In this document: positions 1 through 59,222 of the stretch, piece by piece | How the letters are laid out: each line of letters begins with the position of its first letter | Position numbering within the stretch: the stretch's first letter is position 1 | Source: Spirochaetaceae bacterium | Lineage (GTDB): Bacteria; Spirochaetota; Spirochaetia; Treponematales; Rectinemataceae | Assembly (NCBI GenBank): GCA_003452735.1 | Contig: DMNL01000175.1 | Span: forward strand, 1-59,222 | Direction of reading: 5' to 3' | DNA length: 59,222 nt | Notes under the pieces: generated by a model | Told to the model about the DNA's origin: nothing | What the model saw: the letters and a program-made list of their open reading frames with translations, nothing else | Databases searched by the model: none | Translations under genes and position numbers: made by a program

Positions 1-38
1 TATATCCCGAGTTAAGGGTTAGTGGATCGGCAGGAGAG
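1..38 (+). repeat. Direct repeat copy 1 (pairs with 1603-1640)
   Basis: Matches 1603-1640 at 36 of 38 bases, offset exactly 1602 nt (534 codons), so both copies are in the same reading frame and encode YPELRVSGSAGE. The two differences (AGT/AGC and GCA/GCG) are synonymous. The window edge hides whether similarity extends further left. Confidence 0.9.
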
Positions 39-3000
39 GGAGGGTTACGATTTGAGCAGCTAGAGGTAATAGGGGAAGGGTATGGATTTAAGGGGTCTAT
101 AGATCTCAAGGAAGAAGGGGGGAGGTATATATTTATTGGGAGTGGGAGGGGTGAAGGGGCCTTAGGGGAAGGTTCTGAGTACTCGATATGGGGAGGGGTT
201 AAGGGCAAGGGAGTAGAGTTGAGGGTAGGGGTACAAGGTTTAGAGGTAAGAGGGTATGAGGTAGAGGGATATGCTGATTTGATAGGGGAAGTGGACATAG
301 GGGAGTTATTGAAGGGGTCTTGGGAGGGGTTAGGGGACATAAGTGGGGAAGTAGCGATAGGTTTGAGGGGTTCTGGGTTAAGTGTAGTGGAGCAACGTTT
401 TAAGGTGAGCAAGCGAGGGAGTAGGATAGAGTGTGAGAGGGAAGGGGGAGGTGGTTTAGTTAGGGGTTGGTATGAGAGTGGGGAGTGGGGTTTAGAGGGG
501 GTATTTGAAGGGTACAGGGCTGGGGAGGACATAGGGGTAGGAGGGGTATGGGGTAATTTAGTAAGGGGTAGTGAGGTAAGTGGTAAGGTAGAGGTAGGGG
601 GTAAGGGTAAGGAGCTAGTTGGGTATGAGGTAGATTTAGGGATTGAAATAGGGGAGGGTATAGAGATATTTGGTAAAGGGGTAGGTGGAATAGGAGTAAG
701 GCTTAAGGGGGTAGGGGATATAGGCAGGTATATAGGGGAGGTTAGTGTAGTTAAGGGTGGGGGTAAGGTGAGGTATGAGGGGGAGGTAGGGTATGAGGGT
801 ATAAGGTTAGTAGGCAGGTATGAGGTGAGTGGAGAGGGTATAGGGATAAGAGGGGAGGTAAGAGGAGGTGGGGGGGCATATGAGATAGGGGTAGAGGGAG
901 GGGGAGTGAAGGGTATAGGGGTAGGGGCAGGTATTTGTAAAGTTAAGGTAGGGGAAGAAAGTTATGAGGTAAGGTATGAGGGGGTTATAGGGGGAGGGGA
1001 AGTGAAGTTAGGGGGTAGTATAGGTAAGTTAGGAGGTTATGAGGGGGTTGTGGAGTTAGAGGGGGTAGGGATAGGTAAGGTGATGGAGGCCATAGGGGTA
1101 AGAGGAGTAGAAGGTAAGGTTAGGGGGCGGATATATGGGTTAGAGAGGGGAGGGAAGATATCTTGGAGTATAAGTGGGTTAGGGTATGAGGGGGAGGTGA
1201 TGGGTATAGGGGTAGGGATAAGAGGAGAAGGGGTAGGGGATGAGAAGGGATATGAGATAAAGGGGTTGGAGGTAAGTATAGGTAGTTATGATATAGGGTT
1301 GAGGGGTAAGGGGATATATGGGGGGGAGTTATTTTCTGGGGAGGTTAGTGGAGGGGGGATGAGGTATGAGGTGAGGGTAGGGATAAGGGGTGGAGAGGTA
1401 AGAGTAGAGGTAGGGAAGGAGTGTAGTGGGGTATTTGAGGTATCTGGGGGTCGTGTAGGGGGGGAGGTAGGGATGGATAATTTTGGTATAGGGATAGGGG
1501 ATGGGGTAATGAGGTTAGGGGGCAAGGCTAGGGGTTGGTATGAGGGTGGGCATTGGGGGATAAGTTTAGATGGGATTAGTTTGAGGTATGAGGGAGAGGG
1601 GGTATATCCCGAGTTAAGGGTTAGCGGATCGGCGGGAGAGCAAGAAGCCAATCTCAATATAGATTATTTACAATATGCTGGACAATCGCTAAAAGGTTCA
1701 ATGGCTATCCAATATTCTTCGATAGCTAATCTACTAAAAGATACAAAAATAAATTATTCATTCCTGAGCATTGAAACTAATAGGCCAATCCTAGAAGGAA
1801 GGATTGTAGCTCTAGACAACAACCTTGAAGTTTCAATTATCGCATCATCAATTCCATTGGAAGAAATATTGCCATCTACTCTTAATATTTCTGGAGATAT
1901 AGAGTTAAAGGGAAGTGCAACCATTTTAATATCAGGTAAAAAGTTCAATCTTTCTGATATATCTTATCTGGGTCTGCAATTCAACACTAGAAAAGCAGAA
2001 ATGAAAGGAATATCTTTTTCAGCTTCGGCTGTAATAAAGCTTAAGGGTTCTGCTTTATCTTTGGAATCTGGATTTTTCTCTTATCAGAACTATAGATTTG
2101 AAAATATAAATGCTGAATACGATATAGATACAAAACAAGTCACCTATGATCTGAATTCTAAGATAGTAATTGGTAAACAATTGCTAAGCGCTAGGTTGAA
2201 AGGCATAGGCGAAAATGTGGATGACTCTATATTTAAACCAGATATGGCTCAGAATTTTAATATTATCGGGGATATAATTGAAGCAAAATTCGGATCTAGA
2301 GCTATAGATCCACTAACCTACTCAATTTCTTATTTGGAACACAACCTACAGATTCATCTAAGCCAAGCAAACGGGGACAGCATCGATGCCTCGATAAATA
2401 ATATGACAGATTTTGATCTTGTCTTAAATGATTTATTTAAGGTCAAAGGAAAAGCTAGTGGTAAAATCCAAGCAAACGAAGTATCAGCTGACATTGTTTT
2501 GGAGAAAATTGATTTAACATCGCTAGGAGCTTTGATCTCAAAAGATATTTTACGAGATATCTCGGGAGACGCATCGGCTGTATTGCATCTCTCTGGAGAT
2601 ATATCAGACCCTAGAATTGAAGGCAGAATCTTATTCAGCAATTTTATTATCGATCCGAATCTATATGTTCTAGAAAAAATGGGACCTTTCAATGCAGAAA
2701 TTACTATAAGTGATGGGGTAGTGGAATTAAGTCCAACAATTGTGAATATTGGAACTGGCGATATTTCCCTTGCTGCGACTGCGAACCTTGCTAGATGGCA
2801 ACTCAGCGATATCAAAGTCTTTTTTTCAACTCTTGAGAAAGCTTCTATGCGCTTAAAAGGAACTATTGGTGGGTTGAATACTGATGGCATTTGGATTAAA
2901 GGCGATATAAAAGCAGCAATATCTTCGGATTTTGTCGAAATTGGCGGGAATATACTTCTAGATAATGGGACACTTGAAGTTGATCCTAATGGTTTTGTTT

Positions 3001-3905
3001 TCTCAGAAAACACCCAATCTCCAGTTTCGCCTCTTTATCTCAATTTAATTGTTACATTTGGAAAAAATGTCCAAATGTATATACCCAACAAGGATATATC
3101 ACTTATTAAAGGTACTATATCTCCTACTTCGACTTTGAAAGTGCAATACGATCAGGCAAAAGGAGATCTTGCTGTAAATGGTAGCATTGAGCTTCGTTCG
3201 GGATACATATATTATCTCCTGAGAGATTTCTTTATAAAAGAGTGCACAATAGAACTCTCAGAAAACCAATCCAAATTCAATCCAGTTATGACTGTCATTG
3301 CTGAGTTGATGGAGCCCAGCAAGGATGGAATGATCAAAATAACGCTTTCAGCCAACAAATCTCCTATAGATAACTTCAATCCAGTATTGTCTTCGGTGCC
3401 TCCAAAAAGCCAAATCGAGCTTCTTGCTCTTCTTGGTGGTGGATTAGCACTTTCAGAGTTAGCAGAGAATACTCCTCTTACATTGAAAGAAGCAGTAATC
3501 GCAAGCTCCGAGTTTCTTACACATAATTTGGTTTTTAGATCATTCGAGCAACGAGTTCAAAAGGCTTTAGGCCTTGATGTTCTTTACCTGCAGTCATCTT
3601 TTATTCAGCGTTGGCTTCTAGATATAACAGATGAGGCCCATAAGGATCAGACTAATTTATCGAAGTATCTAATTGGAACAGGGCTTTTTGGAGGAAAATA
3701 TATAACCGATTCAGCTTTTGCGCATTTTTCTCTTAGGATAGAGCAGAACCCGCTTGAGAAAACTGGATTTTTACAATTAAATCCAGAAATTGGGCTCGAA
3801 CTGCAATCTCCATTTGGTCTTTTGAAATGGAGTATGTCGTTTGGTAAAGAAGGCATGCCCTTAAATAACCAAGACCTTAGTTTGAGTTGGCGTATCAATT
3901 TTTGA
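1..3905 (+). CDS. tamB: TamB-like translocation/assembly module protein (DUF490), 5' truncated by window edge
   Basis: About 1,300 codons are visible; the frame (first full codon at base 3) is open to the left edge, so the true start lies outside and the TTG at 219 is only an internal codon. The C-terminal ~250 residues carry the TamB/DUF490 hallmark: beta-rich repeats, then a segment ending in SSVPPKSQIELLALLGGG. TamB proteins are long beta-taco proteins spanning the periplasm, implicated in phospholipid transport or in outer-membrane protein assembly with a BamA-family partner. bamA follows 18 bases after the stop, which fits. Residues encoded before about base 1640 are very different in composition (Gly, Glu, Val, Arg, Ile, Tyr; no Thr, and Pro only in the repeated YPEL motif) because the coding strand almost lacks C; after 1640 codon use is ordinary. 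Family call is firm for the C-terminus, inferred for the N-terminal part. Confidence 0.85.
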   Translation, partial: YPELRVSGSAGEGGLRFEQLEVIGEGYGFKGSIDLKEEGGRYIFIGSGRGEGALGEGSEYSIWGGVKGKGVELRVGVQGLEVRGYEVEGYADLIGEVDIGELLKGSWEGLGDISGEVAIGLRGSGLSVVEQRFKVSKRGSRIECEREGGGGLVRGWYESGEWGLEGVFEGYRAGEDIGVGGVWGNLVRGSEVSGKVEVGGKGKELVGYEVDLGIEIGEGIEIFGKGVGGIGVRLKGVGDIGRYIGEVSVVKGGGKVRYEGEVGYEGIRLVGRYEVSGEGIGIRGEVRGGGGAYEIGVEGGGVKGIGVGAGICKVKVGEESYEVRYEGVIGGGEVKLGGSIGKLGGYEGVVELEGVGIGKVMEAIGVRGVEGKVRGRIYGLERGGKISWSISGLGYEGEVMGIGVGIRGEGVGDEKGYEIKGLEVSIGSYDIGLRGKGIYGGELFSGEVSGGGMRYEVRVGIRGGEVRVEVGKECSGVFEVSGGRVGGEVGMDNFGIGIGDGVMRLGGKARGWYEGGHWGISLDGISLRYEGEGVYPELRVSGSAGEQEANLNIDYLQYAGQSLKGSMAIQYSSIANLLKDTKINYSFLSIETNRPILEGRIVALDNNLEVSIIASSIPLEEILPSTLNISGDIELKGSATILISGKKFNLSDISYLGLQFNTRKAEMKGISFSASAVIKLKGSALSLESGFFSYQNYRFENINAEYDIDTKQVTYDLNSKIVIGKQLLSARLKGIGENVDDSIFKPDMAQNFNIIGDIIEAKFGSRAIDPLTYSISYLEHNLQIHLSQANGDSIDASINNMTDFDLVLNDLFKVKGKASGKIQANEVSADIVLEKIDLTSLGALISKDILRDISGDASAVLHLSGDISDPRIEGRILFSNFIIDPNLYVLEKMGPFNAEITISDGVVELSPTIVNIGTGDISLAATANLARWQLSDIKVFFSTLEKASMRLKGTIGGLNTDGIWIKGDIKAAISSDFVEIGGNILLDNGTLEVDPNGFVFSENTQSPVSPLYLNLIVTFGKNVQMYIPNKDISLIKGTISPTSTLKVQYDQAKGDLAVNGSIELRSGYIYYLLRDFFIKECTIELSENQSKFNPVMTVIAELMEPSKDGMIKITLSANKSPIDNFNPVLSSVPPKSQIELLALLGGGLALSELAENTPLTLKEAVIASSEFLTHNLVFRSFEQRVQKALGLDVLYLQSSFIQRWLLDITDEAHKDQTNLSKYLIGTGLFGGKYITDSAFAHFSLRIEQNPLEKTGFLQLNPEIGLELQSPFGLLKWSMSFGKEGMPLNNQDLSLSWRINF
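1603..1640 (+). repeat. Direct repeat copy 2 at the composition boundary
   Basis: Second copy of the 38-base in-frame repeat. It sits exactly where the C-poor block ends: the bases after GGAGAG turn at once into normal AT-rich, C-containing coding sequence. Confidence 0.9.
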
Positions 3906-3923
3906 GAAAATACAGGAGCAGCA

Positions 3924-6476
3924 ATGAAATATTCGAATAGGCTTTTCATCTCAATCATAATGATTTTTTGTGCTTTTCAAATAATTTGCGCTCAGACTTC
4001 GACAGAAGAGCTTCCTCACCAAGATAATTCTCAGGATTGGTTTTGGAATAAAAAAATAGCTGGATTCAAATGGGATGGATTACACTATGCAAACCGCAAT
4101 GATCTCGATTCCATGCTGCGTGGCTACATAGGGACATTTTTTACTGAGAATATTTGGATAGAAATTCAAGCAAAGCTCTATGCGCTAGATTGGTTTGAGA
4201 GCATTGAATCTATCGCATTACCAGCTGGAGATGAAGAAGATAGAATAATAATTAAATTCATAGTGATCGAAAAGCCATCTATCAGCTCTATAAAAGTCAT
4301 TGGAAACAGTTCTATCAGAACGTCGGAATTACTCGATGTCGCTTCTTCGAAAACCGGTGCAATTTTTAATGAAGATAAAGCAAAGGCTGATGCACTTGCG
4401 ATCCAAAAATTCTACCTACAGAAGGGTTTCCCCGATGCAAAAGTGGAATATGAAAAAAATCCTGCTGCAGGAAATCCTAACCTAATAGTGTTGACATTCA
4501 AGGTAACCGAAGGAACAGCTGTTGTTGTTAGAAAGATCGCATTCTCAGGTAATTCTGCATTTTCTTCTCAGACTCTCAAAGGCCAGGTAACACTTAAAGA
4601 AGCTGGGCTTTTTCAGAAAGGAGCATACGAAGAATCAAAGCTGGCTGAAAGCCGAACAGCTTTAGAAGATTATTATGCATCTAAGGGATATGTAGATGCT
4701 AAAGTCATAGATGTAATCAAGAATTATTCCAAAGATGAAAAAAGTCAGAAAAACTATATAGACATAACTTTTGTTATAGCCGAAGGCAAGCAATGGAGAT
4801 TAGGTGATATTGTCTTTGAAGGCAATAGTATATTTTCTACATCTCGCCTTGCTTCTTTGATATCTCTAAAACAGAATGAACCCATAAATCTGAAGCGCCT
4901 TCTTACTGACAAACAAAAAATAGACGATCTATATTATGAATCCGGCTATATTTTCAATAATATAACAATGACTGAAGTTCGAGATGAACAGACTGGAAAA
5001 ATTTCATTCAAGATCTCGATCATCGAAAGGGATAGGGCTCATATAGAGAGTATTACCTTCAAGGGCAATACAAAGACAAAGGATTATGTCATTGCAAGAG
5101 AAATACCGCTTGAAGCTGGTGAAGTATTTTCAAAGACAAAGATCATCGATGGACTACGAAATCTATATAGCCTTCAATACTTCTCATCTATCGAGCCTGA
5201 GATTCATCAAGGAAGTGTAATAGACTTGATGGATCTGGTTATAAATGTAGAAGAAATGAGCACATCTCAAATACAATTTGGTCTTACGCTATCTGGGCTT
5301 GGACAACAAACTGCTTTTCCTATCTCAGGATTTGTAAAATTTAGCGACTTGAATCTTGGGGGCACGGGAAAGAACCTTCAGGTCAATATGACACTTTCTC
5401 CAGATGAACAAAGCCTAGAGACTTCATTTGGTCAGAGCTGGCTTTTTAATAAGCGAATATCTCAGAGTCTTAGCTTCAATATAGCGCATTCAATCCTTCA
5501 GACTGCACAAGATTCTATAGCTCCTATTTTCTCTGAGGAAGACATTCCAGATCCGTTTATTGCGCTTGGAAGTGGATCAAATGAATGGGATGGCCTTCTT
5601 TCATCGGTTTCAGATACTTACTTGATGGATTACGATGATTATGCTTTCAGCCTTGGGTATTCGATGGGCTATGTTCATAAAATATCGCAAGGGGATGTGG
5701 GAATTTCTGGGGGTGTTTCTTCAGGCTTAGATATGTCTTCCTATGACAGCGCCAAATATCGCCCTTACGAAAAAGAAATGCGCGACTATAATGGTCAATG
5801 GGTATTAAAAAATTCTATTTTTGGTCGGGTATATCTGAATAAGTTGGATTATTGGTATAACCCTGGGAAAGGATACTTTTTAAGTGAACGTCTCGCTTAC
5901 ACAGGGTTATTGCCAATAGAACGTCAATTCTATATCAGATCTGATACGCGTGCAGAATTATATGCAACACTTTTTTCCATTCCTTTCTCAAGTACTTGGA
6001 TATTCTCACCAGTTCTCGGTATTCATAGTGGAGTTCAGGCACTTTTCCCTCAACCATGGAATTCGCTAAAAGTTACAAAAGACTGGGTATATATTGATGG
6101 CACATTCAATATGAGAGGTTGGAAATCTTTATACAACGGACACGGAATCCTTGTATGGGAAAACTGGCTAGAGCTACATCTTCCTCTAGTTCCTCAGATC
6201 CTAAGCTTAGACGGATTTTTTGACGCTGGAGCAATGATGACTGAGAACGGTTGGCTTGATATGACTTTTGATTCACCAGTCTCTACAAATAGTGATACTT
6301 TAGGATGGAATAATTTTGCCTTCTCTGTTGGCTTTGGGGCTAGATTTATAATTCCTCAGTTTCCTTTTAGATTCTATCTTGCTAAGCGTTTTGTATATGA
6401 TGGTTCTAAAGTCGAATGGAAGACTAAAGGAGGTTCCTTCGATTTTGTTTTGAGCATTACGCAACCGCTCTATTGA
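3924..6476 (+). CDS. bamA: BamA-family outer-membrane assembly factor
   Basis: 850 residues. The ATG is preceded by an AGGAG ribosome site and lies 18 bases after tamB. Residues 1-23 form a signal peptide ending near CAQ. Repeated POTRA-type segments occupy about residues 60-450 (for example ITFKGNTKTKDYVIAREIPL). The C-terminal ~400 residues look like a transmembrane beta-barrel with many aromatic girdle residues, an MRGW motif where BamA proteins carry the (V/I)RGF loop-6 motif, and an aromatic last residue (Tyr). BamA folds and inserts outer-membrane proteins. With tamB upstream and mutS downstream this matches the Treponema arrangement as I remember it, but without the skp/ompH-like gene that sits between bamA and mutS there. 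Strong call. Confidence 0.95.
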   Translation: MKYSNRLFISIIMIFCAFQIICAQTSTEELPHQDNSQDWFWNKKIAGFKWDGLHYANRNDLDSMLRGYIGTFFTENIWIEIQAKLYALDWFESIESIALPAGDEEDRIIIKFIVIEKPSISSIKVIGNSSIRTSELLDVASSKTGAIFNEDKAKADALAIQKFYLQKGFPDAKVEYEKNPAAGNPNLIVLTFKVTEGTAVVVRKIAFSGNSAFSSQTLKGQVTLKEAGLFQKGAYEESKLAESRTALEDYYASKGYVDAKVIDVIKNYSKDEKSQKNYIDITFVIAEGKQWRLGDIVFEGNSIFSTSRLASLISLKQNEPINLKRLLTDKQKIDDLYYESGYIFNNITMTEVRDEQTGKISFKISIIERDRAHIESITFKGNTKTKDYVIAREIPLEAGEVFSKTKIIDGLRNLYSLQYFSSIEPEIHQGSVIDLMDLVINVEEMSTSQIQFGLTLSGLGQQTAFPISGFVKFSDLNLGGTGKNLQVNMTLSPDEQSLETSFGQSWLFNKRISQSLSFNIAHSILQTAQDSIAPIFSEEDIPDPFIALGSGSNEWDGLLSSVSDTYLMDYDDYAFSLGYSMGYVHKISQGDVGISGGVSSGLDMSSYDSAKYRPYEKEMRDYNGQWVLKNSIFGRVYLNKLDYWYNPGKGYFLSERLAYTGLLPIERQFYIRSDTRAELYATLFSIPFSSTWIFSPVLGIHSGVQALFPQPWNSLKVTKDWVYIDGTFNMRGWKSLYNGHGILVWENWLELHLPLVPQILSLDGFFDAGAMMTENGWLDMTFDSPVSTNSDTLGWNNFAFSVGFGARFIIPQFPFRFYLAKRFVYDGSKVEWKTKGGSFDFVLSITQPLY

Positions 6477-6512
6477 TTCATAAAGAATTCATATGGAGGT
6501 CTATACAATAAG

Positions 6513-6549
6513 GCTGCTTCTTGTACTATGAAAAGCAGCTCTCTATAAT
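6513..6549 (+). promoter_or_regulatory. Candidate mutS promoter overlapping a hairpin
   Basis: TTGTAC (6521-6526), 17-base spacer, consensus TATAAT (6544-6549). The predicted start of transcription falls at about 6556, the mutS ATG, and no ribosome-binding site is visible. A 7-bp inverted repeat (GCTGCTT 6513-6519 / AAGCAGC 6533-6539) overlaps the spacer. Pattern evidence only. Confidence 0.35.
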
Positions 6550-6555
6550 GTCTTC

Positions 6556-9144
6556 ATGTCTTCTAAATCAGACTCGATGCTCGATCAATATCGCAGAATA
6601 AAGGCTAAGCATCGCGATGAAATTCTCTTTTTTAGATTGGGCGATTTTTACGAAATGTTCAATGAAGACGCTCAAGAAGCGAGTGCAATTCTCGATCTGA
6701 CTTTAACCAAGCGGCAAGGCCTTCCTATGTGTGGAATACCTTATCATGCTGCCAAAGCCTATATTGCTCGACTTCTTAAGGCTGGTAAAAAGGTAGCAAT
6801 TTGCGAACAAAAGGCACTTTCTAATAATAAGCGCGGTCTTATGGATCGCGAAGTTGTAGAAGTGATTACACCAGGTACCGCATTAGAAGATGATTATCTA
6901 GAACAGGGTACAAATAACTATTTAGCAGACATCTGTATAATTGATCAAAGCCTTTGTTTTGCTTACTTAGATGTATCCACAGGCGAATTTAGAGCTTTTT
7001 CTTTGGCCTTCAAGAGAGAAATGGTAGCAGAGACAATAAGAGCCGAATTATATCGTTTGTCACCTCGTGAGATTTTAGTTCAGCAATCTATTCTTGATCA
7101 ACCCAAGCTTTTTCAGGTTATACGTGAGTGTGGCTCAATCATAGAAGCCCAGCCGGACTGGGTCTATGATATTTCGCACTCACTCGACTTGCTTAAGAAA
7201 AAATTCGGCATTGTATCTCTAAAGGGTTTCGGTTTTGAGGATAATGCTCCTGAAATCGCAGCCGCAGGTAATTTACTTGAATATGTACAGGAAATGATAC
7301 GTAAAAATTGCCCTCATATTCGAGCCTTGCTCCCCTATGAAGAAAAAGAATACGTGCTTTTAGATGAAGCCACAAAGAGAAACTTGGAACTTGTAAAGAA
7401 TCTTAGTGATTCTAGCAAGAGAGATACTCTTATTGAGGTAATAGATAAAACCAAAACAGCGGGCGGAGCTCGTCTTCTGCGCCAATGGCTCTTTCAACCT
7501 CTCAGAATTCGCGAGAAAATCGAAGAACGCTTAGAAGCAATTTCGTTTTTATACCATAATCAAATATTACTGACAGATATAAGAAAATTACTTTATGGCA
7601 TTCTCGATATAGAGAGATTGATATCTCGTCTTGCTGTCGATAAGGCTCATGCTAGAGATCTAAGAGCTATTCATGATTCAATCAATATTGGAATAAACCT
7701 TTTTGCTCTGATAGCATCTGCTCAAGCTCCTTTCGAACTAACTTCAAGGATGAGCAAGGAGCAACTTGAAGCTTGTAAGCATGTTATCGATACTATAGAA
7801 AAAACTATCTTGGAAGAGCCATCTATTTTGTTGACAGAAGGCAATATTATAAGGGATGGTTACGACAAAGAGCTTGACGATCTGAGAAATCTGCATAAGA
7901 ACACTCAGAAAGTACTTGAAGACTACCTTAAAGATGAGAAAAAGCGTACAGGGATTCAAAATCTACGGATAAGATATAATAGAATAATTGGTTATTACAT
8001 TGAAGTGACAAAAGGAAATCTTGCGAATGTTCCTTCTCATTTCATTCGCAGACAATCTCTAGTTGGCGCAGAACGATATACTACCGATCGATTAGCAGAA
8101 CTAGAGAGCAAGATCAATGGAGCGCAGGAGCGCATTATTGATATCGAGAAGAATATTTTTATCGAGATAAGAGATAGCCTGAAACAATTTATCCCTGCGC
8201 TGCTAGAATGCGCCTCAGAAATATCAAGGATAGACTGCTTGGCATCACTTGCTCAGACTGCAACTGAGCAAGGTTTTACAAAACCTCAAATTGAAGAAGA
8301 AGAAGATATAGAGATAATAAATGGCCGACATCCTGTAGTAGAAATCTGTTTGCCTTATGGAGATTTTGTACCAAATTCAATTAGCCTTTCAAGAAAGAGC
8401 AACTGGTTTATATTGATAACAGGTCCTAATATGGCTGGTAAATCTACTGTGCTTCGGCAAACGGCGCTTATTGTGCTTCTTGCTCACATGGGCAGTTTTG
8501 TACCAGCTGAATCGGCAAAGATAGGGCTCGTAGACAAGATTTACTGTCGTGTAGGAGCGCAGGACAATCTAGCTAGAGGTGAGAGCACTTTTCTGGTTGA
8601 AATGCATGAGACCGCTTTTATACTCAACACCGCGACTGAGAAAAGCCTTGTGATTATGGATGAAGTAGGTAGGGGAACAGGGACTCTGGATGGAGTATCG
8701 ATAGCTTGGGCGGTAAGTGAGTACCTTATAAAGAGAATCAGCTGCAGAACACTTTTTGCAACGCATTATCATGAGCTTACAACTATGGCAATTCCAGGGA
8801 TGCGCAACATGAGAATGGTTGCAACCGAACAAGATGGCAATATATCTTTTCCAAAAAGGCTCGAAGATGGTGCTTCAAGCGGTTCTTATGGCATACATGT
8901 TGCAAATCTTGCTGGATTGCCAAAAGAGGTTATCATAAGAGCTTCTGAAGTTGAATCACATTTTAATTCTATGGAGCAAGCATTAAAAGAAGAAAAACCC
9001 GAAGAAACCGCAGTTCCTTCTTATGAACTATTTAGCGCTGAAGATATTGTCATCGAAACATTGAAAAACATAGATCCAAACAATATTACACCAATTAAAG
9101 CTCTTCAAATTTTATCTGACCTCGTTGAGAGATTGAAGCAATGA
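6556..9144 (+). CDS. mutS: DNA mismatch repair protein MutS
   Basis: 862 residues, normal family length. The mismatch-recognition domain begins with FFRLGDFYEMF (the Phe-x-Glu mismatch wedge lies in DFYEMF). Connector, lever and clamp domains follow. The ATPase has Walker A GPNMAGKST at about 623-631 and Walker B VIMDEVGRGTG at about 698-708. MutS recognises base mismatches and starts mismatch repair; all key motifs are intact. An out-of-frame ATG lies 8 bases upstream, and the ATG at 6556 is the in-frame start. comF begins 9 bases after the stop. Confidence 0.97.
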   Translation: MSSKSDSMLDQYRRIKAKHRDEILFFRLGDFYEMFNEDAQEASAILDLTLTKRQGLPMCGIPYHAAKAYIARLLKAGKKVAICEQKALSNNKRGLMDREVVEVITPGTALEDDYLEQGTNNYLADICIIDQSLCFAYLDVSTGEFRAFSLAFKREMVAETIRAELYRLSPREILVQQSILDQPKLFQVIRECGSIIEAQPDWVYDISHSLDLLKKKFGIVSLKGFGFEDNAPEIAAAGNLLEYVQEMIRKNCPHIRALLPYEEKEYVLLDEATKRNLELVKNLSDSSKRDTLIEVIDKTKTAGGARLLRQWLFQPLRIREKIEERLEAISFLYHNQILLTDIRKLLYGILDIERLISRLAVDKAHARDLRAIHDSINIGINLFALIASAQAPFELTSRMSKEQLEACKHVIDTIEKTILEEPSILLTEGNIIRDGYDKELDDLRNLHKNTQKVLEDYLKDEKKRTGIQNLRIRYNRIIGYYIEVTKGNLANVPSHFIRRQSLVGAERYTTDRLAELESKINGAQERIIDIEKNIFIEIRDSLKQFIPALLECASEISRIDCLASLAQTATEQGFTKPQIEEEEDIEIINGRHPVVEICLPYGDFVPNSISLSRKSNWFILITGPNMAGKSTVLRQTALIVLLAHMGSFVPAESAKIGLVDKIYCRVGAQDNLARGESTFLVEMHETAFILNTATEKSLVIMDEVGRGTGTLDGVSIAWAVSEYLIKRISCRTLFATHYHELTTMAIPGMRNMRMVATEQDGNISFPKRLEDGASSGSYGIHVANLAGLPKEVIIRASEVESHFNSMEQALKEEKPEETAVPSYELFSAEDIVIETLKNIDPNNITPIKALQILSDLVERLKQ

Positions 9145-9152
9145 TATGAATA

Positions 9153-9890
9153 ATGAGCGATTATTTAATGATGGATTCTATCTTCAGGAAAGCTAATGCT
9201 CAGACTCTTGATTATATATTTCCCCAGCACTGTGTTCTATGTGGATCGATTGTGAGCGCAGTATCTTGGTCTCCTGCACCTCTCTGCGCTTCTTGTGAAC
9301 GGACCTTAGAGTTTATCAAGGGTCCACGCTGCAAACACTGTGGAAGAGAGCTTATCAGCGAGCTGGAATATTGTATGGATTGCCGCAATTTACAGACTTC
9401 CTTGACACATATAATTCCAATATTCAGTTTTCGTGGCAATGCAGCCAGTTTAATCCATGCATTTAAGACGGGTCAGCGTATTTCTTTGGCCCGCTATTTT
9501 GCTTATCGTATTTCTATGCTTGATGAATTGGTAGGAAATATTTCTACTTCTATATGTCTTGTTCCTGTGCCACCAAGGCCTGAAAAATTGAAATTAGGAC
9601 AATTCGATCAAGTAGGCACCATAGCAGAATCACTTATAGAATATGGCTACCATTATAAAAAGATGCTTTTGAGATTATCAGGAAGCAGTCAACAAAAATT
9701 GCTAGATCGTGCTAGTCGCCTTAAGAATGCTTCGCTATCTTATACACTCTTATCTGAAAAAAAAACCATGGAAAGAATCATTTTGCTCGATGATGTTTGT
9801 ACCACAGGTGCAACTCTTGAAGCTTGTGCAAGGTTATTGATGCAAAATGGGAATGAAGTTGCCGGTGCAATAGTCCTTGCTGCTGATTAG
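9153..9890 (+). CDS. comF: ComF-family phosphoribosyltransferase-like protein
   Basis: 245 residues. An N-terminal double zinc ribbon (CVLCG, CASC, CKHCG, CMDC between about residues 25 and 75) is followed by a type I phosphoribosyltransferase fold with the PRPP loop IILLDDVCTTGATLEAC at about 209-225. ComF proteins are linked to DNA uptake and recombination in naturally competent bacteria; the substrate of the PRTase domain is generally unknown. It directly follows mutS (9-base gap), so the two are probably co-transcribed. A terminator follows at 9984-10011. Whether this organism is competent cannot be judged here. Confidence 0.85.
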   Translation: MSDYLMMDSIFRKANAQTLDYIFPQHCVLCGSIVSAVSWSPAPLCASCERTLEFIKGPRCKHCGRELISELEYCMDCRNLQTSLTHIIPIFSFRGNAASLIHAFKTGQRISLARYFAYRISMLDELVGNISTSICLVPVPPRPEKLKLGQFDQVGTIAESLIEYGYHYKKMLLRLSGSSQQKLLDRASRLKNASLSYTLLSEKKTMERIILLDDVCTTGATLEACARLLMQNGNEVAGAIVLAAD

Positions 9891-9983
9891 GCTTAATATG
9901 CAGAAGCGAATCTTGACGAATAATGCAAGAATATCTATAATAGCAATATAATAAAGTCTGAGATTCTTTTTTGCGGCATGCAG

Positions 9984-10011
9984 GAAGAGTCGTGCAAACG
10001 GCTCTTTTTTT
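9984..10011 (+). terminator. Rho-independent terminator after comF
   Basis: Stem AAGAGTCG (9985-9992) pairs with CGGCTCTT (9999-10006) with one G-U pair, 6-base loop, then a run of seven T (10005-10011). It separates mutS-comF from the rimP operon. Confidence 0.75.
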
Positions 10012-10273
10012 ATTCCCTCTATATAGCGGGAAATAGAGCGGCTACTATTGAACATTTAGCAAATGTTTTGCAGCTAGCTGACCTGCCTAGCAGAAAATCC
10101 GCCCAAAGCGGTTTCTCTGTGGATATGCGCTTCCGCTTGAGCTTAACAATCGTCGACATAGAAGATAGAAGCACATCGCCAAAAGAAGATAGGACAAATA
10201 GGCCAGCGCGGCTTAAGTCTGAATGATATTTAAGCCGAGCTTTATACCAAAGAATAGAGGCGAATGGAAGGGA
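10012..10273 (+). promoter_or_regulatory. Leader region of the rimP-nusA-infB operon
   Basis: Together with the comF 3' flank this is the longest stretch with no RNA or protein gene (9891-10273). It contains a perfect AACATTT-AGC-AAATGTT inverted repeat (10051-10067) and a stem CGGCTTAA (10209-10216) / TTAAGCCG (10230-10237) just before rimP. No tRNA, SRP RNA or 6S-like gene is recognisable, and I could not place a convincing -35/-10 pair. The short ORFs here look spurious. Confidence 0.4.
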
Positions 10274-10738
10274 ATGACAGATAAAAAACTTCAAGAAGAG
10301 ATCGATGCAACACTAAAAGCAGGAGGGCTCGATCTATTGGAATTCTCATTAGTTCGACACAAGGGTGGCGATCTTCATGTCAAAGCGGTAATCTATAGAC
10401 CCGAGGGAACAGGCACCGATGAATGCACTAAAGCATATCGCCTTATACTGCCACGTATTCAGATGGCATTGGGAGTGCAAGATCCATACATTGAGGTCTA
10501 TAGCCCAGGTATAGACAGGGCTATTCGAACAGAAAGGGAATGGGCAGCCTTTAAAAATTGTTATATAAAATTCATGACTTCCGAAAGTAATGACTGGAAG
10601 AAAGGTCGCATAGTACATTTTGATAACAAAAAAGTACAAATAGAAATGGACGATACGATATTGAATATTCCCATAGCTTCGATTATAAAAGCGAAGCTTG
10701 ATTCATCTCGCGAGGGAGAAAAAGTACATGGCATCTGA
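10274..10738 (+). CDS. rimP: Ribosome maturation factor RimP
   Basis: 154 residues from the ATG at 10274. RimP assists 30S subunit maturation. The N-terminal alpha/beta domain (GLDLLEFSLVRHKGGDLHVK) and the YIEVYSPGIDRAIRTEREW stretch are typical of the family (usual SPGldRpL). An upstream in-frame ATG at 10223 would add 17 residues without family character and would overlap the 10209-10237 hairpin, so 10274 is preferred; purine-rich GGAAGGGA directly precedes it, unusually close. The 3' end overlaps nusA by 11 bases, as in the conserved rimP-nusA-infB cluster. Confidence 0.88.
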   Translation: MTDKKLQEEIDATLKAGGLDLLEFSLVRHKGGDLHVKAVIYRPEGTGTDECTKAYRLILPRIQMALGVQDPYIEVYSPGIDRAIRTEREWAAFKNCYIKFMTSESNDWKKGRIVHFDNKKVQIEMDDTILNIPIASIIKAKLDSSREGEKVHGI

Positions 10739-12164
10739 AATGGCAGAAGCAATTCATCAGTTGATCTCTGAAAAGGGGATTCCTGAGGATCTTATAGTTA
10801 AAACGCTCGAAGAGGCGATTCTAGCAGCCTACAAGAAAAAATTCGGAACCAACGATAATGCTATAGTCCGATTGAAGGAAAACTATGAAGGAATCGAAAT
10901 CTATGCAAAAAAGACCATAGTCTCGGATGAAGATTTTGAAGACGAAGTCTTGGAGATTCCACTTGAGGAAGCTAAAAAGCTTGCAGATGAAGCTGAGATC
11001 GGAGATATTCTCGAGATTCCCATTGATCCATCCGAGTTCGACTTTCAATCGGTTATGCTTGCAAAGCAGACGGCTCGACAGAGCTTAAGAGATATATCTC
11101 GCGATACGCTATATGCAGAGTTTAAATCGAAAGTAGGAGAAATAGTTATTGGGTATTTCCAGCGAGAGCGAAATGGGACGATATTCGTTGATCTAGGCAA
11201 GATTGAAGGTATTTTCCCGCGCAAGTATCAGTCTCCGAGAGAGACATATCATGTGGGAGATCGAATAAAGGCCCTGATTGTTGAAGTGGAAAAGACCAAG
11301 ACTGGATTCCAGGTTGTGCTTTCGAGGACCCATGCAGAATTTGTGCGCAAATTGCTTGAACTAGAGATACCCGAGATCTACGACAAGACCATTGAAATAT
11401 TCAAAATTGTTCGTGAGCCCGGTTATAGGACAAAAGTAGCAGTATATGCAAAGCGAAGCGATGTCGATCCGGTAGGTGCTTGTGTAGGTCCAAAGGGCAT
11501 GCGAAGTCAACTCATCAGCCAAGAACTTGAAGGCGAAAAGATCGACTTCATTCGATATGATATCAACCCAAAAGAGTTTATCAAAAATGCTCTTGCACCC
11601 GCACAGGTAAAAGAAGTATATATACTGGACGAAGCCAGACATATGGCGCTAGCAGTAGTCGATGAACATGAGCTTTCCATCGCAATTGGAAAGTCAGGTC
11701 AGAATGTCAAGCTAGCAAATCGGCTTTGCGACTGGAATATTGATGTTATGACAGAGGAACAGTACTTGCAAGACTCTAGAAATGTTGAATTGAAAAAGGC
11801 CGCAGATCGTCTATTTTCTGTAGAAGAAGAAGAGGGAGAAGAATTCCTGATCAGAGATTTGCCTAATCTAGAGCCAGCTTGGATAAATGCTCTTGAATCA
11901 GCAGGAATTCGCTTAATTGAACAGTTCCTAGAATTGGATGAGGAAGAGATTGCACAGTGCACAACTCTCAGCGCTCGAGATATTAGCGCAATTCGCGACA
12001 TAATCGAAGAAAATGTAGAAATCATACAAGAAGAGGTAGAAGAAGAAGGAATCGTGTCTTATAGTTGTCCAGAATGTGGGTCACCAATAACTATAGACAT
12101 GGATCATTGCCCATCCTGTGGAGTAGCTCTGAGTTTTGAAGCAGAAGAAGAGCAGGATGAATAA
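10728..12164 (+). CDS. nusA: Transcription termination/antitermination factor NusA with C-terminal zinc ribbon
   Basis: 478 residues from ATG 10728 (GAGGGAGA upstream). Domain order: NusA N-terminal RNA-polymerase-binding domain (1-125), S1 (about 130-205), two KH domains (GACVGPKGMRSQ; SIAIGKSGQNVKLA), then a helix-hairpin-helix-like acidic segment (about 365-430). Unusually, the protein ends in a four-cysteine knuckle, CPEC (C447, C450) and CPSC (C461, C464), followed by an acidic tail. NusA modulates pausing, termination and antitermination. The core call is certain; the zinc-ribbon function is unknown. Confidence 0.95.
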   Translation: MASEMAEAIHQLISEKGIPEDLIVKTLEEAILAAYKKKFGTNDNAIVRLKENYEGIEIYAKKTIVSDEDFEDEVLEIPLEEAKKLADEAEIGDILEIPIDPSEFDFQSVMLAKQTARQSLRDISRDTLYAEFKSKVGEIVIGYFQRERNGTIFVDLGKIEGIFPRKYQSPRETYHVGDRIKALIVEVEKTKTGFQVVLSRTHAEFVRKLLELEIPEIYDKTIEIFKIVREPGYRTKVAVYAKRSDVDPVGACVGPKGMRSQLISQELEGEKIDFIRYDINPKEFIKNALAPAQVKEVYILDEARHMALAVVDEHELSIAIGKSGQNVKLANRLCDWNIDVMTEEQYLQDSRNVELKKAADRLFSVEEEEGEEFLIRDLPNLEPAWINALESAGIRLIEQFLELDEEEIAQCTTLSARDISAIRDIIEENVEIIQEEVEEEGIVSYSCPECGSPITIDMDHCPSCGVALSFEAEEEQDE

Positions 12165-12173
12165 AGGAAAGAT

Positions 12174-14921
12174 ATGACAGAGAGCAACGATAAAGACCTT
12201 AAGAAAGTGCATCTAATCAAACAGCCTAGACAAGAGACTCCCGAGCAGCCTCAGGAATTGCCAGCTCAGAATCCTCTCGATCAGGGCGCAGAAAAGAAGA
12301 AAGTTGTCGTAGTAGTAAAGAAAAAAATAGTTACCACAAAGAAAGTCCAGGCAAAAGCAATGATACCAGAAGCTCATGAAGATCAAAAAATGAGAGAAAA
12401 ACAATCCACATTGTCAGCTCAGCCACTTTCCGAAGCAGGAAAGACTACAACGCAAATAAGAACAGAGGATAAAGCTGTTTCTCCTTCTTCGACAGCGCCC
12501 TCGACAACAACACTTTCATCATCAAAATCTGCGTCAACAGCTCCATCTCAGAAGTCGTTCGAACACAAGCAGGAAATAAGACAAGATGAGACAATTATCA
12601 GCTCTCAGCGGCGCTACTCTTCTGATGGAAGAGCTGGAAATTTGGCTCAAGGAAGACCCAGTTCTACGTATCGGAATGGTCATGAGAGAGGAGAATCTCG
12701 TCCAGCAAGCGGATCTTACCAAGGTCGAGCACATGGTCAACCATCTGGAAGGAGCTATCCATCGACATCTAGCCGATCTGGACAATTCGGATCTCAACAA
12801 TTTCCTCATGGCAGCCGTCCTTCTGGTGGTTCTCAAAACCTAAGTGGGACAGGTCCTAGTGGTAGGGCAGCCTATCCTTATGCAAAAACAGGGCAGCCTG
12901 GGGGTGCACAAAGATCCGGTGGATATACTGGAGCAAGACAGAGCCCTGCAGGAGGTAGATACGGGTTGCGTCAGACACCAGCCCCTATTCCTTCCACTGA
13001 GAACGAGAGACCTGCTTCTCGTAGAGCACCAGCTAAAAAGAAGGGAGTATTCAATAAGCGCGAGGAAGAAACAGAACTCGAGAAGCAGATTCAACTCAAG
13101 AAAAAGGCTGAAGCAAAATTGGCGGCAGTTCCAAAATCAATTGACATCATGGAGAATATCAGCATTTCAGAGTTAGCAAAAAAAATGAATCTAAAACCTG
13201 CTGACCTAATAAGTAAATTGATGTCACTTGGCGTTATGGCAACTATCAATCAAAAAATAGATGCCGATACAGCTGCGATTTTGGCAGCTGAATATAGCTG
13301 CGAAGTAAAAGTAGTAAGCCTCTATGATGAGACGGTTATCGAAAAAGCAGCAGATAAACCTGAGGAACTTAAGCCACGGCCTCCAATCGTTACCGTAATG
13401 GGGCATGTCGACCATGGAAAAACTAAACTTCTAGATGCGATTCGCAAAACAGATGTAGTGTCTCAGGAATTTGGGGGAATCACTCAACACATCGGTGCTT
13501 ATATGGTCGAAGCTCCTAATGGGAAAATATCTTTTCTGGATACTCCTGGTCATGCTGCATTCACAAAAATGCGAGCACGAGGGGCAAATATCACGGATAT
13601 TGTAGTTCTGGTAGTTTCAGCTACAGAGGGTGTCATGACGCAGACCAAGGAAGCTATAGATCATGCGAAAGCTGCAAATGTCCCAATAATTGTGGCTATC
13701 AACAAAATCGATCTGCCTGAGGCCAATCCCGACAGAGTAAAAACACAACTTTCAGAACTAGGCCTTATTCCAGAAGAGTGGGGAGGCCAAACACAATTCG
13801 TCGAAGTATCGGCTCTCCAAAAAATTGGCATTCCTGAGCTTTTTGATGCAATTCTCATACAAGCTGAAATGCTCGACTTGAAGGCGAACTACGATAGGCT
13901 AGCTGATGGTAAAATCATCGAGTCTCTTATAGACCAGGGCCGAGGTATTGTCGCTACAATCATGGTGCAAAACGGAACCTTACATATCGGAGACCCTTTT
14001 GTTGCTGGCATTTTCCCAGGTAGAGTAAGAGCTATGTTCGATGATAAAGGAAATCGTATCGAACTAGCTACACCATCTATGCCAGTAGAAGTCATCGGAT
14101 TCGAAGGTATGCCTGAAGCTGGCGATCCGTTCGAAGTGGTGGAAGACGAAAAATTTGCACGCCAAATCTCAGCAAAGCGCCAGGAACTGAAGAAATACGA
14201 AGAAGGCCGCAATGTTAAAAAGGTGACTTTAGATAACCTTTACGAGACGATAAGCCAAGGAGAGATCAAAGAGCTAAAGGTCATAATAAAGGGAGATGTT
14301 CATGGTAGCGTAGAAGCTCTGAAAGGCATGTTAGAGAAGCTGTCAACAAGCGAAGTGCATTTAAATGTTATTAGGGCTGCAGCAGGTGCTATTACAGAAG
14401 ATGATGTCATGATGGCTTCAGCATCTAATGCTATCATTGTTGGCTTTAATGTCCGCCCAACATCAAGTGCAAAGTTGCTAGCAGAGCGCGAAAAAGTCGA
14501 TATTCGCAAGTACAATCTCATATATCGTGCTCAAGAAGAGATAAAACGTGCAATGGAAGGCTTGCTCGCTCCCGAACTCAAAGAACAAGAAGTCGGAAAG
14601 GCTGAAGTCCGCAATATCTTTAGAGTGCCAAAAGCAGGCATCGTTGCGGGTTGCTTTGTATCAGAGGGTATAGTCAAGCGAAATTGTCAAGTTAGAGTTA
14701 TCCGAGACAACATCGAGATATTCCAAGGTAATTTATCCTCACTTAAGCGATTCAAGGATGATGTTAAAGAAGTAGCGGCAGGTTACGAATGCGGTATCGG
14801 TATAGAGAACTGCAATGATCTCAAAGAAGGCGATATCCTTGAATTCTATGAGACAATTGAGGTTGCTCGAACGCTCGAGTCGGGAGACAAAAATGAACCA
14901 GGTACGCAAGCGTCGTCTTGA
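12174..14921 (+). CDS. infB: Translation initiation factor IF-2
   Basis: 915 residues; the ATG is preceded by AGGAAAG. A long low-complexity N-terminal region (about 1-300, rich in Ser, Gly, Arg, Gln, Pro) is followed by the IF2 N-domain ([21 protein letters not shown]) and the GTPase with G1 GHVDHGKTK at about 410, [18 protein letters not shown] and NKID. Domains II, III and IV ([14 protein letters not shown]) complete the factor. IF-2 delivers fMet-tRNA to the 30S subunit. The 3' end overlaps rbfA by 29 bases. Confidence 0.97.
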
Positions 14922-15243
14922 AGAATTGATTCGCGAGGAAATTTCTAAGATGATCACCTTTGGTGAGATAAAAGATCCTCGTGTCAACAGCTTCTTATCG
15001 ATCACAAGGGTTGAGGCCAGTCAAGATGGATCGCACGCAAAGGTATTTGTAAGTAGTCTCGATGATATAGAAGGGCATCTGGATGAGGCGATCATTGGCC
15101 TATCTCATGCAGCTGGTTTTGTACAATCTATCATTGCAAAACGTGTTCGCTTGCGACTGACCCCTGTTCTCACCTTTGTAGCCGATCGCAGCCTGAAAGA
15201 AGGATTCGAGCTTACGGAAAAATTGAAGGATCTTCTGAAATAA
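14893..15243 (+). CDS. rbfA: 30S ribosome-binding factor RbfA
   Basis: 116 residues from ATG 14893 (GGGAGA upstream), starting inside infB. The sequence [20 protein letters not shown] followed by [12 protein letters not shown] and the [19 protein letters not shown] strand is classic RbfA, a KH-fold factor for 16S rRNA 5'-end maturation and cold adaptation. It ends in TAATG shared with truB, so translation is coupled. An upstream in-frame ATG at 14815 would lie inside the IF-2 coding sequence and adds non-family residues. Confidence 0.93.
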
Positions 15244-16181
15244 TGCAGCATAGCGGTTTTTTCCTCGTGGATAAACCTGAAGGCCCTACTTCGAATAGAG
15301 TATTGCAGGATATTCGAAAAAGCTTATCGGTTGAGTTTTTTGCCTCTCAACAGAAGTTTGGCCATGCTGGTACTCTAGATTCCTTTGCTTCAGGTTTATT
15401 GATAATACTCACAGGCAAGGCAACAAGGCTGACTAGATGGTTCATGAATCAAAGTAAGGAATATGATGCAGTTTTCAGGTTTGGAGAGGAGACAGACACC
15501 CTCGATCCTCAAGGCAGAATAGTAGACATAGGTGCAATACCTACAAAAGAAACTCTTGAGAATATTATTCCTTCTTTTTGTGGAAATATAAAACAAATAC
15601 CTCCATCCTACAGTGCTGTCCATGTATGTGGGAAAAGGTCATATGAAATAGCTAGAGCTGGTAAAAAACCCGAAATATCTCCAAGATTCGTTACAATTGA
15701 TACCATAGAGCTGCAAAGTTTCAAGGAAAAAGAAGCGACTCTTAGAATTCGTTGTTCTTCTGGCACTTATATTCGTTCTCTTGCAAGAGACATTGGACAT
15801 GCGTGCGGCTCTTGTGCAACAGTGGTATCGTTGAGACGAACAAAAATTGGACCTTTCTTTATAAGCCAAGCACATCATCCCCATGAGTGCAATGAGAAGA
15901 CATTAAAAGTCTTCTCGCCAGATATCGCACAGAGTCTAGGTCTGGCAACAGCAGTAATCCAATTGGATTTTGTTAAGCATTTTATTCATGGAAGAGCATT
16001 GCCAATCAAAGCTATAACATTCAATGATGATCAGATGACATTATTAAGAAATCTAGATTTATCCTTCGAATCAAAGCAAGTGGCACTGTTTTCTGAAAAA
16101 GGTGAGCTCCTTGGCATAGCAGAGCATAAAGATAAAGAGTTGGTGCCAAAGGTGGTAATGGAAGAGGAGTCTCGATTGTGA
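15243..16181 (+). CDS. truB: tRNA pseudouridine(55) synthase TruB
   Basis: 312 residues. The family motif FGHAGTLDSFASGLL contains the catalytic Asp (about D46); SGTYIRSLARDIG is the conserved C-terminal catalytic-domain motif. TruB makes pseudouridine 55 in the T-loop of tRNAs. Start ATG overlaps the rbfA stop (TAATG), and the stop overlaps the ribF GTG start (GTGA). Confidence 0.95.
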   Translation: MQHSGFFLVDKPEGPTSNRVLQDIRKSLSVEFFASQQKFGHAGTLDSFASGLLIILTGKATRLTRWFMNQSKEYDAVFRFGEETDTLDPQGRIVDIGAIPTKETLENIIPSFCGNIKQIPPSYSAVHVCGKRSYEIARAGKKPEISPRFVTIDTIELQSFKEKEATLRIRCSSGTYIRSLARDIGHACGSCATVVSLRRTKIGPFFISQAHHPHECNEKTLKVFSPDIAQSLGLATAVIQLDFVKHFIHGRALPIKAITFNDDQMTLLRNLDLSFESKQVALFSEKGELLGIAEHKDKELVPKVVMEEESRL

Positions 16182-16987
16182 ATGTTCTGACCTGGGAAGA
16201 ATTTCAAAATAATTATTCTCAAGAACAGCTTGCTGCTACAGTTGGTGTATTCGATGGACTACATTATGGACACCAGGTTCTCATCGAGACTGTAAAGCAA
16301 CAGAGCCCAGCCTTAAGGTCATGTGTCATCACTTTTAGGGAGAACCCCAAAAAAATACTTCATCCATCCAGCTATCAGGGTAGCCTCTTGACTCTAGAAC
16401 AAAAGCTTTCCGGCTTTCAGAATATGGGCATTGAATATTGCGTGATGATTGACTTTTCTAATAATTTCGCTAAACTCACGGGAAGAGAATTCCTTGCTGC
16501 ACTGTATATTGCAAATGTACGATTTTTAGCAGTAGGTGTGAATTTTCAGTTTGGGCACAATCTCGATACTAATGCCACGAGGGTCGAGAAGCTGAGTGAA
16601 GAGATTGGCTTGCGTTCATGTATTGTAAAAAATATCATGTATCATAGCCATGCTATAAGCTCTAGCAGAATTCGTCATGCTGTGCTCGAAGGAAGGCTTG
16701 GAGAAGCGGCAGAAATGCTTGGCAGACCATATCAAATACTTGCCAGGCGGGAGAGATATGCTATAGCCGAAAAAAGTGAATACTTTTTACCCGAAGATGA
16801 TTTGCTCATACCCCCTGAAGGGCAGTATGAAGCGTTCATAAAGGATAATGATACGATTCAAGAAACTAAAGTGAACGTTGTTCACAATCATCTAGCATTG
16901 ATGAGATTACGTATGCAATCGGAAAAGATCCGATTGGCGTTCGTTGATAAGGCTGTTCAGGAGAAGGAGAAAATAGTATGGCTTTGA
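16178..16987 (+). CDS. ribF: FAD synthetase / RibF-like protein with degenerate flavokinase domain
   Basis: 269 residues, GTG start coupled to the truB stop. The N-terminal nucleotidyltransferase domain is good: GVFDGLHYGHQ (the HxGH-type nucleotide site) and SSSRIRHAVLEGRLGEAAEMLGRPY at its end. Bifunctional RibF is usually about 300-310 residues and continues with a flavokinase barrel carrying a G-x-GRxLGxPTAN motif. Here the last ~85 residues lack that motif; only LLIPPEGQYEAF faintly recalls the barrel. FMN adenylylation is therefore likely, riboflavin phosphorylation doubtful. It overlaps rpsO by 10 bases. Confidence 0.85.
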   Translation: MNVLTWEEFQNNYSQEQLAATVGVFDGLHYGHQVLIETVKQQSPALRSCVITFRENPKKILHPSSYQGSLLTLEQKLSGFQNMGIEYCVMIDFSNNFAKLTGREFLAALYIANVRFLAVGVNFQFGHNLDTNATRVEKLSEEIGLRSCIVKNIMYHSHAISSSRIRHAVLEGRLGEAAEMLGRPYQILARRERYAIAEKSEYFLPEDDLLIPPEGQYEAFIKDNDTIQETKVNVVHNHLALMRLRMQSEKIRLAFVDKAVQEKEKIVWL

Positions 16988-17247
16988 GCAAAGAAGACAA
17001 GGCCCAGTTGGTGCTCGAGTATGGCAAAGATGCAAAAAATACAGGTGCGATTGAGACTCAGATTGCAATTATATCAGCTAGAATCGCATACCTGACCGAG
17101 CATTTTAAGACTCATAAGAAAGACACGAATTCAAGACGAGGGCTTCTCAAGCTTGTCGGTCAGCGCCGCAAGCTCCTGAAATACCTGCAGAGAACCGATC
17201 TCGAATCTTATCGTGCAATTATGGAGAAATTGCAGATCCGAAAATAA
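16978..17247 (+). CDS. rpsO: 30S ribosomal protein S15
   Basis: 89 residues, the standard length, starting MALSKEDKAQLV with the conserved helices (TGAIETQIAIISARIAYLTE, RRGLLKLVGQRRKLLKYL). The start lies within the last codons of ribF and is served by AGGAGAAGGAG. S15 binds 16S rRNA early in 30S assembly. rpsO followed by pnp is a widely conserved pair. Confidence 0.97.
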   Translation: MALSKEDKAQLVLEYGKDAKNTGAIETQIAIISARIAYLTEHFKTHKKDTNSRRGLLKLVGQRRKLLKYLQRTDLESYRAIMEKLQIRK

Positions 17248-17266
17248 CAATACAATCAAAGCGATA

Positions 17267-17296
17267 TTGATTAGTCCAAGTTAAATCGGATATGCA
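17267..17296 (+). promoter_or_regulatory. Possible pnp promoter
   Basis: TTGATT (17267-17272), 18-base spacer, TATGCA (17291-17296) in the 68-base rpsO-pnp gap. Weak match; read-through from rpsO is equally possible. Confidence 0.25.
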
Positions 17297-17315
17297 AATC
17301 TAGAGAAGGAATGTA

Positions 17316-19496
17316 ATGATAAACAAACTTGAATGTAAAATTGGCAACGAGATTCTTGTATTTGAAACAGGAAGAATGGCAAAGCAAGCAAATGGTGCTG
17401 TTTTTGCAACCTATGGCGGTAGTGCCGTTATAGCAACTATTTGCTGTTCGCCTACAGCTATAGAAGGTTTGGATTTTGTTCCGCTAACTGTTGAATATTC
17501 AGAGAAATATTATGCAGCAGGCAAGATCCCAGGTGGTTTCATAAAGAGAGAAACAAAGCCTAAAGATAGGGAAATTCTTGTTTCCAGAATAATCGATCGG
17601 CCTATGAGGCCATTATTTCACAAGGAATTTGGACGAGAAATCCAGATTGTTCCAACTTGTATCTCAGCTGACCAGATAAATCCGCCTGACATTATAGCAG
17701 CAAATGCTGCAAGCGCTGCAGTTCATATCTCCGACATACCTTTTGATGGGCCTGTAGGATGTGTACGTGTGGCACTTGTCGAAGATTCTTATATTTTGAA
17801 TCCTACTTATGAACAGATCGAGCAGGCCAAGCTAGAAATAGTAGTTGCCGGTACAGCACAAGGTATCACTATGGTAGAAGGTGGCTCTCGTGAAGCTTCG
17901 GAAGAAGAGATGATTCAGGCCATTGAAATGGCAAAAGAACCTATTTCGCAGATCTGCTCTACAATCGAAGAACTAAAGCGCATCGCTGGAAAAGAAAAAC
18001 TCGCGCTAGCCCCACTTTCCATAGAGTTGAACAAAAAAGATGAAATTCGCGAATGCGCCTATGAATTGCTATCAAAAGCTCTTTTCACGAAAATAAAGCA
18101 AGAGCGCGCTAAAGCTGTATCAGAAGCAATTTCTGCTGTCAAAGAAAAATTCGCAGATGATCTTAATGATGAAATTCAGATGAAGCTTTTTTCAAAATTG
18201 ATGGATGATCTCCAGTATGAGATCCTGCGATCCTCTATACTTGAGAAAGGATTGCGTGTCGATGGTCGCGGTCTGGAGGACATTAGGCCAATAACTTGCG
18301 AAATCGGCATATTGCCACGAACCCATGGTTCTGCACTGTTTACGCGTGGAGAAACTCAAGTGCTCGCCGTGACTACTCTTGGTACAGTATTCGATGAGCA
18401 GATATTCGATGATATCGAAGGAGATCGACGCGAGCGATTTATGCTGCACTATAATTTTCCACCCTTCTCTGTGGGAGAAGTTGGAAGACTTGGCACCGGA
18501 AGACGCGAAATTGGACATGGTGATCTTGCTCGCCGATCGATCGAACCGATGTTACCGCCAAAGGAGAGATTTCCATATACTATACGAGTTGTAGCAGAAG
18601 TGCTCGAATCCAATGGTTCTTCCTCTATGGCTACAGTGTGCTCTTCATCGATGTCGCTTATGCATGCTGGTGTGCCATGCAGCAAAGCTGTTGCAGGTAT
18701 AGCCATGGGCCTAATTACCGATGAAACACGCTATGCTATACTTTCTGATATTCTCGGCGATGAAGATCATCTTGGCGATATGGATTTTAAAGTAGCGGGC
18801 ACGAAAGATGGTATCACGGGTTTTCAAATGGATATCAAAATATCCAGTGTTTCGACGGAGATTCTTCGAAAAGCTCTAGAGCAAGCAAAGCAGGGTCGCC
18901 TTCATATCCTCTCTATTATGGAAAAGACTATTGCTGAACCACAGAGCGAAATCTCACCCTTTGCTCCTCAGGTGATAAATGCGCGAATCGATCCCGAAAA
19001 AATAGGCCTTGTGATCGGCCCTTCAGGCAAGAATATAAAGGCACTCTCTGAAAAATTCGATGTTCAGATTAACATCGATGAGGATGGATATCTTACAGTT
19101 TACGGTAAAGACCAGAAATCCGCCTATAGTGCTCGCGATGCTATTTTGGGAATGGTTGAGGAACCAGAAGTCGGAAAGATATATACAGGTACTGTTAAGC
19201 GGATCATGGATTTTGGCGCTTTTATCGAAATACTACCGGGTCGCGAAGGCTTATGCCATATTTCGAAGCTCTCAAAGGGACATGTAGACAAGGTTAGCGA
19301 TCTACTTAAAGAAGGAGACACTATCAAGGTCAAGCTCATGGAAATTGATCACCTTGGAAGGCTCAATCTTGCAGCTGTGGATGCGCTTGATGACAAAGGA
19401 CAGATAGCGCAGCGAGATACGAGACGAAATGAAAGACCTTCTGATCGACAGAGAGATATGCGGTCATCTCGCCATGATTCACATTGGGATAGGTAA
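17316..19496 (+). CDS. pnp: Polyribonucleotide nucleotidyltransferase (PNPase)
   Basis: 726 residues, AAGGAA ribosome site. Two RNase PH domains (first about 1-225, second about 310-540 with RTHGSALFTRGETQVLAV), an all-helical linker between them, a KH domain (IGLVIGPSGKNIKAL, about 560-620) and an S1 domain (VGKIYTGTVKRIMDFGAFIE, about 620-690). The tail is short and charged. PNPase degrades RNA 3' to 5' using phosphate and is a degradosome component. Intact and of usual length. Confidence 0.97.
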   Translation: MINKLECKIGNEILVFETGRMAKQANGAVFATYGGSAVIATICCSPTAIEGLDFVPLTVEYSEKYYAAGKIPGGFIKRETKPKDREILVSRIIDRPMRPLFHKEFGREIQIVPTCISADQINPPDIIAANAASAAVHISDIPFDGPVGCVRVALVEDSYILNPTYEQIEQAKLEIVVAGTAQGITMVEGGSREASEEEMIQAIEMAKEPISQICSTIEELKRIAGKEKLALAPLSIELNKKDEIRECAYELLSKALFTKIKQERAKAVSEAISAVKEKFADDLNDEIQMKLFSKLMDDLQYEILRSSILEKGLRVDGRGLEDIRPITCEIGILPRTHGSALFTRGETQVLAVTTLGTVFDEQIFDDIEGDRRERFMLHYNFPPFSVGEVGRLGTGRREIGHGDLARRSIEPMLPPKERFPYTIRVVAEVLESNGSSSMATVCSSSMSLMHAGVPCSKAVAGIAMGLITDETRYAILSDILGDEDHLGDMDFKVAGTKDGITGFQMDIKISSVSTEILRKALEQAKQGRLHILSIMEKTIAEPQSEISPFAPQVINARIDPEKIGLVIGPSGKNIKALSEKFDVQINIDEDGYLTVYGKDQKSAYSARDAILGMVEEPEVGKIYTGTVKRIMDFGAFIEILPGREGLCHISKLSKGHVDKVSDLLKEGDTIKVKLMEIDHLGRLNLAAVDALDDKGQIAQRDTRRNERPSDRQRDMRSSRHDSHWDR

Positions 19497-19613
19497 TCAT
19501 CGAATAATATGATATGTTTGAAAATTGGTCTATTTCTTCTTTGAAAGCTATCACTATAAACGAGATATTCTATGATATAGACCTAATTTTTATAGCAATA
19601 AGGGTATTCTAGA

Positions 19614-20069
19614 ATGATGAAACCTGAAGAAAGAGCAATAGGAGTTATAATTGCGCTCTCCGAAGGAGCACAGATGCCTCAATACGCTACAGATCATGCA
19701 GCAGGAGCAGATCTCTATGCTGTTCTAGAAAATCCCTTAGTGCTGGAACCTTTATCGAGAGCATTGATCCCCACGGGTCTTAGAATTGCTCTGCCTTTAG
19801 GATATGAGGCTCAAATCAGGCCTAGATCAGGATGGGCGTATCGGCATGGTATCACCTGCCTAAACGCTCCTGGAACTATTGATAGCGATTATCGGGGAGA
19901 AATCAAGGTAATTCTCATCAACCTGAGTGACAAACCATTTGTTATCGAGAATGGTGATCGAATTGCACAGCTGGTCATTGCTCCTGTAGTTCATGCCAAT
20001 TTTTCGATCTCCCCTCAGCTCGATGATACTACTCGTGGAGCCGACGGTTTTGGATCGACAGGCCGTTGA
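19614..20069 (+). CDS. dut: dUTP diphosphatase (dUTPase)
   Basis: 151 residues. All five trimeric dUTPase motifs are present: [42 protein letters not shown] and the C-terminal glycine-rich arm [11 protein letters not shown]. It hydrolyses dUTP to dUMP, keeping uracil out of DNA and feeding dTMP synthesis. Two adjacent ATGs (19614, 19617) are possible starts; AAGGG lies upstream. lptF starts 24 bases after the stop. The 117-base gap after pnp shows no clear terminator or promoter. Confidence 0.95.
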
Positions 20070-20093
20070 GATAAGACCGGGATACAAGTTGAG

Positions 20094-21422
20094 ATGAAAG
20101 AACGGCCCTCATTCACACTCTGGCGGATGACAATTTCAGAGATAATCACTTCGTTTTTGGGTACATTTCTATTTTTCTTTATTGTATTCCTTATCAATCA
20201 GGTGCTGCTCTTTGCTGAGGACATTTTATCAAGGGGCGCCGATCTCTTATCGGTAGCCAAGTTGCTTTTCTATTCCTTACCTACCATACTCGCAATCACT
20301 ATCCCTTTTTCCATATTAGCAGCTACGCTAATGACATCGTCGCGACAAAATGCCGATAACGAATACCTAGCAAGCTCATCTTTGGGGATAAGGCCTCTTT
20401 GGTTATATGTGCCTTTTCTTATAATTGGATTAGCTGTTTCTATTGGATCTTTTTGCCTCAATGAATGGTCTATACCTCGCGCTGCTCAAGGCTTCAAGAA
20501 TGAATATGCAGAACTTATTCAGAAATCTGCTAAAGTTGAACTGGCTCCCTATTCGATCAGTAAATATGGAGAAAAGCTGATTGTCACTGGTGGAGCAATA
20601 GAGGGTTCATCCGCAAGCCGATTACAGGATGTACTTATTATCGATCAGTCCGGAGGGTACGATTCTGATACTGTCATAGCGGATGATGTGGGGATAGAAT
20701 TCTCTAAGGATTCCCTTATGGCTATTCTAAATATGAACAATTTTACAGAACTAAAAAAACTCAATGCTGGTTCTGCAGGAGATTTTTCAGTGACTAAGGC
20801 GGGAGCTGCAGAAATTCGAATTAGGATTCGCGAACCTTTAATTAACTATAGTAGCACAGCTCCTTCTGAGATGTCTTTGCTGATGCTAGCAAACAAAATA
20901 AAAGAAAAAGAACGGATGCTTGATGATCGGATTAAAGAAAAGGCTTCCCAAGAAGCCACTACACTCGATAGATTAAGGCTGAATTATGATTTGATAGCAA
21001 TTGAGACTCAGCAAAAAGAATCAACGAATAAAAACGGCTCATTGCAATTGCTACAAAATGATCTAACATCTCTTGTCAATAAGATGAGGTCGCTTAAAAA
21101 TCAAAAAATTAGCGATGCATCACTTCAGGTCTATCGCCTCGAATATGAGAAAAAATTAGTCCTTCCTTCTGCTTGCTTCTTCTTTGCGCTTTTAGCACTC
21201 CCATTAGGAATTGGATCAAAGAGAGCAGGGCGTGCGGCTGGTTTTGGTATTGCCCTATTGCTTTCGGTAATTTACTGGGCACTACTATTCTTAGGTCAGA
21301 CCCTAGGTTATCGCCAGAATACTAATCCTGTAATTTCGATGTGGATGCCAAATTTTGTTATGTTGCTCGCTACCTGTTCTTTATGGATAGTCAGAAAGAT
21401 AAAAACTGGGCATTTCCTATGA
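20094..21422 (+). CDS. lptF: LPS-export-type permease LptF (YjgP/YjgQ family) with coiled-coil insertion
   Basis: 442 residues. Three N-terminal membrane segments (about 15-45, 58-85, 105-130), a periplasmic region, then three C-terminal segments (about 360-435, starting LVLPSACFFFALLALPLGIG). This is the YjgP/YjgQ topology of LptF/LptG, the inner-membrane partners of the LptB ATPase that drive LPS or similar lipids to the outer membrane. Between the periplasmic beta domain and membrane segment 4 lies a ~75-residue charged helical insert (about 265-340). The stop overlaps the lptG start (ATGA). Confidence 0.85.
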   Translation: MKERPSFTLWRMTISEIITSFLGTFLFFFIVFLINQVLLFAEDILSRGADLLSVAKLLFYSLPTILAITIPFSILAATLMTSSRQNADNEYLASSSLGIRPLWLYVPFLIIGLAVSIGSFCLNEWSIPRAAQGFKNEYAELIQKSAKVELAPYSISKYGEKLIVTGGAIEGSSASRLQDVLIIDQSGGYDSDTVIADDVGIEFSKDSLMAILNMNNFTELKKLNAGSAGDFSVTKAGAAEIRIRIREPLINYSSTAPSEMSLLMLANKIKEKERMLDDRIKEKASQEATTLDRLRLNYDLIAIETQQKESTNKNGSLQLLQNDLTSLVNKMRSLKNQKISDASLQVYRLEYEKKLVLPSACFFFALLALPLGIGSKRAGRAAGFGIALLLSVIYWALLFLGQTLGYRQNTNPVISMWMPNFVMLLATCSLWIVRKIKTGHFL

Positions 21423-22564
21423 TGCCGAAAAAGAAAACAGAGCAAAGCATAGCTCAACAGAAATTAGCAAATCGGCAAGCGACTCAATTTTTACCGATAA
21501 TTCTGTGGAGAGCCTTGTTGAAAAAAGTATTCATCTGGACAATTGGAGGAACTTTATTTCTTTCGCTTGTGGTATCTCTTGCAGAACTCTTTTCTCTTTT
21601 ATGGAAATTTCTTGCTCAGAATGCCCTTTTTTGGGATATTGTCTTTTGGATTGGCCTCGGAATTACTAATCATATGGTCGATACCTTGCCAGTAGCTTTT
21701 CTTTTTGCAATAGTATTCGTTTTAGGAGATTGGCATGCAAACCATGAACTTGAGGCTGTTTTTAGTGCAGGAATATCACTGCAACGCTTGTTGATACCTA
21801 TCTTAGCTATTTCGATGATATTATGCGCTGCTGAGTTTTGCTTTACAAATTATGTATCTATTCCTTTTTCAAGAACCAGAAACGATCTGCAGTCGAGGAT
21901 GCTCAAAGAGTCCGCAGGCAAACAAACGGTTCCTGGACTTATCGTTGATGGAGGAAAACAAGTCTATACTTATAGATATTTTGATGAAAAAAATCTTCGT
22001 CTATATGATGTATCAGTAATAGAAAGAGACACTGATGGAAATCTGACAAGAAAGATCTCTGCAGTAAATGCAAAATGGGAGCAAGGGGCGTGGGTTTTTG
22101 CCAATCCAACCATTTATAAAAGACAAGATAATGATTGGCTATTTTTAAAATTTGAGAATTTTTCGGATCCAATGATAAGAGAACCACCTTCAAGCTTCAC
22201 AAGACCTAGTATGAATCCTCGGCTTTTGAGCATGAAAGAGCTAAATAAACATATAGAATTCCTAAAAACTTCTGGACTTCCCATTGTAGATGCAGAGGTT
22301 GAGAAGCAGAAAAGATTATCTTTTTCCTTGACTCCTTTGATTGTTGTTGGCCTTGCCGCTGCTTTCTCAGGTCGTTTCAAGAAAAGTGTTTTTCTATTGA
22401 GCTTGCTTTTTAGCTTATGTAGCGCAACTCTATACTATGTAGCACAGATGATAGCTTCTGTATCTGCTAAATCAGGCTTGGTTAGCCCGACAATATCTAT
22501 ATGGGCTGTAATTATTGTTTTTAGTGCTATATCAGCAATATCTTATTTGAGCGCTAGAACTTAA
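21419..22564 (+). CDS. lptG: LPS-export-type permease LptG (YjgP/YjgQ family)
   Basis: 381 residues from ATG 21419, which overlaps the lptF stop; the second ATG at 21422 is also possible, and the open frame further upstream lies inside lptF. Same six-segment topology as LptF, including a C-terminal block LSFSLTPLIVVGLAAAFSGRFK. Paired with LptF it forms the permease of the lipid extractor. The helical insert of lptF is absent. Which of the two is formally LptF or LptG cannot be fixed without alignment. tgt follows with its own promoter-like sequence. Confidence 0.82.
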   Translation: MMPKKKTEQSIAQQKLANRQATQFLPIILWRALLKKVFIWTIGGTLFLSLVVSLAELFSLLWKFLAQNALFWDIVFWIGLGITNHMVDTLPVAFLFAIVFVLGDWHANHELEAVFSAGISLQRLLIPILAISMILCAAEFCFTNYVSIPFSRTRNDLQSRMLKESAGKQTVPGLIVDGGKQVYTYRYFDEKNLRLYDVSVIERDTDGNLTRKISAVNAKWEQGAWVFANPTIYKRQDNDWLFLKFENFSDPMIREPPSSFTRPSMNPRLLSMKELNKHIEFLKTSGLPIVDAEVEKQKRLSFSLTPLIVVGLAAAFSGRFKKSVFLLSLLFSLCSATLYYVAQMIASVSAKSGLVSPTISIWAVIIVFSAISAISYLSART

Positions 22565-22575
22565 ACATGTATTAT
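22547..22575 (+). promoter_or_regulatory. Candidate tgt promoter
   Basis: TTGAGC (22547-22552), 17-base spacer, TATTAT (22570-22575). Predicted start about 22582 gives a ~23-base leader containing GAGG before the tgt ATG. The -35 lies in the last codons of lptG. Confidence 0.45.
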
Positions 22576-22604
22576 ATTGTATTCTTATTGAGGTAAGTCC
22601 ATAG

Positions 22605-23750
22605 ATGATTGAATCGATTTTTCAAGAGATGCACAGAGATCCTTCATGCTCTGCGAGAACTGGTCTACTTTCTCTTCCACATGGAAATGTACAAACTCCT
22701 GCATTTATGCCTGTAGGAACAAATGCTACAGTAAAAGCTGTAGAACCAAGGGATTTAGAGTCTATGGGATTTTCCTTGATTCTAGCTAATACATACCATC
22801 TTTTCCTAAGGCCAGGGCCAGAGGTTATATCCAAAGCAGGCGGTTTGCACGGCTTCTCTGGCTGGCAAAAAAATTTCCTTACAGATTCCGGAGGATTTCA
22901 GATATTTTCGCTTCCTCAGTTCAGAAAAATACTAGATGAAGGAGTACGTTTTAAATCGCATATCGATGGCTCTTCTCATATTTTAACTCCAGAGAATGTG
23001 GTTGACATTCAGACTGCATTTAATTCCGATATTCAAATGGCATTAGATATTTGTGCGCCTTGGGGTGAAAGCGAAAACAAAGCATATAGAGCAACCATGT
23101 TGACCTATGATTGGGCAAAGCGAGCAAAAACTCAATGGCTTTCTCAGCGAGAAAGTGGTTACCAAGGATATCTTTTTGGTATCGTACAGGGCAATTTTTT
23201 TAGAGAACTTAGAAAAATGAGTGTGGAACAAATTGCTTCTTTGGACTTGCCAGGAATCGCTATAGGAGGACTTTCTATAGGAGAACCAAAAGAAGCATAT
23301 ATTGAATACCTTAACTTTACCGCAGCTCTTTTGCCATCAGATAAACCCCGATATCTAATGGGCATAGGAACACCAGATTACATCATAGAGGCAGTACGAA
23401 ATGGTATAGACATATTCGACTGCGTTTATCCTACCAGAACAGCCAGAAATGGCTTATTATTCACTTCCAAGGGCCAAATTACAATTAAAAAAGCTATGTA
23501 TAAAAAAGATTTCGAGCCTATAGATCCTGATTGTAGTTGCAGAGTATGCAAGACTTATACACGTGCCTATTTACATCATCTTTTCAGGAACAATGAAATC
23601 CTTTATTCAATGCTTGCAAGTCAACACAACTTACATTTTATGGCAGATTTTGCTTCAAAGATTCGCCAAGCGATCCAAGCAGATAGCTTTGAATCATTTG
23701 CTAGAGGATTTCTTGATACCTATAATGCTGGCATGGAAGCACAAGAATAA
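22605..23750 (+). CDS. tgt: tRNA-guanine transglycosylase
   Basis: 381 residues. Conserved features: FMPVGTNATVKAV, LTDSGGFQ with the catalytic Asp, GGLSIGEP, GIDIFDCVYPTRTARNG with the nucleophilic Asp, and the zinc site CSCRVCKTYTRAYLHHL. Tgt exchanges G34 of His, Asp, Asn and Tyr tRNAs for the queuosine precursor preQ1. A GAGG ribosome site precedes the ATG. The tRNA-Tyr(GTA) at 42326 is an expected substrate. Confidence 0.96.
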   Translation: MIESIFQEMHRDPSCSARTGLLSLPHGNVQTPAFMPVGTNATVKAVEPRDLESMGFSLILANTYHLFLRPGPEVISKAGGLHGFSGWQKNFLTDSGGFQIFSLPQFRKILDEGVRFKSHIDGSSHILTPENVVDIQTAFNSDIQMALDICAPWGESENKAYRATMLTYDWAKRAKTQWLSQRESGYQGYLFGIVQGNFFRELRKMSVEQIASLDLPGIAIGGLSIGEPKEAYIEYLNFTAALLPSDKPRYLMGIGTPDYIIEAVRNGIDIFDCVYPTRTARNGLLFTSKGQITIKKAMYKKDFEPIDPDCSCRVCKTYTRAYLHHLFRNNEILYSMLASQHNLHFMADFASKIRQAIQADSFESFARGFLDTYNAGMEAQE

Positions 23751-23817
23751 ATGATGTAAATCAAGCAATAACAATCTAGGCCCTTAGTAATTCTTACTAT
23801 TAACTTTCTTAAAAACC

Positions 23818-26505
23818 CTAGAAATCTGCTTTTTCAACCTTTAAAACCTCATAGCTGAATTTACGCTCGTTGATGGTAAAGCTCAGTTTTTCGCCAGTCT
23901 TATGATTGAGCAAGTGTTTACCCAAAGGAGAAAGATAAGAAATTATCTGGTGATCTGGATCAGATTCCCACGGTCCGAGAATTGTAAAAGATTCATTCTC
24001 GCCAGTTATTAAATTCTTTAGCAAAATTTTTGTGCCAAAAGAAATACTAGAGCTGTCTATCTGATCCGAATCGATGATCTGGGCTCGATCGAGTTCGCTT
24101 TTAAGTTTGCCTACTTTAGAGTTGAGTTCATCTTGCCTTTCCTTAGCTGCTTTGTATTCTGCATTTTCTCGCAAATCGCCCAAAGAGAGGGCATAGGCTA
24201 TTTCTTTCTGGTTTGCAGGAACATCTACTTCCATTATATGTCCAAGAAGACGTTTTTTCTCATCATATTTGTTTGCTGTCACCATTAAACCTCGCGAAAC
24301 AGTTAGCCTTTCATTGCCATCGTAGAATTTTATATTAGGAAAGCGCTCGCTGATCTTTTTCTTCAAATCAAGCTTGATAGCTGGATCGACTTCTTTTATG
24401 TCGGATAGCATCGAATAGACTCTCTCGACAACTTGTTGAGGAGCTTCTTGAAGGAATTCCTCTAAATCCTTTTCTTTGAAGAGAATATTTTGTACAAGCT
24501 TATTGATCTTCCGGTTTTCTGTCGTATCTTTATGGCTATCGATTTCCTTGAATGTTATATCTAGTATATGTAAAAGGGTAAGAATAATTTTTTCTCGCAC
24601 AATGCCAAGTTCCTTCATCCAAGGCTTGTCTTTTAAATCTTTAGCAAGCCATATGAAAGCTTCTCGCATATCCTTATAATTCTCTACGATATACATAGCC
24701 ATTCGCTTGAGTTTTTCTTCATGGCCATTAGACTCAAGTGCATCAAGCATTTTTACAGATCTGGCATAAGGCAAAAGCTGAATATAGATGTCTGGCCAGC
24801 TTGGAATAAAAAGCTTAATGTTCTGAATGAACTGGTTCTTGAGCTCCGTATCTTTCAGTCCAAGATAGACTGCGACAATATTATCCTTGATCTGATCAAA
24901 AAGGTCGACAAATCGCATTGTCACATATTGTTGCATTCTTGGATATCGTCCGGACAGCTCTTTTAAGAGTAGGTAAGAACCGACGACAAATTCGTTTACC
25001 TGTGTCAATTTCAGGAATGAAACAAAATAAGACAGCATTTCTTCAAAATAATCGGTGTCGACTTCCTCGCTCATTTCTAGATAATCTCTAAAATACTGGA
25101 CCCTAGAAAAAAAGTTTTTCTCCGCCTTAAACTGCGCATAGATTTTTTCTTCGAAGGATAGAGGCCTGTCGCGCACGATAAAAGTAGAAATATCGTCCTG
25201 GGCATTTCCAAACATAGGATCTGTCTTGAGTATTTCTTTGGCACGAGTACTCCATGAATTCCACTCAGATATAGAAAGAACAGAAGGCACAAGCTCAGCT
25301 TTGATGCGTTTCATATCAGCGCGATTATCGAAGCTTTTGATTATGATTTTAATTGTCCAGGCTGGGTCTGCCTTTACTTTTTCTCTTAATTTTTCTCGAG
25401 GCCAGGTTGCTTTTAGAACCCATATATGATCCTTGGAAAGAGTAATGAGGCTATCGAAAGCCATTTTCAGCGACATGTGATGATTGCGCGATTTTGCAAA
25501 ATCAATAACAACCTCATCGTTGGTGATATTAGAAATTCTTCCAATATTCCATGTCCTATGGAAGACATAATTTCCTCTATCAAAGGCAATACGTTTTTCG
25601 AAGTCGGCAATTGCCTCATGGAGAGAGCGATAGGATTGGGTGAGGTTCGAAAGCTTTACACATTCATCGAACATTGAATGTCCAGAGTAGATATTTGAGT
25701 AGCACTCGAGGAATTCTTTGCGTAAGGCAGGATTGCGCTCGTCATATTCCACGATAAGCTTGAGAATGCTCAATGCGGTATCCCATTTTTCATTCTTCTT
25801 ATACCAATCATATAAATCCATTAAAATTGTGGCAGCTTTTTCTGGCGAAACCTGCTTTGCAATTTTTTTCTGTGCATGGATAAAAAAGTCATAATCCTCA
25901 GGCGAAAGTTGAATAAGTTTATGCCATAATTCTTTTATATTCGAAAAGAGTCCTTTATTAATATAGCGAATAAGAGCTTTCTTATAGAAATCTATAGCTT
26001 CTTCTGTTAAGCCATTCTTTTCCTTCCATTCTGCAATAAGTTGTGCTAATTCAGCTTCTTCGGTATCGATTCGTACAAGACTTTCCCATACTGCATATCG
26101 CTGCTCAATCTTATTCTCTGCAGTATAGCATTCTGCTAATCGAACTAGGGCAATACGGTTTTCTCCAAAATCTAATATTCGGTTGCAGATATATTCGACA
26201 ATATTACTTTTCTTGCTTTCTGCAAATAAATCCATCAACTGAACAAGATAAGATTCATCAGCTGGCTGGCGCATGATATTTAGCATTCCAGCGACATATA
26301 ATGCAATAACGCTATTCTTTGTTTGAGATAGGTGTTCCACGCAAATCTTGATGATATCATCAGCCCCATTCTGGGCCATTATTTCCTCAATAAAGCGATC
26401 TAGTTCTTTCAGGTTGGCGACAGAGTAGTTCGCCATAAGGGTTCTTGTCCATTTCTCTTCATTCAACATGAGCTGTAGTTTTTCACTTAATGGAGACTGA
26501 TCCAT
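23818..26505 (-). CDS. greA: Large GreA-domain transcription elongation factor fused to a long helical N-terminus
   Basis: 895 residues; canonical GreA is about 160. Only the last ~160 residues are GreA: coiled-coil stalk with GDLRENAEYKAAKERQ (the acidic tip that reaches into the RNA polymerase secondary channel) and the C-terminal FKBP-like domain ending FSYEVLKVEKADF. The first ~730 residues are helical with TPR-like segments and an internal stretch (about 315-380). I recall similarly oversized GreA proteins in Treponema, so this is probably lineage-typical rather than a local accident. GreA stimulates RNA cleavage by backtracked polymerase. Strong AGGAGA ribosome site; the TPR gene lies 18 bases upstream in the same operon. 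Confidence 0.88.
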   Translation of the reverse strand: MDQSPLSEKLQLMLNEEKWTRTLMANYSVANLKELDRFIEEIMAQNGADDIIKICVEHLSQTKNSVIALYVAGMLNIMRQPADESYLVQLMDLFAESKKSNIVEYICNRILDFGENRIALVRLAECYTAENKIEQRYAVWESLVRIDTEEAELAQLIAEWKEKNGLTEEAIDFYKKALIRYINKGLFSNIKELWHKLIQLSPEDYDFFIHAQKKIAKQVSPEKAATILMDLYDWYKKNEKWDTALSILKLIVEYDERNPALRKEFLECYSNIYSGHSMFDECVKLSNLTQSYRSLHEAIADFEKRIAFDRGNYVFHRTWNIGRISNITNDEVVIDFAKSRNHHMSLKMAFDSLITLSKDHIWVLKATWPREKLREKVKADPAWTIKIIIKSFDNRADMKRIKAELVPSVLSISEWNSWSTRAKEILKTDPMFGNAQDDISTFIVRDRPLSFEEKIYAQFKAEKNFFSRVQYFRDYLEMSEEVDTDYFEEMLSYFVSFLKLTQVNEFVVGSYLLLKELSGRYPRMQQYVTMRFVDLFDQIKDNIVAVYLGLKDTELKNQFIQNIKLFIPSWPDIYIQLLPYARSVKMLDALESNGHEEKLKRMAMYIVENYKDMREAFIWLAKDLKDKPWMKELGIVREKIILTLLHILDITFKEIDSHKDTTENRKINKLVQNILFKEKDLEEFLQEAPQQVVERVYSMLSDIKEVDPAIKLDLKKKISERFPNIKFYDGNERLTVSRGLMVTANKYDEKKRLLGHIMEVDVPANQKEIAYALSLGDLRENAEYKAAKERQDELNSKVGKLKSELDRAQIIDSDQIDSSSISFGTKILLKNLITGENESFTILGPWESDPDHQIISYLSPLGKHLLNHKTGEKLSFTINERKFSYEVLKVEKADF

Positions 26506-26523
26506 TCTATTCTCCTCTCTTCG

Positions 26524-27480
26524 TTATTCTATGTATGATTCATAAATTGATTGATCGATAATCTTGATCTTGAGCAACACTGAATGCAATTCTTTAGCAT
26601 CCTCTCGGGCCTTTAGATGATCCGCCATCCAAAAATATTTATTTAGAAGGCGGGGAACAAGGCTCGATCCTTGCTGAAGTGATTCTCTTAATTGAATCTC
26701 AAGTTGACGTGCAGAGGCCGAAATTCGATTGAATTCAGCGCTGCTCAATTCTCTTTTAATATTGAATACACCCCATATTTCTGCATAAACTGGGATCCAT
26801 TCAGCAATATCATCTCCAGAATACCCTAGTTCTTTTATATTTTCAATGATCTTAAAGATTAATTCAGACTCCAAAAAATCAATTTCTATAGCTTGTGGAT
26901 CAATAAAAAAAGCTTCTCTGAATAAGGCTTTAGAAAGACGTGCTTCGCCTGACATAGCATATACATCGGCCAATTCAGCAAGAATGCTTGCATCGTTTCG
27001 TCTACCTTGGGCTGCCCTTTCAAGATGAATAAGAGCTGTCTCTATATCTCCCGTAGCTTTCCTGGCTCTGCCTAACCTTAGATCTAGCAATGGCCCAAGG
27101 GAATCTTTTTCTTCATCTGGAATCGCAAGGTACTGATCAAGAGCAAGCCCAAATATGAATCTCCTATAAACATAGCGAGCAGTATCGAAGGAGTCCCCTA
27201 TATGAGAAAGAAATAACATGAATTTTTTCCAGGAGCTACAGAGAAAATCTCCACGCTCCAAAAGATTCCCTGTTTCAGGCATTTGCGAGATAAGATCCTT
27301 CCAGAAATGAAGACACTTCATTGCAAATAGAACTTCTGGGTGTTCAAAATCTGCTTTCAGAGCATTCTCAAGGAAGAAATCTGCACTTTGCATATCTGCA
27401 TTCTTTAGGCTTTCATAAGCCAGATCAAGATTTTCTTCGGCTGTGGTTGCTTCTTCCTTGAGACGAGGCAGATGGGCCAT
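26524..27480 (-). CDS. TPR-repeat protein upstream of greA
   Basis: 318 residues, no signal peptide or membrane segment, so probably cytoplasmic. Helical, with TPR-like repeats at about 20-60 (NLDLAYESLKNADMQSADFF) and 125-200 (LRLGRARKATGDIETALIHL). Function unrecognised. It is co-directional with the greA fusion (18-base gap) and preceded by AAGGAG and a good promoter. Since the greA product also has a helical repeat N-terminus, the two may interact; that is inference from position only. Confidence 0.65.
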   Translation of the reverse strand: MAHLPRLKEEATTAEENLDLAYESLKNADMQSADFFLENALKADFEHPEVLFAMKCLHFWKDLISQMPETGNLLERGDFLCSSWKKFMLFLSHIGDSFDTARYVYRRFIFGLALDQYLAIPDEEKDSLGPLLDLRLGRARKATGDIETALIHLERAAQGRRNDASILAELADVYAMSGEARLSKALFREAFFIDPQAIEIDFLESELIFKIIENIKELGYSGDDIAEWIPVYAEIWGVFNIKRELSSAEFNRISASARQLEIQLRESLQQGSSLVPRLLNKYFWMADHLKAREDAKELHSVLLKIKIIDQSIYESYIE

Positions 27481-27512
27481 TAGAATATTTTTCTCCTTAG
27501 ACTGCTATTTAG

Positions 27513-27542
27513 ATAGTATCCGAGCCTTGAATTTTTCGTCAA
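27513..27542 (-). promoter_or_regulatory. Promoter of the TPR-greA operon
   Basis: Read on the minus strand: TTGACG (27542-27537), 18-base spacer, TACTAT (27518-27513). Transcription would start near 27506, giving a ~26-base leader with AAGGAG. Confidence 0.5.
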
Positions 27543-27637
27543 TGGCTATTCTATTTGCTATTTCCAATTAACTTAACATAAAACTCAAGCAAGGAGTATG
27601 GAAAAACAGTTCGATACAAGCTATCATATATAACATT

Positions 27638-28318
27638 ATGAAAGAACCAATAATTGCGCCCTCGATTCTATCAGCTGATTTCTATGACATTGGTTCAGCT
27701 GTTAGGTATATAGAAGAGAGCGGATGTCCTTGGCTTCACTTGGATATTATGGATGGACATTTTGTGCCACCTATCACATTCGGGCATAAAATGATAGCAG
27801 ATATTCGAGCAAAGACAAGACTATTCCTGGATGCTCATCTTATGATAGAAGAACCTGAGCGCCACATCAATGCTTACATAGAAAGTGGCGCAGACGCAAT
27901 TACTTTTCATTCTGAAGCTTGTGTGCATTCACATCGTCTAATTCAAAGCATATTACATGCTGGCATTAAGGCAGGAATATCGATAGTACCTTCGACTCCA
28001 GTCTCTAGTATAATTCCACTTCTTGAATCAGTTGACCTTGTACTTGTAATGACTGTAAATCCCGGCTATGGGGGGCAGAAGCTTATACCTTTCTGTTTAC
28101 AAAAGGTAGAAGAACTAAGAAGAATAAGAGAACAAGAAGGCCTTAATTTCTTGATCGCTGTTGATGGTGGTATAAATGTGAAATTGATCCCCGACCTCGT
28201 GATTCAGCAGCCAGATGTGTTAGTTATTGGGAGCGCTTTTTTTAGTGCACAAGATAAGAAACAGTTTGTTACAAATTTTCTAGATGCTTGGATAAGCCCA
28301 ATCAGAAATATTGATTGA
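27638..28318 (+). CDS. rpe: Ribulose-phosphate 3-epimerase
   Basis: 226 residues, normal length. TIM-barrel motifs PSILSADF, HLDIMDGHFVPPITFG, DAHLMIEEPE, MTVNPGYGGQKL and AVDGGIN carry the metal-binding His/Asp residues. It interconverts ribulose-5-phosphate and xylulose-5-phosphate in the pentose phosphate pathway. The ATG has no ribosome site at normal distance; an AAGGAG lies 40 bases upstream in front of an 11-codon ORF (27598-27633) that ends 4 bases before rpe. Confidence 0.95.
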   Translation: MKEPIIAPSILSADFYDIGSAVRYIEESGCPWLHLDIMDGHFVPPITFGHKMIADIRAKTRLFLDAHLMIEEPERHINAYIESGADAITFHSEACVHSHRLIQSILHAGIKAGISIVPSTPVSSIIPLLESVDLVLVMTVNPGYGGQKLIPFCLQKVEELRRIREQEGLNFLIAVDGGINVKLIPDLVIQQPDVLVIGSAFFSAQDKKQFVTNFLDAWISPIRNID

Positions 28319-28378
28319 CTTAGATGTGAGCTTTCCAAGATATATAAACAAAAAATATTGTACCGGGAAGATAGAAGT

Positions 28379-29233
28379 ATGAAAAAGTTACAAATGAATA
28401 TGCTTATGATTGTTATGCTTATTGTTTCATCTTTCACTTATGCTCAAACTACCAAAACATCAGACGAATTCTCTTATGCTTTAGGACTTTTTAAGAATGG
28501 CGATTTTGAGCGTGCTGGAATTGCTTTTGCAGAAATATATCAGACAGCATCAGACATAGAGATCTTGGCTGACAGCTGCTTTATGGCTGCTTTATCATAT
28601 TTTCAAGCAACTGACTTTCCTACCTCTTATATATTTTGCGACAAATTCATGCAATCTTTTCCTTCTCATCCAAATATGCCTGATATACAATTCCTACAAG
28701 GTCGAATTCTGTTCAAAATAGGGCTATATGAGGATGCTATATTGGTATTCGATACTTTTATGAATAAATACCCAGATAGTCCGTTTTCCTCTTCTGTATT
28801 GTTCTGGAAAGGAGAAAGCTATTATCAGATAGGTGATTTTGCTCAAGCTTTATCCATTTTTAATAAAGTCAAAGAAACTTGGCCTAACACCGAAGCGACT
28901 TCTCTTACCGCATGGAGAATTACCGTAATGGCTCTAGAATCTAGAGAAGCCAAATATGCTCGCCTCGCTGAATTCGAGTCTCGGAGAAACATGTATAGAG
29001 ATATTCAACAGATGCAGGAAGATGTATATGGAGAACAACGACTTCTAAGAGATTACCTGTGGTCAAAAGCAATTAGTAGGTATTCTGCAACGCCAAATAT
29101 AGAAATCCAAAAAGCAATAATAGATAACATTTCAAGGAATGATAGACTCAATAGGCTTCTTGACGCGAAAGAGAGGGCTTTGAAGCTGGTTATATTAAAA
29201 ATAGAAAATTACCTTAAGGATATAGCACCATGA
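28379..29233 (+). CDS. Secreted/periplasmic TPR protein (BamD/YbgF-like architecture)
   Basis: 284 residues from ATG 28379, served by GGGAAG; the frame is open 7 codons further, only to a TTG. A signal peptide (about 1-23, ending TYAQ) leads into TPR repeats of the YfiO/YbgF kind (for example FLQGRILFKIGLYEDAILVF, FWKGESYYQIGDFAQALSIF). There is no lipobox, so it is probably soluble periplasmic. Such proteins act as scaffolds in envelope complexes; the partner here is unknown, but the next gene (ATGA overlap) encodes another exported protein, suggesting they work together. Confidence 0.7.
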   Translation: MKKLQMNMLMIVMLIVSSFTYAQTTKTSDEFSYALGLFKNGDFERAGIAFAEIYQTASDIEILADSCFMAALSYFQATDFPTSYIFCDKFMQSFPSHPNMPDIQFLQGRILFKIGLYEDAILVFDTFMNKYPDSPFSSSVLFWKGESYYQIGDFAQALSIFNKVKETWPNTEATSLTAWRITVMALESREAKYARLAEFESRRNMYRDIQQMQEDVYGEQRLLRDYLWSKAISRYSATPNIEIQKAIIDNISRNDRLNRLLDAKERALKLVILKIENYLKDIAP

Positions 29234-30294
29234 AAAAATCGATATTCTTCTTCATTTTATCGTTTATATTTACAGGTGCTTTATTTGCTATTGATATACG
29301 TAGCGGCCTTGTCCGAATTGCTACTGATGATCAGACATTGCAGCCGATGCTTTATCGCCTTGTAAATATTTCTGGAAAATCGAAATATGAACCTTTATGG
29401 TTTGATGGTGATCCAAGGACGAGTTTTATTATATTAAATATCGACAACCGTATATATAGAATGGGAGCTTCAAAGGAATATAAAACTAGTCAGCGTCAAA
29501 TAAAGAATGGTATCGAAATCGAATATAGATCGGTTACAAATAGATTGACTCAGAGAGTGCTTTTTTATAAAAGCCCCTATTCTCGGGTAACAGATGGTTT
29601 TATTATTGAAATAGAAATAGAAAACTATACAACTCGAGAGATGAAGGTATTGATAAAAGAAGTATGTGATACTGTTCTCGGCGAAAAAGGAGGCTATAAT
29701 TTCGCTACAAGTTCGAATCCCAGGGTTACGGACGAAATGATTATCACATCGGATTCTGATGAAAAGTATGTTATTTCTCCAGGACAAACATCTTCCATTG
29801 CTTTGCTTCTAGATGAAGAGGCAAAGCCAGACATGGTTGTTATTGCAAACTGGAAGCGACTGAGCGATTCAAAATTCTATTACGACTCTGAGCTTATGAA
29901 AGGCTTTACGCAATCTCCTTTCTCTATCAACGATTCTGCACTTGGTCTTTATTGGAATGAAAGAATTATTCCACCAAAGGGTAGCATAAAAGTGGCGAGT
30001 ACTTGGCTTACCGGTGGACCAGGAAACGAAATGATCGACTGGCTATCACAAAATTATCCTTTCCCTAATCAAGAATTGCAACAAGCCTTTGAGAACCCTC
30101 CTGTGGTTTTTGAAGAACAGCCTGCTGCAAATGTTCCGAAACTAGATATTGAAGCCATTAAAGAGCTTATATCTGAGATAGATAGGGCTATAGGCAATAT
30201 CGATAATGTCAGCGATAAAGAAATACAGGACATTTTGTCAAGGCTAAATTGTCTTGAACAGAGCGAAGAGTTTGCCGCTTCTCAGTCGAATTAA
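29230..30294 (+). CDS. Exported protein of unknown function
   Basis: 354 residues, start overlapping the previous stop. A signal peptide (MKKSIFFFILSFIFTGALFA) precedes a beta-rich region of about 230 residues, with a possible Pro/Glu-rich linker (about 285-305) and a C-terminal helical stretch. No family recognised. Coupling to the periplasmic TPR gene suggests a shared envelope role. The 3' end is close to dtd (16-base gap). Confidence 0.6.
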   Translation: MKKSIFFFILSFIFTGALFAIDIRSGLVRIATDDQTLQPMLYRLVNISGKSKYEPLWFDGDPRTSFIILNIDNRIYRMGASKEYKTSQRQIKNGIEIEYRSVTNRLTQRVLFYKSPYSRVTDGFIIEIEIENYTTREMKVLIKEVCDTVLGEKGGYNFATSSNPRVTDEMIITSDSDEKYVISPGQTSSIALLLDEEAKPDMVVIANWKRLSDSKFYYDSELMKGFTQSPFSINDSALGLYWNERIIPPKGSIKVASTWLTGGPGNEMIDWLSQNYPFPNQELQQAFENPPVVFEEQPAANVPKLDIEAIKELISEIDRAIGNIDNVSDKEIQDILSRLNCLEQSEEFAASQSN

Positions 30295-30310
30295 GGAAAG
30301 GGAAGCTTAT

Positions 30311-30772
30311 ATGAGAGCTGTAATACAGCGTGTATCTGAAGCTTTTGTGACATATAAAAACACTAAAGAGGATAAATTCTGTGGAAGAATTACTAAAGGA
30401 ATACTAATCTATCTCGGAATTGCAGCCGATGACACAGATGGCGATGCTGAATACCTTGCAGATAAGATAGCCCATCTACGTATTTTTATGGATAGCAATG
30501 AAAAAATGAATCTTTCGATTCTTGATCTGGGCTATGAGGCACTTGTAATTTCGCAATTTACCTTGCACGCTGATGCCCGAAAAGGCAGACGACCTTCCTA
30601 TTCACAAGCTGCCGGTCCGGAAAAAGCTTTGATTCTATATGATTTATTTTGCACAAAGTTGATGGAACAGGGAGTCTTTGTCCAGACTGGTAAATTCCAA
30701 GAGATCATGCGGGTTCATTCGATTAATGATGGGCCTATAACAATTTTGCTCGATTCGAAAAAGGCTTTTTAA
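30311..30772 (+). CDS. dtd: D-aminoacyl-tRNA deacylase
   Basis: 153 residues from ATG 30311 (AAGGAAAGGGAAG upstream). It begins MRAVIQRVSEAFV as the family does, carries the active-site motif SQFTLHADARKGRRPSY and the C-terminal Gly-Pro motif NDGPITI. It removes D-amino acids (and glycine mischarged on tRNA-Ala) from tRNA. The frame open upstream to 30254 lies inside the preceding gene. A bidirectional terminator follows. Confidence 0.95.
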   Translation: MRAVIQRVSEAFVTYKNTKEDKFCGRITKGILIYLGIAADDTDGDAEYLADKIAHLRIFMDSNEKMNLSILDLGYEALVISQFTLHADARKGRRPSYSQAAGPEKALILYDLFCTKLMEQGVFVQTGKFQEIMRVHSINDGPITILLDSKKAF

Positions 30773-30798
30773 TATTTATCAAGACTAGGAGTAAAAGA

Positions 30799-30825
30799 AT
30801 AGGAGCGCTAGAATGGCGCTCCTAT
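30799..30825. terminator. Bidirectional terminator between dtd and ppdK
   Basis: Perfect 10-bp stem ATAGGAGCGC / GCGCTCCTAT with a 7-base loop between convergent genes. T-rich sequence follows on both strands (CTTATTT on plus; TTCTTTTACT on minus). Confidence 0.75.
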
Positions 30826-30861
30826 CTTATTTGGAACCTGGAAGATACTACTAGATTTTGG

Positions 30862-33648
30862 CTATCTATTTTTAGAACCACGCGGTCTGCCACGAGGGCG
30901 CTTTGCCTTAGAGGAGGTTGCTTTTGCAGGTCTACCAGGTTTTCTTGCAGTTTTATGAGCAGCTTGAGCATCTTCGATCACTGCCTGTGCTGCAGCGAGT
31001 CTAGAAACAGGAACTCTGAAAGGGGAAGAAGAAACATAGTTCATACCTACTCGATGACAGAATTTTACAGACTCTGGATCTCCTCCGTGTTCACCACAGA
31101 TGCCTACCTTGAGTCTAGGCCTCGATGTGCGGCCTTTTTCTATACCCATTCGTATGAGCATCCCCACGCCATCCTGATCGATATTCTGAAATGGGTCCGC
31201 TCTGAAAATTGCTCCCTTCTTCTCGTCGATATAGTCTGGCAGAAATTTACCGGCATCATCTCGAGATAATCCAAGAGTCATTTGAGTCAAATCATTCGTC
31301 CCAAAGGAAAAAAATTCAGCTACTTTTGCTATTCTATCTGCAAGCAAAGCGGCTCGCGGAACTTCGATCATCGTACCTATCATATACTTTAAAGGTACTT
31401 CTGATGTAGCTATAATTTTAGCCGCTATCTCCCGTGCTCTTGACTCAAGAATTTTTAGCTCTTTGTCGTCCATAACCAAGGGGATCATAATTTCCGGAAG
31501 AACCTTAATGCCATTCTTGGTCATATTGCAGGCAGCGGTGATTATAGCTGTAACCTGCATATCTAGAATTTCGGGGTAAGTGATTGTCAAACGGCAGCCT
31601 CTGTGACCTAGCATTGGATTTAGTTCATGCAACTGTTCTACTCGTTGAACTACCTTTTCAAAAGGAACACCAATTGCATCGGCTAGCTCACGCTGGCCTT
31701 CCTCATCGTGTGGAACAAATTCATGAAGAGGTGGGTCGATTAATCGGATTGTTACAGGCAGGCCATCCATCGCCTTAAATATACCCTCGAAGTCTTTAGT
31801 CTGAAATGGGAGAAGTTTAGCTAGGGCTTTTTTACGGCTTTCTGTATCATCCGCAATGATCATTTCACGAATTGCGAGGATGCGTTCTTCTGAATCAAAG
31901 AACATATGCTCAGTCCGGCATAGTCCTATGCCTTCGGCTCCTAATTCCCTAGCTTTTTTAGCATCATAAGGAGTGTCGGCATTTGTGCGGACCTTAAGCG
32001 TTCTAGTCCGGTCTACCCAAGACATAAGAGTGGTGTAGGCTTTAGGTGGTTCGGGCTTTACCAGCTTGAGTTGACCTAGATACACATTGCCAGTATTGCC
32101 ATCTAGAGTGATATAATCTCCCTCTTTGACAATCGTATTTCCAACAGCAAACTGGCCATTTTCATAGTCTATTTCGAGTTTTTCACAGCCTACAATACAG
32201 CACTTGCCCCATCCTCGTGCAACGACAGCGGCATGGCTTGTCTTGCCACCAGTAGCTGTCAAAATGCCTTGGGCTGCATGCATTCCGCCTACGTCTTCAG
32301 GACTGGTCTCTTTGCGAACAAGAATGATTTTTTCGCCTTTTTCTTCCCATTCTTCGGCTACCTTTGCATTGAATACCACCTTGCCTACGGCGGCTCCTGG
32401 AACTGCATCGATACCTTGCACAAGAAAAGATTTCTTAAGTGCTGCAGGGTTTGATTTATCTATCATAGGGTAGAAGATTCCCTCTATATCGGAGGCTTTA
32501 ATACGAAGTATTGCTTCTTCTTTGGTAATCAGCTTTTCTTTTACAAAATCGACTGCAATCCGGAAGGCCGCAATGGGGCTGCGTTTTCCTGTGCGGCACT
32601 GAAGCATATAGAGCTTACCTTCTTCCACAGTGAATTCAAGATCTTGCATGTCTCTATAATGCCTTTCGAGTTTTCTTCGGATGTCGACTAGCTGTCTATA
32701 TACTTTTGGATCACGTTTTTCGAGCTCCGCGAGCTTTATTGGTGTCCTAATCCCAGCAACAACATCTTCCCCCTGAGCATTGATGAGATAATCACCATAA
32801 AAGATATTCTCACCAGTATTTGGATCTCTAGTGAAACATACACCGGTACCAGAATTTTCACCTTTGTTGCCAAAAACCATTTGAACGATATTGACAGCAG
32901 TTCCTTTTATTCCAACTAGTTTCTCTACTTTGCGGTAGGTCACTGCTTTTTCTGCCATCCAAGAATCGAAGACCGCATTGATGGCTCCTTTTAGCTGTTC
33001 CCATGGATCCTGTGGAAAATCTGTCCCGATATGTTCGCGATATATCTTCTTGAAATATTTGATAAGCTCACTAAGCTCTTCTTCGTTTACATCGGTATCG
33101 CTCACTTTTTGCCCAGTAGGTATTCCTAAGCGCAGTCTTGTTTTTGTCTCTTTGATTTCTTCAAAGGCTTTGTCGAATACCTCCCTATCGATTCCCATAG
33201 CTATAGAGCCATACATCATAATAAAGCGCCTATATGCATCTAAAGCGAAGCGTCTATTTCCGGTCTTAGAAGCCAGGCCCTCAACCGAAGCATCAGTGAG
33301 ACCAAGATTCAAAATAGTCTCCATCATGCCAGGCATCGAAACAGGTGCGCCAGATCGAACAGAGACAAGTAATGGATCACTCGGATCGCCAAGAGTCTTT
33401 TTTGTCAACTTTTCAAGATTCTTGATATGCTTTTGGATCTCTGCTTCAAGTCCTTCAGGCCATTTTTTCCCATTCTTATAATAAAGCTCACATACTTCCG
33501 TTGTGATTGTAAAACCAGCAGGAACTGGAAGTCCAATTTTAGTCATCTCGTGAAGGCCTGCACCCTTGCCGCCGAGAAGCTCTTTCATTGTGCCATCTCC
33601 TTCGGCAAGGCCCGTTCCAAATGCATACACGAATTTTTTTCTTGGCAT
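30862..33648 (-). CDS. ppdK: Pyruvate, phosphate dikinase with AT-hook-like C-terminal tail
   Basis: 928 residues; GGAGGAG ribosome site. The N-terminal ATP-grasp domain (KELLGGKGAGLHEM), the phosphohistidine domain with GGKTSHAAVVARGWG (catalytic His), and the PEP/pyruvate TIM barrel ending GICGEHGGDP are all intact. It interconverts pyruvate, ATP and Pi with PEP, AMP and PPi, often the glycolytic route in anaerobes. The family normally stops near residue 895; here a further ~33 basic residues contain KPGRPAK and PRGRPRGSKNR, matching the AT-hook core GRP. Enzyme call certain, tail function unknown. Confidence 0.96.
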   Translation of the reverse strand: MPRKKFVYAFGTGLAEGDGTMKELLGGKGAGLHEMTKIGLPVPAGFTITTEVCELYYKNGKKWPEGLEAEIQKHIKNLEKLTKKTLGDPSDPLLVSVRSGAPVSMPGMMETILNLGLTDASVEGLASKTGNRRFALDAYRRFIMMYGSIAMGIDREVFDKAFEEIKETKTRLRLGIPTGQKVSDTDVNEEELSELIKYFKKIYREHIGTDFPQDPWEQLKGAINAVFDSWMAEKAVTYRKVEKLVGIKGTAVNIVQMVFGNKGENSGTGVCFTRDPNTGENIFYGDYLINAQGEDVVAGIRTPIKLAELEKRDPKVYRQLVDIRRKLERHYRDMQDLEFTVEEGKLYMLQCRTGKRSPIAAFRIAVDFVKEKLITKEEAILRIKASDIEGIFYPMIDKSNPAALKKSFLVQGIDAVPGAAVGKVVFNAKVAEEWEEKGEKIILVRKETSPEDVGGMHAAQGILTATGGKTSHAAVVARGWGKCCIVGCEKLEIDYENGQFAVGNTIVKEGDYITLDGNTGNVYLGQLKLVKPEPPKAYTTLMSWVDRTRTLKVRTNADTPYDAKKARELGAEGIGLCRTEHMFFDSEERILAIREMIIADDTESRKKALAKLLPFQTKDFEGIFKAMDGLPVTIRLIDPPLHEFVPHDEEGQRELADAIGVPFEKVVQRVEQLHELNPMLGHRGCRLTITYPEILDMQVTAIITAACNMTKNGIKVLPEIMIPLVMDDKELKILESRAREIAAKIIATSEVPLKYMIGTMIEVPRAALLADRIAKVAEFFSFGTNDLTQMTLGLSRDDAGKFLPDYIDEKKGAIFRADPFQNIDQDGVGMLIRMGIEKGRTSRPRLKVGICGEHGGDPESVKFCHRVGMNYVSSSPFRVPVSRLAAAQAVIEDAQAAHKTARKPGRPAKATSSKAKRPRGRPRGSKNR

Positions 33649-33674
33649 GAGGTTTCTCCTCCAATAGATAGAAA

Positions 33675-33737
33675 AAAAGCTGACGAATAAATAATTCGCT
33701 GCGGTGGAAAACTAATCGAAACAGCTAAATTAGTCAA
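33675..33737 (-). promoter_or_regulatory. ppdK leader: possible promoter plus attenuator-like hairpin
   Basis: On the minus strand: TTGACT (33737-33732), 17 bases, TAGTTT (33714-33709), then an imperfect hairpin (GCGAAT ... ATTCGT) followed by seven T (about 33678-33672) before the ribosome site. A hairpin plus U-run inside the leader would resemble an attenuator. A perfect AATAACGTTATT palindrome lies further upstream (33748-33759). Confidence 0.35.
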
Positions 33738-33820
33738 GATATGTATAAATAACGTTATTAATTATCTTAATTATATTATCTAAATGATATAAAACTTTAC
33801 TCTATACCATTAGGTTATCA

Positions 33821-34462
33821 TCATCTCCAAAAGATATCGATTTGGGGCGAAGTGCTCACAGTGAGAAGATCTGCCATTGCGCATTCTAGGATTGTCTTTT
33901 TTCCAGAGGTAGTTTTGCTAATAAAACTGCCATCTTGAATAAAGACTTCCGGAGGAGATTTAGCAGTTTCAATTGTCAGAGAAAATCGATAAGATGCGAA
34001 CTGTTCAGAAATATACTTTTTCATATCGGGATCAAGAGGGGGAATCTCATCTCCAAAAGAGAATTTTAAAGAATAGATACCATTTTCTTTGTTGAATCTG
34101 GCAAAGCTGTTAGTAGGATCTAGATATTTTACCAGATTTTCAGGAGAATCAAAATCTAAAGTAAAAGAAATAATCATATTGTTAGCGTTCTTCGTCTTTG
34201 AGTATGATTTTAAGGAAATACCTTCTGTGTCTTGTAATCCTCGCTCGATATCTTCGCGAGATAAGGCAAAGGGTAGAGAAGGAGTAGATTCTTCTGATCC
34301 AAAATCCACAAAGTCTTTGGCAATTTGATATTCAACGGAGAATGTTCCCGCACCTTTAGAGTCGATCTTAGTCGAAGCTTCAATCCCTATGCAAGAAATG
34401 AAATAGAAAGGCAGAGAGATTATTAAAGCCAAGCTGAGCAATATCTTCCAGAGATTTCTCAT
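33821..34462 (-). CDS. Lipoprotein of unknown function
   Basis: 213 residues from the ATG at 34462, chosen for its AGAGGA ribosome site and because MRNLWKILLSLALIISLPFY then FISC is a good lipoprotein signal (lipidated Cys24). The frame is open further upstream, but that would overlap DUF503. The mature protein has a repeated alternating pattern (GAGTFSVEYQIAKDF; NMIISFTLDFDSPENLV) reminiscent of LppM-type periplasmic lipoproteins, but I cannot assign a family. Follows the DUF503 gene by 13 bases, so probably co-transcribed. Confidence 0.65.
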   Translation of the reverse strand: MRNLWKILLSLALIISLPFYFISCIGIEASTKIDSKGAGTFSVEYQIAKDFVDFGSEESTPSLPFALSREDIERGLQDTEGISLKSYSKTKNANNMIISFTLDFDSPENLVKYLDPTNSFARFNKENGIYSLKFSFGDEIPPLDPDMKKYISEQFASYRFSLTIETAKSPPEVFIQDGSFISKTTSGKKTILECAMADLLTVSTSPQIDIFWR

Positions 34463-34475
34463 TAGATTAGTCCTC

Positions 34476-34766
34476 TCATCCGTATATCTCATAATGCATC
34501 TGCACTTCATAGAGCTCAACTGGATAATGGTCCTCTATGAATGTTACAGCATCTCTCAGCACTTTTTCTCCGTATTGTGCAGAATTAGATACAAGTGCAG
34601 CTCCTATTTCTGCAAAGGCAAGTGAATCAAGCAAGTCGATTTCAGCGCATGAAAGTCTGTATCTGTGCTGAAGTCTATCTTTTATTCCTGAAACCACTCT
34701 TCTTTTATCTTTGATTGTAGATGTTTCATTTAATCTGAGCACCAATCGCAACATTGATACAACCAT
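34476..34766 (-). CDS. DUF503 family protein (YlxP-like)
   Basis: 96 residues from ATG 34766; the upstream open frame would extend into the divergent metG gene. The sequence MVVSMLRLVLRLNETSTIKD then KRRVVSGIKDRLQHRYRLS and ITFIEDHYPVELYEVQMHYE-type end fits DUF503. In many bacteria this family (YlxP) sits in the nusA-infB-rbfA operon; here it is separate, about 20 kb away, divergent from metG. Biochemical role not established. Either M1 or M5 could be the start. Confidence 0.75.
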   Translation of the reverse strand: MVVSMLRLVLRLNETSTIKDKRRVVSGIKDRLQHRYRLSCAEIDLLDSLAFAEIGAALVSNSAQYGEKVLRDAVTFIEDHYPVELYEVQMHYEIYG

Positions 34767-34781
34767 TTGATATAATATTAT
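34754..34781 (+). promoter_or_regulatory. Candidate metG promoter in the divergent region
   Basis: TTGATA (34754-34759), 16-base spacer, TATTAT (34776-34781). The predicted start near 34788 gives a ~45-base leader. The -35 lies inside the divergent DUF503 gene; the AT-rich core may also serve the minus strand. Confidence 0.45.
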
Positions 34782-34832
34782 CACTTGAGCTTGTCCTTGA
34801 CAGCCCCTTTCTACAGGGATATTGTCCAAGCC

Positions 34833-37082
34833 ATGAAAAGAAGACTCATAACATCGGCTCTTCCCTACGTTAATAATGTTCCTCATCTTGGCAATCTGAT
34901 TCAGGTATTATCTGCAGATGTATTTGCTAGATTCTGTAGACTTCGTGGATATGAGACTCTCTATGTCTGTGGTACCGATGAATATGGCACTGCGACTGAG
35001 ACAAAAGCTCTCGAGGAAAAAGTAAGTCCGCGTGAGCTCTGTGATAGGTTTTATGAAATTCATCGCGATATCTATGAATGGTTTGAAATATCTTTTGATA
35101 CTTTTGGTAGAACATCGACTCCAGAGCACACAGAGATCACACAATCCATATTTTTCGATCTAGACAAAAACGGTTACATCTCAAGCCAATCCATAGATCA
35201 ACTCTATTGCGATACCTGTGGACGTTTTCTTGCTGATCGGTATGTAAGAGGAACCTGTCCCTATTGTGGTTATGAAGGAGCCCGTGGTGACCAATGTGAG
35301 ATGTGCGGGAAACTGCTCGACCCAATGGAACTTCTGAGCCCTAAATGCATAAGTTGCGGTGGTACTCCAAGACCACGCTCGACCAAACATCTATATCTGG
35401 ATCTCCCTGCTATACTCCCTAAGCTAGAAGCCTGGATGAAAGAAGCAAGTGTAAGAGGTTTTTGGGCAAATAATGCAATCCAGATGACGCAGGCATGGAT
35501 ACGGGATGGGCTGCATCCACGCGCTATTACTAGGGATCTAAAGTGGGGGATTCCCGTGCCCAAAGAGGGATTCAAAGATAAGGTCTTCTATGTCTGGTTC
35601 GATGCGCCTATCGGCTATATTTCAATGACAGCAAGATTAGCAAAGGAAAAGGGGTTCGACTGGAAGAGTTGGTGGCAGAAGCCCGATGAAGTAGAGCTTT
35701 TTCAGTTCATTGGTAAAGATAATATTCCATTCCATACTGTCATTTTCCCTTCTAGCCTTTTGGGTACTGGAAAGAACTGGACCATGCTTCATCATATGTC
35801 AAGTACAGAATATCTCAATTATGAAGCTGGTAAGTTTTCCAAATCCAAAGGTATTGGCGTTTTCGGAAATGATGCTATGAATACTGGAATTCCTGCAGAT
35901 ATATGGCGTTTCTATATATTTTGGAATAGACCTGAGACTTCAGATTATACGTTCACATGGACTGATTTCCAAGAAAAGGTAAATGGAGAGCTTATAGGAA
36001 ATCTCGGAAATCTTGTAAATAGAACGCTTACATTTATTTCGCGGTATTACAGTGGAATTATCCCCGAGGGGACCCCTGATATGGCTTTCTGGAAGGAGGT
36101 TGCCGATCGCGAACAAGAGGCTTCAGAACTTTTAGAGCGGGCTGATCTCCGAGATGCGTTTAGAACTATCTTTTCCATAGCAGATTTGGCAAATAAGCGT
36201 TTCCAGTATGAAGAGCCTTGGAAAGCTAGAATAGACAATCCTCAAAAAGCCAGCTCACTTATGCGTGATCTATGCTATGTGCTGAAAGACCTAGCAATAA
36301 TGACTTATCCTTATATGCCAAGCACGGCTAAAAGACTCGCATCTTTTTTAGGAATAGAAATAGGACAAGGGAAACTTGGTTGGGCTGATCTTGGTTTAAA
36401 AGGAGAGTTTCAAAGAATAAAAAAACACGAGGTTCTTTTTAATAAGCTCGAAGATGAGCTGATAGCTTCCCTTCGTGTACAATATTCAGGCTCCCAAAAA
36501 GAAAGAGAAGAAAAAGAAGAACAAAATCGTAAAAATGAGGGAAAGCTACCAGCTTCTATAGAAAAAAATCAGAACAATCGATTTGATCAAATAATAGACC
36601 TACGCGTTGCTCGGATTATAAAGATTGAGCGACATCCTAAAGCCGACAAACTATATATAGAGACCCTAGACGATGGCAGTGGTTCAGAAAGGGTAATAAT
36701 CTCAGGACTAGTGCCTTTCTATAGAGAAGATGAACTACTTGGCAAAAATATTGTCCTTGTTAACAACTTAAAGCCAGCAAAATTGCGTGGAATTGAAAGT
36801 GCCGGCATGCTTCTCGCAGCTTCGACCAAAAGCCTAGAGGGAAATGAAATCGTCGAAGTATTGACTGCTCCAAATGCAAAGCCTGGCGAAAGAGTGTTAC
36901 TAGAAGGAAGTAGTATTGAAAATCTAGAAGAGACTATATCCAAAGAGAACATCGATATTGAAACATTTTTAACAATCCCTTTATATGCAAAAGATGGCTA
37001 TGCTTGGTCAGAAGGTCAACGCCTTATGGTTCGTGGCGAGCCCATAAGGCTCGAAAAAGTTATGGATGGAAAAATTGGCTGA
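34833..37082 (+). CDS. metG: Methionyl-tRNA synthetase with C-terminal tRNA-binding domain
   Basis: 749 residues from ATG 34833; the frame is open upstream only to a TTG at 34785. HIGH-type motif ALPYVNNVPHLGN, a four-knuckle zinc insertion (CDTCG, CPYCG, CEMCG, CISCG at about 125-200), KFSKS (KMSKS-type) near 340, the anticodon domain, a charged linker, and a C-terminal Trbp111/EMAP-like domain (IDLRVARIIKIERHPKADKL). It charges tRNA-Met. Complete and of usual length for the dimeric form. Confidence 0.96.
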   Translation: MKRRLITSALPYVNNVPHLGNLIQVLSADVFARFCRLRGYETLYVCGTDEYGTATETKALEEKVSPRELCDRFYEIHRDIYEWFEISFDTFGRTSTPEHTEITQSIFFDLDKNGYISSQSIDQLYCDTCGRFLADRYVRGTCPYCGYEGARGDQCEMCGKLLDPMELLSPKCISCGGTPRPRSTKHLYLDLPAILPKLEAWMKEASVRGFWANNAIQMTQAWIRDGLHPRAITRDLKWGIPVPKEGFKDKVFYVWFDAPIGYISMTARLAKEKGFDWKSWWQKPDEVELFQFIGKDNIPFHTVIFPSSLLGTGKNWTMLHHMSSTEYLNYEAGKFSKSKGIGVFGNDAMNTGIPADIWRFYIFWNRPETSDYTFTWTDFQEKVNGELIGNLGNLVNRTLTFISRYYSGIIPEGTPDMAFWKEVADREQEASELLERADLRDAFRTIFSIADLANKRFQYEEPWKARIDNPQKASSLMRDLCYVLKDLAIMTYPYMPSTAKRLASFLGIEIGQGKLGWADLGLKGEFQRIKKHEVLFNKLEDELIASLRVQYSGSQKEREEKEEQNRKNEGKLPASIEKNQNNRFDQIIDLRVARIIKIERHPKADKLYIETLDDGSGSERVIISGLVPFYREDELLGKNIVLVNNLKPAKLRGIESAGMLLAASTKSLEGNEIVEVLTAPNAKPGERVLLEGSSIENLEETISKENIDIETFLTIPLYAKDGYAWSEGQRLMVRGEPIRLEKVMDGKIG

Positions 37083-37120
37083 GTAAAGAACCAATAACCG
37101 AGATTTTAGTGCAGAGTGCT

Positions 37121-38383
37121 ATGGATGTTCTACCGAAAATAGAAATAAGCCCCATTCTATCAGCAATGGATTGTATGCCTGAATGCCATGAGCAGGGCTT
37201 CTTACAATCCAAATTTTGGGGACTTTTCAAGGCTCGCACCGGATGGCAAGCCTATTCATGTACATATTCTTTCTATGATAAGGATTTGAGTGGTAGGATC
37301 CTTGTTTTAAAAAGGAAATTTGCAAAACTTTTTTCTTTTCTTTATGTTCCTTTTGGAGCAGGAGAATTGAGTTCTATCTCAAAGCGATGGAATGCTCTAT
37401 CGGCGCTTGGACGAGCTCTGGGTGAATCTTTTGGCGGTACCGATGTTTTCATACGTTTTGATTTGCCATGGGAACGAGATAAAGCATTAGCAAAAAATAA
37501 AGAAGAAGAAGAAAAGCTTGATATAGAGAGCACTCTTGGATTTCGTATTCCTGGCTTATATAAAGGCACCGATGTTCAGGTGCCAGATACAGTTATCTTA
37601 GACTTGCAGGGCGAAGAAGAACAAATTCTTGCTAGAATGAAGCCTAAATGGCGCTATAATATAAGACTATCACAAAAAAAAGCCATTTCCGTAGAAGATG
37701 AAGGTATTTCTAGTTTGCCATTATTTATGTCTTTATATAAAGAGACAGCCAAGCGAGATAGAATAGCTATTCATCCAGAGAGCTACTATAAGACTTTATT
37801 TGAAACAAGCTCTGAAATCGCAGAAGCAGCTCGAGCAAATTCTATTGCTACGATAACGCCTCATCTGTCTCTATATGTTGCTCGGCATAAAGAAGAGGTA
37901 CTTGCAAGTATTATTGTCCTGCATTTTGGAGACACTTCAACCTATCTCTACGGTGCATCTTCGAGCAAGAAACGCAATCTAATGCCAACCTATGCATTGC
38001 AATGGCAAGCCATTCTAGATGCAAAGAGATCTGGGGCAAAAAAATATGATTTCTTTGGTATACCGCCTGATGATAAAGATGATTCTCATCCTATGGCTGG
38101 ACTCTATCTCTTTAAGACAGGATTTGGAGGTAATATAATACATCGCTATGGAGCTTATGATATCAGTCTTAGACCTCTTCTTTATTCTGTCTTCAGAACA
38201 GCAGAAAAAACGCGCAGCCTTTGGCATAAAAAGATAAAAAAAACTTTGAATAAAAAGACAGTTAGACTATCTGATGAGACTATGAAAAGGTTAACAATAA
38301 AGAAGGTACAAAAAAGTCAGGAATCCGAAGAGGATGCTTCTTTAAGCTCCGATTCAGAAAACACGAAACCTTCGAATCCATAA
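37121..38383 (+). CDS. FemAB-family peptidoglycan interpeptide-bridge aminoacyltransferase-like protein
   Basis: About 420 residues from ATG 37121 (GTG 37109 is also possible; ribosome site weak). The core has the FemAB/FemX GNAT-like features: QGFLQSKFWGLFKARTGWQA at the start, MKPKWRYNIRLSQKK, and the YALQWQAILDAKRSGAKKYD plus YLFKTGFGG end. These enzymes add amino acids from aminoacyl-tRNA to lipid II stem peptides. The C-terminus is an extra Lys-rich then Ser/Glu-rich tail (about 370-420) whose last 67 bases run antisense into the AMMECR1 gene. Substrate unknown. Confidence 0.78.
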   Translation: MDVLPKIEISPILSAMDCMPECHEQGFLQSKFWGLFKARTGWQAYSCTYSFYDKDLSGRILVLKRKFAKLFSFLYVPFGAGELSSISKRWNALSALGRALGESFGGTDVFIRFDLPWERDKALAKNKEEEEKLDIESTLGFRIPGLYKGTDVQVPDTVILDLQGEEEQILARMKPKWRYNIRLSQKKAISVEDEGISSLPLFMSLYKETAKRDRIAIHPESYYKTLFETSSEIAEAARANSIATITPHLSLYVARHKEEVLASIIVLHFGDTSTYLYGASSSKKRNLMPTYALQWQAILDAKRSGAKKYDFFGIPPDDKDDSHPMAGLYLFKTGFGGNIIHRYGAYDISLRPLLYSVFRTAEKTRSLWHKKIKKTLNKKTVRLSDETMKRLTIKKVQKSQESEEDASLSSDSENTKPSNP

Positions 38384-38889
38384 AGTTGCGAAAGAGGAGA
38401 TTTCCACATATCAGAAGGAAGGCCTGCTTTCCAGCAAAGCTGCTCTAGGAAAGTCTCTTTATCCCATCCAAATTCTATTGGAACTTGTGGAAGCAATATT
38501 CCTGATCTTCCATGAGCAGAGATGAGAAGACCGTGTTTCCCTATCACAATTTCCTCTGGAGAGATTGGGTATAAGGGAGAGAGCAGAGTGATTTCAATCT
38601 CGATCAAGGGTAATTCTTCCTTTTTCAAGGGCGGAAAACGCGGGTCTTCGAATGCAGCGGCAAGAGCCATTTGTTTTATAGTTTTTGTTAAATCAGCATC
38701 ACTCTGTATTCTGCCGATACAACCCCTAAGCGATCCATTTTTTCTCAATGTGACAAAAGCTCCACATTTTAGAGATTTAGATAGGAGCGGAGGCTCGACT
38801 TCTTCTTCGCCTTTTAACGACGCATTAATTGTGAGGCGTGCATAATTCAATAGTTTCTTTTGATCTTCTAGAGATATTGTAAATTCCAT
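38317..38889 (-). CDS. amrA: AMMECR1-domain protein (AmmeMemoRadiSam system protein A)
   Basis: 190 residues, ATG preceded by AGAGGTG. The conserved LRGCIG motif, the FEDPRFPPL stretch and IEIEITLLSPLYPI are diagnostic of AMMECR1. The fold is known but its reaction is not; it commonly occurs with Memo-like and radical-SAM partners. The Memo-like gene lies 3 bases upstream, so they form an operon. The radical-SAM third member is not in this neighbourhood. The 3' end overlaps the convergent FemAB-like gene. Confidence 0.88.
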   Translation of the reverse strand: MEFTISLEDQKKLLNYARLTINASLKGEEEVEPPLLSKSLKCGAFVTLRKNGSLRGCIGRIQSDADLTKTIKQMALAAAFEDPRFPPLKKEELPLIEIEITLLSPLYPISPEEIVIGKHGLLISAHGRSGILLPQVPIEFGWDKETFLEQLCWKAGLPSDMWKSPLSQLYGFEGFVFSESELKEASSSDS

Positions 38890-38892
38890 AAT

Positions 38893-39714
38893 TCACCTCT
38901 TAAAATCTATTGCTCCATAGCCTACAACTAGCTCATCACAGTACTCTCTATGTTTCGAAGAATTATCATAATCCAGTAATTCTGCCCTTGCTTTTGGAAA
39001 TGCAACTCTGAAAGCTCGAATAACTGCTTCTCCGCAAAAAGAATTACAGCAAGATTCTGCTTCAACATGAAATTCAGCAATAGGTCTAGAAAGAGAATCG
39101 ACGAATTCCTTAGAAAGCGAATCACATTTTTCTGGAGAATCGCTTACTGCAAGGTTTGAAGATAGTACAAAGATAACCTGATTCCCAATATAATTGCTTA
39201 TTTCTTCAAATAATCTTGTGGCAGTCTCAATAGTCGAGGGATTCTTACCCGATATAATACAAGGCAATATTGGGACCCCTGGGAAAAAACGAGATGCAAA
39301 TGGTAATTGAAGCTCTATCGAATGCTCTTCCAAATGTGGTAGATCGTTTTTCTTTAACATCGTTACCTTTGTAAGGAGATAATCTCTAAGGTTCGAATCA
39401 ATATTCAAGGAAGTTCCTGGAATATCGAATTTAGTAGATTCAGGCAGAAAAACACCTTCTTCATAAGGCAGATGAGAAGGCCCCATAATCGCAATAATAG
39501 AAGGATCCGCACCCAGAATTGCACCCCACGATTCCATGCTGACTTTTCCGCTATAGAGAAAACTTCCATGGGGAGCAATAATGGCAAATGCTGGACAAGG
39601 CATTGGCTTTGCGTACATACTAAGATTGTCCATTTCGGACATTAGCATATCTGGATCAGATGGATAGAAAATTCCCGATAGCAAAGGGCTGCGCACCAGT
39701 TTTTCATCACTCAT
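38893..39714 (-). CDS. amrB: Memo-like protein (AmmeMemoRadiSam system protein B)
   Basis: 273 residues. Memo features: GIFYPSDPDML, IIAPHGSFLYSG (first metal His), GPSHLPY (second His), HLEEHSIELQLPF, and FCGEAVI (metal Cys). The usual SSDLSHY segment reads SSNLAVS here, so the Asp and His of that loop are lost. Memo proteins resemble ring-opening dioxygenases but lack a clear reaction; this divergence suggests altered chemistry. Upstream of and coupled to the AMMECR1 gene. Confidence 0.82.
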   Translation of the reverse strand: MSDEKLVRSPLLSGIFYPSDPDMLMSEMDNLSMYAKPMPCPAFAIIAPHGSFLYSGKVSMESWGAILGADPSIIAIMGPSHLPYEEGVFLPESTKFDIPGTSLNIDSNLRDYLLTKVTMLKKNDLPHLEEHSIELQLPFASRFFPGVPILPCIISGKNPSTIETATRLFEEISNYIGNQVIFVLSSNLAVSDSPEKCDSLSKEFVDSLSRPIAEFHVEAESCCNSFCGEAVIRAFRVAFPKARAELLDYDNSSKHREYCDELVVGYGAIDFKR

Positions 39715-39796
39715 TTAAATGCTCTAATCTATAAGTATATTGCTAAACCTTGAAAATGCAAGAAATGTGGATTGTAAATTTTTAAGGGAACATCGA

Positions 39797-39825
39797 TTGC
39801 TTACAGATTATCATCATATTATTAT
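39797..39825 (+). promoter_or_regulatory. Candidate promoter of the 106-aa gene
   Basis: TTGCTT (39797-39802), 17-base spacer, TATTAT (39820-39825). Predicted start about 39832, two bases before the ATG, and no ribosome site, so possibly leaderless. Confidence 0.35.
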
Positions 39826-39833
39826 TTCAACAA

Positions 39834-40154
39834 ATGGAAACAGTTTCTCAAGCACTTCTATATGAAGAAAAATTGCTTCGAAATCGCCTTCAGAGAGTCG
39901 AGAGCGAATGCGCATCGAGACCTAAGGGTAGCATTGTACTAAAACGCCGATATAACCAAGTATATGCATATCTGCAATGGAGGGATGGTAATAGAGTCTG
40001 CAGCAGATATCTAGGAAAGCCCGATTCCTGGCAATGCAGATCAATACAAGCAAAGATTACGGAAAGACGAAAATACCTGGAAGAGGCAAAAGAAATAAGA
40101 AAAAAGCTGGAAGCTACGCAGCATCTTCTAGAGGAAGTTAGAAAATTTAGTTGA
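39834..40154 (+). CDS. Small charged helical protein of unknown function
   Basis: 106 residues. An N-terminal helix (ETVSQALLYEEKLLRNRLQR), a short beta-like basic core (KGSIVLKRRYNQVYAYLQWR, then GNRVCSRYLGKP) and a C-terminal charged helix (about 68-105). The middle resembles short putative nucleic-acid-binding modules found in small accessory proteins, but I cannot name a family. Coding use matches its neighbours, and it is compactly placed before galK-like (32 bases). Confidence 0.6.
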   Translation: METVSQALLYEEKLLRNRLQRVESECASRPKGSIVLKRRYNQVYAYLQWRDGNRVCSRYLGKPDSWQCRSIQAKITERRKYLEEAKEIRKKLEATQHLLEEVRKFS

Positions 40155-40179
40155 AAATACAGCATAAATAGGATACAAT
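40151..40179 (+). promoter_or_regulatory. Strong candidate promoter of the galK-like gene
   Basis: TTGAAA (40151-40156), 17-base spacer, TACAAT (40174-40179): each hexamer matches consensus at five of six bases. Predicted start about 40186, one base before the ATG, implying a leaderless or near-leaderless mRNA. AGGA at 40170-40173 is inside the spacer/-10 and would not be transcribed. Confidence 0.5.
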
Positions 40180-40186
40180 AATCACA

Positions 40187-41335
40187 ATGAAAGATATTTT
40201 TATAATACACGAAGAAGAGTATGATACTGCTCCAGACTGTACATCAGCTGCGCCGACAATAGTTAAAATCCTAGGAGAGCACACTGATTTTACTGATGGT
40301 CTTGTGCTTTCAGCTTCTCTTTCCTTTGAAGTCCGAGTCGCTATATCTTTCAGAAAAGACAATTCGCTGCGTTTTTATGCAGCTGATTTTAATGAACGTA
40401 AACGCGCAAACGTTGCCACATTCAAGTACAAAAGAGAAGATCGCTGGGCTAATCATGTAAAAAGCGTGTGCGACTATTTTTGGCGCGTATTCAACCTTGA
40501 TCCCCGTGGTCTCAATGTGACTATTCAAAGCAATGTGCCGCTTGGACTTGGTCTAGGTATTAGTAGCGCGATAAACATGGCAACTGCACTTATCTTCAAA
40601 ACGCTATACGATCTGGACCTCAAACTAGAAGAATTGGCTTTTCATGCCTGGAAAGCTCAGAGCTTGTTCTTTGAGAAAGAATTACCTATAACAAATTATC
40701 TTGCAATTACTGCGCCCGCAGGGAGAAGTTTTTCAATCATAGACTTGCATGGGAAAAAGCGCCGCGGAGTGCAATTTTTGCCTGAACCTTGGGAAATGCT
40801 TCTAACCGATTCCAAAGTGCCGCGATCTTCTGTGGAAGCAGAGCTGGAACAGCGAATCGCAGATTGCAAAGCATGTATTTCAGTTCTTGTTCCATATCAT
40901 AACCGTTCTATCCGCGATATAGCACCACAAGAACTCGATGAACTGCTGGGAATAGTGCCTGAACGTAAGCGTAGACGATGTCTTCATGTGCTAGAAGAAG
41001 TAAGAAGAGTAGTTGAAGCGGAAGAGAGTCTTTCACGTCAGGACTATGTAGGCTTTGGTCGAATTGTAAACAAATCACATGCTTCTTTAAGAAGTCTTTA
41101 CGAAATTTCATGTCCGGAAATAGACTGGCTTACCAAGAGAGCGCTTGAGTTAGATGATGTTCTATGTTCTAGACTTGTTGGCCAAGGGTTTGGCGGGAGC
41201 ACGCTTACAATTCTCAAAAATGAAAAAAAGCAAGTCTATCGCAATAAGCTAGAAGACTATGAGAGAATATTTGGTTTCAAACCCATAATCCACGAAGTCT
41301 CGACAGGCGCAGGTCTTAGAATTCTAGAGCATTGA
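40187..41335 (+). CDS. Galactokinase-family (GHMP kinase) protein lacking catalytic residues
   Basis: 382 residues. GHMP features: GEHTDFTDG (galactokinase signature 1, about 30-38), VPLGLGLGISSA (phosphate-binding loop, about 117-128) and GQGFGGSTLTI (motif 3). The usual PGRVNLIGEH reads PTIVKILGEH, so the catalytic Arg is Ile25; the usual GIMDQ reads PITNY in a gapless alignment to E. coli GalK as I recall it, so the catalytic Asp is Asn170. It is therefore probably not an active galactokinase, though a sugar- or ATP-binding regulator is possible. surE starts 38 bases after its stop. Confidence 0.75.
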   Translation: MKDIFIIHEEEYDTAPDCTSAAPTIVKILGEHTDFTDGLVLSASLSFEVRVAISFRKDNSLRFYAADFNERKRANVATFKYKREDRWANHVKSVCDYFWRVFNLDPRGLNVTIQSNVPLGLGLGISSAINMATALIFKTLYDLDLKLEELAFHAWKAQSLFFEKELPITNYLAITAPAGRSFSIIDLHGKKRRGVQFLPEPWEMLLTDSKVPRSSVEAELEQRIADCKACISVLVPYHNRSIRDIAPQELDELLGIVPERKRRRCLHVLEEVRRVVEAEESLSRQDYVGFGRIVNKSHASLRSLYEISCPEIDWLTKRALELDDVLCSRLVGQGFGGSTLTILKNEKKQVYRNKLEDYERIFGFKPIIHEVSTGAGLRILEH

Positions 41336-41373
41336 TTCTAAGCTACCAATCTTATTCTGAAAACGGAGATTAC

Positions 41374-42135
41374 ATGAGAATCTTATTAACAAATGATGAT
41401 GGCATACAATCGGATGGCATATTTGCTCTCATCGATACAATTACTGCAATGAAAGATGCCAATGGGAAAAGTTTACACCAAGTATGGGTAGTCGCGCCTG
41501 AGCATGAACGGTCTGGCGTGAGCCATGCTATGACGTTGAAAAAGCCAGCTAAGTTGCGCAGACTTGGAGATTTCCGCTATAGCTGCTCTGGAACACCGGT
41601 AGATTGCATAATAATTGCAGGACTTGCTATTCTCCATGAAAAACCGGATCTAGTTATATCAGGGATAAATAGAGGACCGAATCTTGGCACAGATATAATT
41701 TATTCTGGAACTTGCGGCGCGGCACGTCAGGCTGCGTTGCAAGGAATCCCGGCAATTGCTGTATCATGTGCAGCCTATTGCGATAATCTTGAATATGAAG
41801 GACTAACATCTTTCCTGTCAGGCAATCTAGAAGAGCTTATAGCCTTGTGGAAGCCTGATTCATTCATCAATATTAATGGTCCTTCTACAAAATCTAGAGA
41901 TCTAAAGGCAGTATGGACTGTCCCAGGAAAGAATAAGTACATTGACAACCTTAAGTGCTTTGACGGATTGGATGGATATACTTATTGTTTTCTCACTGAA
42001 GGAGGGGAAGAGCGAACGCCTGATAATCTCTCGGATCATCATGTAATTTCTCAGGGCCATATTGCAATAAGCTTAATTGAAGTTCATCCTCGCGCATTTC
42101 ATGAGTCATCTCTAAATGGGAAATTCGTTTTTTAA
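41374..42135 (+). CDS. surE: 5'/3'-nucleotidase SurE
   Basis: 253 residues from ATG 41374, preceded by GGAG; the open frame further upstream overlaps the preceding gene and lacks family sequence. MRILLTNDDG contains the metal-binding Asp pair; SGTPVDC and ISGINRGPNLGTDIIYSGT follow. SurE is a metal-dependent phosphatase acting on nucleoside monophosphates, linked to stationary-phase survival. Normal length and motifs. Confidence 0.95.
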   Translation: MRILLTNDDGIQSDGIFALIDTITAMKDANGKSLHQVWVVAPEHERSGVSHAMTLKKPAKLRRLGDFRYSCSGTPVDCIIIAGLAILHEKPDLVISGINRGPNLGTDIIYSGTCGAARQAALQGIPAIAVSCAAYCDNLEYEGLTSFLSGNLEELIALWKPDSFININGPSTKSRDLKAVWTVPGKNKYIDNLKCFDGLDGYTYCFLTEGGEERTPDNLSDHHVISQGHIAISLIEVHPRAFHESSLNGKFVF

Positions 42136-42183
42136 CATTTAGATTCAGCTATTTTCCTGCTATTATTAATATCTTTAAAGGCC

Positions 42184-42213
42184 TTGACCAAATCATTGTC
42201 TTTCGTATATAGT
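42184..42213 (+). promoter_or_regulatory. Promoter of the tRNA-Thr/tRNA-Tyr unit
   Basis: TTGACC (42184-42189), 18-base spacer, TATAGT (42208-42213); TATATA at 42206 gives a 16-base alternative. The GC-rich GCGGTTCG just downstream resembles a stringent stable-RNA discriminator. Confidence 0.6.
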
Positions 42214-42229
42214 GCGGTTCGTTATGCAC

Positions 42230-42302
42230 GCCATCTTAGCTCAGTTGGGAGAGCGCGTGACTTGTAATCTCGAGGTCCCCGGTTCGATTCCGGGAGATGG
42301 CT
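42230..42302 (+). tRNA. tRNA-Thr (anticodon TGT)
   Basis: 73 nt cloverleaf. Acceptor GCCATCT pairs with AGATGGC; D stem GCTC/GAGC; anticodon loop CTTGTAA gives TGT, reading ACA and probably other Thr codons; T arm CCCGG-TTCGATT-CCGGG. CCA is not encoded. The anticodon stem has one mismatch (T-T). Confidence 0.95.
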
Positions 42303-42325
42303 CGAGGGACATATAGTCCATCAAT

Positions 42326-42408
42326 GGGGAGATTCCCGAGTGGTCAAAGGGGGCAGACTGTAAATCTGTTGGCTGTAGCCTTCGAAGGTTCAAATCCTTC
42401 TCTCCCCA
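42326..42408 (+). tRNA. tRNA-Tyr (anticodon GTA)
   Basis: 83 nt class II tRNA. Acceptor GGGGAGA pairs with TCTCCCC; anticodon loop CTGTAAA gives GTA; the long variable arm (TGGCTGTAGCC) is the bacterial tRNA-Tyr type; T loop TTCAAAT. A queuosine/Tgt substrate by anticodon. Lies 23 bases after tRNA-Thr in one unit. Confidence 0.95.
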
Positions 42409-42410
42409 CA

Positions 42411-42450
42411 AGGGGTTGTCCTGAGAAATGGACAGCCCCTTTTTGTTTGT
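42411..42450 (+). terminator. Rho-independent terminator of the tRNA unit
   Basis: Stem AGGGGTTGTCC (42411-42421) pairs with GGACAGCCCCT (42430-42440) with one G-U pair; loop TGAGAAAT; followed by TTTTTGTTTG. Starts 3 bases after the tRNA-Tyr gene. Confidence 0.85.
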
Positions 42451-42507
42451 TTTGCACAAAGGCTTTTTTTGATTATCTCTCTTGGCCGCCTACAGGATGG
42501 TGGTACT

Positions 42508-42993
42508 ATGAATCCTGAAATGCCAATAAAAAAGATCTATTTCGAATGTATGCGTTGCAATGCTTGCTGTGGCGGTCAACCTGGTTATGTGTGGCTCTCC
42601 AAGAAAGATCTTATGGCTTTAAGTGAGTATTTTGGTCTTTCTATACAGGAATTTGCATTGGCTTTCTGTAGAATGGTCGATATAGGCATAGAAATTACAT
42701 TAAGTCTAAAAGAAAAACAGAACTATGACTGCATTTTTTTAGAAAATTATGGATGCAGCGTTTATCCGGTTAGGCCGGTTCAATGCAAGACATATCCTTT
42801 TTGGGAAACAATACTAGAAAATGAGCAGAGTTGGATCGAAGAGGCTAAATATTGCCCTGGAATTGGAAAAGGCCCTCTGATATCCTCAAATACGATTTTA
42901 GATGCTTTTCTTGAGAGACGACAGAATACTCCTCTATCGATCGATGAAATTACAGCTCTGAGAGCTTTAGAGAATAAATGGGATAATCAATGA
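42508..42993 (+). CDS. YkgJ-family CxxCxxCC putative metal-binding protein
   Basis: 161 residues from ATG 42508 (GGATGGTGG upstream). The N-terminal CMRCNACCGG and the later CIFLENYGCSVYPVRPVQC define the YkgJ/UPF0153 zinc- or iron-chelating family. Reaction unknown; relatives are implicated in protein or rRNA modification. It overlaps mltG by ATGA and follows the tRNA terminator, so it heads the mltG-dnaG-rpoD cluster. Confidence 0.82.
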   Translation: MNPEMPIKKIYFECMRCNACCGGQPGYVWLSKKDLMALSEYFGLSIQEFALAFCRMVDIGIEITLSLKEKQNYDCIFLENYGCSVYPVRPVQCKTYPFWETILENEQSWIEEAKYCPGIGKGPLISSNTILDAFLERRQNTPLSIDEITALRALENKWDNQ

Positions 42994-44006
42994 AAAAATA
43001 TCATATCAGATTTATTATGCAGAATCTTTTGATTTTATTTTTGATTTTGTCAATGGCCATAATAATCTTGATTATAACCCCTCCCTTCAGAAGTAAAAGT
43101 GTAGAAGTAAAGATAAAAAGTGGATCCAGCCTTAGAGATGTTGCTCAAGAGCTTCATAATTCTCATGTCATACCTTCCTCGAGGATATTTGAGCTCTATG
43201 TACGTGCCATTGGATCTGAGCGCAGCATAAAATCTGGAACCTATCGCTTTATGCCTTTTGAGTCGCCTATCGCAGCAGCAAGTAAATTGATAAGAGGATA
43301 TTACATAACTCAAAAAGTTGTTATTCCAGAAGGTAGGACCGCGCGCCAAATTGCTACGATCTTGGAATCGAACAATGTAATAAATGCAGAAGCTTTTTTG
43401 GAAGCAGTTAATGATACAGAGCTTGCTAAATCATTGGGCATTCCCGCCTCAAGCTGTGAAGGCTATCTTTTCCCAGATACATATTTTTTTAATCCGCAAT
43501 GCGACTCGCGAGAACTCGTATCACAAATGGTCGCTGGTTTTAATGATGCAATAGAAAGAATTGAAGGAACTAAAACAAAGCTATTAAATCCTCAGTCCCT
43601 TCATCAAAGGGTGATACTTGCCTCTATTATAGAGAGAGAATATCGATTACCCGAAGATGCACCCCTCATTGCCTCAGTGTTTTTTAACCGACTTCAAAGG
43701 AATATGCCCCTTCAATCTTGTGCAACTGTAGTATATGTAATGACAGAACATCTAGGGAAAGAAGAGCCCTCAGTTGTGCATTATGGAGACCTAAAAATCC
43801 AAGATCCATACAATACTTATATAAACCGAGGGCTGCCTCCTGGGCCAATCTCCAATCCAGGAGAAATCAGTTTAAGAGCAGCATTATTTCCCCCTCAGAC
43901 AGATTATTTGTATTTTAGATTAGATGATGTTAATACCGGGAAACACCGCTTCTCCCATACCTTGGAAGAACATAATTATGTAGAAATAATTCCCAAGGGG
44001 CTATAG
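42990..44006 (+). CDS. mltG: Endolytic transglycosylase MltG
   Basis: 338 residues. One membrane segment (about 8-30) anchors a periplasmic protein with an N-terminal LysM-like subdomain and the YceG domain; ASIIEREYR carries the catalytic Glu (E215), and the DPYNTYINRGLPPGPISNPG motif is present in pieces. MltG cleaves nascent peptidoglycan strands and sets chain length, fitting the elongation genes further along. Start overlaps the YkgJ-like stop; dnaG starts 6 bases after its stop. Confidence 0.94.
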   Translation: MKKYHIRFIMQNLLILFLILSMAIIILIITPPFRSKSVEVKIKSGSSLRDVAQELHNSHVIPSSRIFELYVRAIGSERSIKSGTYRFMPFESPIAAASKLIRGYYITQKVVIPEGRTARQIATILESNNVINAEAFLEAVNDTELAKSLGIPASSCEGYLFPDTYFFNPQCDSRELVSQMVAGFNDAIERIEGTKTKLLNPQSLHQRVILASIIEREYRLPEDAPLIASVFFNRLQRNMPLQSCATVVYVMTEHLGKEEPSVVHYGDLKIQDPYNTYINRGLPPGPISNPGEISLRAALFPPQTDYLYFRLDDVNTGKHRFSHTLEEHNYVEIIPKGL

Positions 44007-44012
44007 AAAATA

Positions 44013-45803
44013 ATGGCGAGAATATCACCACAGATTAGACAGGAAATTCTCGATAAGACCGATTTCTTATCAGTATATCAGGAGCATGTCCGTCTTCAGA
44101 AAAAAGGAGCTTCTTTTTGGGGGCTTTGCCCTTTTCATTCGGAAAAGACGCCGTCCTTTTCTGTAAGTCCCGACACCGGCCTTTTCTATTGCTTTGGGTG
44201 TCATAAGGGTGGCTCAATTATTCAATTTATAATGGATATAGATAGATTGAGCTATACAGAGGCAATGCAAGAATTAGCACAGCGATGTGGTGTCCAGATT
44301 CGTTTCGAAGAGTCTGAAGAATTAGGAGAAACCGAAAAGGAACGTCAGGCTCTTCTTGAGCTAAACGAAAGGTTATCCAAGACTTTTCACTGGTTTTTGA
44401 TGAATCATGATTTTGGTCGTCCAGCCTTGGAGATCCTTCATAAAAGAGGTCTATCTGATGAATTGATTGAGAAATTCAGCATAGGCTATGCCCCTGCAAA
44501 TAGACAATGGCTTTATTCATTTCTCAAAGCAAAGGGGTATACCGATGATTTTTTGAAACACAGTGGCCTTTTTTCAAAGAAAGATCTGGCATATCCTCTC
44601 TTTGCAGATCGAATAATGTTTCCCATTGGAGATGCCAAGGGTAGAATAATCGCTTTTGGTGGCAGAGCCATGAACGAAGATGGTCCAAAGTATATTAACA
44701 GCCCTGATACAGCAGTGTTTCGGAAACAAGAGACTCTATTCGCCTTCTCACAAGCGGTTGATTCTATAAAGAACAGCGATACTGCAATTATATGCGAAGG
44801 ATACATGGATGCACTTTCATTTCATGCTGCTGGATTGACAAATGCAGTTGCGCCTCTGGGAACGGCATTCACAAGTCAACAAGCCATGATTATCCGCCGA
44901 AAATCATCGAATATAATACTATGCTTTGATACGGACGAAGCAGGATTGCATGCTGCTGAACGAGCTTGTTCGATAGCTACTGCGACTGGCCTAGAAACTC
45001 GAGTGCTTCTTCTAGAAGAGGGCAAAGATGCTTCAGAGATACTGGAAAAGAAGGGAGCAGGGGAGTTGACGAGAATGGCTAAAAATACTATAAACGCTGG
45101 ATATTTCCTGCTCACACGTGCCAACCAGCTTTTCGATATATCGACAATGGAGGGAAAAGCGAAAGCAGTCTCTTTTCTGTTCCCCTTCCTTGACGCTCTC
45201 GATTCAGATGTTAAGCGACAAGAATACATCAAGGAAGTAGGAAGAATCATTGGAGTGAGCAGTCATGCGGTTGCTATGGATTATGCAAAAGCGAAAGTAT
45301 CCGGGATGCGCCGTACCAGAGATACTTACGGCATTTCTAATTTACCATATGGCAGCTCGAATTCAGCTAGAACTTCCGACCTTCTATTTATGGCAGCAAT
45401 CATTTTGTCGGAAAATCCATTCCAGTTTATAGATGAGAACTTGGATATAGAAAATTTCGACGATCCAAGGGCAAAAGATCTATTTTTGGCTCTTCAAGAA
45501 GCGCAGAAGGAAGGAATTTTGGACATAGAAGGGATTTTATCTCGTTGTACTGATGAGGCTGCTGCCCGCTTTGTTAGAGAAGTCGATACATCTGGCGAAC
45601 TGCAAGGTGGACTAGAAAAAATTATAAAGGATGGATTTGAAAAGAAAAAGAAGGCCGCTTTGGAGAGAAAGCGCAGAGATCTTGTAACACAGCTTCAATC
45701 GCTTTCAGTAGATGCAGATCCATTGCAAGAAAAGCTGATCCTTGAAGAAATAATTAATATCGATGGAGAACTTAAAGCTACGGGAGGAGATATTAATGAA
45801 TGA
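44013..45803 (+). CDS. dnaG: DNA primase DnaG
   Basis: 596 residues. The CHC2 zinc finger (CPFH ... CFGC, about residues 39-63), the RNA-polymerase-like core with FGGR, and the TOPRIM domain ([23 protein letters not shown]) are intact; the C-terminal helicase-interaction region is present but diverged. DnaG lays RNA primers at replication forks. It precedes and overlaps rpoD by 8 bases, the macromolecular-synthesis arrangement, with rpsU replaced upstream by mltG. Confidence 0.95.
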
Positions 45804-47523
45804 TATAGAGCTCGATCCCGCAATTGCAAAGCTACTCGAATATGCAAAAGAAAAAAAGACTATAAGTTTTGATGAGCTTTCTGATATGTTGCCTGAACAA
45901 ATACTCAATTCGGAAAAAATGGAAGCTATCATCAACCTTCTTGTGAACAACGATGTAAAAATAGAAGAAGAAATTCAGATTGAAGAAGAATCTCTTCCCA
46001 AACTCACTTCGATTCCCTTAAAAAGCAAAATGGTCTCAAATGACAAGGAGATATCGAGCGATGACCCAGTTAGGCTTTATCTGAGGGATATCGGAAGAGA
46101 AAACCTTCTAACAGCTGAGCAGGAAGTCGAGCTATCTAGGATGATGGAGCAAGGCGAGAATATCATCAAGAACACGCTACGAAAATCCGGAATGCTCATT
46201 CCAGAGTTCCATCAAATAGTAGTTAAGGCTACTCGAAAAGAACCAAAAGATATTTCTTTGCAAAAAAAAGAAAATACAGAGAAAATTGCAGAACGGAGAA
46301 GGCTAAATCAATTCTACAAAGACCTCATCGATACAAGTGCTGCAGATCTTAAGGCTTATATTGAGCTTAAAAAGAGTATAATCGCAAAAGGCGGAAATAT
46401 CTTTGAAGATCCACAATTAAAAGAAATAAGAGAACAACTGCTACCAATTGTAAACGAGACTGATATTCATCCCGAAGAAATAACAGTCTTTTCAGAAAAA
46501 TTTATCGTCGCTGCAAAAAAGATAATCCGCTATAGAAAAGAGCAAGATAGAATACAGGGAATTCTCCAGATTTCATCATCTAAAGACCTGAGGACCCTTG
46601 GAAGAAATCTAACCATAAAAGAAAAGCGCGAGGAAATTGAACAGCGCCTTGGCCTTAGTGCGGAAGAGATCAAAGACAAAATTCGACAGCTCCAAGTTAA
46701 TGAGAAAAAGCTGCAAGATATCGAGAATAATTTCGAGACTCCTATTGACAAGATCACTTCTATGGCTCGAGAAGTGAATCGTGGCCGAAAAATGATGAAG
46801 AGTGCAAAGGATAGGCTAATCAAGGCAAATCTAAGACTTGTTGTCTCTATAGCTAAGAAATACACAAATCGTGGAATGCAGTTCTTCGATCTGGTTCAGG
46901 AAGGTAATATTGGTCTTATAAAGGCTGTTGAAAAATTTGAATATCGCAAGGGTTATAAGTTTTCCACCTATGCAACCTGGTGGATACGCCAAGCAATTAC
47001 AAGATCGATTTCTGATCAGGCCAGGACTATAAGAGTGCCTGTCCATATGATTGAGCAGATAAACAAGGTTGTTAGAGAATCCAGACAGCTTATGCAAAAG
47101 CTTGGCCGTGAGCCTACAGATGAGGAGATTGCAGCGCAACTTGGATGGGAGATAGAAAGAGTAAAAGCGGTAAAAAACGTAGCTCGCGAACCTGTTTCGC
47201 TCGACACACCCATCGGAGAAGACGAAGATTCGCTTTTGCAGGATTTTATCGAAGATAAAGAAGTAGAGAATCCAGCTGTCCAAACCAATTACAACTTGCT
47301 TCAGGAGCAACTGCGAATGGTACTCTCCACACTCCCTAAACGTGAGCAAGAAGTATTGAGAATGCGTTTTGGACTCGATGAGGGGTATTCATTGACATTG
47401 GAAGAGGTTGGTTTGTATTTTAATGTTACTCGTGAGCGTATTCGGCAGATCGAGGCAAAAGCTCTCAAGAAATTGCGACAATTCAAACGAAGTCAGAAGC
47501 TTCGTGACTATATAGATCATTGA
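45796..47523 (+). CDS. rpoD: RNA polymerase primary sigma factor (sigma-70)
   Basis: 575 residues from ATG 45796, with GGAGGAG at ideal distance; the upstream open frame lies in dnaG. Region 1.1 is present ([20 protein letters not shown]), then 1.2 ([20 protein letters not shown]), a non-conserved region (about 110-290), region 2 with [18 protein letters not shown], region 3, and region 4 with the helix-turn-helix [18 protein letters not shown]. It directs housekeeping transcription and explains the TTGaca/TATaaT-like promoters seen here. Confidence 0.96.
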
Positions 47524-47535
47524 TAGAGGTGACCC

Positions 47536-48459
47536 ATGCCCATGAGAATGGATGAATTATTTGAGACTCTTAGGAAATACCAAAAGCTGCTAAGCGATCG
47601 TGTAGAATTGGAAAAGCAGCTAGAGGCTATGCCTAAAACAATTGAAATACAAAATCAGATGCTTTCGAGAGAAAAAAAATCTTTTGTTGATGTAAAGGAA
47701 CAATTTACAACTACAGAAACAAATCTCAAGCAGCTTCGTCAGGCACTTGCTGAAGCAGAAATGAGGCGCGAAAATGCTGAAAGGCAGATGGACGGCATTC
47801 AGACTCAGCGCGAATATGATGCCGTAAACAAGGAAATTCGTGAAGCTTCAGAAAAAGAACAGGATCTTCGACACCGAATCCAAGAAGAAGAACGTCGTTT
47901 TGCAGAGATCGATGATAAGTTGCATCGTATAGAGATCTCTGTTTCTGCTCTTGAATCCGAAATCGAGCAAAAACGGACAGAGATAGAGCAGAATAGCAAA
48001 CAAATAATAGATCAAATCGAGAAGCTTCGGACAGAGGAAAATAGCCTGACTCAAGAACTTGAAGATGATTTGAAGTTCAAATTCGAACGAATTATACGAA
48101 GCAAATCAGGCATGGGCATTGTACCGATCCATGGTGTAGTATGTACCGGTTGCCACATGATTCTGCCTGCAAATTTTGTTAATGAAGTCCGACAAGCTGA
48201 TAAGATAGTCTTTTGCCCATATTGTTCCCGAATCCTTTACTATGAAGAGACGGAGATTGAAGGATCGATCGAAGAGATACTCACTGGTTCACTTGTGGAT
48301 TTGGGAGAAGAAGATAGCGAAGAGACGGAAGAAACTGAGTCAGAGGATGAATCAGAGGACATTTCAAATTCATCAAAAAAAGGATCTTCTAGAAAAAGAA
48401 AAAATCAAAGTGAACCACTTATTGACAATGATTTTCTTATCGATAATATGGAAGAATAA
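47536..48459 (+). CDS. Coiled-coil protein with C4-type zinc ribbon
   Basis: 307 residues, GAGGTG ribosome site, 12 bases after rpoD. A long coiled-coil hairpin (about 1-185) is followed by a C4 zinc ribbon (VCTGCHMILP ... FCPYCSRILYYEE, about 200-235) and an acidic then basic low-complexity tail. This is the widespread zf-RING_7/CT398-like family, implicated in envelope or secretion-associated assemblies in chlamydiae but unassigned here. Its position beside rpoD and rnpB is conserved in Treponema as I recall. An internal M3 or M5 start is possible. Confidence 0.75.
   Translation: MPMRMDELFETLRKYQKLLSDRVELEKQLEAMPKTIEIQNQMLSREKKSFVDVKEQFTTTETNLKQLRQALAEAEMRRENAERQMDGIQTQREYDAVNKEIREASEKEQDLRHRIQEEERRFAEIDDKLHRIEISVSALESEIEQKRTEIEQNSKQIIDQIEKLRTEENSLTQELEDDLKFKFERIIRSKSGMGIVPIHGVVCTGCHMILPANFVNEVRQADKIVFCPYCSRILYYEETEIEGSIEEILTGSLVDLGEEDSEETEETESEDESEDISNSSKKGSSRKRKNQSEPLIDNDFLIDNMEE
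48422..48449 (+). promoter_or_regulatory. Candidate rnpB promoter inside the zinc-ribbon gene
   Basis: Perfect TTGACA (48422-48427), 16-base spacer, TAATAT (48444-48449). The predicted start near 48456 is about 14 bases before the RNase P RNA stem P1, so a short 5' extension would need trimming. Confidence 0.4.
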
Positions 48460-48468
48460 TTATATTTT

Positions 48469-48880
48469 AGGCGGGCTGGGTTGCCGCAGGCATTATGCTT
48501 GAGGAAAGTCCGGGCTCGGAAGGGTTCGATGCCGGATAATGTCCGGGGCAGGAAGAGCCTTTAGTTCCGAATGTTCGGGGCTTAAGGCTTTATCTTGTAC
48601 AGAAAGTACCACAGAAAATACACCGCTGCGTTTATACGCAGTAAGGGTGAAAAGGTGAGGTAAGAGCTCACCGCATTCCTGGCGACAGGAATGGCATGGC
48701 AAACCTCATCGCGAGCAAGGTCAAACAGCGATGGATAACCCATCCAAGTCGCTATAAGCGGCAGAATCGCGGGTAGACCGCTAGAATGTACCAGCAATGA
48801 TACATCGAGACAGATGGCAACCATGCCGAGAGTGAAATTAGCTCAAAGCATACAGAACCCGGCTTACAGGCCCGCCTTTT
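48469..48880 (+). ncRNA. rnpB: RNase P RNA (class A)
   Basis: About 410 nt. Hallmarks in order: P1 5' strand GGCGGGC (from 48470), the universally conserved GAGGAAAGTCCGGGCT at 48501-48516, ACAGAAA near 48611, GGGTAGACCGC near 48770, and the 3' end ACAGAACCCGGCTTACAGG plus CCCGCC (48869-48876), which pairs back with P1. A T-run (48877-48883) follows and probably serves as terminator. RNase P removes 5' leaders from tRNA precursors. Ends are accurate to a few bases. Confidence 0.96.
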
Positions 48881-48899
48881 TTTGGTATATTATTTTTCA

Positions 48900-49841
48900 A
48901 TGTTCGATAGATTTTTTAGAGGAAAAGCTCCTCGAACAAGAAAAAAAAATCCTTGGCTTTTCATAGCAATAATATTGATTGGAGTAGGTGTATTCCTAGG
49001 TTTTTATTTTGCTATTAGCAGCAAAGATACAAAAAATGGCATATCTCGATCAGCTTTGGCAAAAACCTGGAATTCTGGAAATAATATAGAAAAGACATTA
49101 TCTGAAGCACAGAAAGCCATAGAAAGCTATCCCTTTGATGAATATTACCTTAGTATTTGCGGCATAGCATATTATTATTCAGCTCTCAATGCTCAGGAAG
49201 AGGAGACTCGACAACAAGAGTTGGAAAAAGCGGTTATTGCTCTTAGAAAAGCCCTTGCTGTTGGGTTGCCTTCAAGGATGAAGGGACAAGTCTATTATAT
49301 ACTTGCAAAGGCCTATTATCAAAAAGGCGAACCATGGTTCGATCTTGCCGAACGTTATTTTTTGCTTGCAAAGGAAAGCGGAAGCAAAGAGAAAGACATT
49401 CCACAATACTTAGCTATCGTATATGCTGGCAGAAAAGACTATAATCGAGCTGTTTCTTGGTTTGAACAAGCGCTTGAGAACAACACATCTGACGCGCTTT
49501 TATTGTCAGCTGCAATAAGTTACATGAATACAGACCAGAAAGAGAAGGCAAGAGACTTGCTTTTACGCTTAGAGAGTTCGGCATCTGATGCAAAGATTAG
49601 GCTCAAAGCATCATTATTGCTGGCTCAGGACAACTTCGACTCTGGCGATATTCAAGCCGCACTGAATAGATATCAGATTGTACTAAAGGAAGATCCGGTC
49701 AATGTGGACGCATGGTATGGTCTTGGCCTTATATATGCAAAGTTGAACGATCAGCTTGGTGCTCGAGCAGCTTTTAGAAAGGTTGTACAAATCGACCCTA
49801 ATCATGCGGATGCAAGAAGGCGATTGGCTGAAAAATTATAG
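48900..49841 (+). CDS. Membrane-anchored TPR protein upstream of mreB
   Basis: 313 residues from ATG 48900; the TTG at 48882 would begin inside the rnpB T-run and is rejected. A single N-terminal membrane segment (about 21-45) leads to at least four TPR-like repeats (for example [40 protein letters not shown]). Probably a membrane-anchored scaffold facing the periplasm, plausibly linked to the elongation complex encoded downstream. mreB starts 16 bases after the stop. Function unproven. Confidence 0.72.
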
Positions 49842-49857
49842 AAAGAGGAGAAAAGCA

Positions 49858-50892
49858 GTGGGTATCCTTGACATGTTCAGCCCTGATATTGGAATCGATC
49901 TCGGGACATGCAATACATTGATCTATATGAACGGCAAAGGAATTGTGCTCGATGAGCCATCTGTAGTAGCAGTGGAGAGGGGGACAAATCGTATTGTAGC
50001 AGTAGGAACTGAAGCCAAAAGCATGCTTTCGAGAACGCCGACTGATATCATTGCAAAGCGCCCGCTGCGGGATGGTGTAATTGCCGATCCAGATATGACT
50101 GAGAAGATGATCAAATATTTTATTCAAAGAGTTTTCCCCAAGAATCTTTTTTTCAAACCAAGGATAGTGGTTGGCGTTCCAACATGCATCACAAAGGTTG
50201 AGGAAAATGCTGTCATAGACTCTACTTACAAAGCTGGTGCTAGAATGGTGAAAGTAATAGCAGAATCGCTTGCTGCTGCAATAGGTGCAGGCATTCCAAT
50301 AACTGAGCCCGCTGGGCATATGATTTGCGACATAGGTGGTGGTACTACTGAAATCTCAGTAATCTCATTGAAAGGCATGGTGGTAACGAATGCCATTCGA
50401 GTTGGTGGCGATGAATTCGATGAAGCTATAGCCAAACATATTCGAAGTATTCATAATCTGATAATAGGCGAGCAAACCGCCGAAAGACTCAAAATTGAAA
50501 TTGGAAACGCCAGTCCAGAAAGAACAATAGAAAAAATAGAGATAAAAGGTACAGATGCAATCACGGGGCTCCCTCGCCGCTTCGAAGTCGATTCTGTAGA
50601 AATACGAGAAGCGCTTATGGATTCAGTAAATCTAATAGTTGAAGAAATAAAGAAAACGCTTGGGAAAACTCCTCCTGAGCTAGCAGCTGATATTGTGGAA
50701 CGCGGTATCGTTCTTTCGGGAGGGGGAGCTCTTCTAAAGGGACTACCAAAATTGATTGCAAAGGAAACTGGCGTTCCAGTGATTCTATCAGAGCACCCTC
50801 TTGAATGCGTTGCAATTGGGGCTGGTAAGTATTTCGAGATTATACAAAAGAATATTGGAAGCAGCAGTGTTTACGAGAGTCTAAATCTCTGA
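49858..50892 (+). CDS. mreB: Rod-shape-determining actin homologue MreB
   Basis: 344 residues from GTG 49858, chosen because GAGGAG lies seven bases upstream and MreB proteins begin near (x)DIGIDLGT; the next ATG (49873) is possible. Actin-fold motifs: [11 protein letters not shown] (phosphate 1), [16 protein letters not shown] (phosphate 2) and [15 protein letters not shown] (adenosine site). MreB filaments guide the peptidoglycan elongation machinery; first gene of mreBCD-mrdA-rodA. Confidence 0.97.
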
Positions 50893-50908
50893 TATTGGCA
50901 GGTTAGGC

Positions 50909-51790
50909 ATGAAGATTGGCAGCCAACAAACTCATGGACCTGCTCGAGTAATGCACAAGAAAGCTGGCATCTGTATGATGCTGTCAATTATTGTGCTATT
51001 TATATCAACAAAGACGATAGTCAAAGTTCCTAGTTTTTTCAAAGGTTATGTAATTGGGGGAATTCAGAAAAGTCTATCTGCAATTGGCTCATTCTTTACT
51101 GGAACTGTCGGCGCTGTATCTGAACTTCGAAAAATTGAGAAAGATTATGAAGCATTGCTGGAAAAGACCCAGGATTATGAGCTAAAAGTACGAGATTACA
51201 CCGCACTGAGAGAAGAAAACCAACGCCTCAAGGAGCTTTTAGGCCTTAGTACATTGCCTGATGCAAAAAAAATAGCTGCCCATGTCATAGCTAGAGATCC
51301 AACTAATATGTATTCCTCACTAGTAATCGATAAGGGATATATAAATGGTATAAGGAAATATATGCCTGTTGTGGCCTACCAAAACGGTATCGAGGGTTTA
51401 GTTGGTAAGGTAATCGAAGTCAAAGCTTCGACTAGCATACTTCAACCTTTCTATGATCAACGTTTTTTTGCAGCTGCAAGATTAGCAAAAACCCGTGCTG
51501 AAGGAATGCTGAATGGCCAGGGCTTTCGGGATGTCCCACTTAATTTGCTTTACATCCCCAAGAGTGAGATGGAGCAACTCAAACAAGGAGATATCGTAGT
51601 TACCAGCGGCTTGGACGAGATTTTCCCCCCAGAGATAATTATAGGACGGGTAGAGGGTTGGCGACTCAATGAATTCTCCAGCTCATTAGTTATTAGTGTA
51701 CAACCTGCAGTTGACCTCAGTAGAATAGAGTATGTGTTCGCAATAGATATTCAAGCTCCCTCTTCTCCTGGTAAAGAGGCGATTCAATGA
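50909..51790 (+). CDS. mreC: Rod-shape-determining protein MreC
   Basis: 293 residues. A cytoplasmic N-terminus, one membrane segment (about 20-40), a periplasmic coiled coil (about 75-110, DYTALREENQRLKELLGL), then the double beta-barrel domain (VIARDPTNMYSSLVIDKGYI; GDIVVTSGLDEIFPPEIIIG). MreC links MreB to PBP2 and RodA. The stop overlaps mreD (ATGA). Confidence 0.93.
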   Translation: MKIGSQQTHGPARVMHKKAGICMMLSIIVLFISTKTIVKVPSFFKGYVIGGIQKSLSAIGSFFTGTVGAVSELRKIEKDYEALLEKTQDYELKVRDYTALREENQRLKELLGLSTLPDAKKIAAHVIARDPTNMYSSLVIDKGYINGIRKYMPVVAYQNGIEGLVGKVIEVKASTSILQPFYDQRFFAAARLAKTRAEGMLNGQGFRDVPLNLLYIPKSEMEQLKQGDIVVTSGLDEIFPPEIIIGRVEGWRLNEFSSSLVISVQPAVDLSRIEYVFAIDIQAPSSPGKEAIQ

Positions 51791-52296
51791 AAAGCATATT
51801 AATATCAAGCATTGTTGCGGCACTCATGCTTTTTATACAATCAACATGGCTATCGCGCGGCATAATCATGGGTATTATTCCCAATTTAGCTCTTGATGTG
51901 CTCCTCTTTACCTCTTTCATCAACAAAGAAGGGCAGGGTATCATTACTTCATTCTTAGTTGGGATTGTAGCAGATATTCTTAGTGCCTCTCCACTTGGAT
52001 ATTATGCCTTTATTTATACAAGTTGTGGCTACTTTGCTACGCTCATAAGTTATGTGACGGAGAAAGACATTTTTATCGTTCCTTTCCTTCTTGGGGCAGT
52101 AGCAACAATAATTATGGCCATATTATCTAAGGTGATTTCGCTTCTGTTTTCGGCAGGCATTCATTATTACCAGGTATTCAGTATGGAATTCGGTGTTGAA
52201 TTGATATTGAACGGGCTATTTGCAATACTGCTGTTCTTTTTGCTTTCTTTTATGAGACCGTTGTTCGAGCACAATCCCAAGAAAGCTATGCCATGA
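51787..52296 (+). CDS. mreD: Rod-shape-determining protein MreD
   Basis: 169 residues, hydrophobic, with about five membrane segments and the family-like FLVGIVADILSASPLGYYA stretch. MreD is an integral membrane partner in the elongasome. The call rests on topology, size and position between mreC and mrdA. Start overlaps mreC (ATGA); mrdA starts 28 bases after the stop. Confidence 0.85.
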   Translation: MKSILISSIVAALMLFIQSTWLSRGIIMGIIPNLALDVLLFTSFINKEGQGIITSFLVGIVADILSASPLGYYAFIYTSCGYFATLISYVTEKDIFIVPFLLGAVATIIMAILSKVISLLFSAGIHYYQVFSMEFGVELILNGLFAILLFFLLSFMRPLFEHNPKKAMP

Positions 52297-52324
52297 GCAT
52301 CATCTTTGCAAAAGGACAGATATA

Positions 52325-54184
52325 ATGGCCATGCTGCCCAAAAAAATCACTTTGCGCATACGCATTTTGAAAGCCCTAATAATAATGCTCCTTGTTATCT
52401 ATTCGATAAATCTATTCTCTATGCAGGTCTTGAGAAAAGAATTATTTGTAAGCGAAGCTCAGCGCATTTCTATCCAATCAACTAGAATTCCTGCTCCCAG
52501 AGGTGAAGTATATGATAGATCGGGTCGAAATCTTCTAGCAGGCAATATAGAAGCTTATTCCGTTTATATTACGCCTTCTGAACTTCCTGGTTCCAAAAAA
52601 TCTGAAGTTATTAATAAGCTCAGTCTACTTTTAAACATTCCTATTGAGGATATAGAGAACAAACTTCCTGATTCAAGTCTATATTCATATGGTAGAATAG
52701 TAATAGCTAAAAATGCGAGTCTGGAAGCTGTTACGCAGATTGCAGCTAGAATCGATGAATTCCCAGGCATTTCATGGAGTTCCAAGCCTCTTAGAAATTA
52801 TGCTGATCTACAATCGCTTTCTAATATTATTGGTTATGTAGGCACAATCACTCGAGATGAATACAAGCTGCTATATAATAAGGGCTATATATTAGAAGAT
52901 CTTACTGGAAAAGCAGGCATAGAATTGGCATATGAAGATCTTCTTAAAGGTAAGGATGGCTGGATATCTAAAGCTGTCGATGTCTATGGAAAAGATATTT
53001 CGAACAATGCTGCAGAAATACAAGAACCGATCCCTGGGAAGAGATTGATACTGAGCATAGACAGCAAAATTCAAAAAATCGCAGAAGAAGCTCTTGGCCC
53101 TCGTCAGGGGTCCGTAATTGTACTTAAGCCTGCGACAGGTGAAATTTTGGCAATGGTTACTTATCCTTATTATGATTCCAGAATATTCATGTCGGATAAT
53201 GTTGGTAAGGCATACTTAGAGCTTCTGAATGATCCCAATAAGCCCATGCTCAATCGAGCCTATCAGTCCTCGTATCCAGTAGCATCTACTTTCAAGACAG
53301 TCCTTACAGCTGCTATTCTAGAAGAAAACGCGATTTCTCCAGATAAAAAAATCTATTGCAGCGGTGAGTTAATATATGGTGGCCGTTCTTGGAGCTGTCA
53401 TATTAAAAAGCCTGGGCATGGAGCCCTAGATCTTAAGAATGCTCTTGCGCAATCATGTGATATTTATTTTTGGACAGCTGGTCGGGACTATCTTGGGATT
53501 GAAAATATTGTCAGTTATGCACAAGACTTCGGTTATGGAAAGCCTACTGGCATCGATTTGCCAGCGGAAAACGTTGGTCTTTTGCCAACACCGACATGGA
53601 AAGAAGAAAAATATAACGAAATCTGGACACCTGGCGATACCATGAATCTCTCTATAGGACAAGGATATCTGTTAGCATCTCCTCTTCAGCTTGCCAATAT
53701 GATGGCAATGATCGTCAATGATGGAATCATCTATAAGCCTCATATCTTGAAAGAAGTAAGAGATCCAACTACAAGCGCTCTTATAAATGAAATACAGCCC
53801 GAAATTCTACACCAATCTTCAATTTCATCAAGGACATTCGAGACTCTGAAATCATATCTCCGCGGTGTTATTGTTTATGGTACAGCAAAAGTACCAATAA
53901 ACACCAAAGTCGTTCAAGTCGCCGGAAAGACAGGAACAGCGGAAGTGGGTCTTAAGGATAGATGGCATTCATGGTTTGTATCTTTTGGACCCTACGATGC
54001 ACCTGCTAAAGACCAAATAGTTGTAGCCACAATGATAGAAGCCTCGAATCCTTGGGAATGGTGGGCTCCTTATGCTGCTAATGTGATATATCAAGCAATA
54101 TATGCTAATCAAAATGCCCATGACGCAGCAAAAGCTGTTGGGGTACGTTTGGAGGGTTCTTCCTTGATAGGGAAAAGGGAATGA
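52325..54184 (+). CDS. mrdA: Penicillin-binding protein 2 (elongation transpeptidase)
   Basis: 619 residues. An N-terminal membrane anchor (about 15-37), the dimerisation/pedestal domain (RIPAPRGEVYDRSGRNLLAG), and the transpeptidase with S321-T-F-K324 (nucleophile), S377-C-D379 and K535-T-G. PBP2 crosslinks peptidoglycan with RodA during sidewall growth. All catalytic residues are present. The stop overlaps the rodA start (ATGA). Confidence 0.95.
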   Translation: MAMLPKKITLRIRILKALIIMLLVIYSINLFSMQVLRKELFVSEAQRISIQSTRIPAPRGEVYDRSGRNLLAGNIEAYSVYITPSELPGSKKSEVINKLSLLLNIPIEDIENKLPDSSLYSYGRIVIAKNASLEAVTQIAARIDEFPGISWSSKPLRNYADLQSLSNIIGYVGTITRDEYKLLYNKGYILEDLTGKAGIELAYEDLLKGKDGWISKAVDVYGKDISNNAAEIQEPIPGKRLILSIDSKIQKIAEEALGPRQGSVIVLKPATGEILAMVTYPYYDSRIFMSDNVGKAYLELLNDPNKPMLNRAYQSSYPVASTFKTVLTAAILEENAISPDKKIYCSGELIYGGRSWSCHIKKPGHGALDLKNALAQSCDIYFWTAGRDYLGIENIVSYAQDFGYGKPTGIDLPAENVGLLPTPTWKEEKYNEIWTPGDTMNLSIGQGYLLASPLQLANMMAMIVNDGIIYKPHILKEVRDPTTSALINEIQPEILHQSSISSRTFETLKSYLRGVIVYGTAKVPINTKVVQVAGKTGTAEVGLKDRWHSWFVSFGPYDAPAKDQIVVATMIEASNPWEWWAPYAANVIYQAIYANQNAHDAAKAVGVRLEGSSLIGKRE

Positions 54185-55500
54185 AATCTCAAAGTTTCAA
54201 AAGATTGTTTGGTAACATAGATTATTATCTGCTTTTCTCATGCTTTTTACTCTGTGCATTGGGAATTGTTGCAATCTATTCATCAGGAATCGATGCAGAA
54301 GGAGTCACTGTCTCTAATGAATACTTAAAACAAATAATATGGTTTGGTATTGGAGTCTTTTTGCTGATTGCTGCAGCAGTTTTCGATTTTTCAAGATATA
54401 AAGATATGGTATGGATATTATTTGCCTTTGCAATATTGCTACTAATTATAACACTGCTTGCAGGAAAAGTAGTTAATGGAGCCAGATCATGGCTTGGAAT
54501 TGGTGGTATCGGTATTCAGCCAGCTGAATTTACGAAGATCGCAACAGTTTTAATGCTTGCACGTTACCTAGAATCTGCGGAATTTGATTCAAGCTTTAAG
54601 AAGTTATTGATGACTGGCCTTATCATGAGTATTCCATTGGCCTTAATTCTGGCGCAACCTGACTTTGGTTCCGCTCTTGTATTCATTCCAGCGGCTCTTG
54701 TAATGCTTACCTTGGCCGATGTGGATTTTCAATATATTCTATTTGGAGTTTTATCAATAGTCGGGGTTTTCCTATTTCTAAGCCTTCCTTTATATGCATC
54801 AAATCACCCAAACCCAGAAAATATCTTATTCACTGCTATAACAAATAAGAATGTTTTGATAGCTATACTTATCTTTATACTTGTAATATCGATTATCTCT
54901 GGAATCGGATGGCTTAAATTCAAGAAGCGATATTATTACTGGCTCTCATATAGTATGGCAATTTTGGCCATTTCAACGATAGGAGCAATTATCGCTCATA
55001 GTATATTAAAGCCTTATCAGATAATGAGATTGCTTGTATTCATAGATCCAAGTATCGATCCCAAAGGCTCAGGTTGGAACATTCTCCAGAGCATTACTGC
55101 TATTGGATCTGGCGGTTTTTGGGGGAAAGGATTCTTGCAAGGCACTCATAGTCATGCCAGGTATATTCCACAACAGAGCACAGATTTCATTTTTTCTATA
55201 ATAGCAGAAGAATTCGGTTTTGTAGGTTGTATCGTACTTTTTATTCTATATGGAATTCTCTTATTTCGATGTATTGTTCTCATCGAAACATCCAAGGATC
55301 GATTTAGCCAATATGTTATCGGTGGGCTGTTGGGCATATTTGCATTTCACTTTATGATCAATATCGGAATGGCAATGGGAATAATGCCAGTAACTGGAAT
55401 ACCCCTATATTTTGTCTCTTATGGTGGTTCATCTCTCTGGACAGGCTTAATATCCATTGGCATTCTAACTGGAATTTCTGCGCGCAGGTATTCAGCATGA
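54181..55500 (+). CDS. rodA: Peptidoglycan glycosyltransferase RodA
   Basis: 439 residues, about ten membrane segments of the SEDS family. Conserved pieces include SWLGIGGIGIQPAEFTKIA, the QPDFGSALVFIP region, GKGFLQGTHSHARYIPQQST (DFIF follows) with the family Pro/Asp, and VSYGGSS near the end. RodA polymerises glycan strands with PBP2. A ~60-residue hydrophobic stretch between membrane segments (about 195-265) is longer than usual. Coupled on both sides by ATGA overlaps. Confidence 0.95.
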   Translation: MKSQSFKRLFGNIDYYLLFSCFLLCALGIVAIYSSGIDAEGVTVSNEYLKQIIWFGIGVFLLIAAAVFDFSRYKDMVWILFAFAILLLIITLLAGKVVNGARSWLGIGGIGIQPAEFTKIATVLMLARYLESAEFDSSFKKLLMTGLIMSIPLALILAQPDFGSALVFIPAALVMLTLADVDFQYILFGVLSIVGVFLFLSLPLYASNHPNPENILFTAITNKNVLIAILIFILVISIISGIGWLKFKKRYYYWLSYSMAILAISTIGAIIAHSILKPYQIMRLLVFIDPSIDPKGSGWNILQSITAIGSGGFWGKGFLQGTHSHARYIPQQSTDFIFSIIAEEFGFVGCIVLFILYGILLFRCIVLIETSKDRFSQYVIGGLLGIFAFHFMINIGMAMGIMPVTGIPLYFVSYGGSSLWTGLISIGILTGISARRYSA

Positions 55501-58205
55501 ATACGAACTTTATAGATCCTCTAAGAGATATTGGAGAAGCACTTTTTGAGGTACAAAAGCCTGCTCGCTACACTGGAGGAGAGTGTAGCGCTTTTTCATC
55601 AATAGACCCTCTAGATTCCCGACTGAGAATTGCACTTTCTTTTCCTGATTTATATGAGATTGGAATGTCGAACAATGCTATTAGAATTATATATTCGATG
55701 CTCAATGAACAGAGGAGCGCTCTCGTTTGTGAACGGGTCTTCTCGCCTGCTCCGGATTTTGAACATTTACTTATGGAAAAACAACTTCCTCTTTACACGC
55801 TTGAAAGTGGAATTCCTCTTAACAAGGTAGATGTCCTGGCATTCAGTATTGGGTATGAGCTTCTTGCTACTAATATCCTTGCAATAATGGACAGAGGCTG
55901 GATTCCTCTCGAAACTAAAAAGAGAGGAGAAAAAGATCCAATCATAATTGCTGGAGGACCAGCTATTACAAATCCCTTGCCTTTTGCTGAATTTTTGGAT
56001 GCGGTTTGGATTGGTGAAGCTGAAGAAGGATTCACAGAGCTTATGCTTAGACTAGCAAAGCTAAAAAGCAATGGAGCAACTCGAATTGAAAAGTTAAAAG
56101 CCTTGGCTTTACATTCTTCGATATGGATATCTCCCTTTTTACAAGAGTTAGGGATACCAACAAAAAAAAAGGTAAAACGAGCTATCTATCAGGACTTCTA
56201 TAGAACAACCTATACATCCAACTTTCCATATCCAGTAATCAATCCTGTTCATTCTCATGGTTCTGTCGAGATAATGAGGGGCTGCCCTAATGGTTGTCGT
56301 TTTTGCCATGCCGGTTATTTTTACCGTCCTCAGCGATCGAAATTTCCTTCAATCATCAAGAAGGAAGTAGAGGATTTGATTATAAAGAAAGGATATACCG
56401 AAATCACACTTTCTTCTCTGTCTTCAGGTGATTATCCCGATATTATTGGACTATTCAATGACCTTACCGCATTATGGTCGAAATATAATGTATCGTTTCA
56501 GCTTCCAAGTTTAAAGGTAGATAGTTTCACTTTACCACTTATAGAAAAAATATCTGAAGTAAGAAAATCGGGTTTGACCTTCGCGATAGAAACACCTCTT
56601 GATTCATGGCAATGCGGTATTAATAAGCGTGTTCCATTGGAAAAAATTAAAGCAATACTTCATGAAGCAAAACTTAAAGGGTTTAAATCGGCCAAATTCT
56701 ATTTCATGATAGGCCTTCCAGTAGCCGAAAGGGGTAATGGAGAAGAAGAAGCGATTATTAACTACCTAAATAATATCGCAAGCATTGAACATATTGCGAT
56801 TCATGTGAACATAGGTACTTTCATTCCCAAACCTCACACACCTTTCGAAAGAGAAGAACAATTATCCGAATATGAATCTCTAAAAATAATAAAGAATATA
56901 CGAAAAAATTTAAGATCTACTAAAAACATTGAAATAAGTTATCATTCGCCGTTTTTATCAGTTCTTGAAGGCTTGATTTCCAGAGGTGACGAATCTATTG
57001 GCGAAATTATTCTATATGCCTATAAAAAAGGCGCTAGATTGGATGCATGGGAAGAGTATATCGATCCCGATATTTGGAATAATGCGCTGAAAAATTACAA
57101 TTCAAAAAGAGGGGAGGGGGCTTGGCAAAGATTCTTAGCAAGAAGGGATGAAAATGAAAATCTTCCATGGAATGAGATTTCATTTAAAATATCTTCAAAG
57201 TGGCTTAAAAATGAAAGCAAGAAAGCTAAAAGCAATCAATTAACTTTAATTTGTAATGATAATTGTACTAATAGATGCGGTGTCTGCGACAATAAGAACT
57301 CAATAGTATCTTATAATATACTATATAAAGATATAAAAGACAGCAGCCTCCCAATTTTTAGCGTTGAAGGAAAAAATATAAGATCTATTAACAATAATGA
57401 TAATGTCTCATCATTAGATATCGATAAAAGCGATGGCATTAGTTTCATAAATTGTGCTGACATTTTAAATAATTATATAGATTTCAAATCGACTACTGCA
57501 ATAAAAATCATATGTGTTTGGGAGAAAAAAGATATAGCAGTATTATATCCAATGCATGATGTAGCAAAGGCTTTTTATAGAGCATTTCAAATATCTGGTC
57601 TCTCAATAGCATATACTCGCGGATACAATCCTATGCCTAGAATCGAGCTTTCTCCACCTTTGCCTCTAGGAGTTGAGGGAGAAAATGAAATACTAATTGC
57701 TTGGATTAATATATCGCAAGATAATATTTCGCAGATCAATAGATTATTTTCTTTGCATCAAGAAAATATTCTTTATTTGATCAATTTGAATCTTCCCAAA
57801 GGGCTTTATCTTAAAAATATTAAGGTAGGCGTTTTCCCCCAAGAAAAAAGAAAGACAATAGGATCTTTACTTAAGGCTACGGCATGGAAATATGAATTTA
57901 TAGGCAAGCCTTCTTATTCAAAGGCTGTAGATATATTGAAAGAATATTCAGACTTTTTTATACCGATAAATGTTACAGAAGCTGTAGATAATTCATCTGA
58001 AAATGAGATAGAGTTATTAGAAAAATTTTCTGGAAGTTCTGGTAAAACTATTAGCTTTTTTAAGATACTTAAAGAAAATTCTTATTCTTTTTGTTTCCAG
58101 AATAAAAATATTGAATCATCTCGTAAATATTTTAGCGCTAAAAGAATAGGTTGTTATGGCTACAACGAAAGCAATGGCTATGATTTACTTCAAAATATCC
58201 TTTAA
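55497..58205 (+). CDS. Radical SAM protein fused to DUF2344 (TIGR03960/TIGR03936-type)
   Basis: 902 residues, start overlapping rodA. A B12-binding-like N-terminal domain (about 1-250) precedes the radical SAM domain with CPNGCRFC near residue 263, a B12-type radical-SAM family. A second Cys cluster (CNDNC ... CGVC, about 582-595) and the C-terminal DUF2344 domain (AKAFYRAFQISGLSIAYTRG, NPMPRIELSPPLPLG) follow. In other bacteria these two parts occur fused or as adjacent genes. Substrate unknown. The final third is noticeably more AT-rich and more diverged than the first. Confidence 0.85.
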   Translation: MNTNFIDPLRDIGEALFEVQKPARYTGGECSAFSSIDPLDSRLRIALSFPDLYEIGMSNNAIRIIYSMLNEQRSALVCERVFSPAPDFEHLLMEKQLPLYTLESGIPLNKVDVLAFSIGYELLATNILAIMDRGWIPLETKKRGEKDPIIIAGGPAITNPLPFAEFLDAVWIGEAEEGFTELMLRLAKLKSNGATRIEKLKALALHSSIWISPFLQELGIPTKKKVKRAIYQDFYRTTYTSNFPYPVINPVHSHGSVEIMRGCPNGCRFCHAGYFYRPQRSKFPSIIKKEVEDLIIKKGYTEITLSSLSSGDYPDIIGLFNDLTALWSKYNVSFQLPSLKVDSFTLPLIEKISEVRKSGLTFAIETPLDSWQCGINKRVPLEKIKAILHEAKLKGFKSAKFYFMIGLPVAERGNGEEEAIINYLNNIASIEHIAIHVNIGTFIPKPHTPFEREEQLSEYESLKIIKNIRKNLRSTKNIEISYHSPFLSVLEGLISRGDESIGEIILYAYKKGARLDAWEEYIDPDIWNNALKNYNSKRGEGAWQRFLARRDENENLPWNEISFKISSKWLKNESKKAKSNQLTLICNDNCTNRCGVCDNKNSIVSYNILYKDIKDSSLPIFSVEGKNIRSINNNDNVSSLDIDKSDGISFINCADILNNYIDFKSTTAIKIICVWEKKDIAVLYPMHDVAKAFYRAFQISGLSIAYTRGYNPMPRIELSPPLPLGVEGENEILIAWINISQDNISQINRLFSLHQENILYLINLNLPKGLYLKNIKVGVFPQEKRKTIGSLLKATAWKYEFIGKPSYSKAVDILKEYSDFFIPINVTEAVDNSSENEIELLEKFSGSSGKTISFFKILKENSYSFCFQNKNIESSRKYFSAKRIGCYGYNESNGYDLLQNIL

Positions 58206-58331
58206 CCAAATAATGCATATAAACTTTTGTTCGGATCGAAGTTGATCTTAGCATTAATAGATTTTCGAGTTTATTGGTAGACAGAATATACATTATGCGA
58301 ACAAACTGATATCAATCGCAATAAATATTTT

Positions 58332-58353
58332 GGTACTTTGAATTCTAAGTACC
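58332..58353. terminator. Inverted repeat at the right-hand convergent junction
   Basis: GGTACTT (58332-58338) / AAGTACC (58347-58353), 7-bp stem, 8-base loop; it includes the lipoprotein stop codon. T-tracts are weak, so terminator function is uncertain. Confidence 0.3.
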
Positions 58354-59103
58354 ACCAGGAATGTACTCTACTGACGGCTCAAGGATGACTGGATCGCTAT
58401 AGACATTTTTCATCGTGGAAGGATCAAATCCATAGGCAAAAGCAAAGAATACTATATAAACTGAGCCACCTGGCGTGACAGAATTTGTTCCTGCGTAGTC
58501 TCGATCGCCAACTTTATATTCTGAAGACCGATAAAAATCAGCTTTTACAATATCAGCACTACTCGCAGTATCACTTCTGTTTCGCACAATAGAATCAATC
58601 ACAGTATTTGAGCCTTCATCCGTAAGCGTCCATGTTCCTTGCGTATTCATATTAAGGTTATATTTATTGCTAGATACCTTAATTAATGACTCCTTTTTAA
58701 TTAATGGACTAATATCAAGAGAATATTGACCAGATGCAGATATTCTATGCTTCAAAGGGTAATATTGATAATAATTAGCCGTCTGAATTACATTGGAGCT
58801 TGTCATGTTTCTGATGTTATAATAGCTCTGTTCTGCTTCATTTTTATCATCAAAAACTCGATAATATATTTCGTAACCGAGAAATATTGAAGAGATAGTT
58901 GGCTCGTCGATATTTTCCTTGTTATGATAAATGACTAACACTCCGTTGGCTGAAGAGAAATCATCTGGAGGAAATAAATACTCAGCCGTTGGAAGCCCAC
59001 AAGATATCATTATAATAAAAAAACATACAATGGATATCTCAAATAAAGTGGCTATGAGGTGAGACATAAGTCTAAAGCTTCTCTTTCCCCTCTCCCCTCT
59101 CAT
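58345..59103 (-). CDS. Putative lipoprotein of unknown function
   Basis: 252 residues from the ATG at 59103; the ATG at 59067 (M13) is an alternative. The longer start keeps a positively charged n-region (MRGERGKRSFRLM) before the hydrophobic stretch and the lipobox IISC-type sequence IMISCG. The mature part is rich in Ser, Asn, Tyr and Thr with no recognised domain and looks beta-rich. Such surface or periplasmic lipoproteins are abundant in spirochaetes. Convergent with the radical-SAM gene. Bases 59104-59222 upstream hold no clear gene. Confidence 0.6.
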   Translation of the reverse strand: MRGERGKRSFRLMSHLIATLFEISIVCFFIIMISCGLPTAEYLFPPDDFSSANGVLVIYHNKENIDEPTISSIFLGYEIYYRVFDDKNEAEQSYYNIRNMTSSNVIQTANYYQYYPLKHRISASGQYSLDISPLIKKESLIKVSSNKYNLNMNTQGTWTLTDEGSNTVIDSIVRNRSDTASSADIVKADFYRSSEYKVGDRDYAGTNSVTPGGSVYIVFFAFAYGFDPSTMKNVYSDPVILEPSVEYIPGGT

Positions 59104-59222
59104 CCTTTTTAGCCACCTTATCTATTAAGATAACGTCCTTATCTAGGATTTTCTTAGTCAGCAAGACCCTGTGCTTTCAAGTATATCACGCGATTCTTAC
59201 CTAACATCGCCCATTCGGAATC

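Follow-up and report, generated by a model that had tools for sequence, protein, structure and literature searches.

A nearly cytosine-free, tandemly repeated coding segment within the tamB gene of a spirochaete clade

The middle of the tamB gene carries almost no cytosine on its coding strand in a clade of spirochaetes, and in most of the multi-copy genes this segment stands in tandem copies that, judging from the encoded proteins, appear to undergo concerted evolution. The segment was encountered at the start of a contig of 59,222 nt (hereafter the window), whose organism we take to belong to the Rectinemataceae by the names on its matches (P0007, "Rectinema sp."; P0019, "Rectinemataceae"). 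TamB itself is thought to bridge two cell membranes. Rectinema cohabitans, a rod-shaped fermenter, has been described from an enrichment that degrades naphthalene, and its relatives occur at contaminated sites (PMC6052044).

Locus and Repeat Architecture

The window contig starts inside a tandem array (Table 1). Its truncated tamB gives a PF04357 (TamB) match at 1602-3800 (E 5.8e-11, 42.7 bits), and the encoded protein is 99.3% identical over 1300 aa to P0001, the representative of 58 member sequences, in which the order is N-half, core, bridge, core, C-half and PF04357 scores 42.3 bits against a cut-off of 22.4. The N-half of the window's own gene sits on a separate contig (G000:C52), which ends at the core edge and is 99.3% identical to P0001. 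A preliminary description, made from the window alone, had taken the C-poor block for one segment of more than 1.6 kb; it consists instead of the tail of one core copy, a bridge and a second core copy. The same description saw the block as coding and as running on in frame into TamB, and this holds: there are no stops across 39-1602 (the two other forward frames have 103 and 55), and the PF04357 match lies downstream. By eye, the translation of the bridge resembles that of the ~125 codons with which the C-half opens (1641-2009), as a paralogue would. The two reading frames after tamB are presumably a BamA/Omp85-like gene, judging by sequence and gene order, and a mutS-like gene, judging by sequence. 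The locus shares with TamB/AsmA-like bridges its N-terminal half, bridge and PF04357 C-terminal domain, and its position directly upstream of a BamA-like gene; it differs from them in that many members of the clade carry repeats of the bridge segment, whose DNA has been transformed.

Table 1. Features of the tamB locus at the start of the window.
Feature	Position	Strand	Remarks
tamB, 5'-truncated by contig end	1..3905	+	open for 1300 codons, starting at base 3; P0001, a full-length homologue, has 1977 aa
Tail of preceding core copy	1..38	+	repeated at 1603-1640, 95% identity, spacing 1602
Bridge between two core copies, 124 codons	39..410	+	G 0.438, C 0.059, skew 0.762
Core, last copy of homogenised 410-codon repeat	411..1640	+	both copies in P0001 fully identical (100%, 410 aa)
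C-free zone proper	411-1602	+	G 0.492, C 0.017, skew 0.934
G-rich/C-poor compositional segment	9..1602	+	maximal-scoring segment; right edge within ~30-60 nt
C-terminal half of TamB, ordinary composition	1641..3902	+	skew 0.04; PF04357
Gene next to tamB	3924..6476	+	open reading frame
Second gene after tamB	6556..9144	+	open reading frame

Base Composition of the Block

Direct counting in bases 421-1600 gave 19 C, 580 G, 314 A and 267 T. The count of C is exactly the approximate figure first reported, and the several 60-base stretches said to lack C were likewise found, 7 of the first 27 lines of the window having none. G had been put at over half; this part of the statement fails, although 11 of the 27 lines reach 50%, since G comes to 49% overall, while its C-poverty part stands. 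Between position 219 and the second YPEL motif (nt 1605), the 462 residues include no Thr, no Pro, two Gln, two Asn and one His, again as described. The lowest C count in the other 1,180-nt stretches of the 59 kb is 158 (n = 2,821), and the scarcity of C in the core is not due to chance. GC skew is far below the core and bridge values of Table 1 in the C-half (0.040) and in the rest of the window (0.053); for the block and the rest of the window, GC is 0.51 vs. 0.40 and skew 0.93 vs. 0.05. Across the measured cores G content is 46-58% and skew 0.69-0.93, and no 600-nt stretch exceeds an absolute skew of 0.24 along 345 kb of contig G007:C20 from a relative (its 19.5-kb array-bearing stretch left out).

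This strand bias acts on the DNA, at synonymous as well as replacement sites, because both four-fold degenerate sites and recoding of the same protein reveal the C deficit. When the core protein is recoded in the codon usage of the genome, 117±8 C are expected (minimum 90 in 1,000 draws), as compared to 20 observed and a smallest possible number of 6. At four-fold sites, G and C stand at 0.42 and 0.02 in the window core vs. 0.13 and 0.12 in the C-half, and at 0.69 and 0.05 vs. 0.22 and 0.22 in the relative G002; relative to the C-half, G in these two cores is thus ~3x and C ~0.2x, which bears out the earlier claim of a bias towards G as well as against C. Codon choice follows the same direction for Gly (GGG in 69 of 121 core codons vs. 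8 of 54 in the C-half) and for Ser (AGY in 16 of 19 vs. 17 of 78). These results bear on the idea that the protein is Gly/Val/Glu-rich for structural reasons and that the DNA merely follows. Gly does make up 30% of core residues, and the modelled fold is a long run of short beta strands (see below); however, the C deficit for an unchanged protein and the shift to GGG refute the protein as sole cause, and we regard this account as extremely unlikely.

Targeted hypermutation was among the candidates of the preliminary description; acting on the coding strand through a deaminase or a retroelement-like system, it would explain why the bias is local and strand-specific. Deamination would raise T, yet T in the core lies below T in the flank, in agreement with the initial judgment that plain C-to-T deamination is a poor fit. 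Diversity-generating retroelements target adenine, and A is not depleted here, unlike what such action would leave; nor does a second copy of the block occur elsewhere in the window's genome (79% complete). We consider hypermutation very unlikely.

The edges of the skew are sharp and lie near the repeat ends. Composition shifts within ~30 nt at the N edge in both G007 and G009 and at the C edge in G007; at either edge in G002, and at the right edge in the window, the shift is complete within ~30-60 nt. The skewed interval is slightly shorter than the repeat, since the last 38 repeat bases (1603-1640) fall outside it. Skew extends into the bridge (0.76 in the window, 0.81 in the relative L002 and 0.69 in each of three G007 bridges); the corresponding cores stand at 0.93, 0.87 and 0.82.

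Distribution Across the Family

We built a tree from the C-terminal 480 residues (44 rows, midpoint root), in which a long-branch warning applies between the two halves. Clade A (support 100/100) comprises genera g1, g6, g7, g12, g13 and g14 together with 16 added P proteins, while the second half holds genera g2, g3, g4, g5, g8, g10 and g11, with the outgroup family f4 among them. Given the midpoint root, the long-branch warning and this placement of f4, we call this half the other group and not a sister clade. Family genomes G001, G003, G006, G011 and G017, without a usable C-half match, are absent from the tree.

Nine clade-A genomes have more than 400 nt upstream of the C-half match. The maximum 300-nt skew is 0.60-0.97 in eight of them (G000, G004, G007, G002, G021, G029, G014, G022) and 0.07 in the ninth, G020; G008, G005, G009, G028, G015 and G024 have less than 200 nt upstream. 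Strong G excess also appears at the N-side loci of G009, G028, G006 and G003, the last stored on the reverse strand. By comparison, skew is at most 0.22 in all 13 rows of the other group, and the orthologous TamB middle outside the clade has a skew of -0.065 to +0.029 in 7 of 7 loci (five other family genera, two f4), which speaks further against a composition dictated by the protein. A profile of seven cores matched 44 of the 194 genomes of the order at E<=0.001, and 22 of the genomes matched belong to other families; in all four genomes compared (G035, G040, G043, G048), the gene matched is the one that carries the C-half.

Because an orthologous and unskewed middle is present outside the clade, the block is an existing TamB segment whose base composition has changed. 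Insertion into TamB is ruled out by the homology of the core to the TamB middle in relatives. Expansion of short G-rich words, which the preliminary description had offered as an explanation, is ruled out by the same homology to an ordinary TamB middle and by an exclusion of C that still operates after about half of the four-fold sites have changed. Two short-period tandem arrays were detected, both weak. The long-period (1.6 kb) tandem duplication, with its homogenised copies and clade distribution, was beyond what the preliminary description could see.

Homogenised Tandem Copies

Within a protein, the two core copies are nearly or fully identical: 100% over 410 aa in P0001, 99.8% over 410 aa in P0002, and 100% in P0010 (462 aa), P0011 (474 aa) and P0012 (471 aa). 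Between species the picture is different, with six other cores 33-66% identical to that of the window, those of P0011 and P0012 70% identical to each other, and either of these 41-44% identical to that of P0010. Copies that are 99.8-100% alike within a protein yet 33-70% alike between species point firmly to concerted evolution in most multi-copy genes. P0008 and P0009 have further near-identical core copies and P0013 a partial second one, all three ending in apparent frameshifts (by eye). Either the duplication preceded speciation and has been homogenised since, or each gene was duplicated anew at much the same place. We favour the first, because unit length (534-563) and bridge are similar among the proteins: the core spans 410-474 codons and the unit 528-563 codons in the clade (452 in two proteins), and the bridges of P0001, P0010 and P0011 look homologous by eye.

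The exception is of the g12 type, with four diverged copies each in P0018 (2911 aa, on a contig of 2.36 Mb) and P0019 (2900 aa, named Rectinemataceae). Copy by copy, the two proteins are 58-66% identical; identity is 45-49% among the copies of P0018 and 48-55% among those of P0019. Their arrays are less rich in G/V/E/K/R (46-47% vs. 65-71% in six others), and G020, a relative whose C-terminus is 66% identical to P0018 and joins it in the tree at 88/82 support, is weakly skewed (at most 0.34 in 150-nt pieces). The g12 case is one contrast and not a statistical association. Short (about 340-370 aa) and long (about 460-475 aa) core forms alternate in P0018 and P0019; both lengths are also combined within P0008 and within P0009. 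P0020, named Candidatus Hydrogenedentales, resembles the four-copy TamB of Rectinemataceae and possibly derives from a mis-binned contig. PF27051 or PF27414 is precomputed for P0003, P0005-P0009, P0016 and P0018, and our own Pfam scan at E 0.01 gave no match to either in P0001, P0006, P0010 and P0016.

Arrays and copy numbers vary among relatives. The contig of L002, a Treponema sp. MAG whose C-half is 80% identical to that of the window, likewise starts inside the block, its bases 1-121 being the same as 1603-1723 at 100% identity. In G007, an array of ~5.5 kb, with ~3.4 units of ~1584 nt that are 96-98% identical, lies inside a 364-kb contig. The copies of this array (L033 11225-16765, on G007:C20) differ by 37 substitution and 27 indel columns; the indel columns are mostly single G, some N letters are present, and frames are broken inside the array. 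We take these differences for long-read errors in G runs, with slippage (phase variation) also possible.

Core copy numbers of about 1, 2, 3.4 and 4 were found. P0004, with one core, and G007, with ~3.4, are apparently the same species (N-half 99.7% identical). The genes that look single-copy (P0006/G002, P0014, P0016, P0017) all keep the G/V/E/K/R-rich core (with DNA for G002 only). Two copies are therefore not needed at each moment and, since copy number seems to change within species, single-copy genes may be recent contractions.

The array has a practical effect on assemblies, which it breaks: 13 of the 15 C-half matches of clade A have a contig end within 2 kb on their upstream side, as compared to 0 of 10 in the remaining genera of the family, and a collapsed repeat gives such breaks. 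The same breaks would fit an assembly or binning artefact. However, assemblies of different species agree (L002 and G007, and G002 in one 120-kb contig), P0001 stands for its 58 member sequences, and one frame runs open into normal flanks. An artefact is refuted for the composition and scarcely credible for the block at large, while exact copy numbers still rest on assemblies.

Substitution Pattern

Between the window and L002, C is conserved at 0.26-0.38 in the core vs. 0.72-0.80 in the C-half, with the other core bases conserved at 0.69-0.82 and bridge C at 0.73-0.94. In four species pairs, four-fold differences that involve C amount to 0.050-0.101 per core site as compared to 0.239-0.381 per C-half site; for other four-fold differences, the core has 0.338-0.496 and the C-half 0.180-0.379. 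Because new C is rarely accepted while other changes are frequent, the exclusion of C is still active. The preliminary description had considered that relatives might carry the C-poor segment at an ordinary rate and with no strand pattern; the relatives' segment shows a strand-specific pattern. Polarised changes from T to C number 3 of 276 in the core and 20 of 688 in the C-half (small counts). C gain is suppressed besides C loss being raised; the process therefore looks more like a fixation bias than deamination, and this too counts against hypermutation. In the lineage of the window and L002, G changed 50 times to T and 47 times to A but arose 3 times from T and 9 times from A (small counts), a loss of G that counts against a constant push towards G.

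Suppressed C gain is what a conversion bias would produce, and the bias may be a by-product, in which strand-asymmetric conversion or break repair (through biased mismatch repair or error-prone synthesis) drives C out with no benefit to the cell. Such an origin is also consistent with the close match between the bias and the homogenised interval, with the sharp edges, with the weak skew where copies have diverged, and with the larger share of G/T differences in the core (92 of 311 vs. 28 of 411 in the C-half). Yet the C-poor residue make-up persists in single-copy-looking genes, ordinary GC-biased conversion raises both G and C, and we know of no MutY-type bias that is strand-specific. Our search for Y-family DNA polymerase (PF00817) found it in 19 of 20 other family genomes but missed it in 8 of 10 genomes (several incomplete) of g1, the genus with the strongest skew, so that this polymerase is not supported as a mutator there. 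We hold a mere by-product to be doubtful.

Predicted Features of Transcript and DNA

Core mRNA is predicted to fold at -4.8 kcal per 120 nt; the same protein written in genome codons would give -21.6, and the C-half gives -21.7. This difference would suit selection on the transcript, in which a C-free, G-rich mRNA without G-C pairs stays open for ribosomes or RNA-binding factors. Nothing in this account gives a reason for such a need in only one segment of one gene, however, and it leaves the tandem copies and the edges near repeat ends unexplained; nor did positions 1-4000 yield an Rfam match at the gathering threshold. Selection on the transcript thus seems quite unlikely.

R-loop energies, computed by a nearest-neighbour method with assumed parameters, are -0.31 (window), -0.33 (G002), -0.34 (G007) and -0.26 kcal/mol/nt (L002) in the core, as compared to -0.04 to +0.01 in the flanks and -0.10 for the best other 600 nt of the window. 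Codon-shuffled cores have energies as low in 24 of 500 cases for the window, 8 of 500 for L002 and 472 of 500 for G002; with codon counts fixed, there is no consistent optimisation of R-loop energy. None of three cores exceeds its codon-shuffled versions in G4 coverage (140, 288 and 93 vs. 166±47, 247±51 and 88±38). Runs of at least 3 G are in slight excess in the window only (reached by 17 of 500 shuffles; 82 and 86 of 500 for the others), and runs of at least 5 G are fewer than shuffled in G002 (25 vs. 34.2±2.7). These controls do not support G4 selection as the main cause. FtsK-like GGGNAGGG words, at 10, 11 and 5 vs. 6.8, 8.7 and 4.3 in shuffled cores (reached in 53, 71 and 216 of 500), are in no clear excess. 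As to a phage or plasmid origin, blastn at E 1e-5 gave no match in either collection.

Proposed Mechanism

From the repeats, their homogenisation and the bias, we infer a cause to which we give about an even chance: that the segment is a recombination hotspot, a recombining and R-loop-prone intragenic repeat in which sequences with fewer C are favoured. A hotspot and a by-product differ in whether the bias is useful, and we rank the hotspot higher. Under this proposal, core copies would recombine often by gene conversion and unequal exchange. The G-rich, C-free non-template strand and its transcript would favour R-loops and unpaired single strands, and these would start recombination, as in immunoglobulin switch regions and in keeping with the part that GC skew has been proposed to play in vls. 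If R-loops start recombination, fewer-C sequences would in turn be favoured, via selection for recombining or via conversion bias. Selection on strand structure or on the transcript, raised in the preliminary description, forms part of this proposal. The outcome would be a TamB whose length shifts by whole repeat units while its sequence stays uniform. Skew and repeat nearly coincide, the edges are sharp, C gain is suppressed, and the diverged g12 copies go with weak skew in a relative; together these observations suggest that the bias is tied to recombination.

Several observations count against a hotspot. RNase HI is present in 27 of 30 and RNase HII in 28 of 30 family genomes, which rules out missing RNase H and weighs against R-loops. 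As compared to shuffled sequences, G4 coverage is not raised and R-loop energy not consistently lowered, and C is depleted more than T, something that R-loop energy alone would not predict. Core make-up is kept in single-copy-looking genes, the bridge of G007, although it is present three times, falls short of the core in skew, and C in the bridge of the window and L002 is as conserved as elsewhere (0.73, 0.94). Finally, G has been lost to A and T in the lineage of these two.

Among known systems, the vls cassettes of Lyme-disease Borrelia, an antigenic-variation locus, have GC skews of 0.50-0.555 among the table rows listed (mean 0.52); strong selection for this skew has been inferred and a role in gene conversion proposed (PMC11499132). 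Both systems belong to spirochaetes and consist of contiguous homologous coding segments, with gene conversion between copies in vls and frameshifts in some arrays. They differ in that skew is higher in the tamB core (0.69-0.93), that the tamB contig bears housekeeping genes and no antigen locus, and that the tamB copies lie in one reading frame of one protein and are uniform rather than varied. As to silent cassettes, none were found: the block matched only tamB pieces in 6 of 30 family genomes by blastn, which misses distant copies, the genomes being incomplete; apart from these, 22 nt match exactly where the N-half contig of the window's own genome ends. Heterogeneous vls-type variable regions between copies were not found in P0001, P0002 and P0010-P0012 (99.8-100% identical), P0018 and P0019 being excepted.

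Mammalian switch regions are non-coding, whereas the tamB repeat is an open reading frame; R-loops are known in the former and predicted in tamB from energy and composition. Both have repeats with a G-dense non-template strand (46% G in switch regions; PMC4245955), which recombine in switch regions and may do so in tamB. There, the density of G on the non-template strand governs R-loop extension and with it switching, and both R-loops and switching drop when it falls from 46% to 29% (PMC4245955). It is possible, though we put this forward tentatively, that tamB holds a coding counterpart of a switch region in a bacterium, whose transcribed repeat would form R-loops, recombine and set TamB length, with a bias that excludes C and holds copies identical as species diverge. 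Spider silk genes similarly have tandem coding repeats homogenised within a gene, and the title and opening of the abstract of that report make no mention of strand-specific loss of one base (PMC3933166).

Judged by titles and the beginnings of abstracts, our literature search found no description of such a C-free repeat, nor a paper that joins Rectinemataceae and TamB. With a skew of 0.69-0.93 and sharp edges in a housekeeping frame, the segment offers a natural experiment on one-strand G-richness of recombining repeats, comparable to vls. The family also has built-in controls, with skewed homogenised repeats, four diverged copies with a weakly skewed relative, and unskewed single genes elsewhere.

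AlphaFold2 models the core as ~50 consecutive short beta strands (mean pLDDT 81, pTM 0.52), with weak PDB structure matches (TM at most 0.25 among the matches listed). In this model, an added core copy would fit a longer bridge and, if the repeat sets TamB length, the family would provide a natural length series for a trans-envelope bridge.
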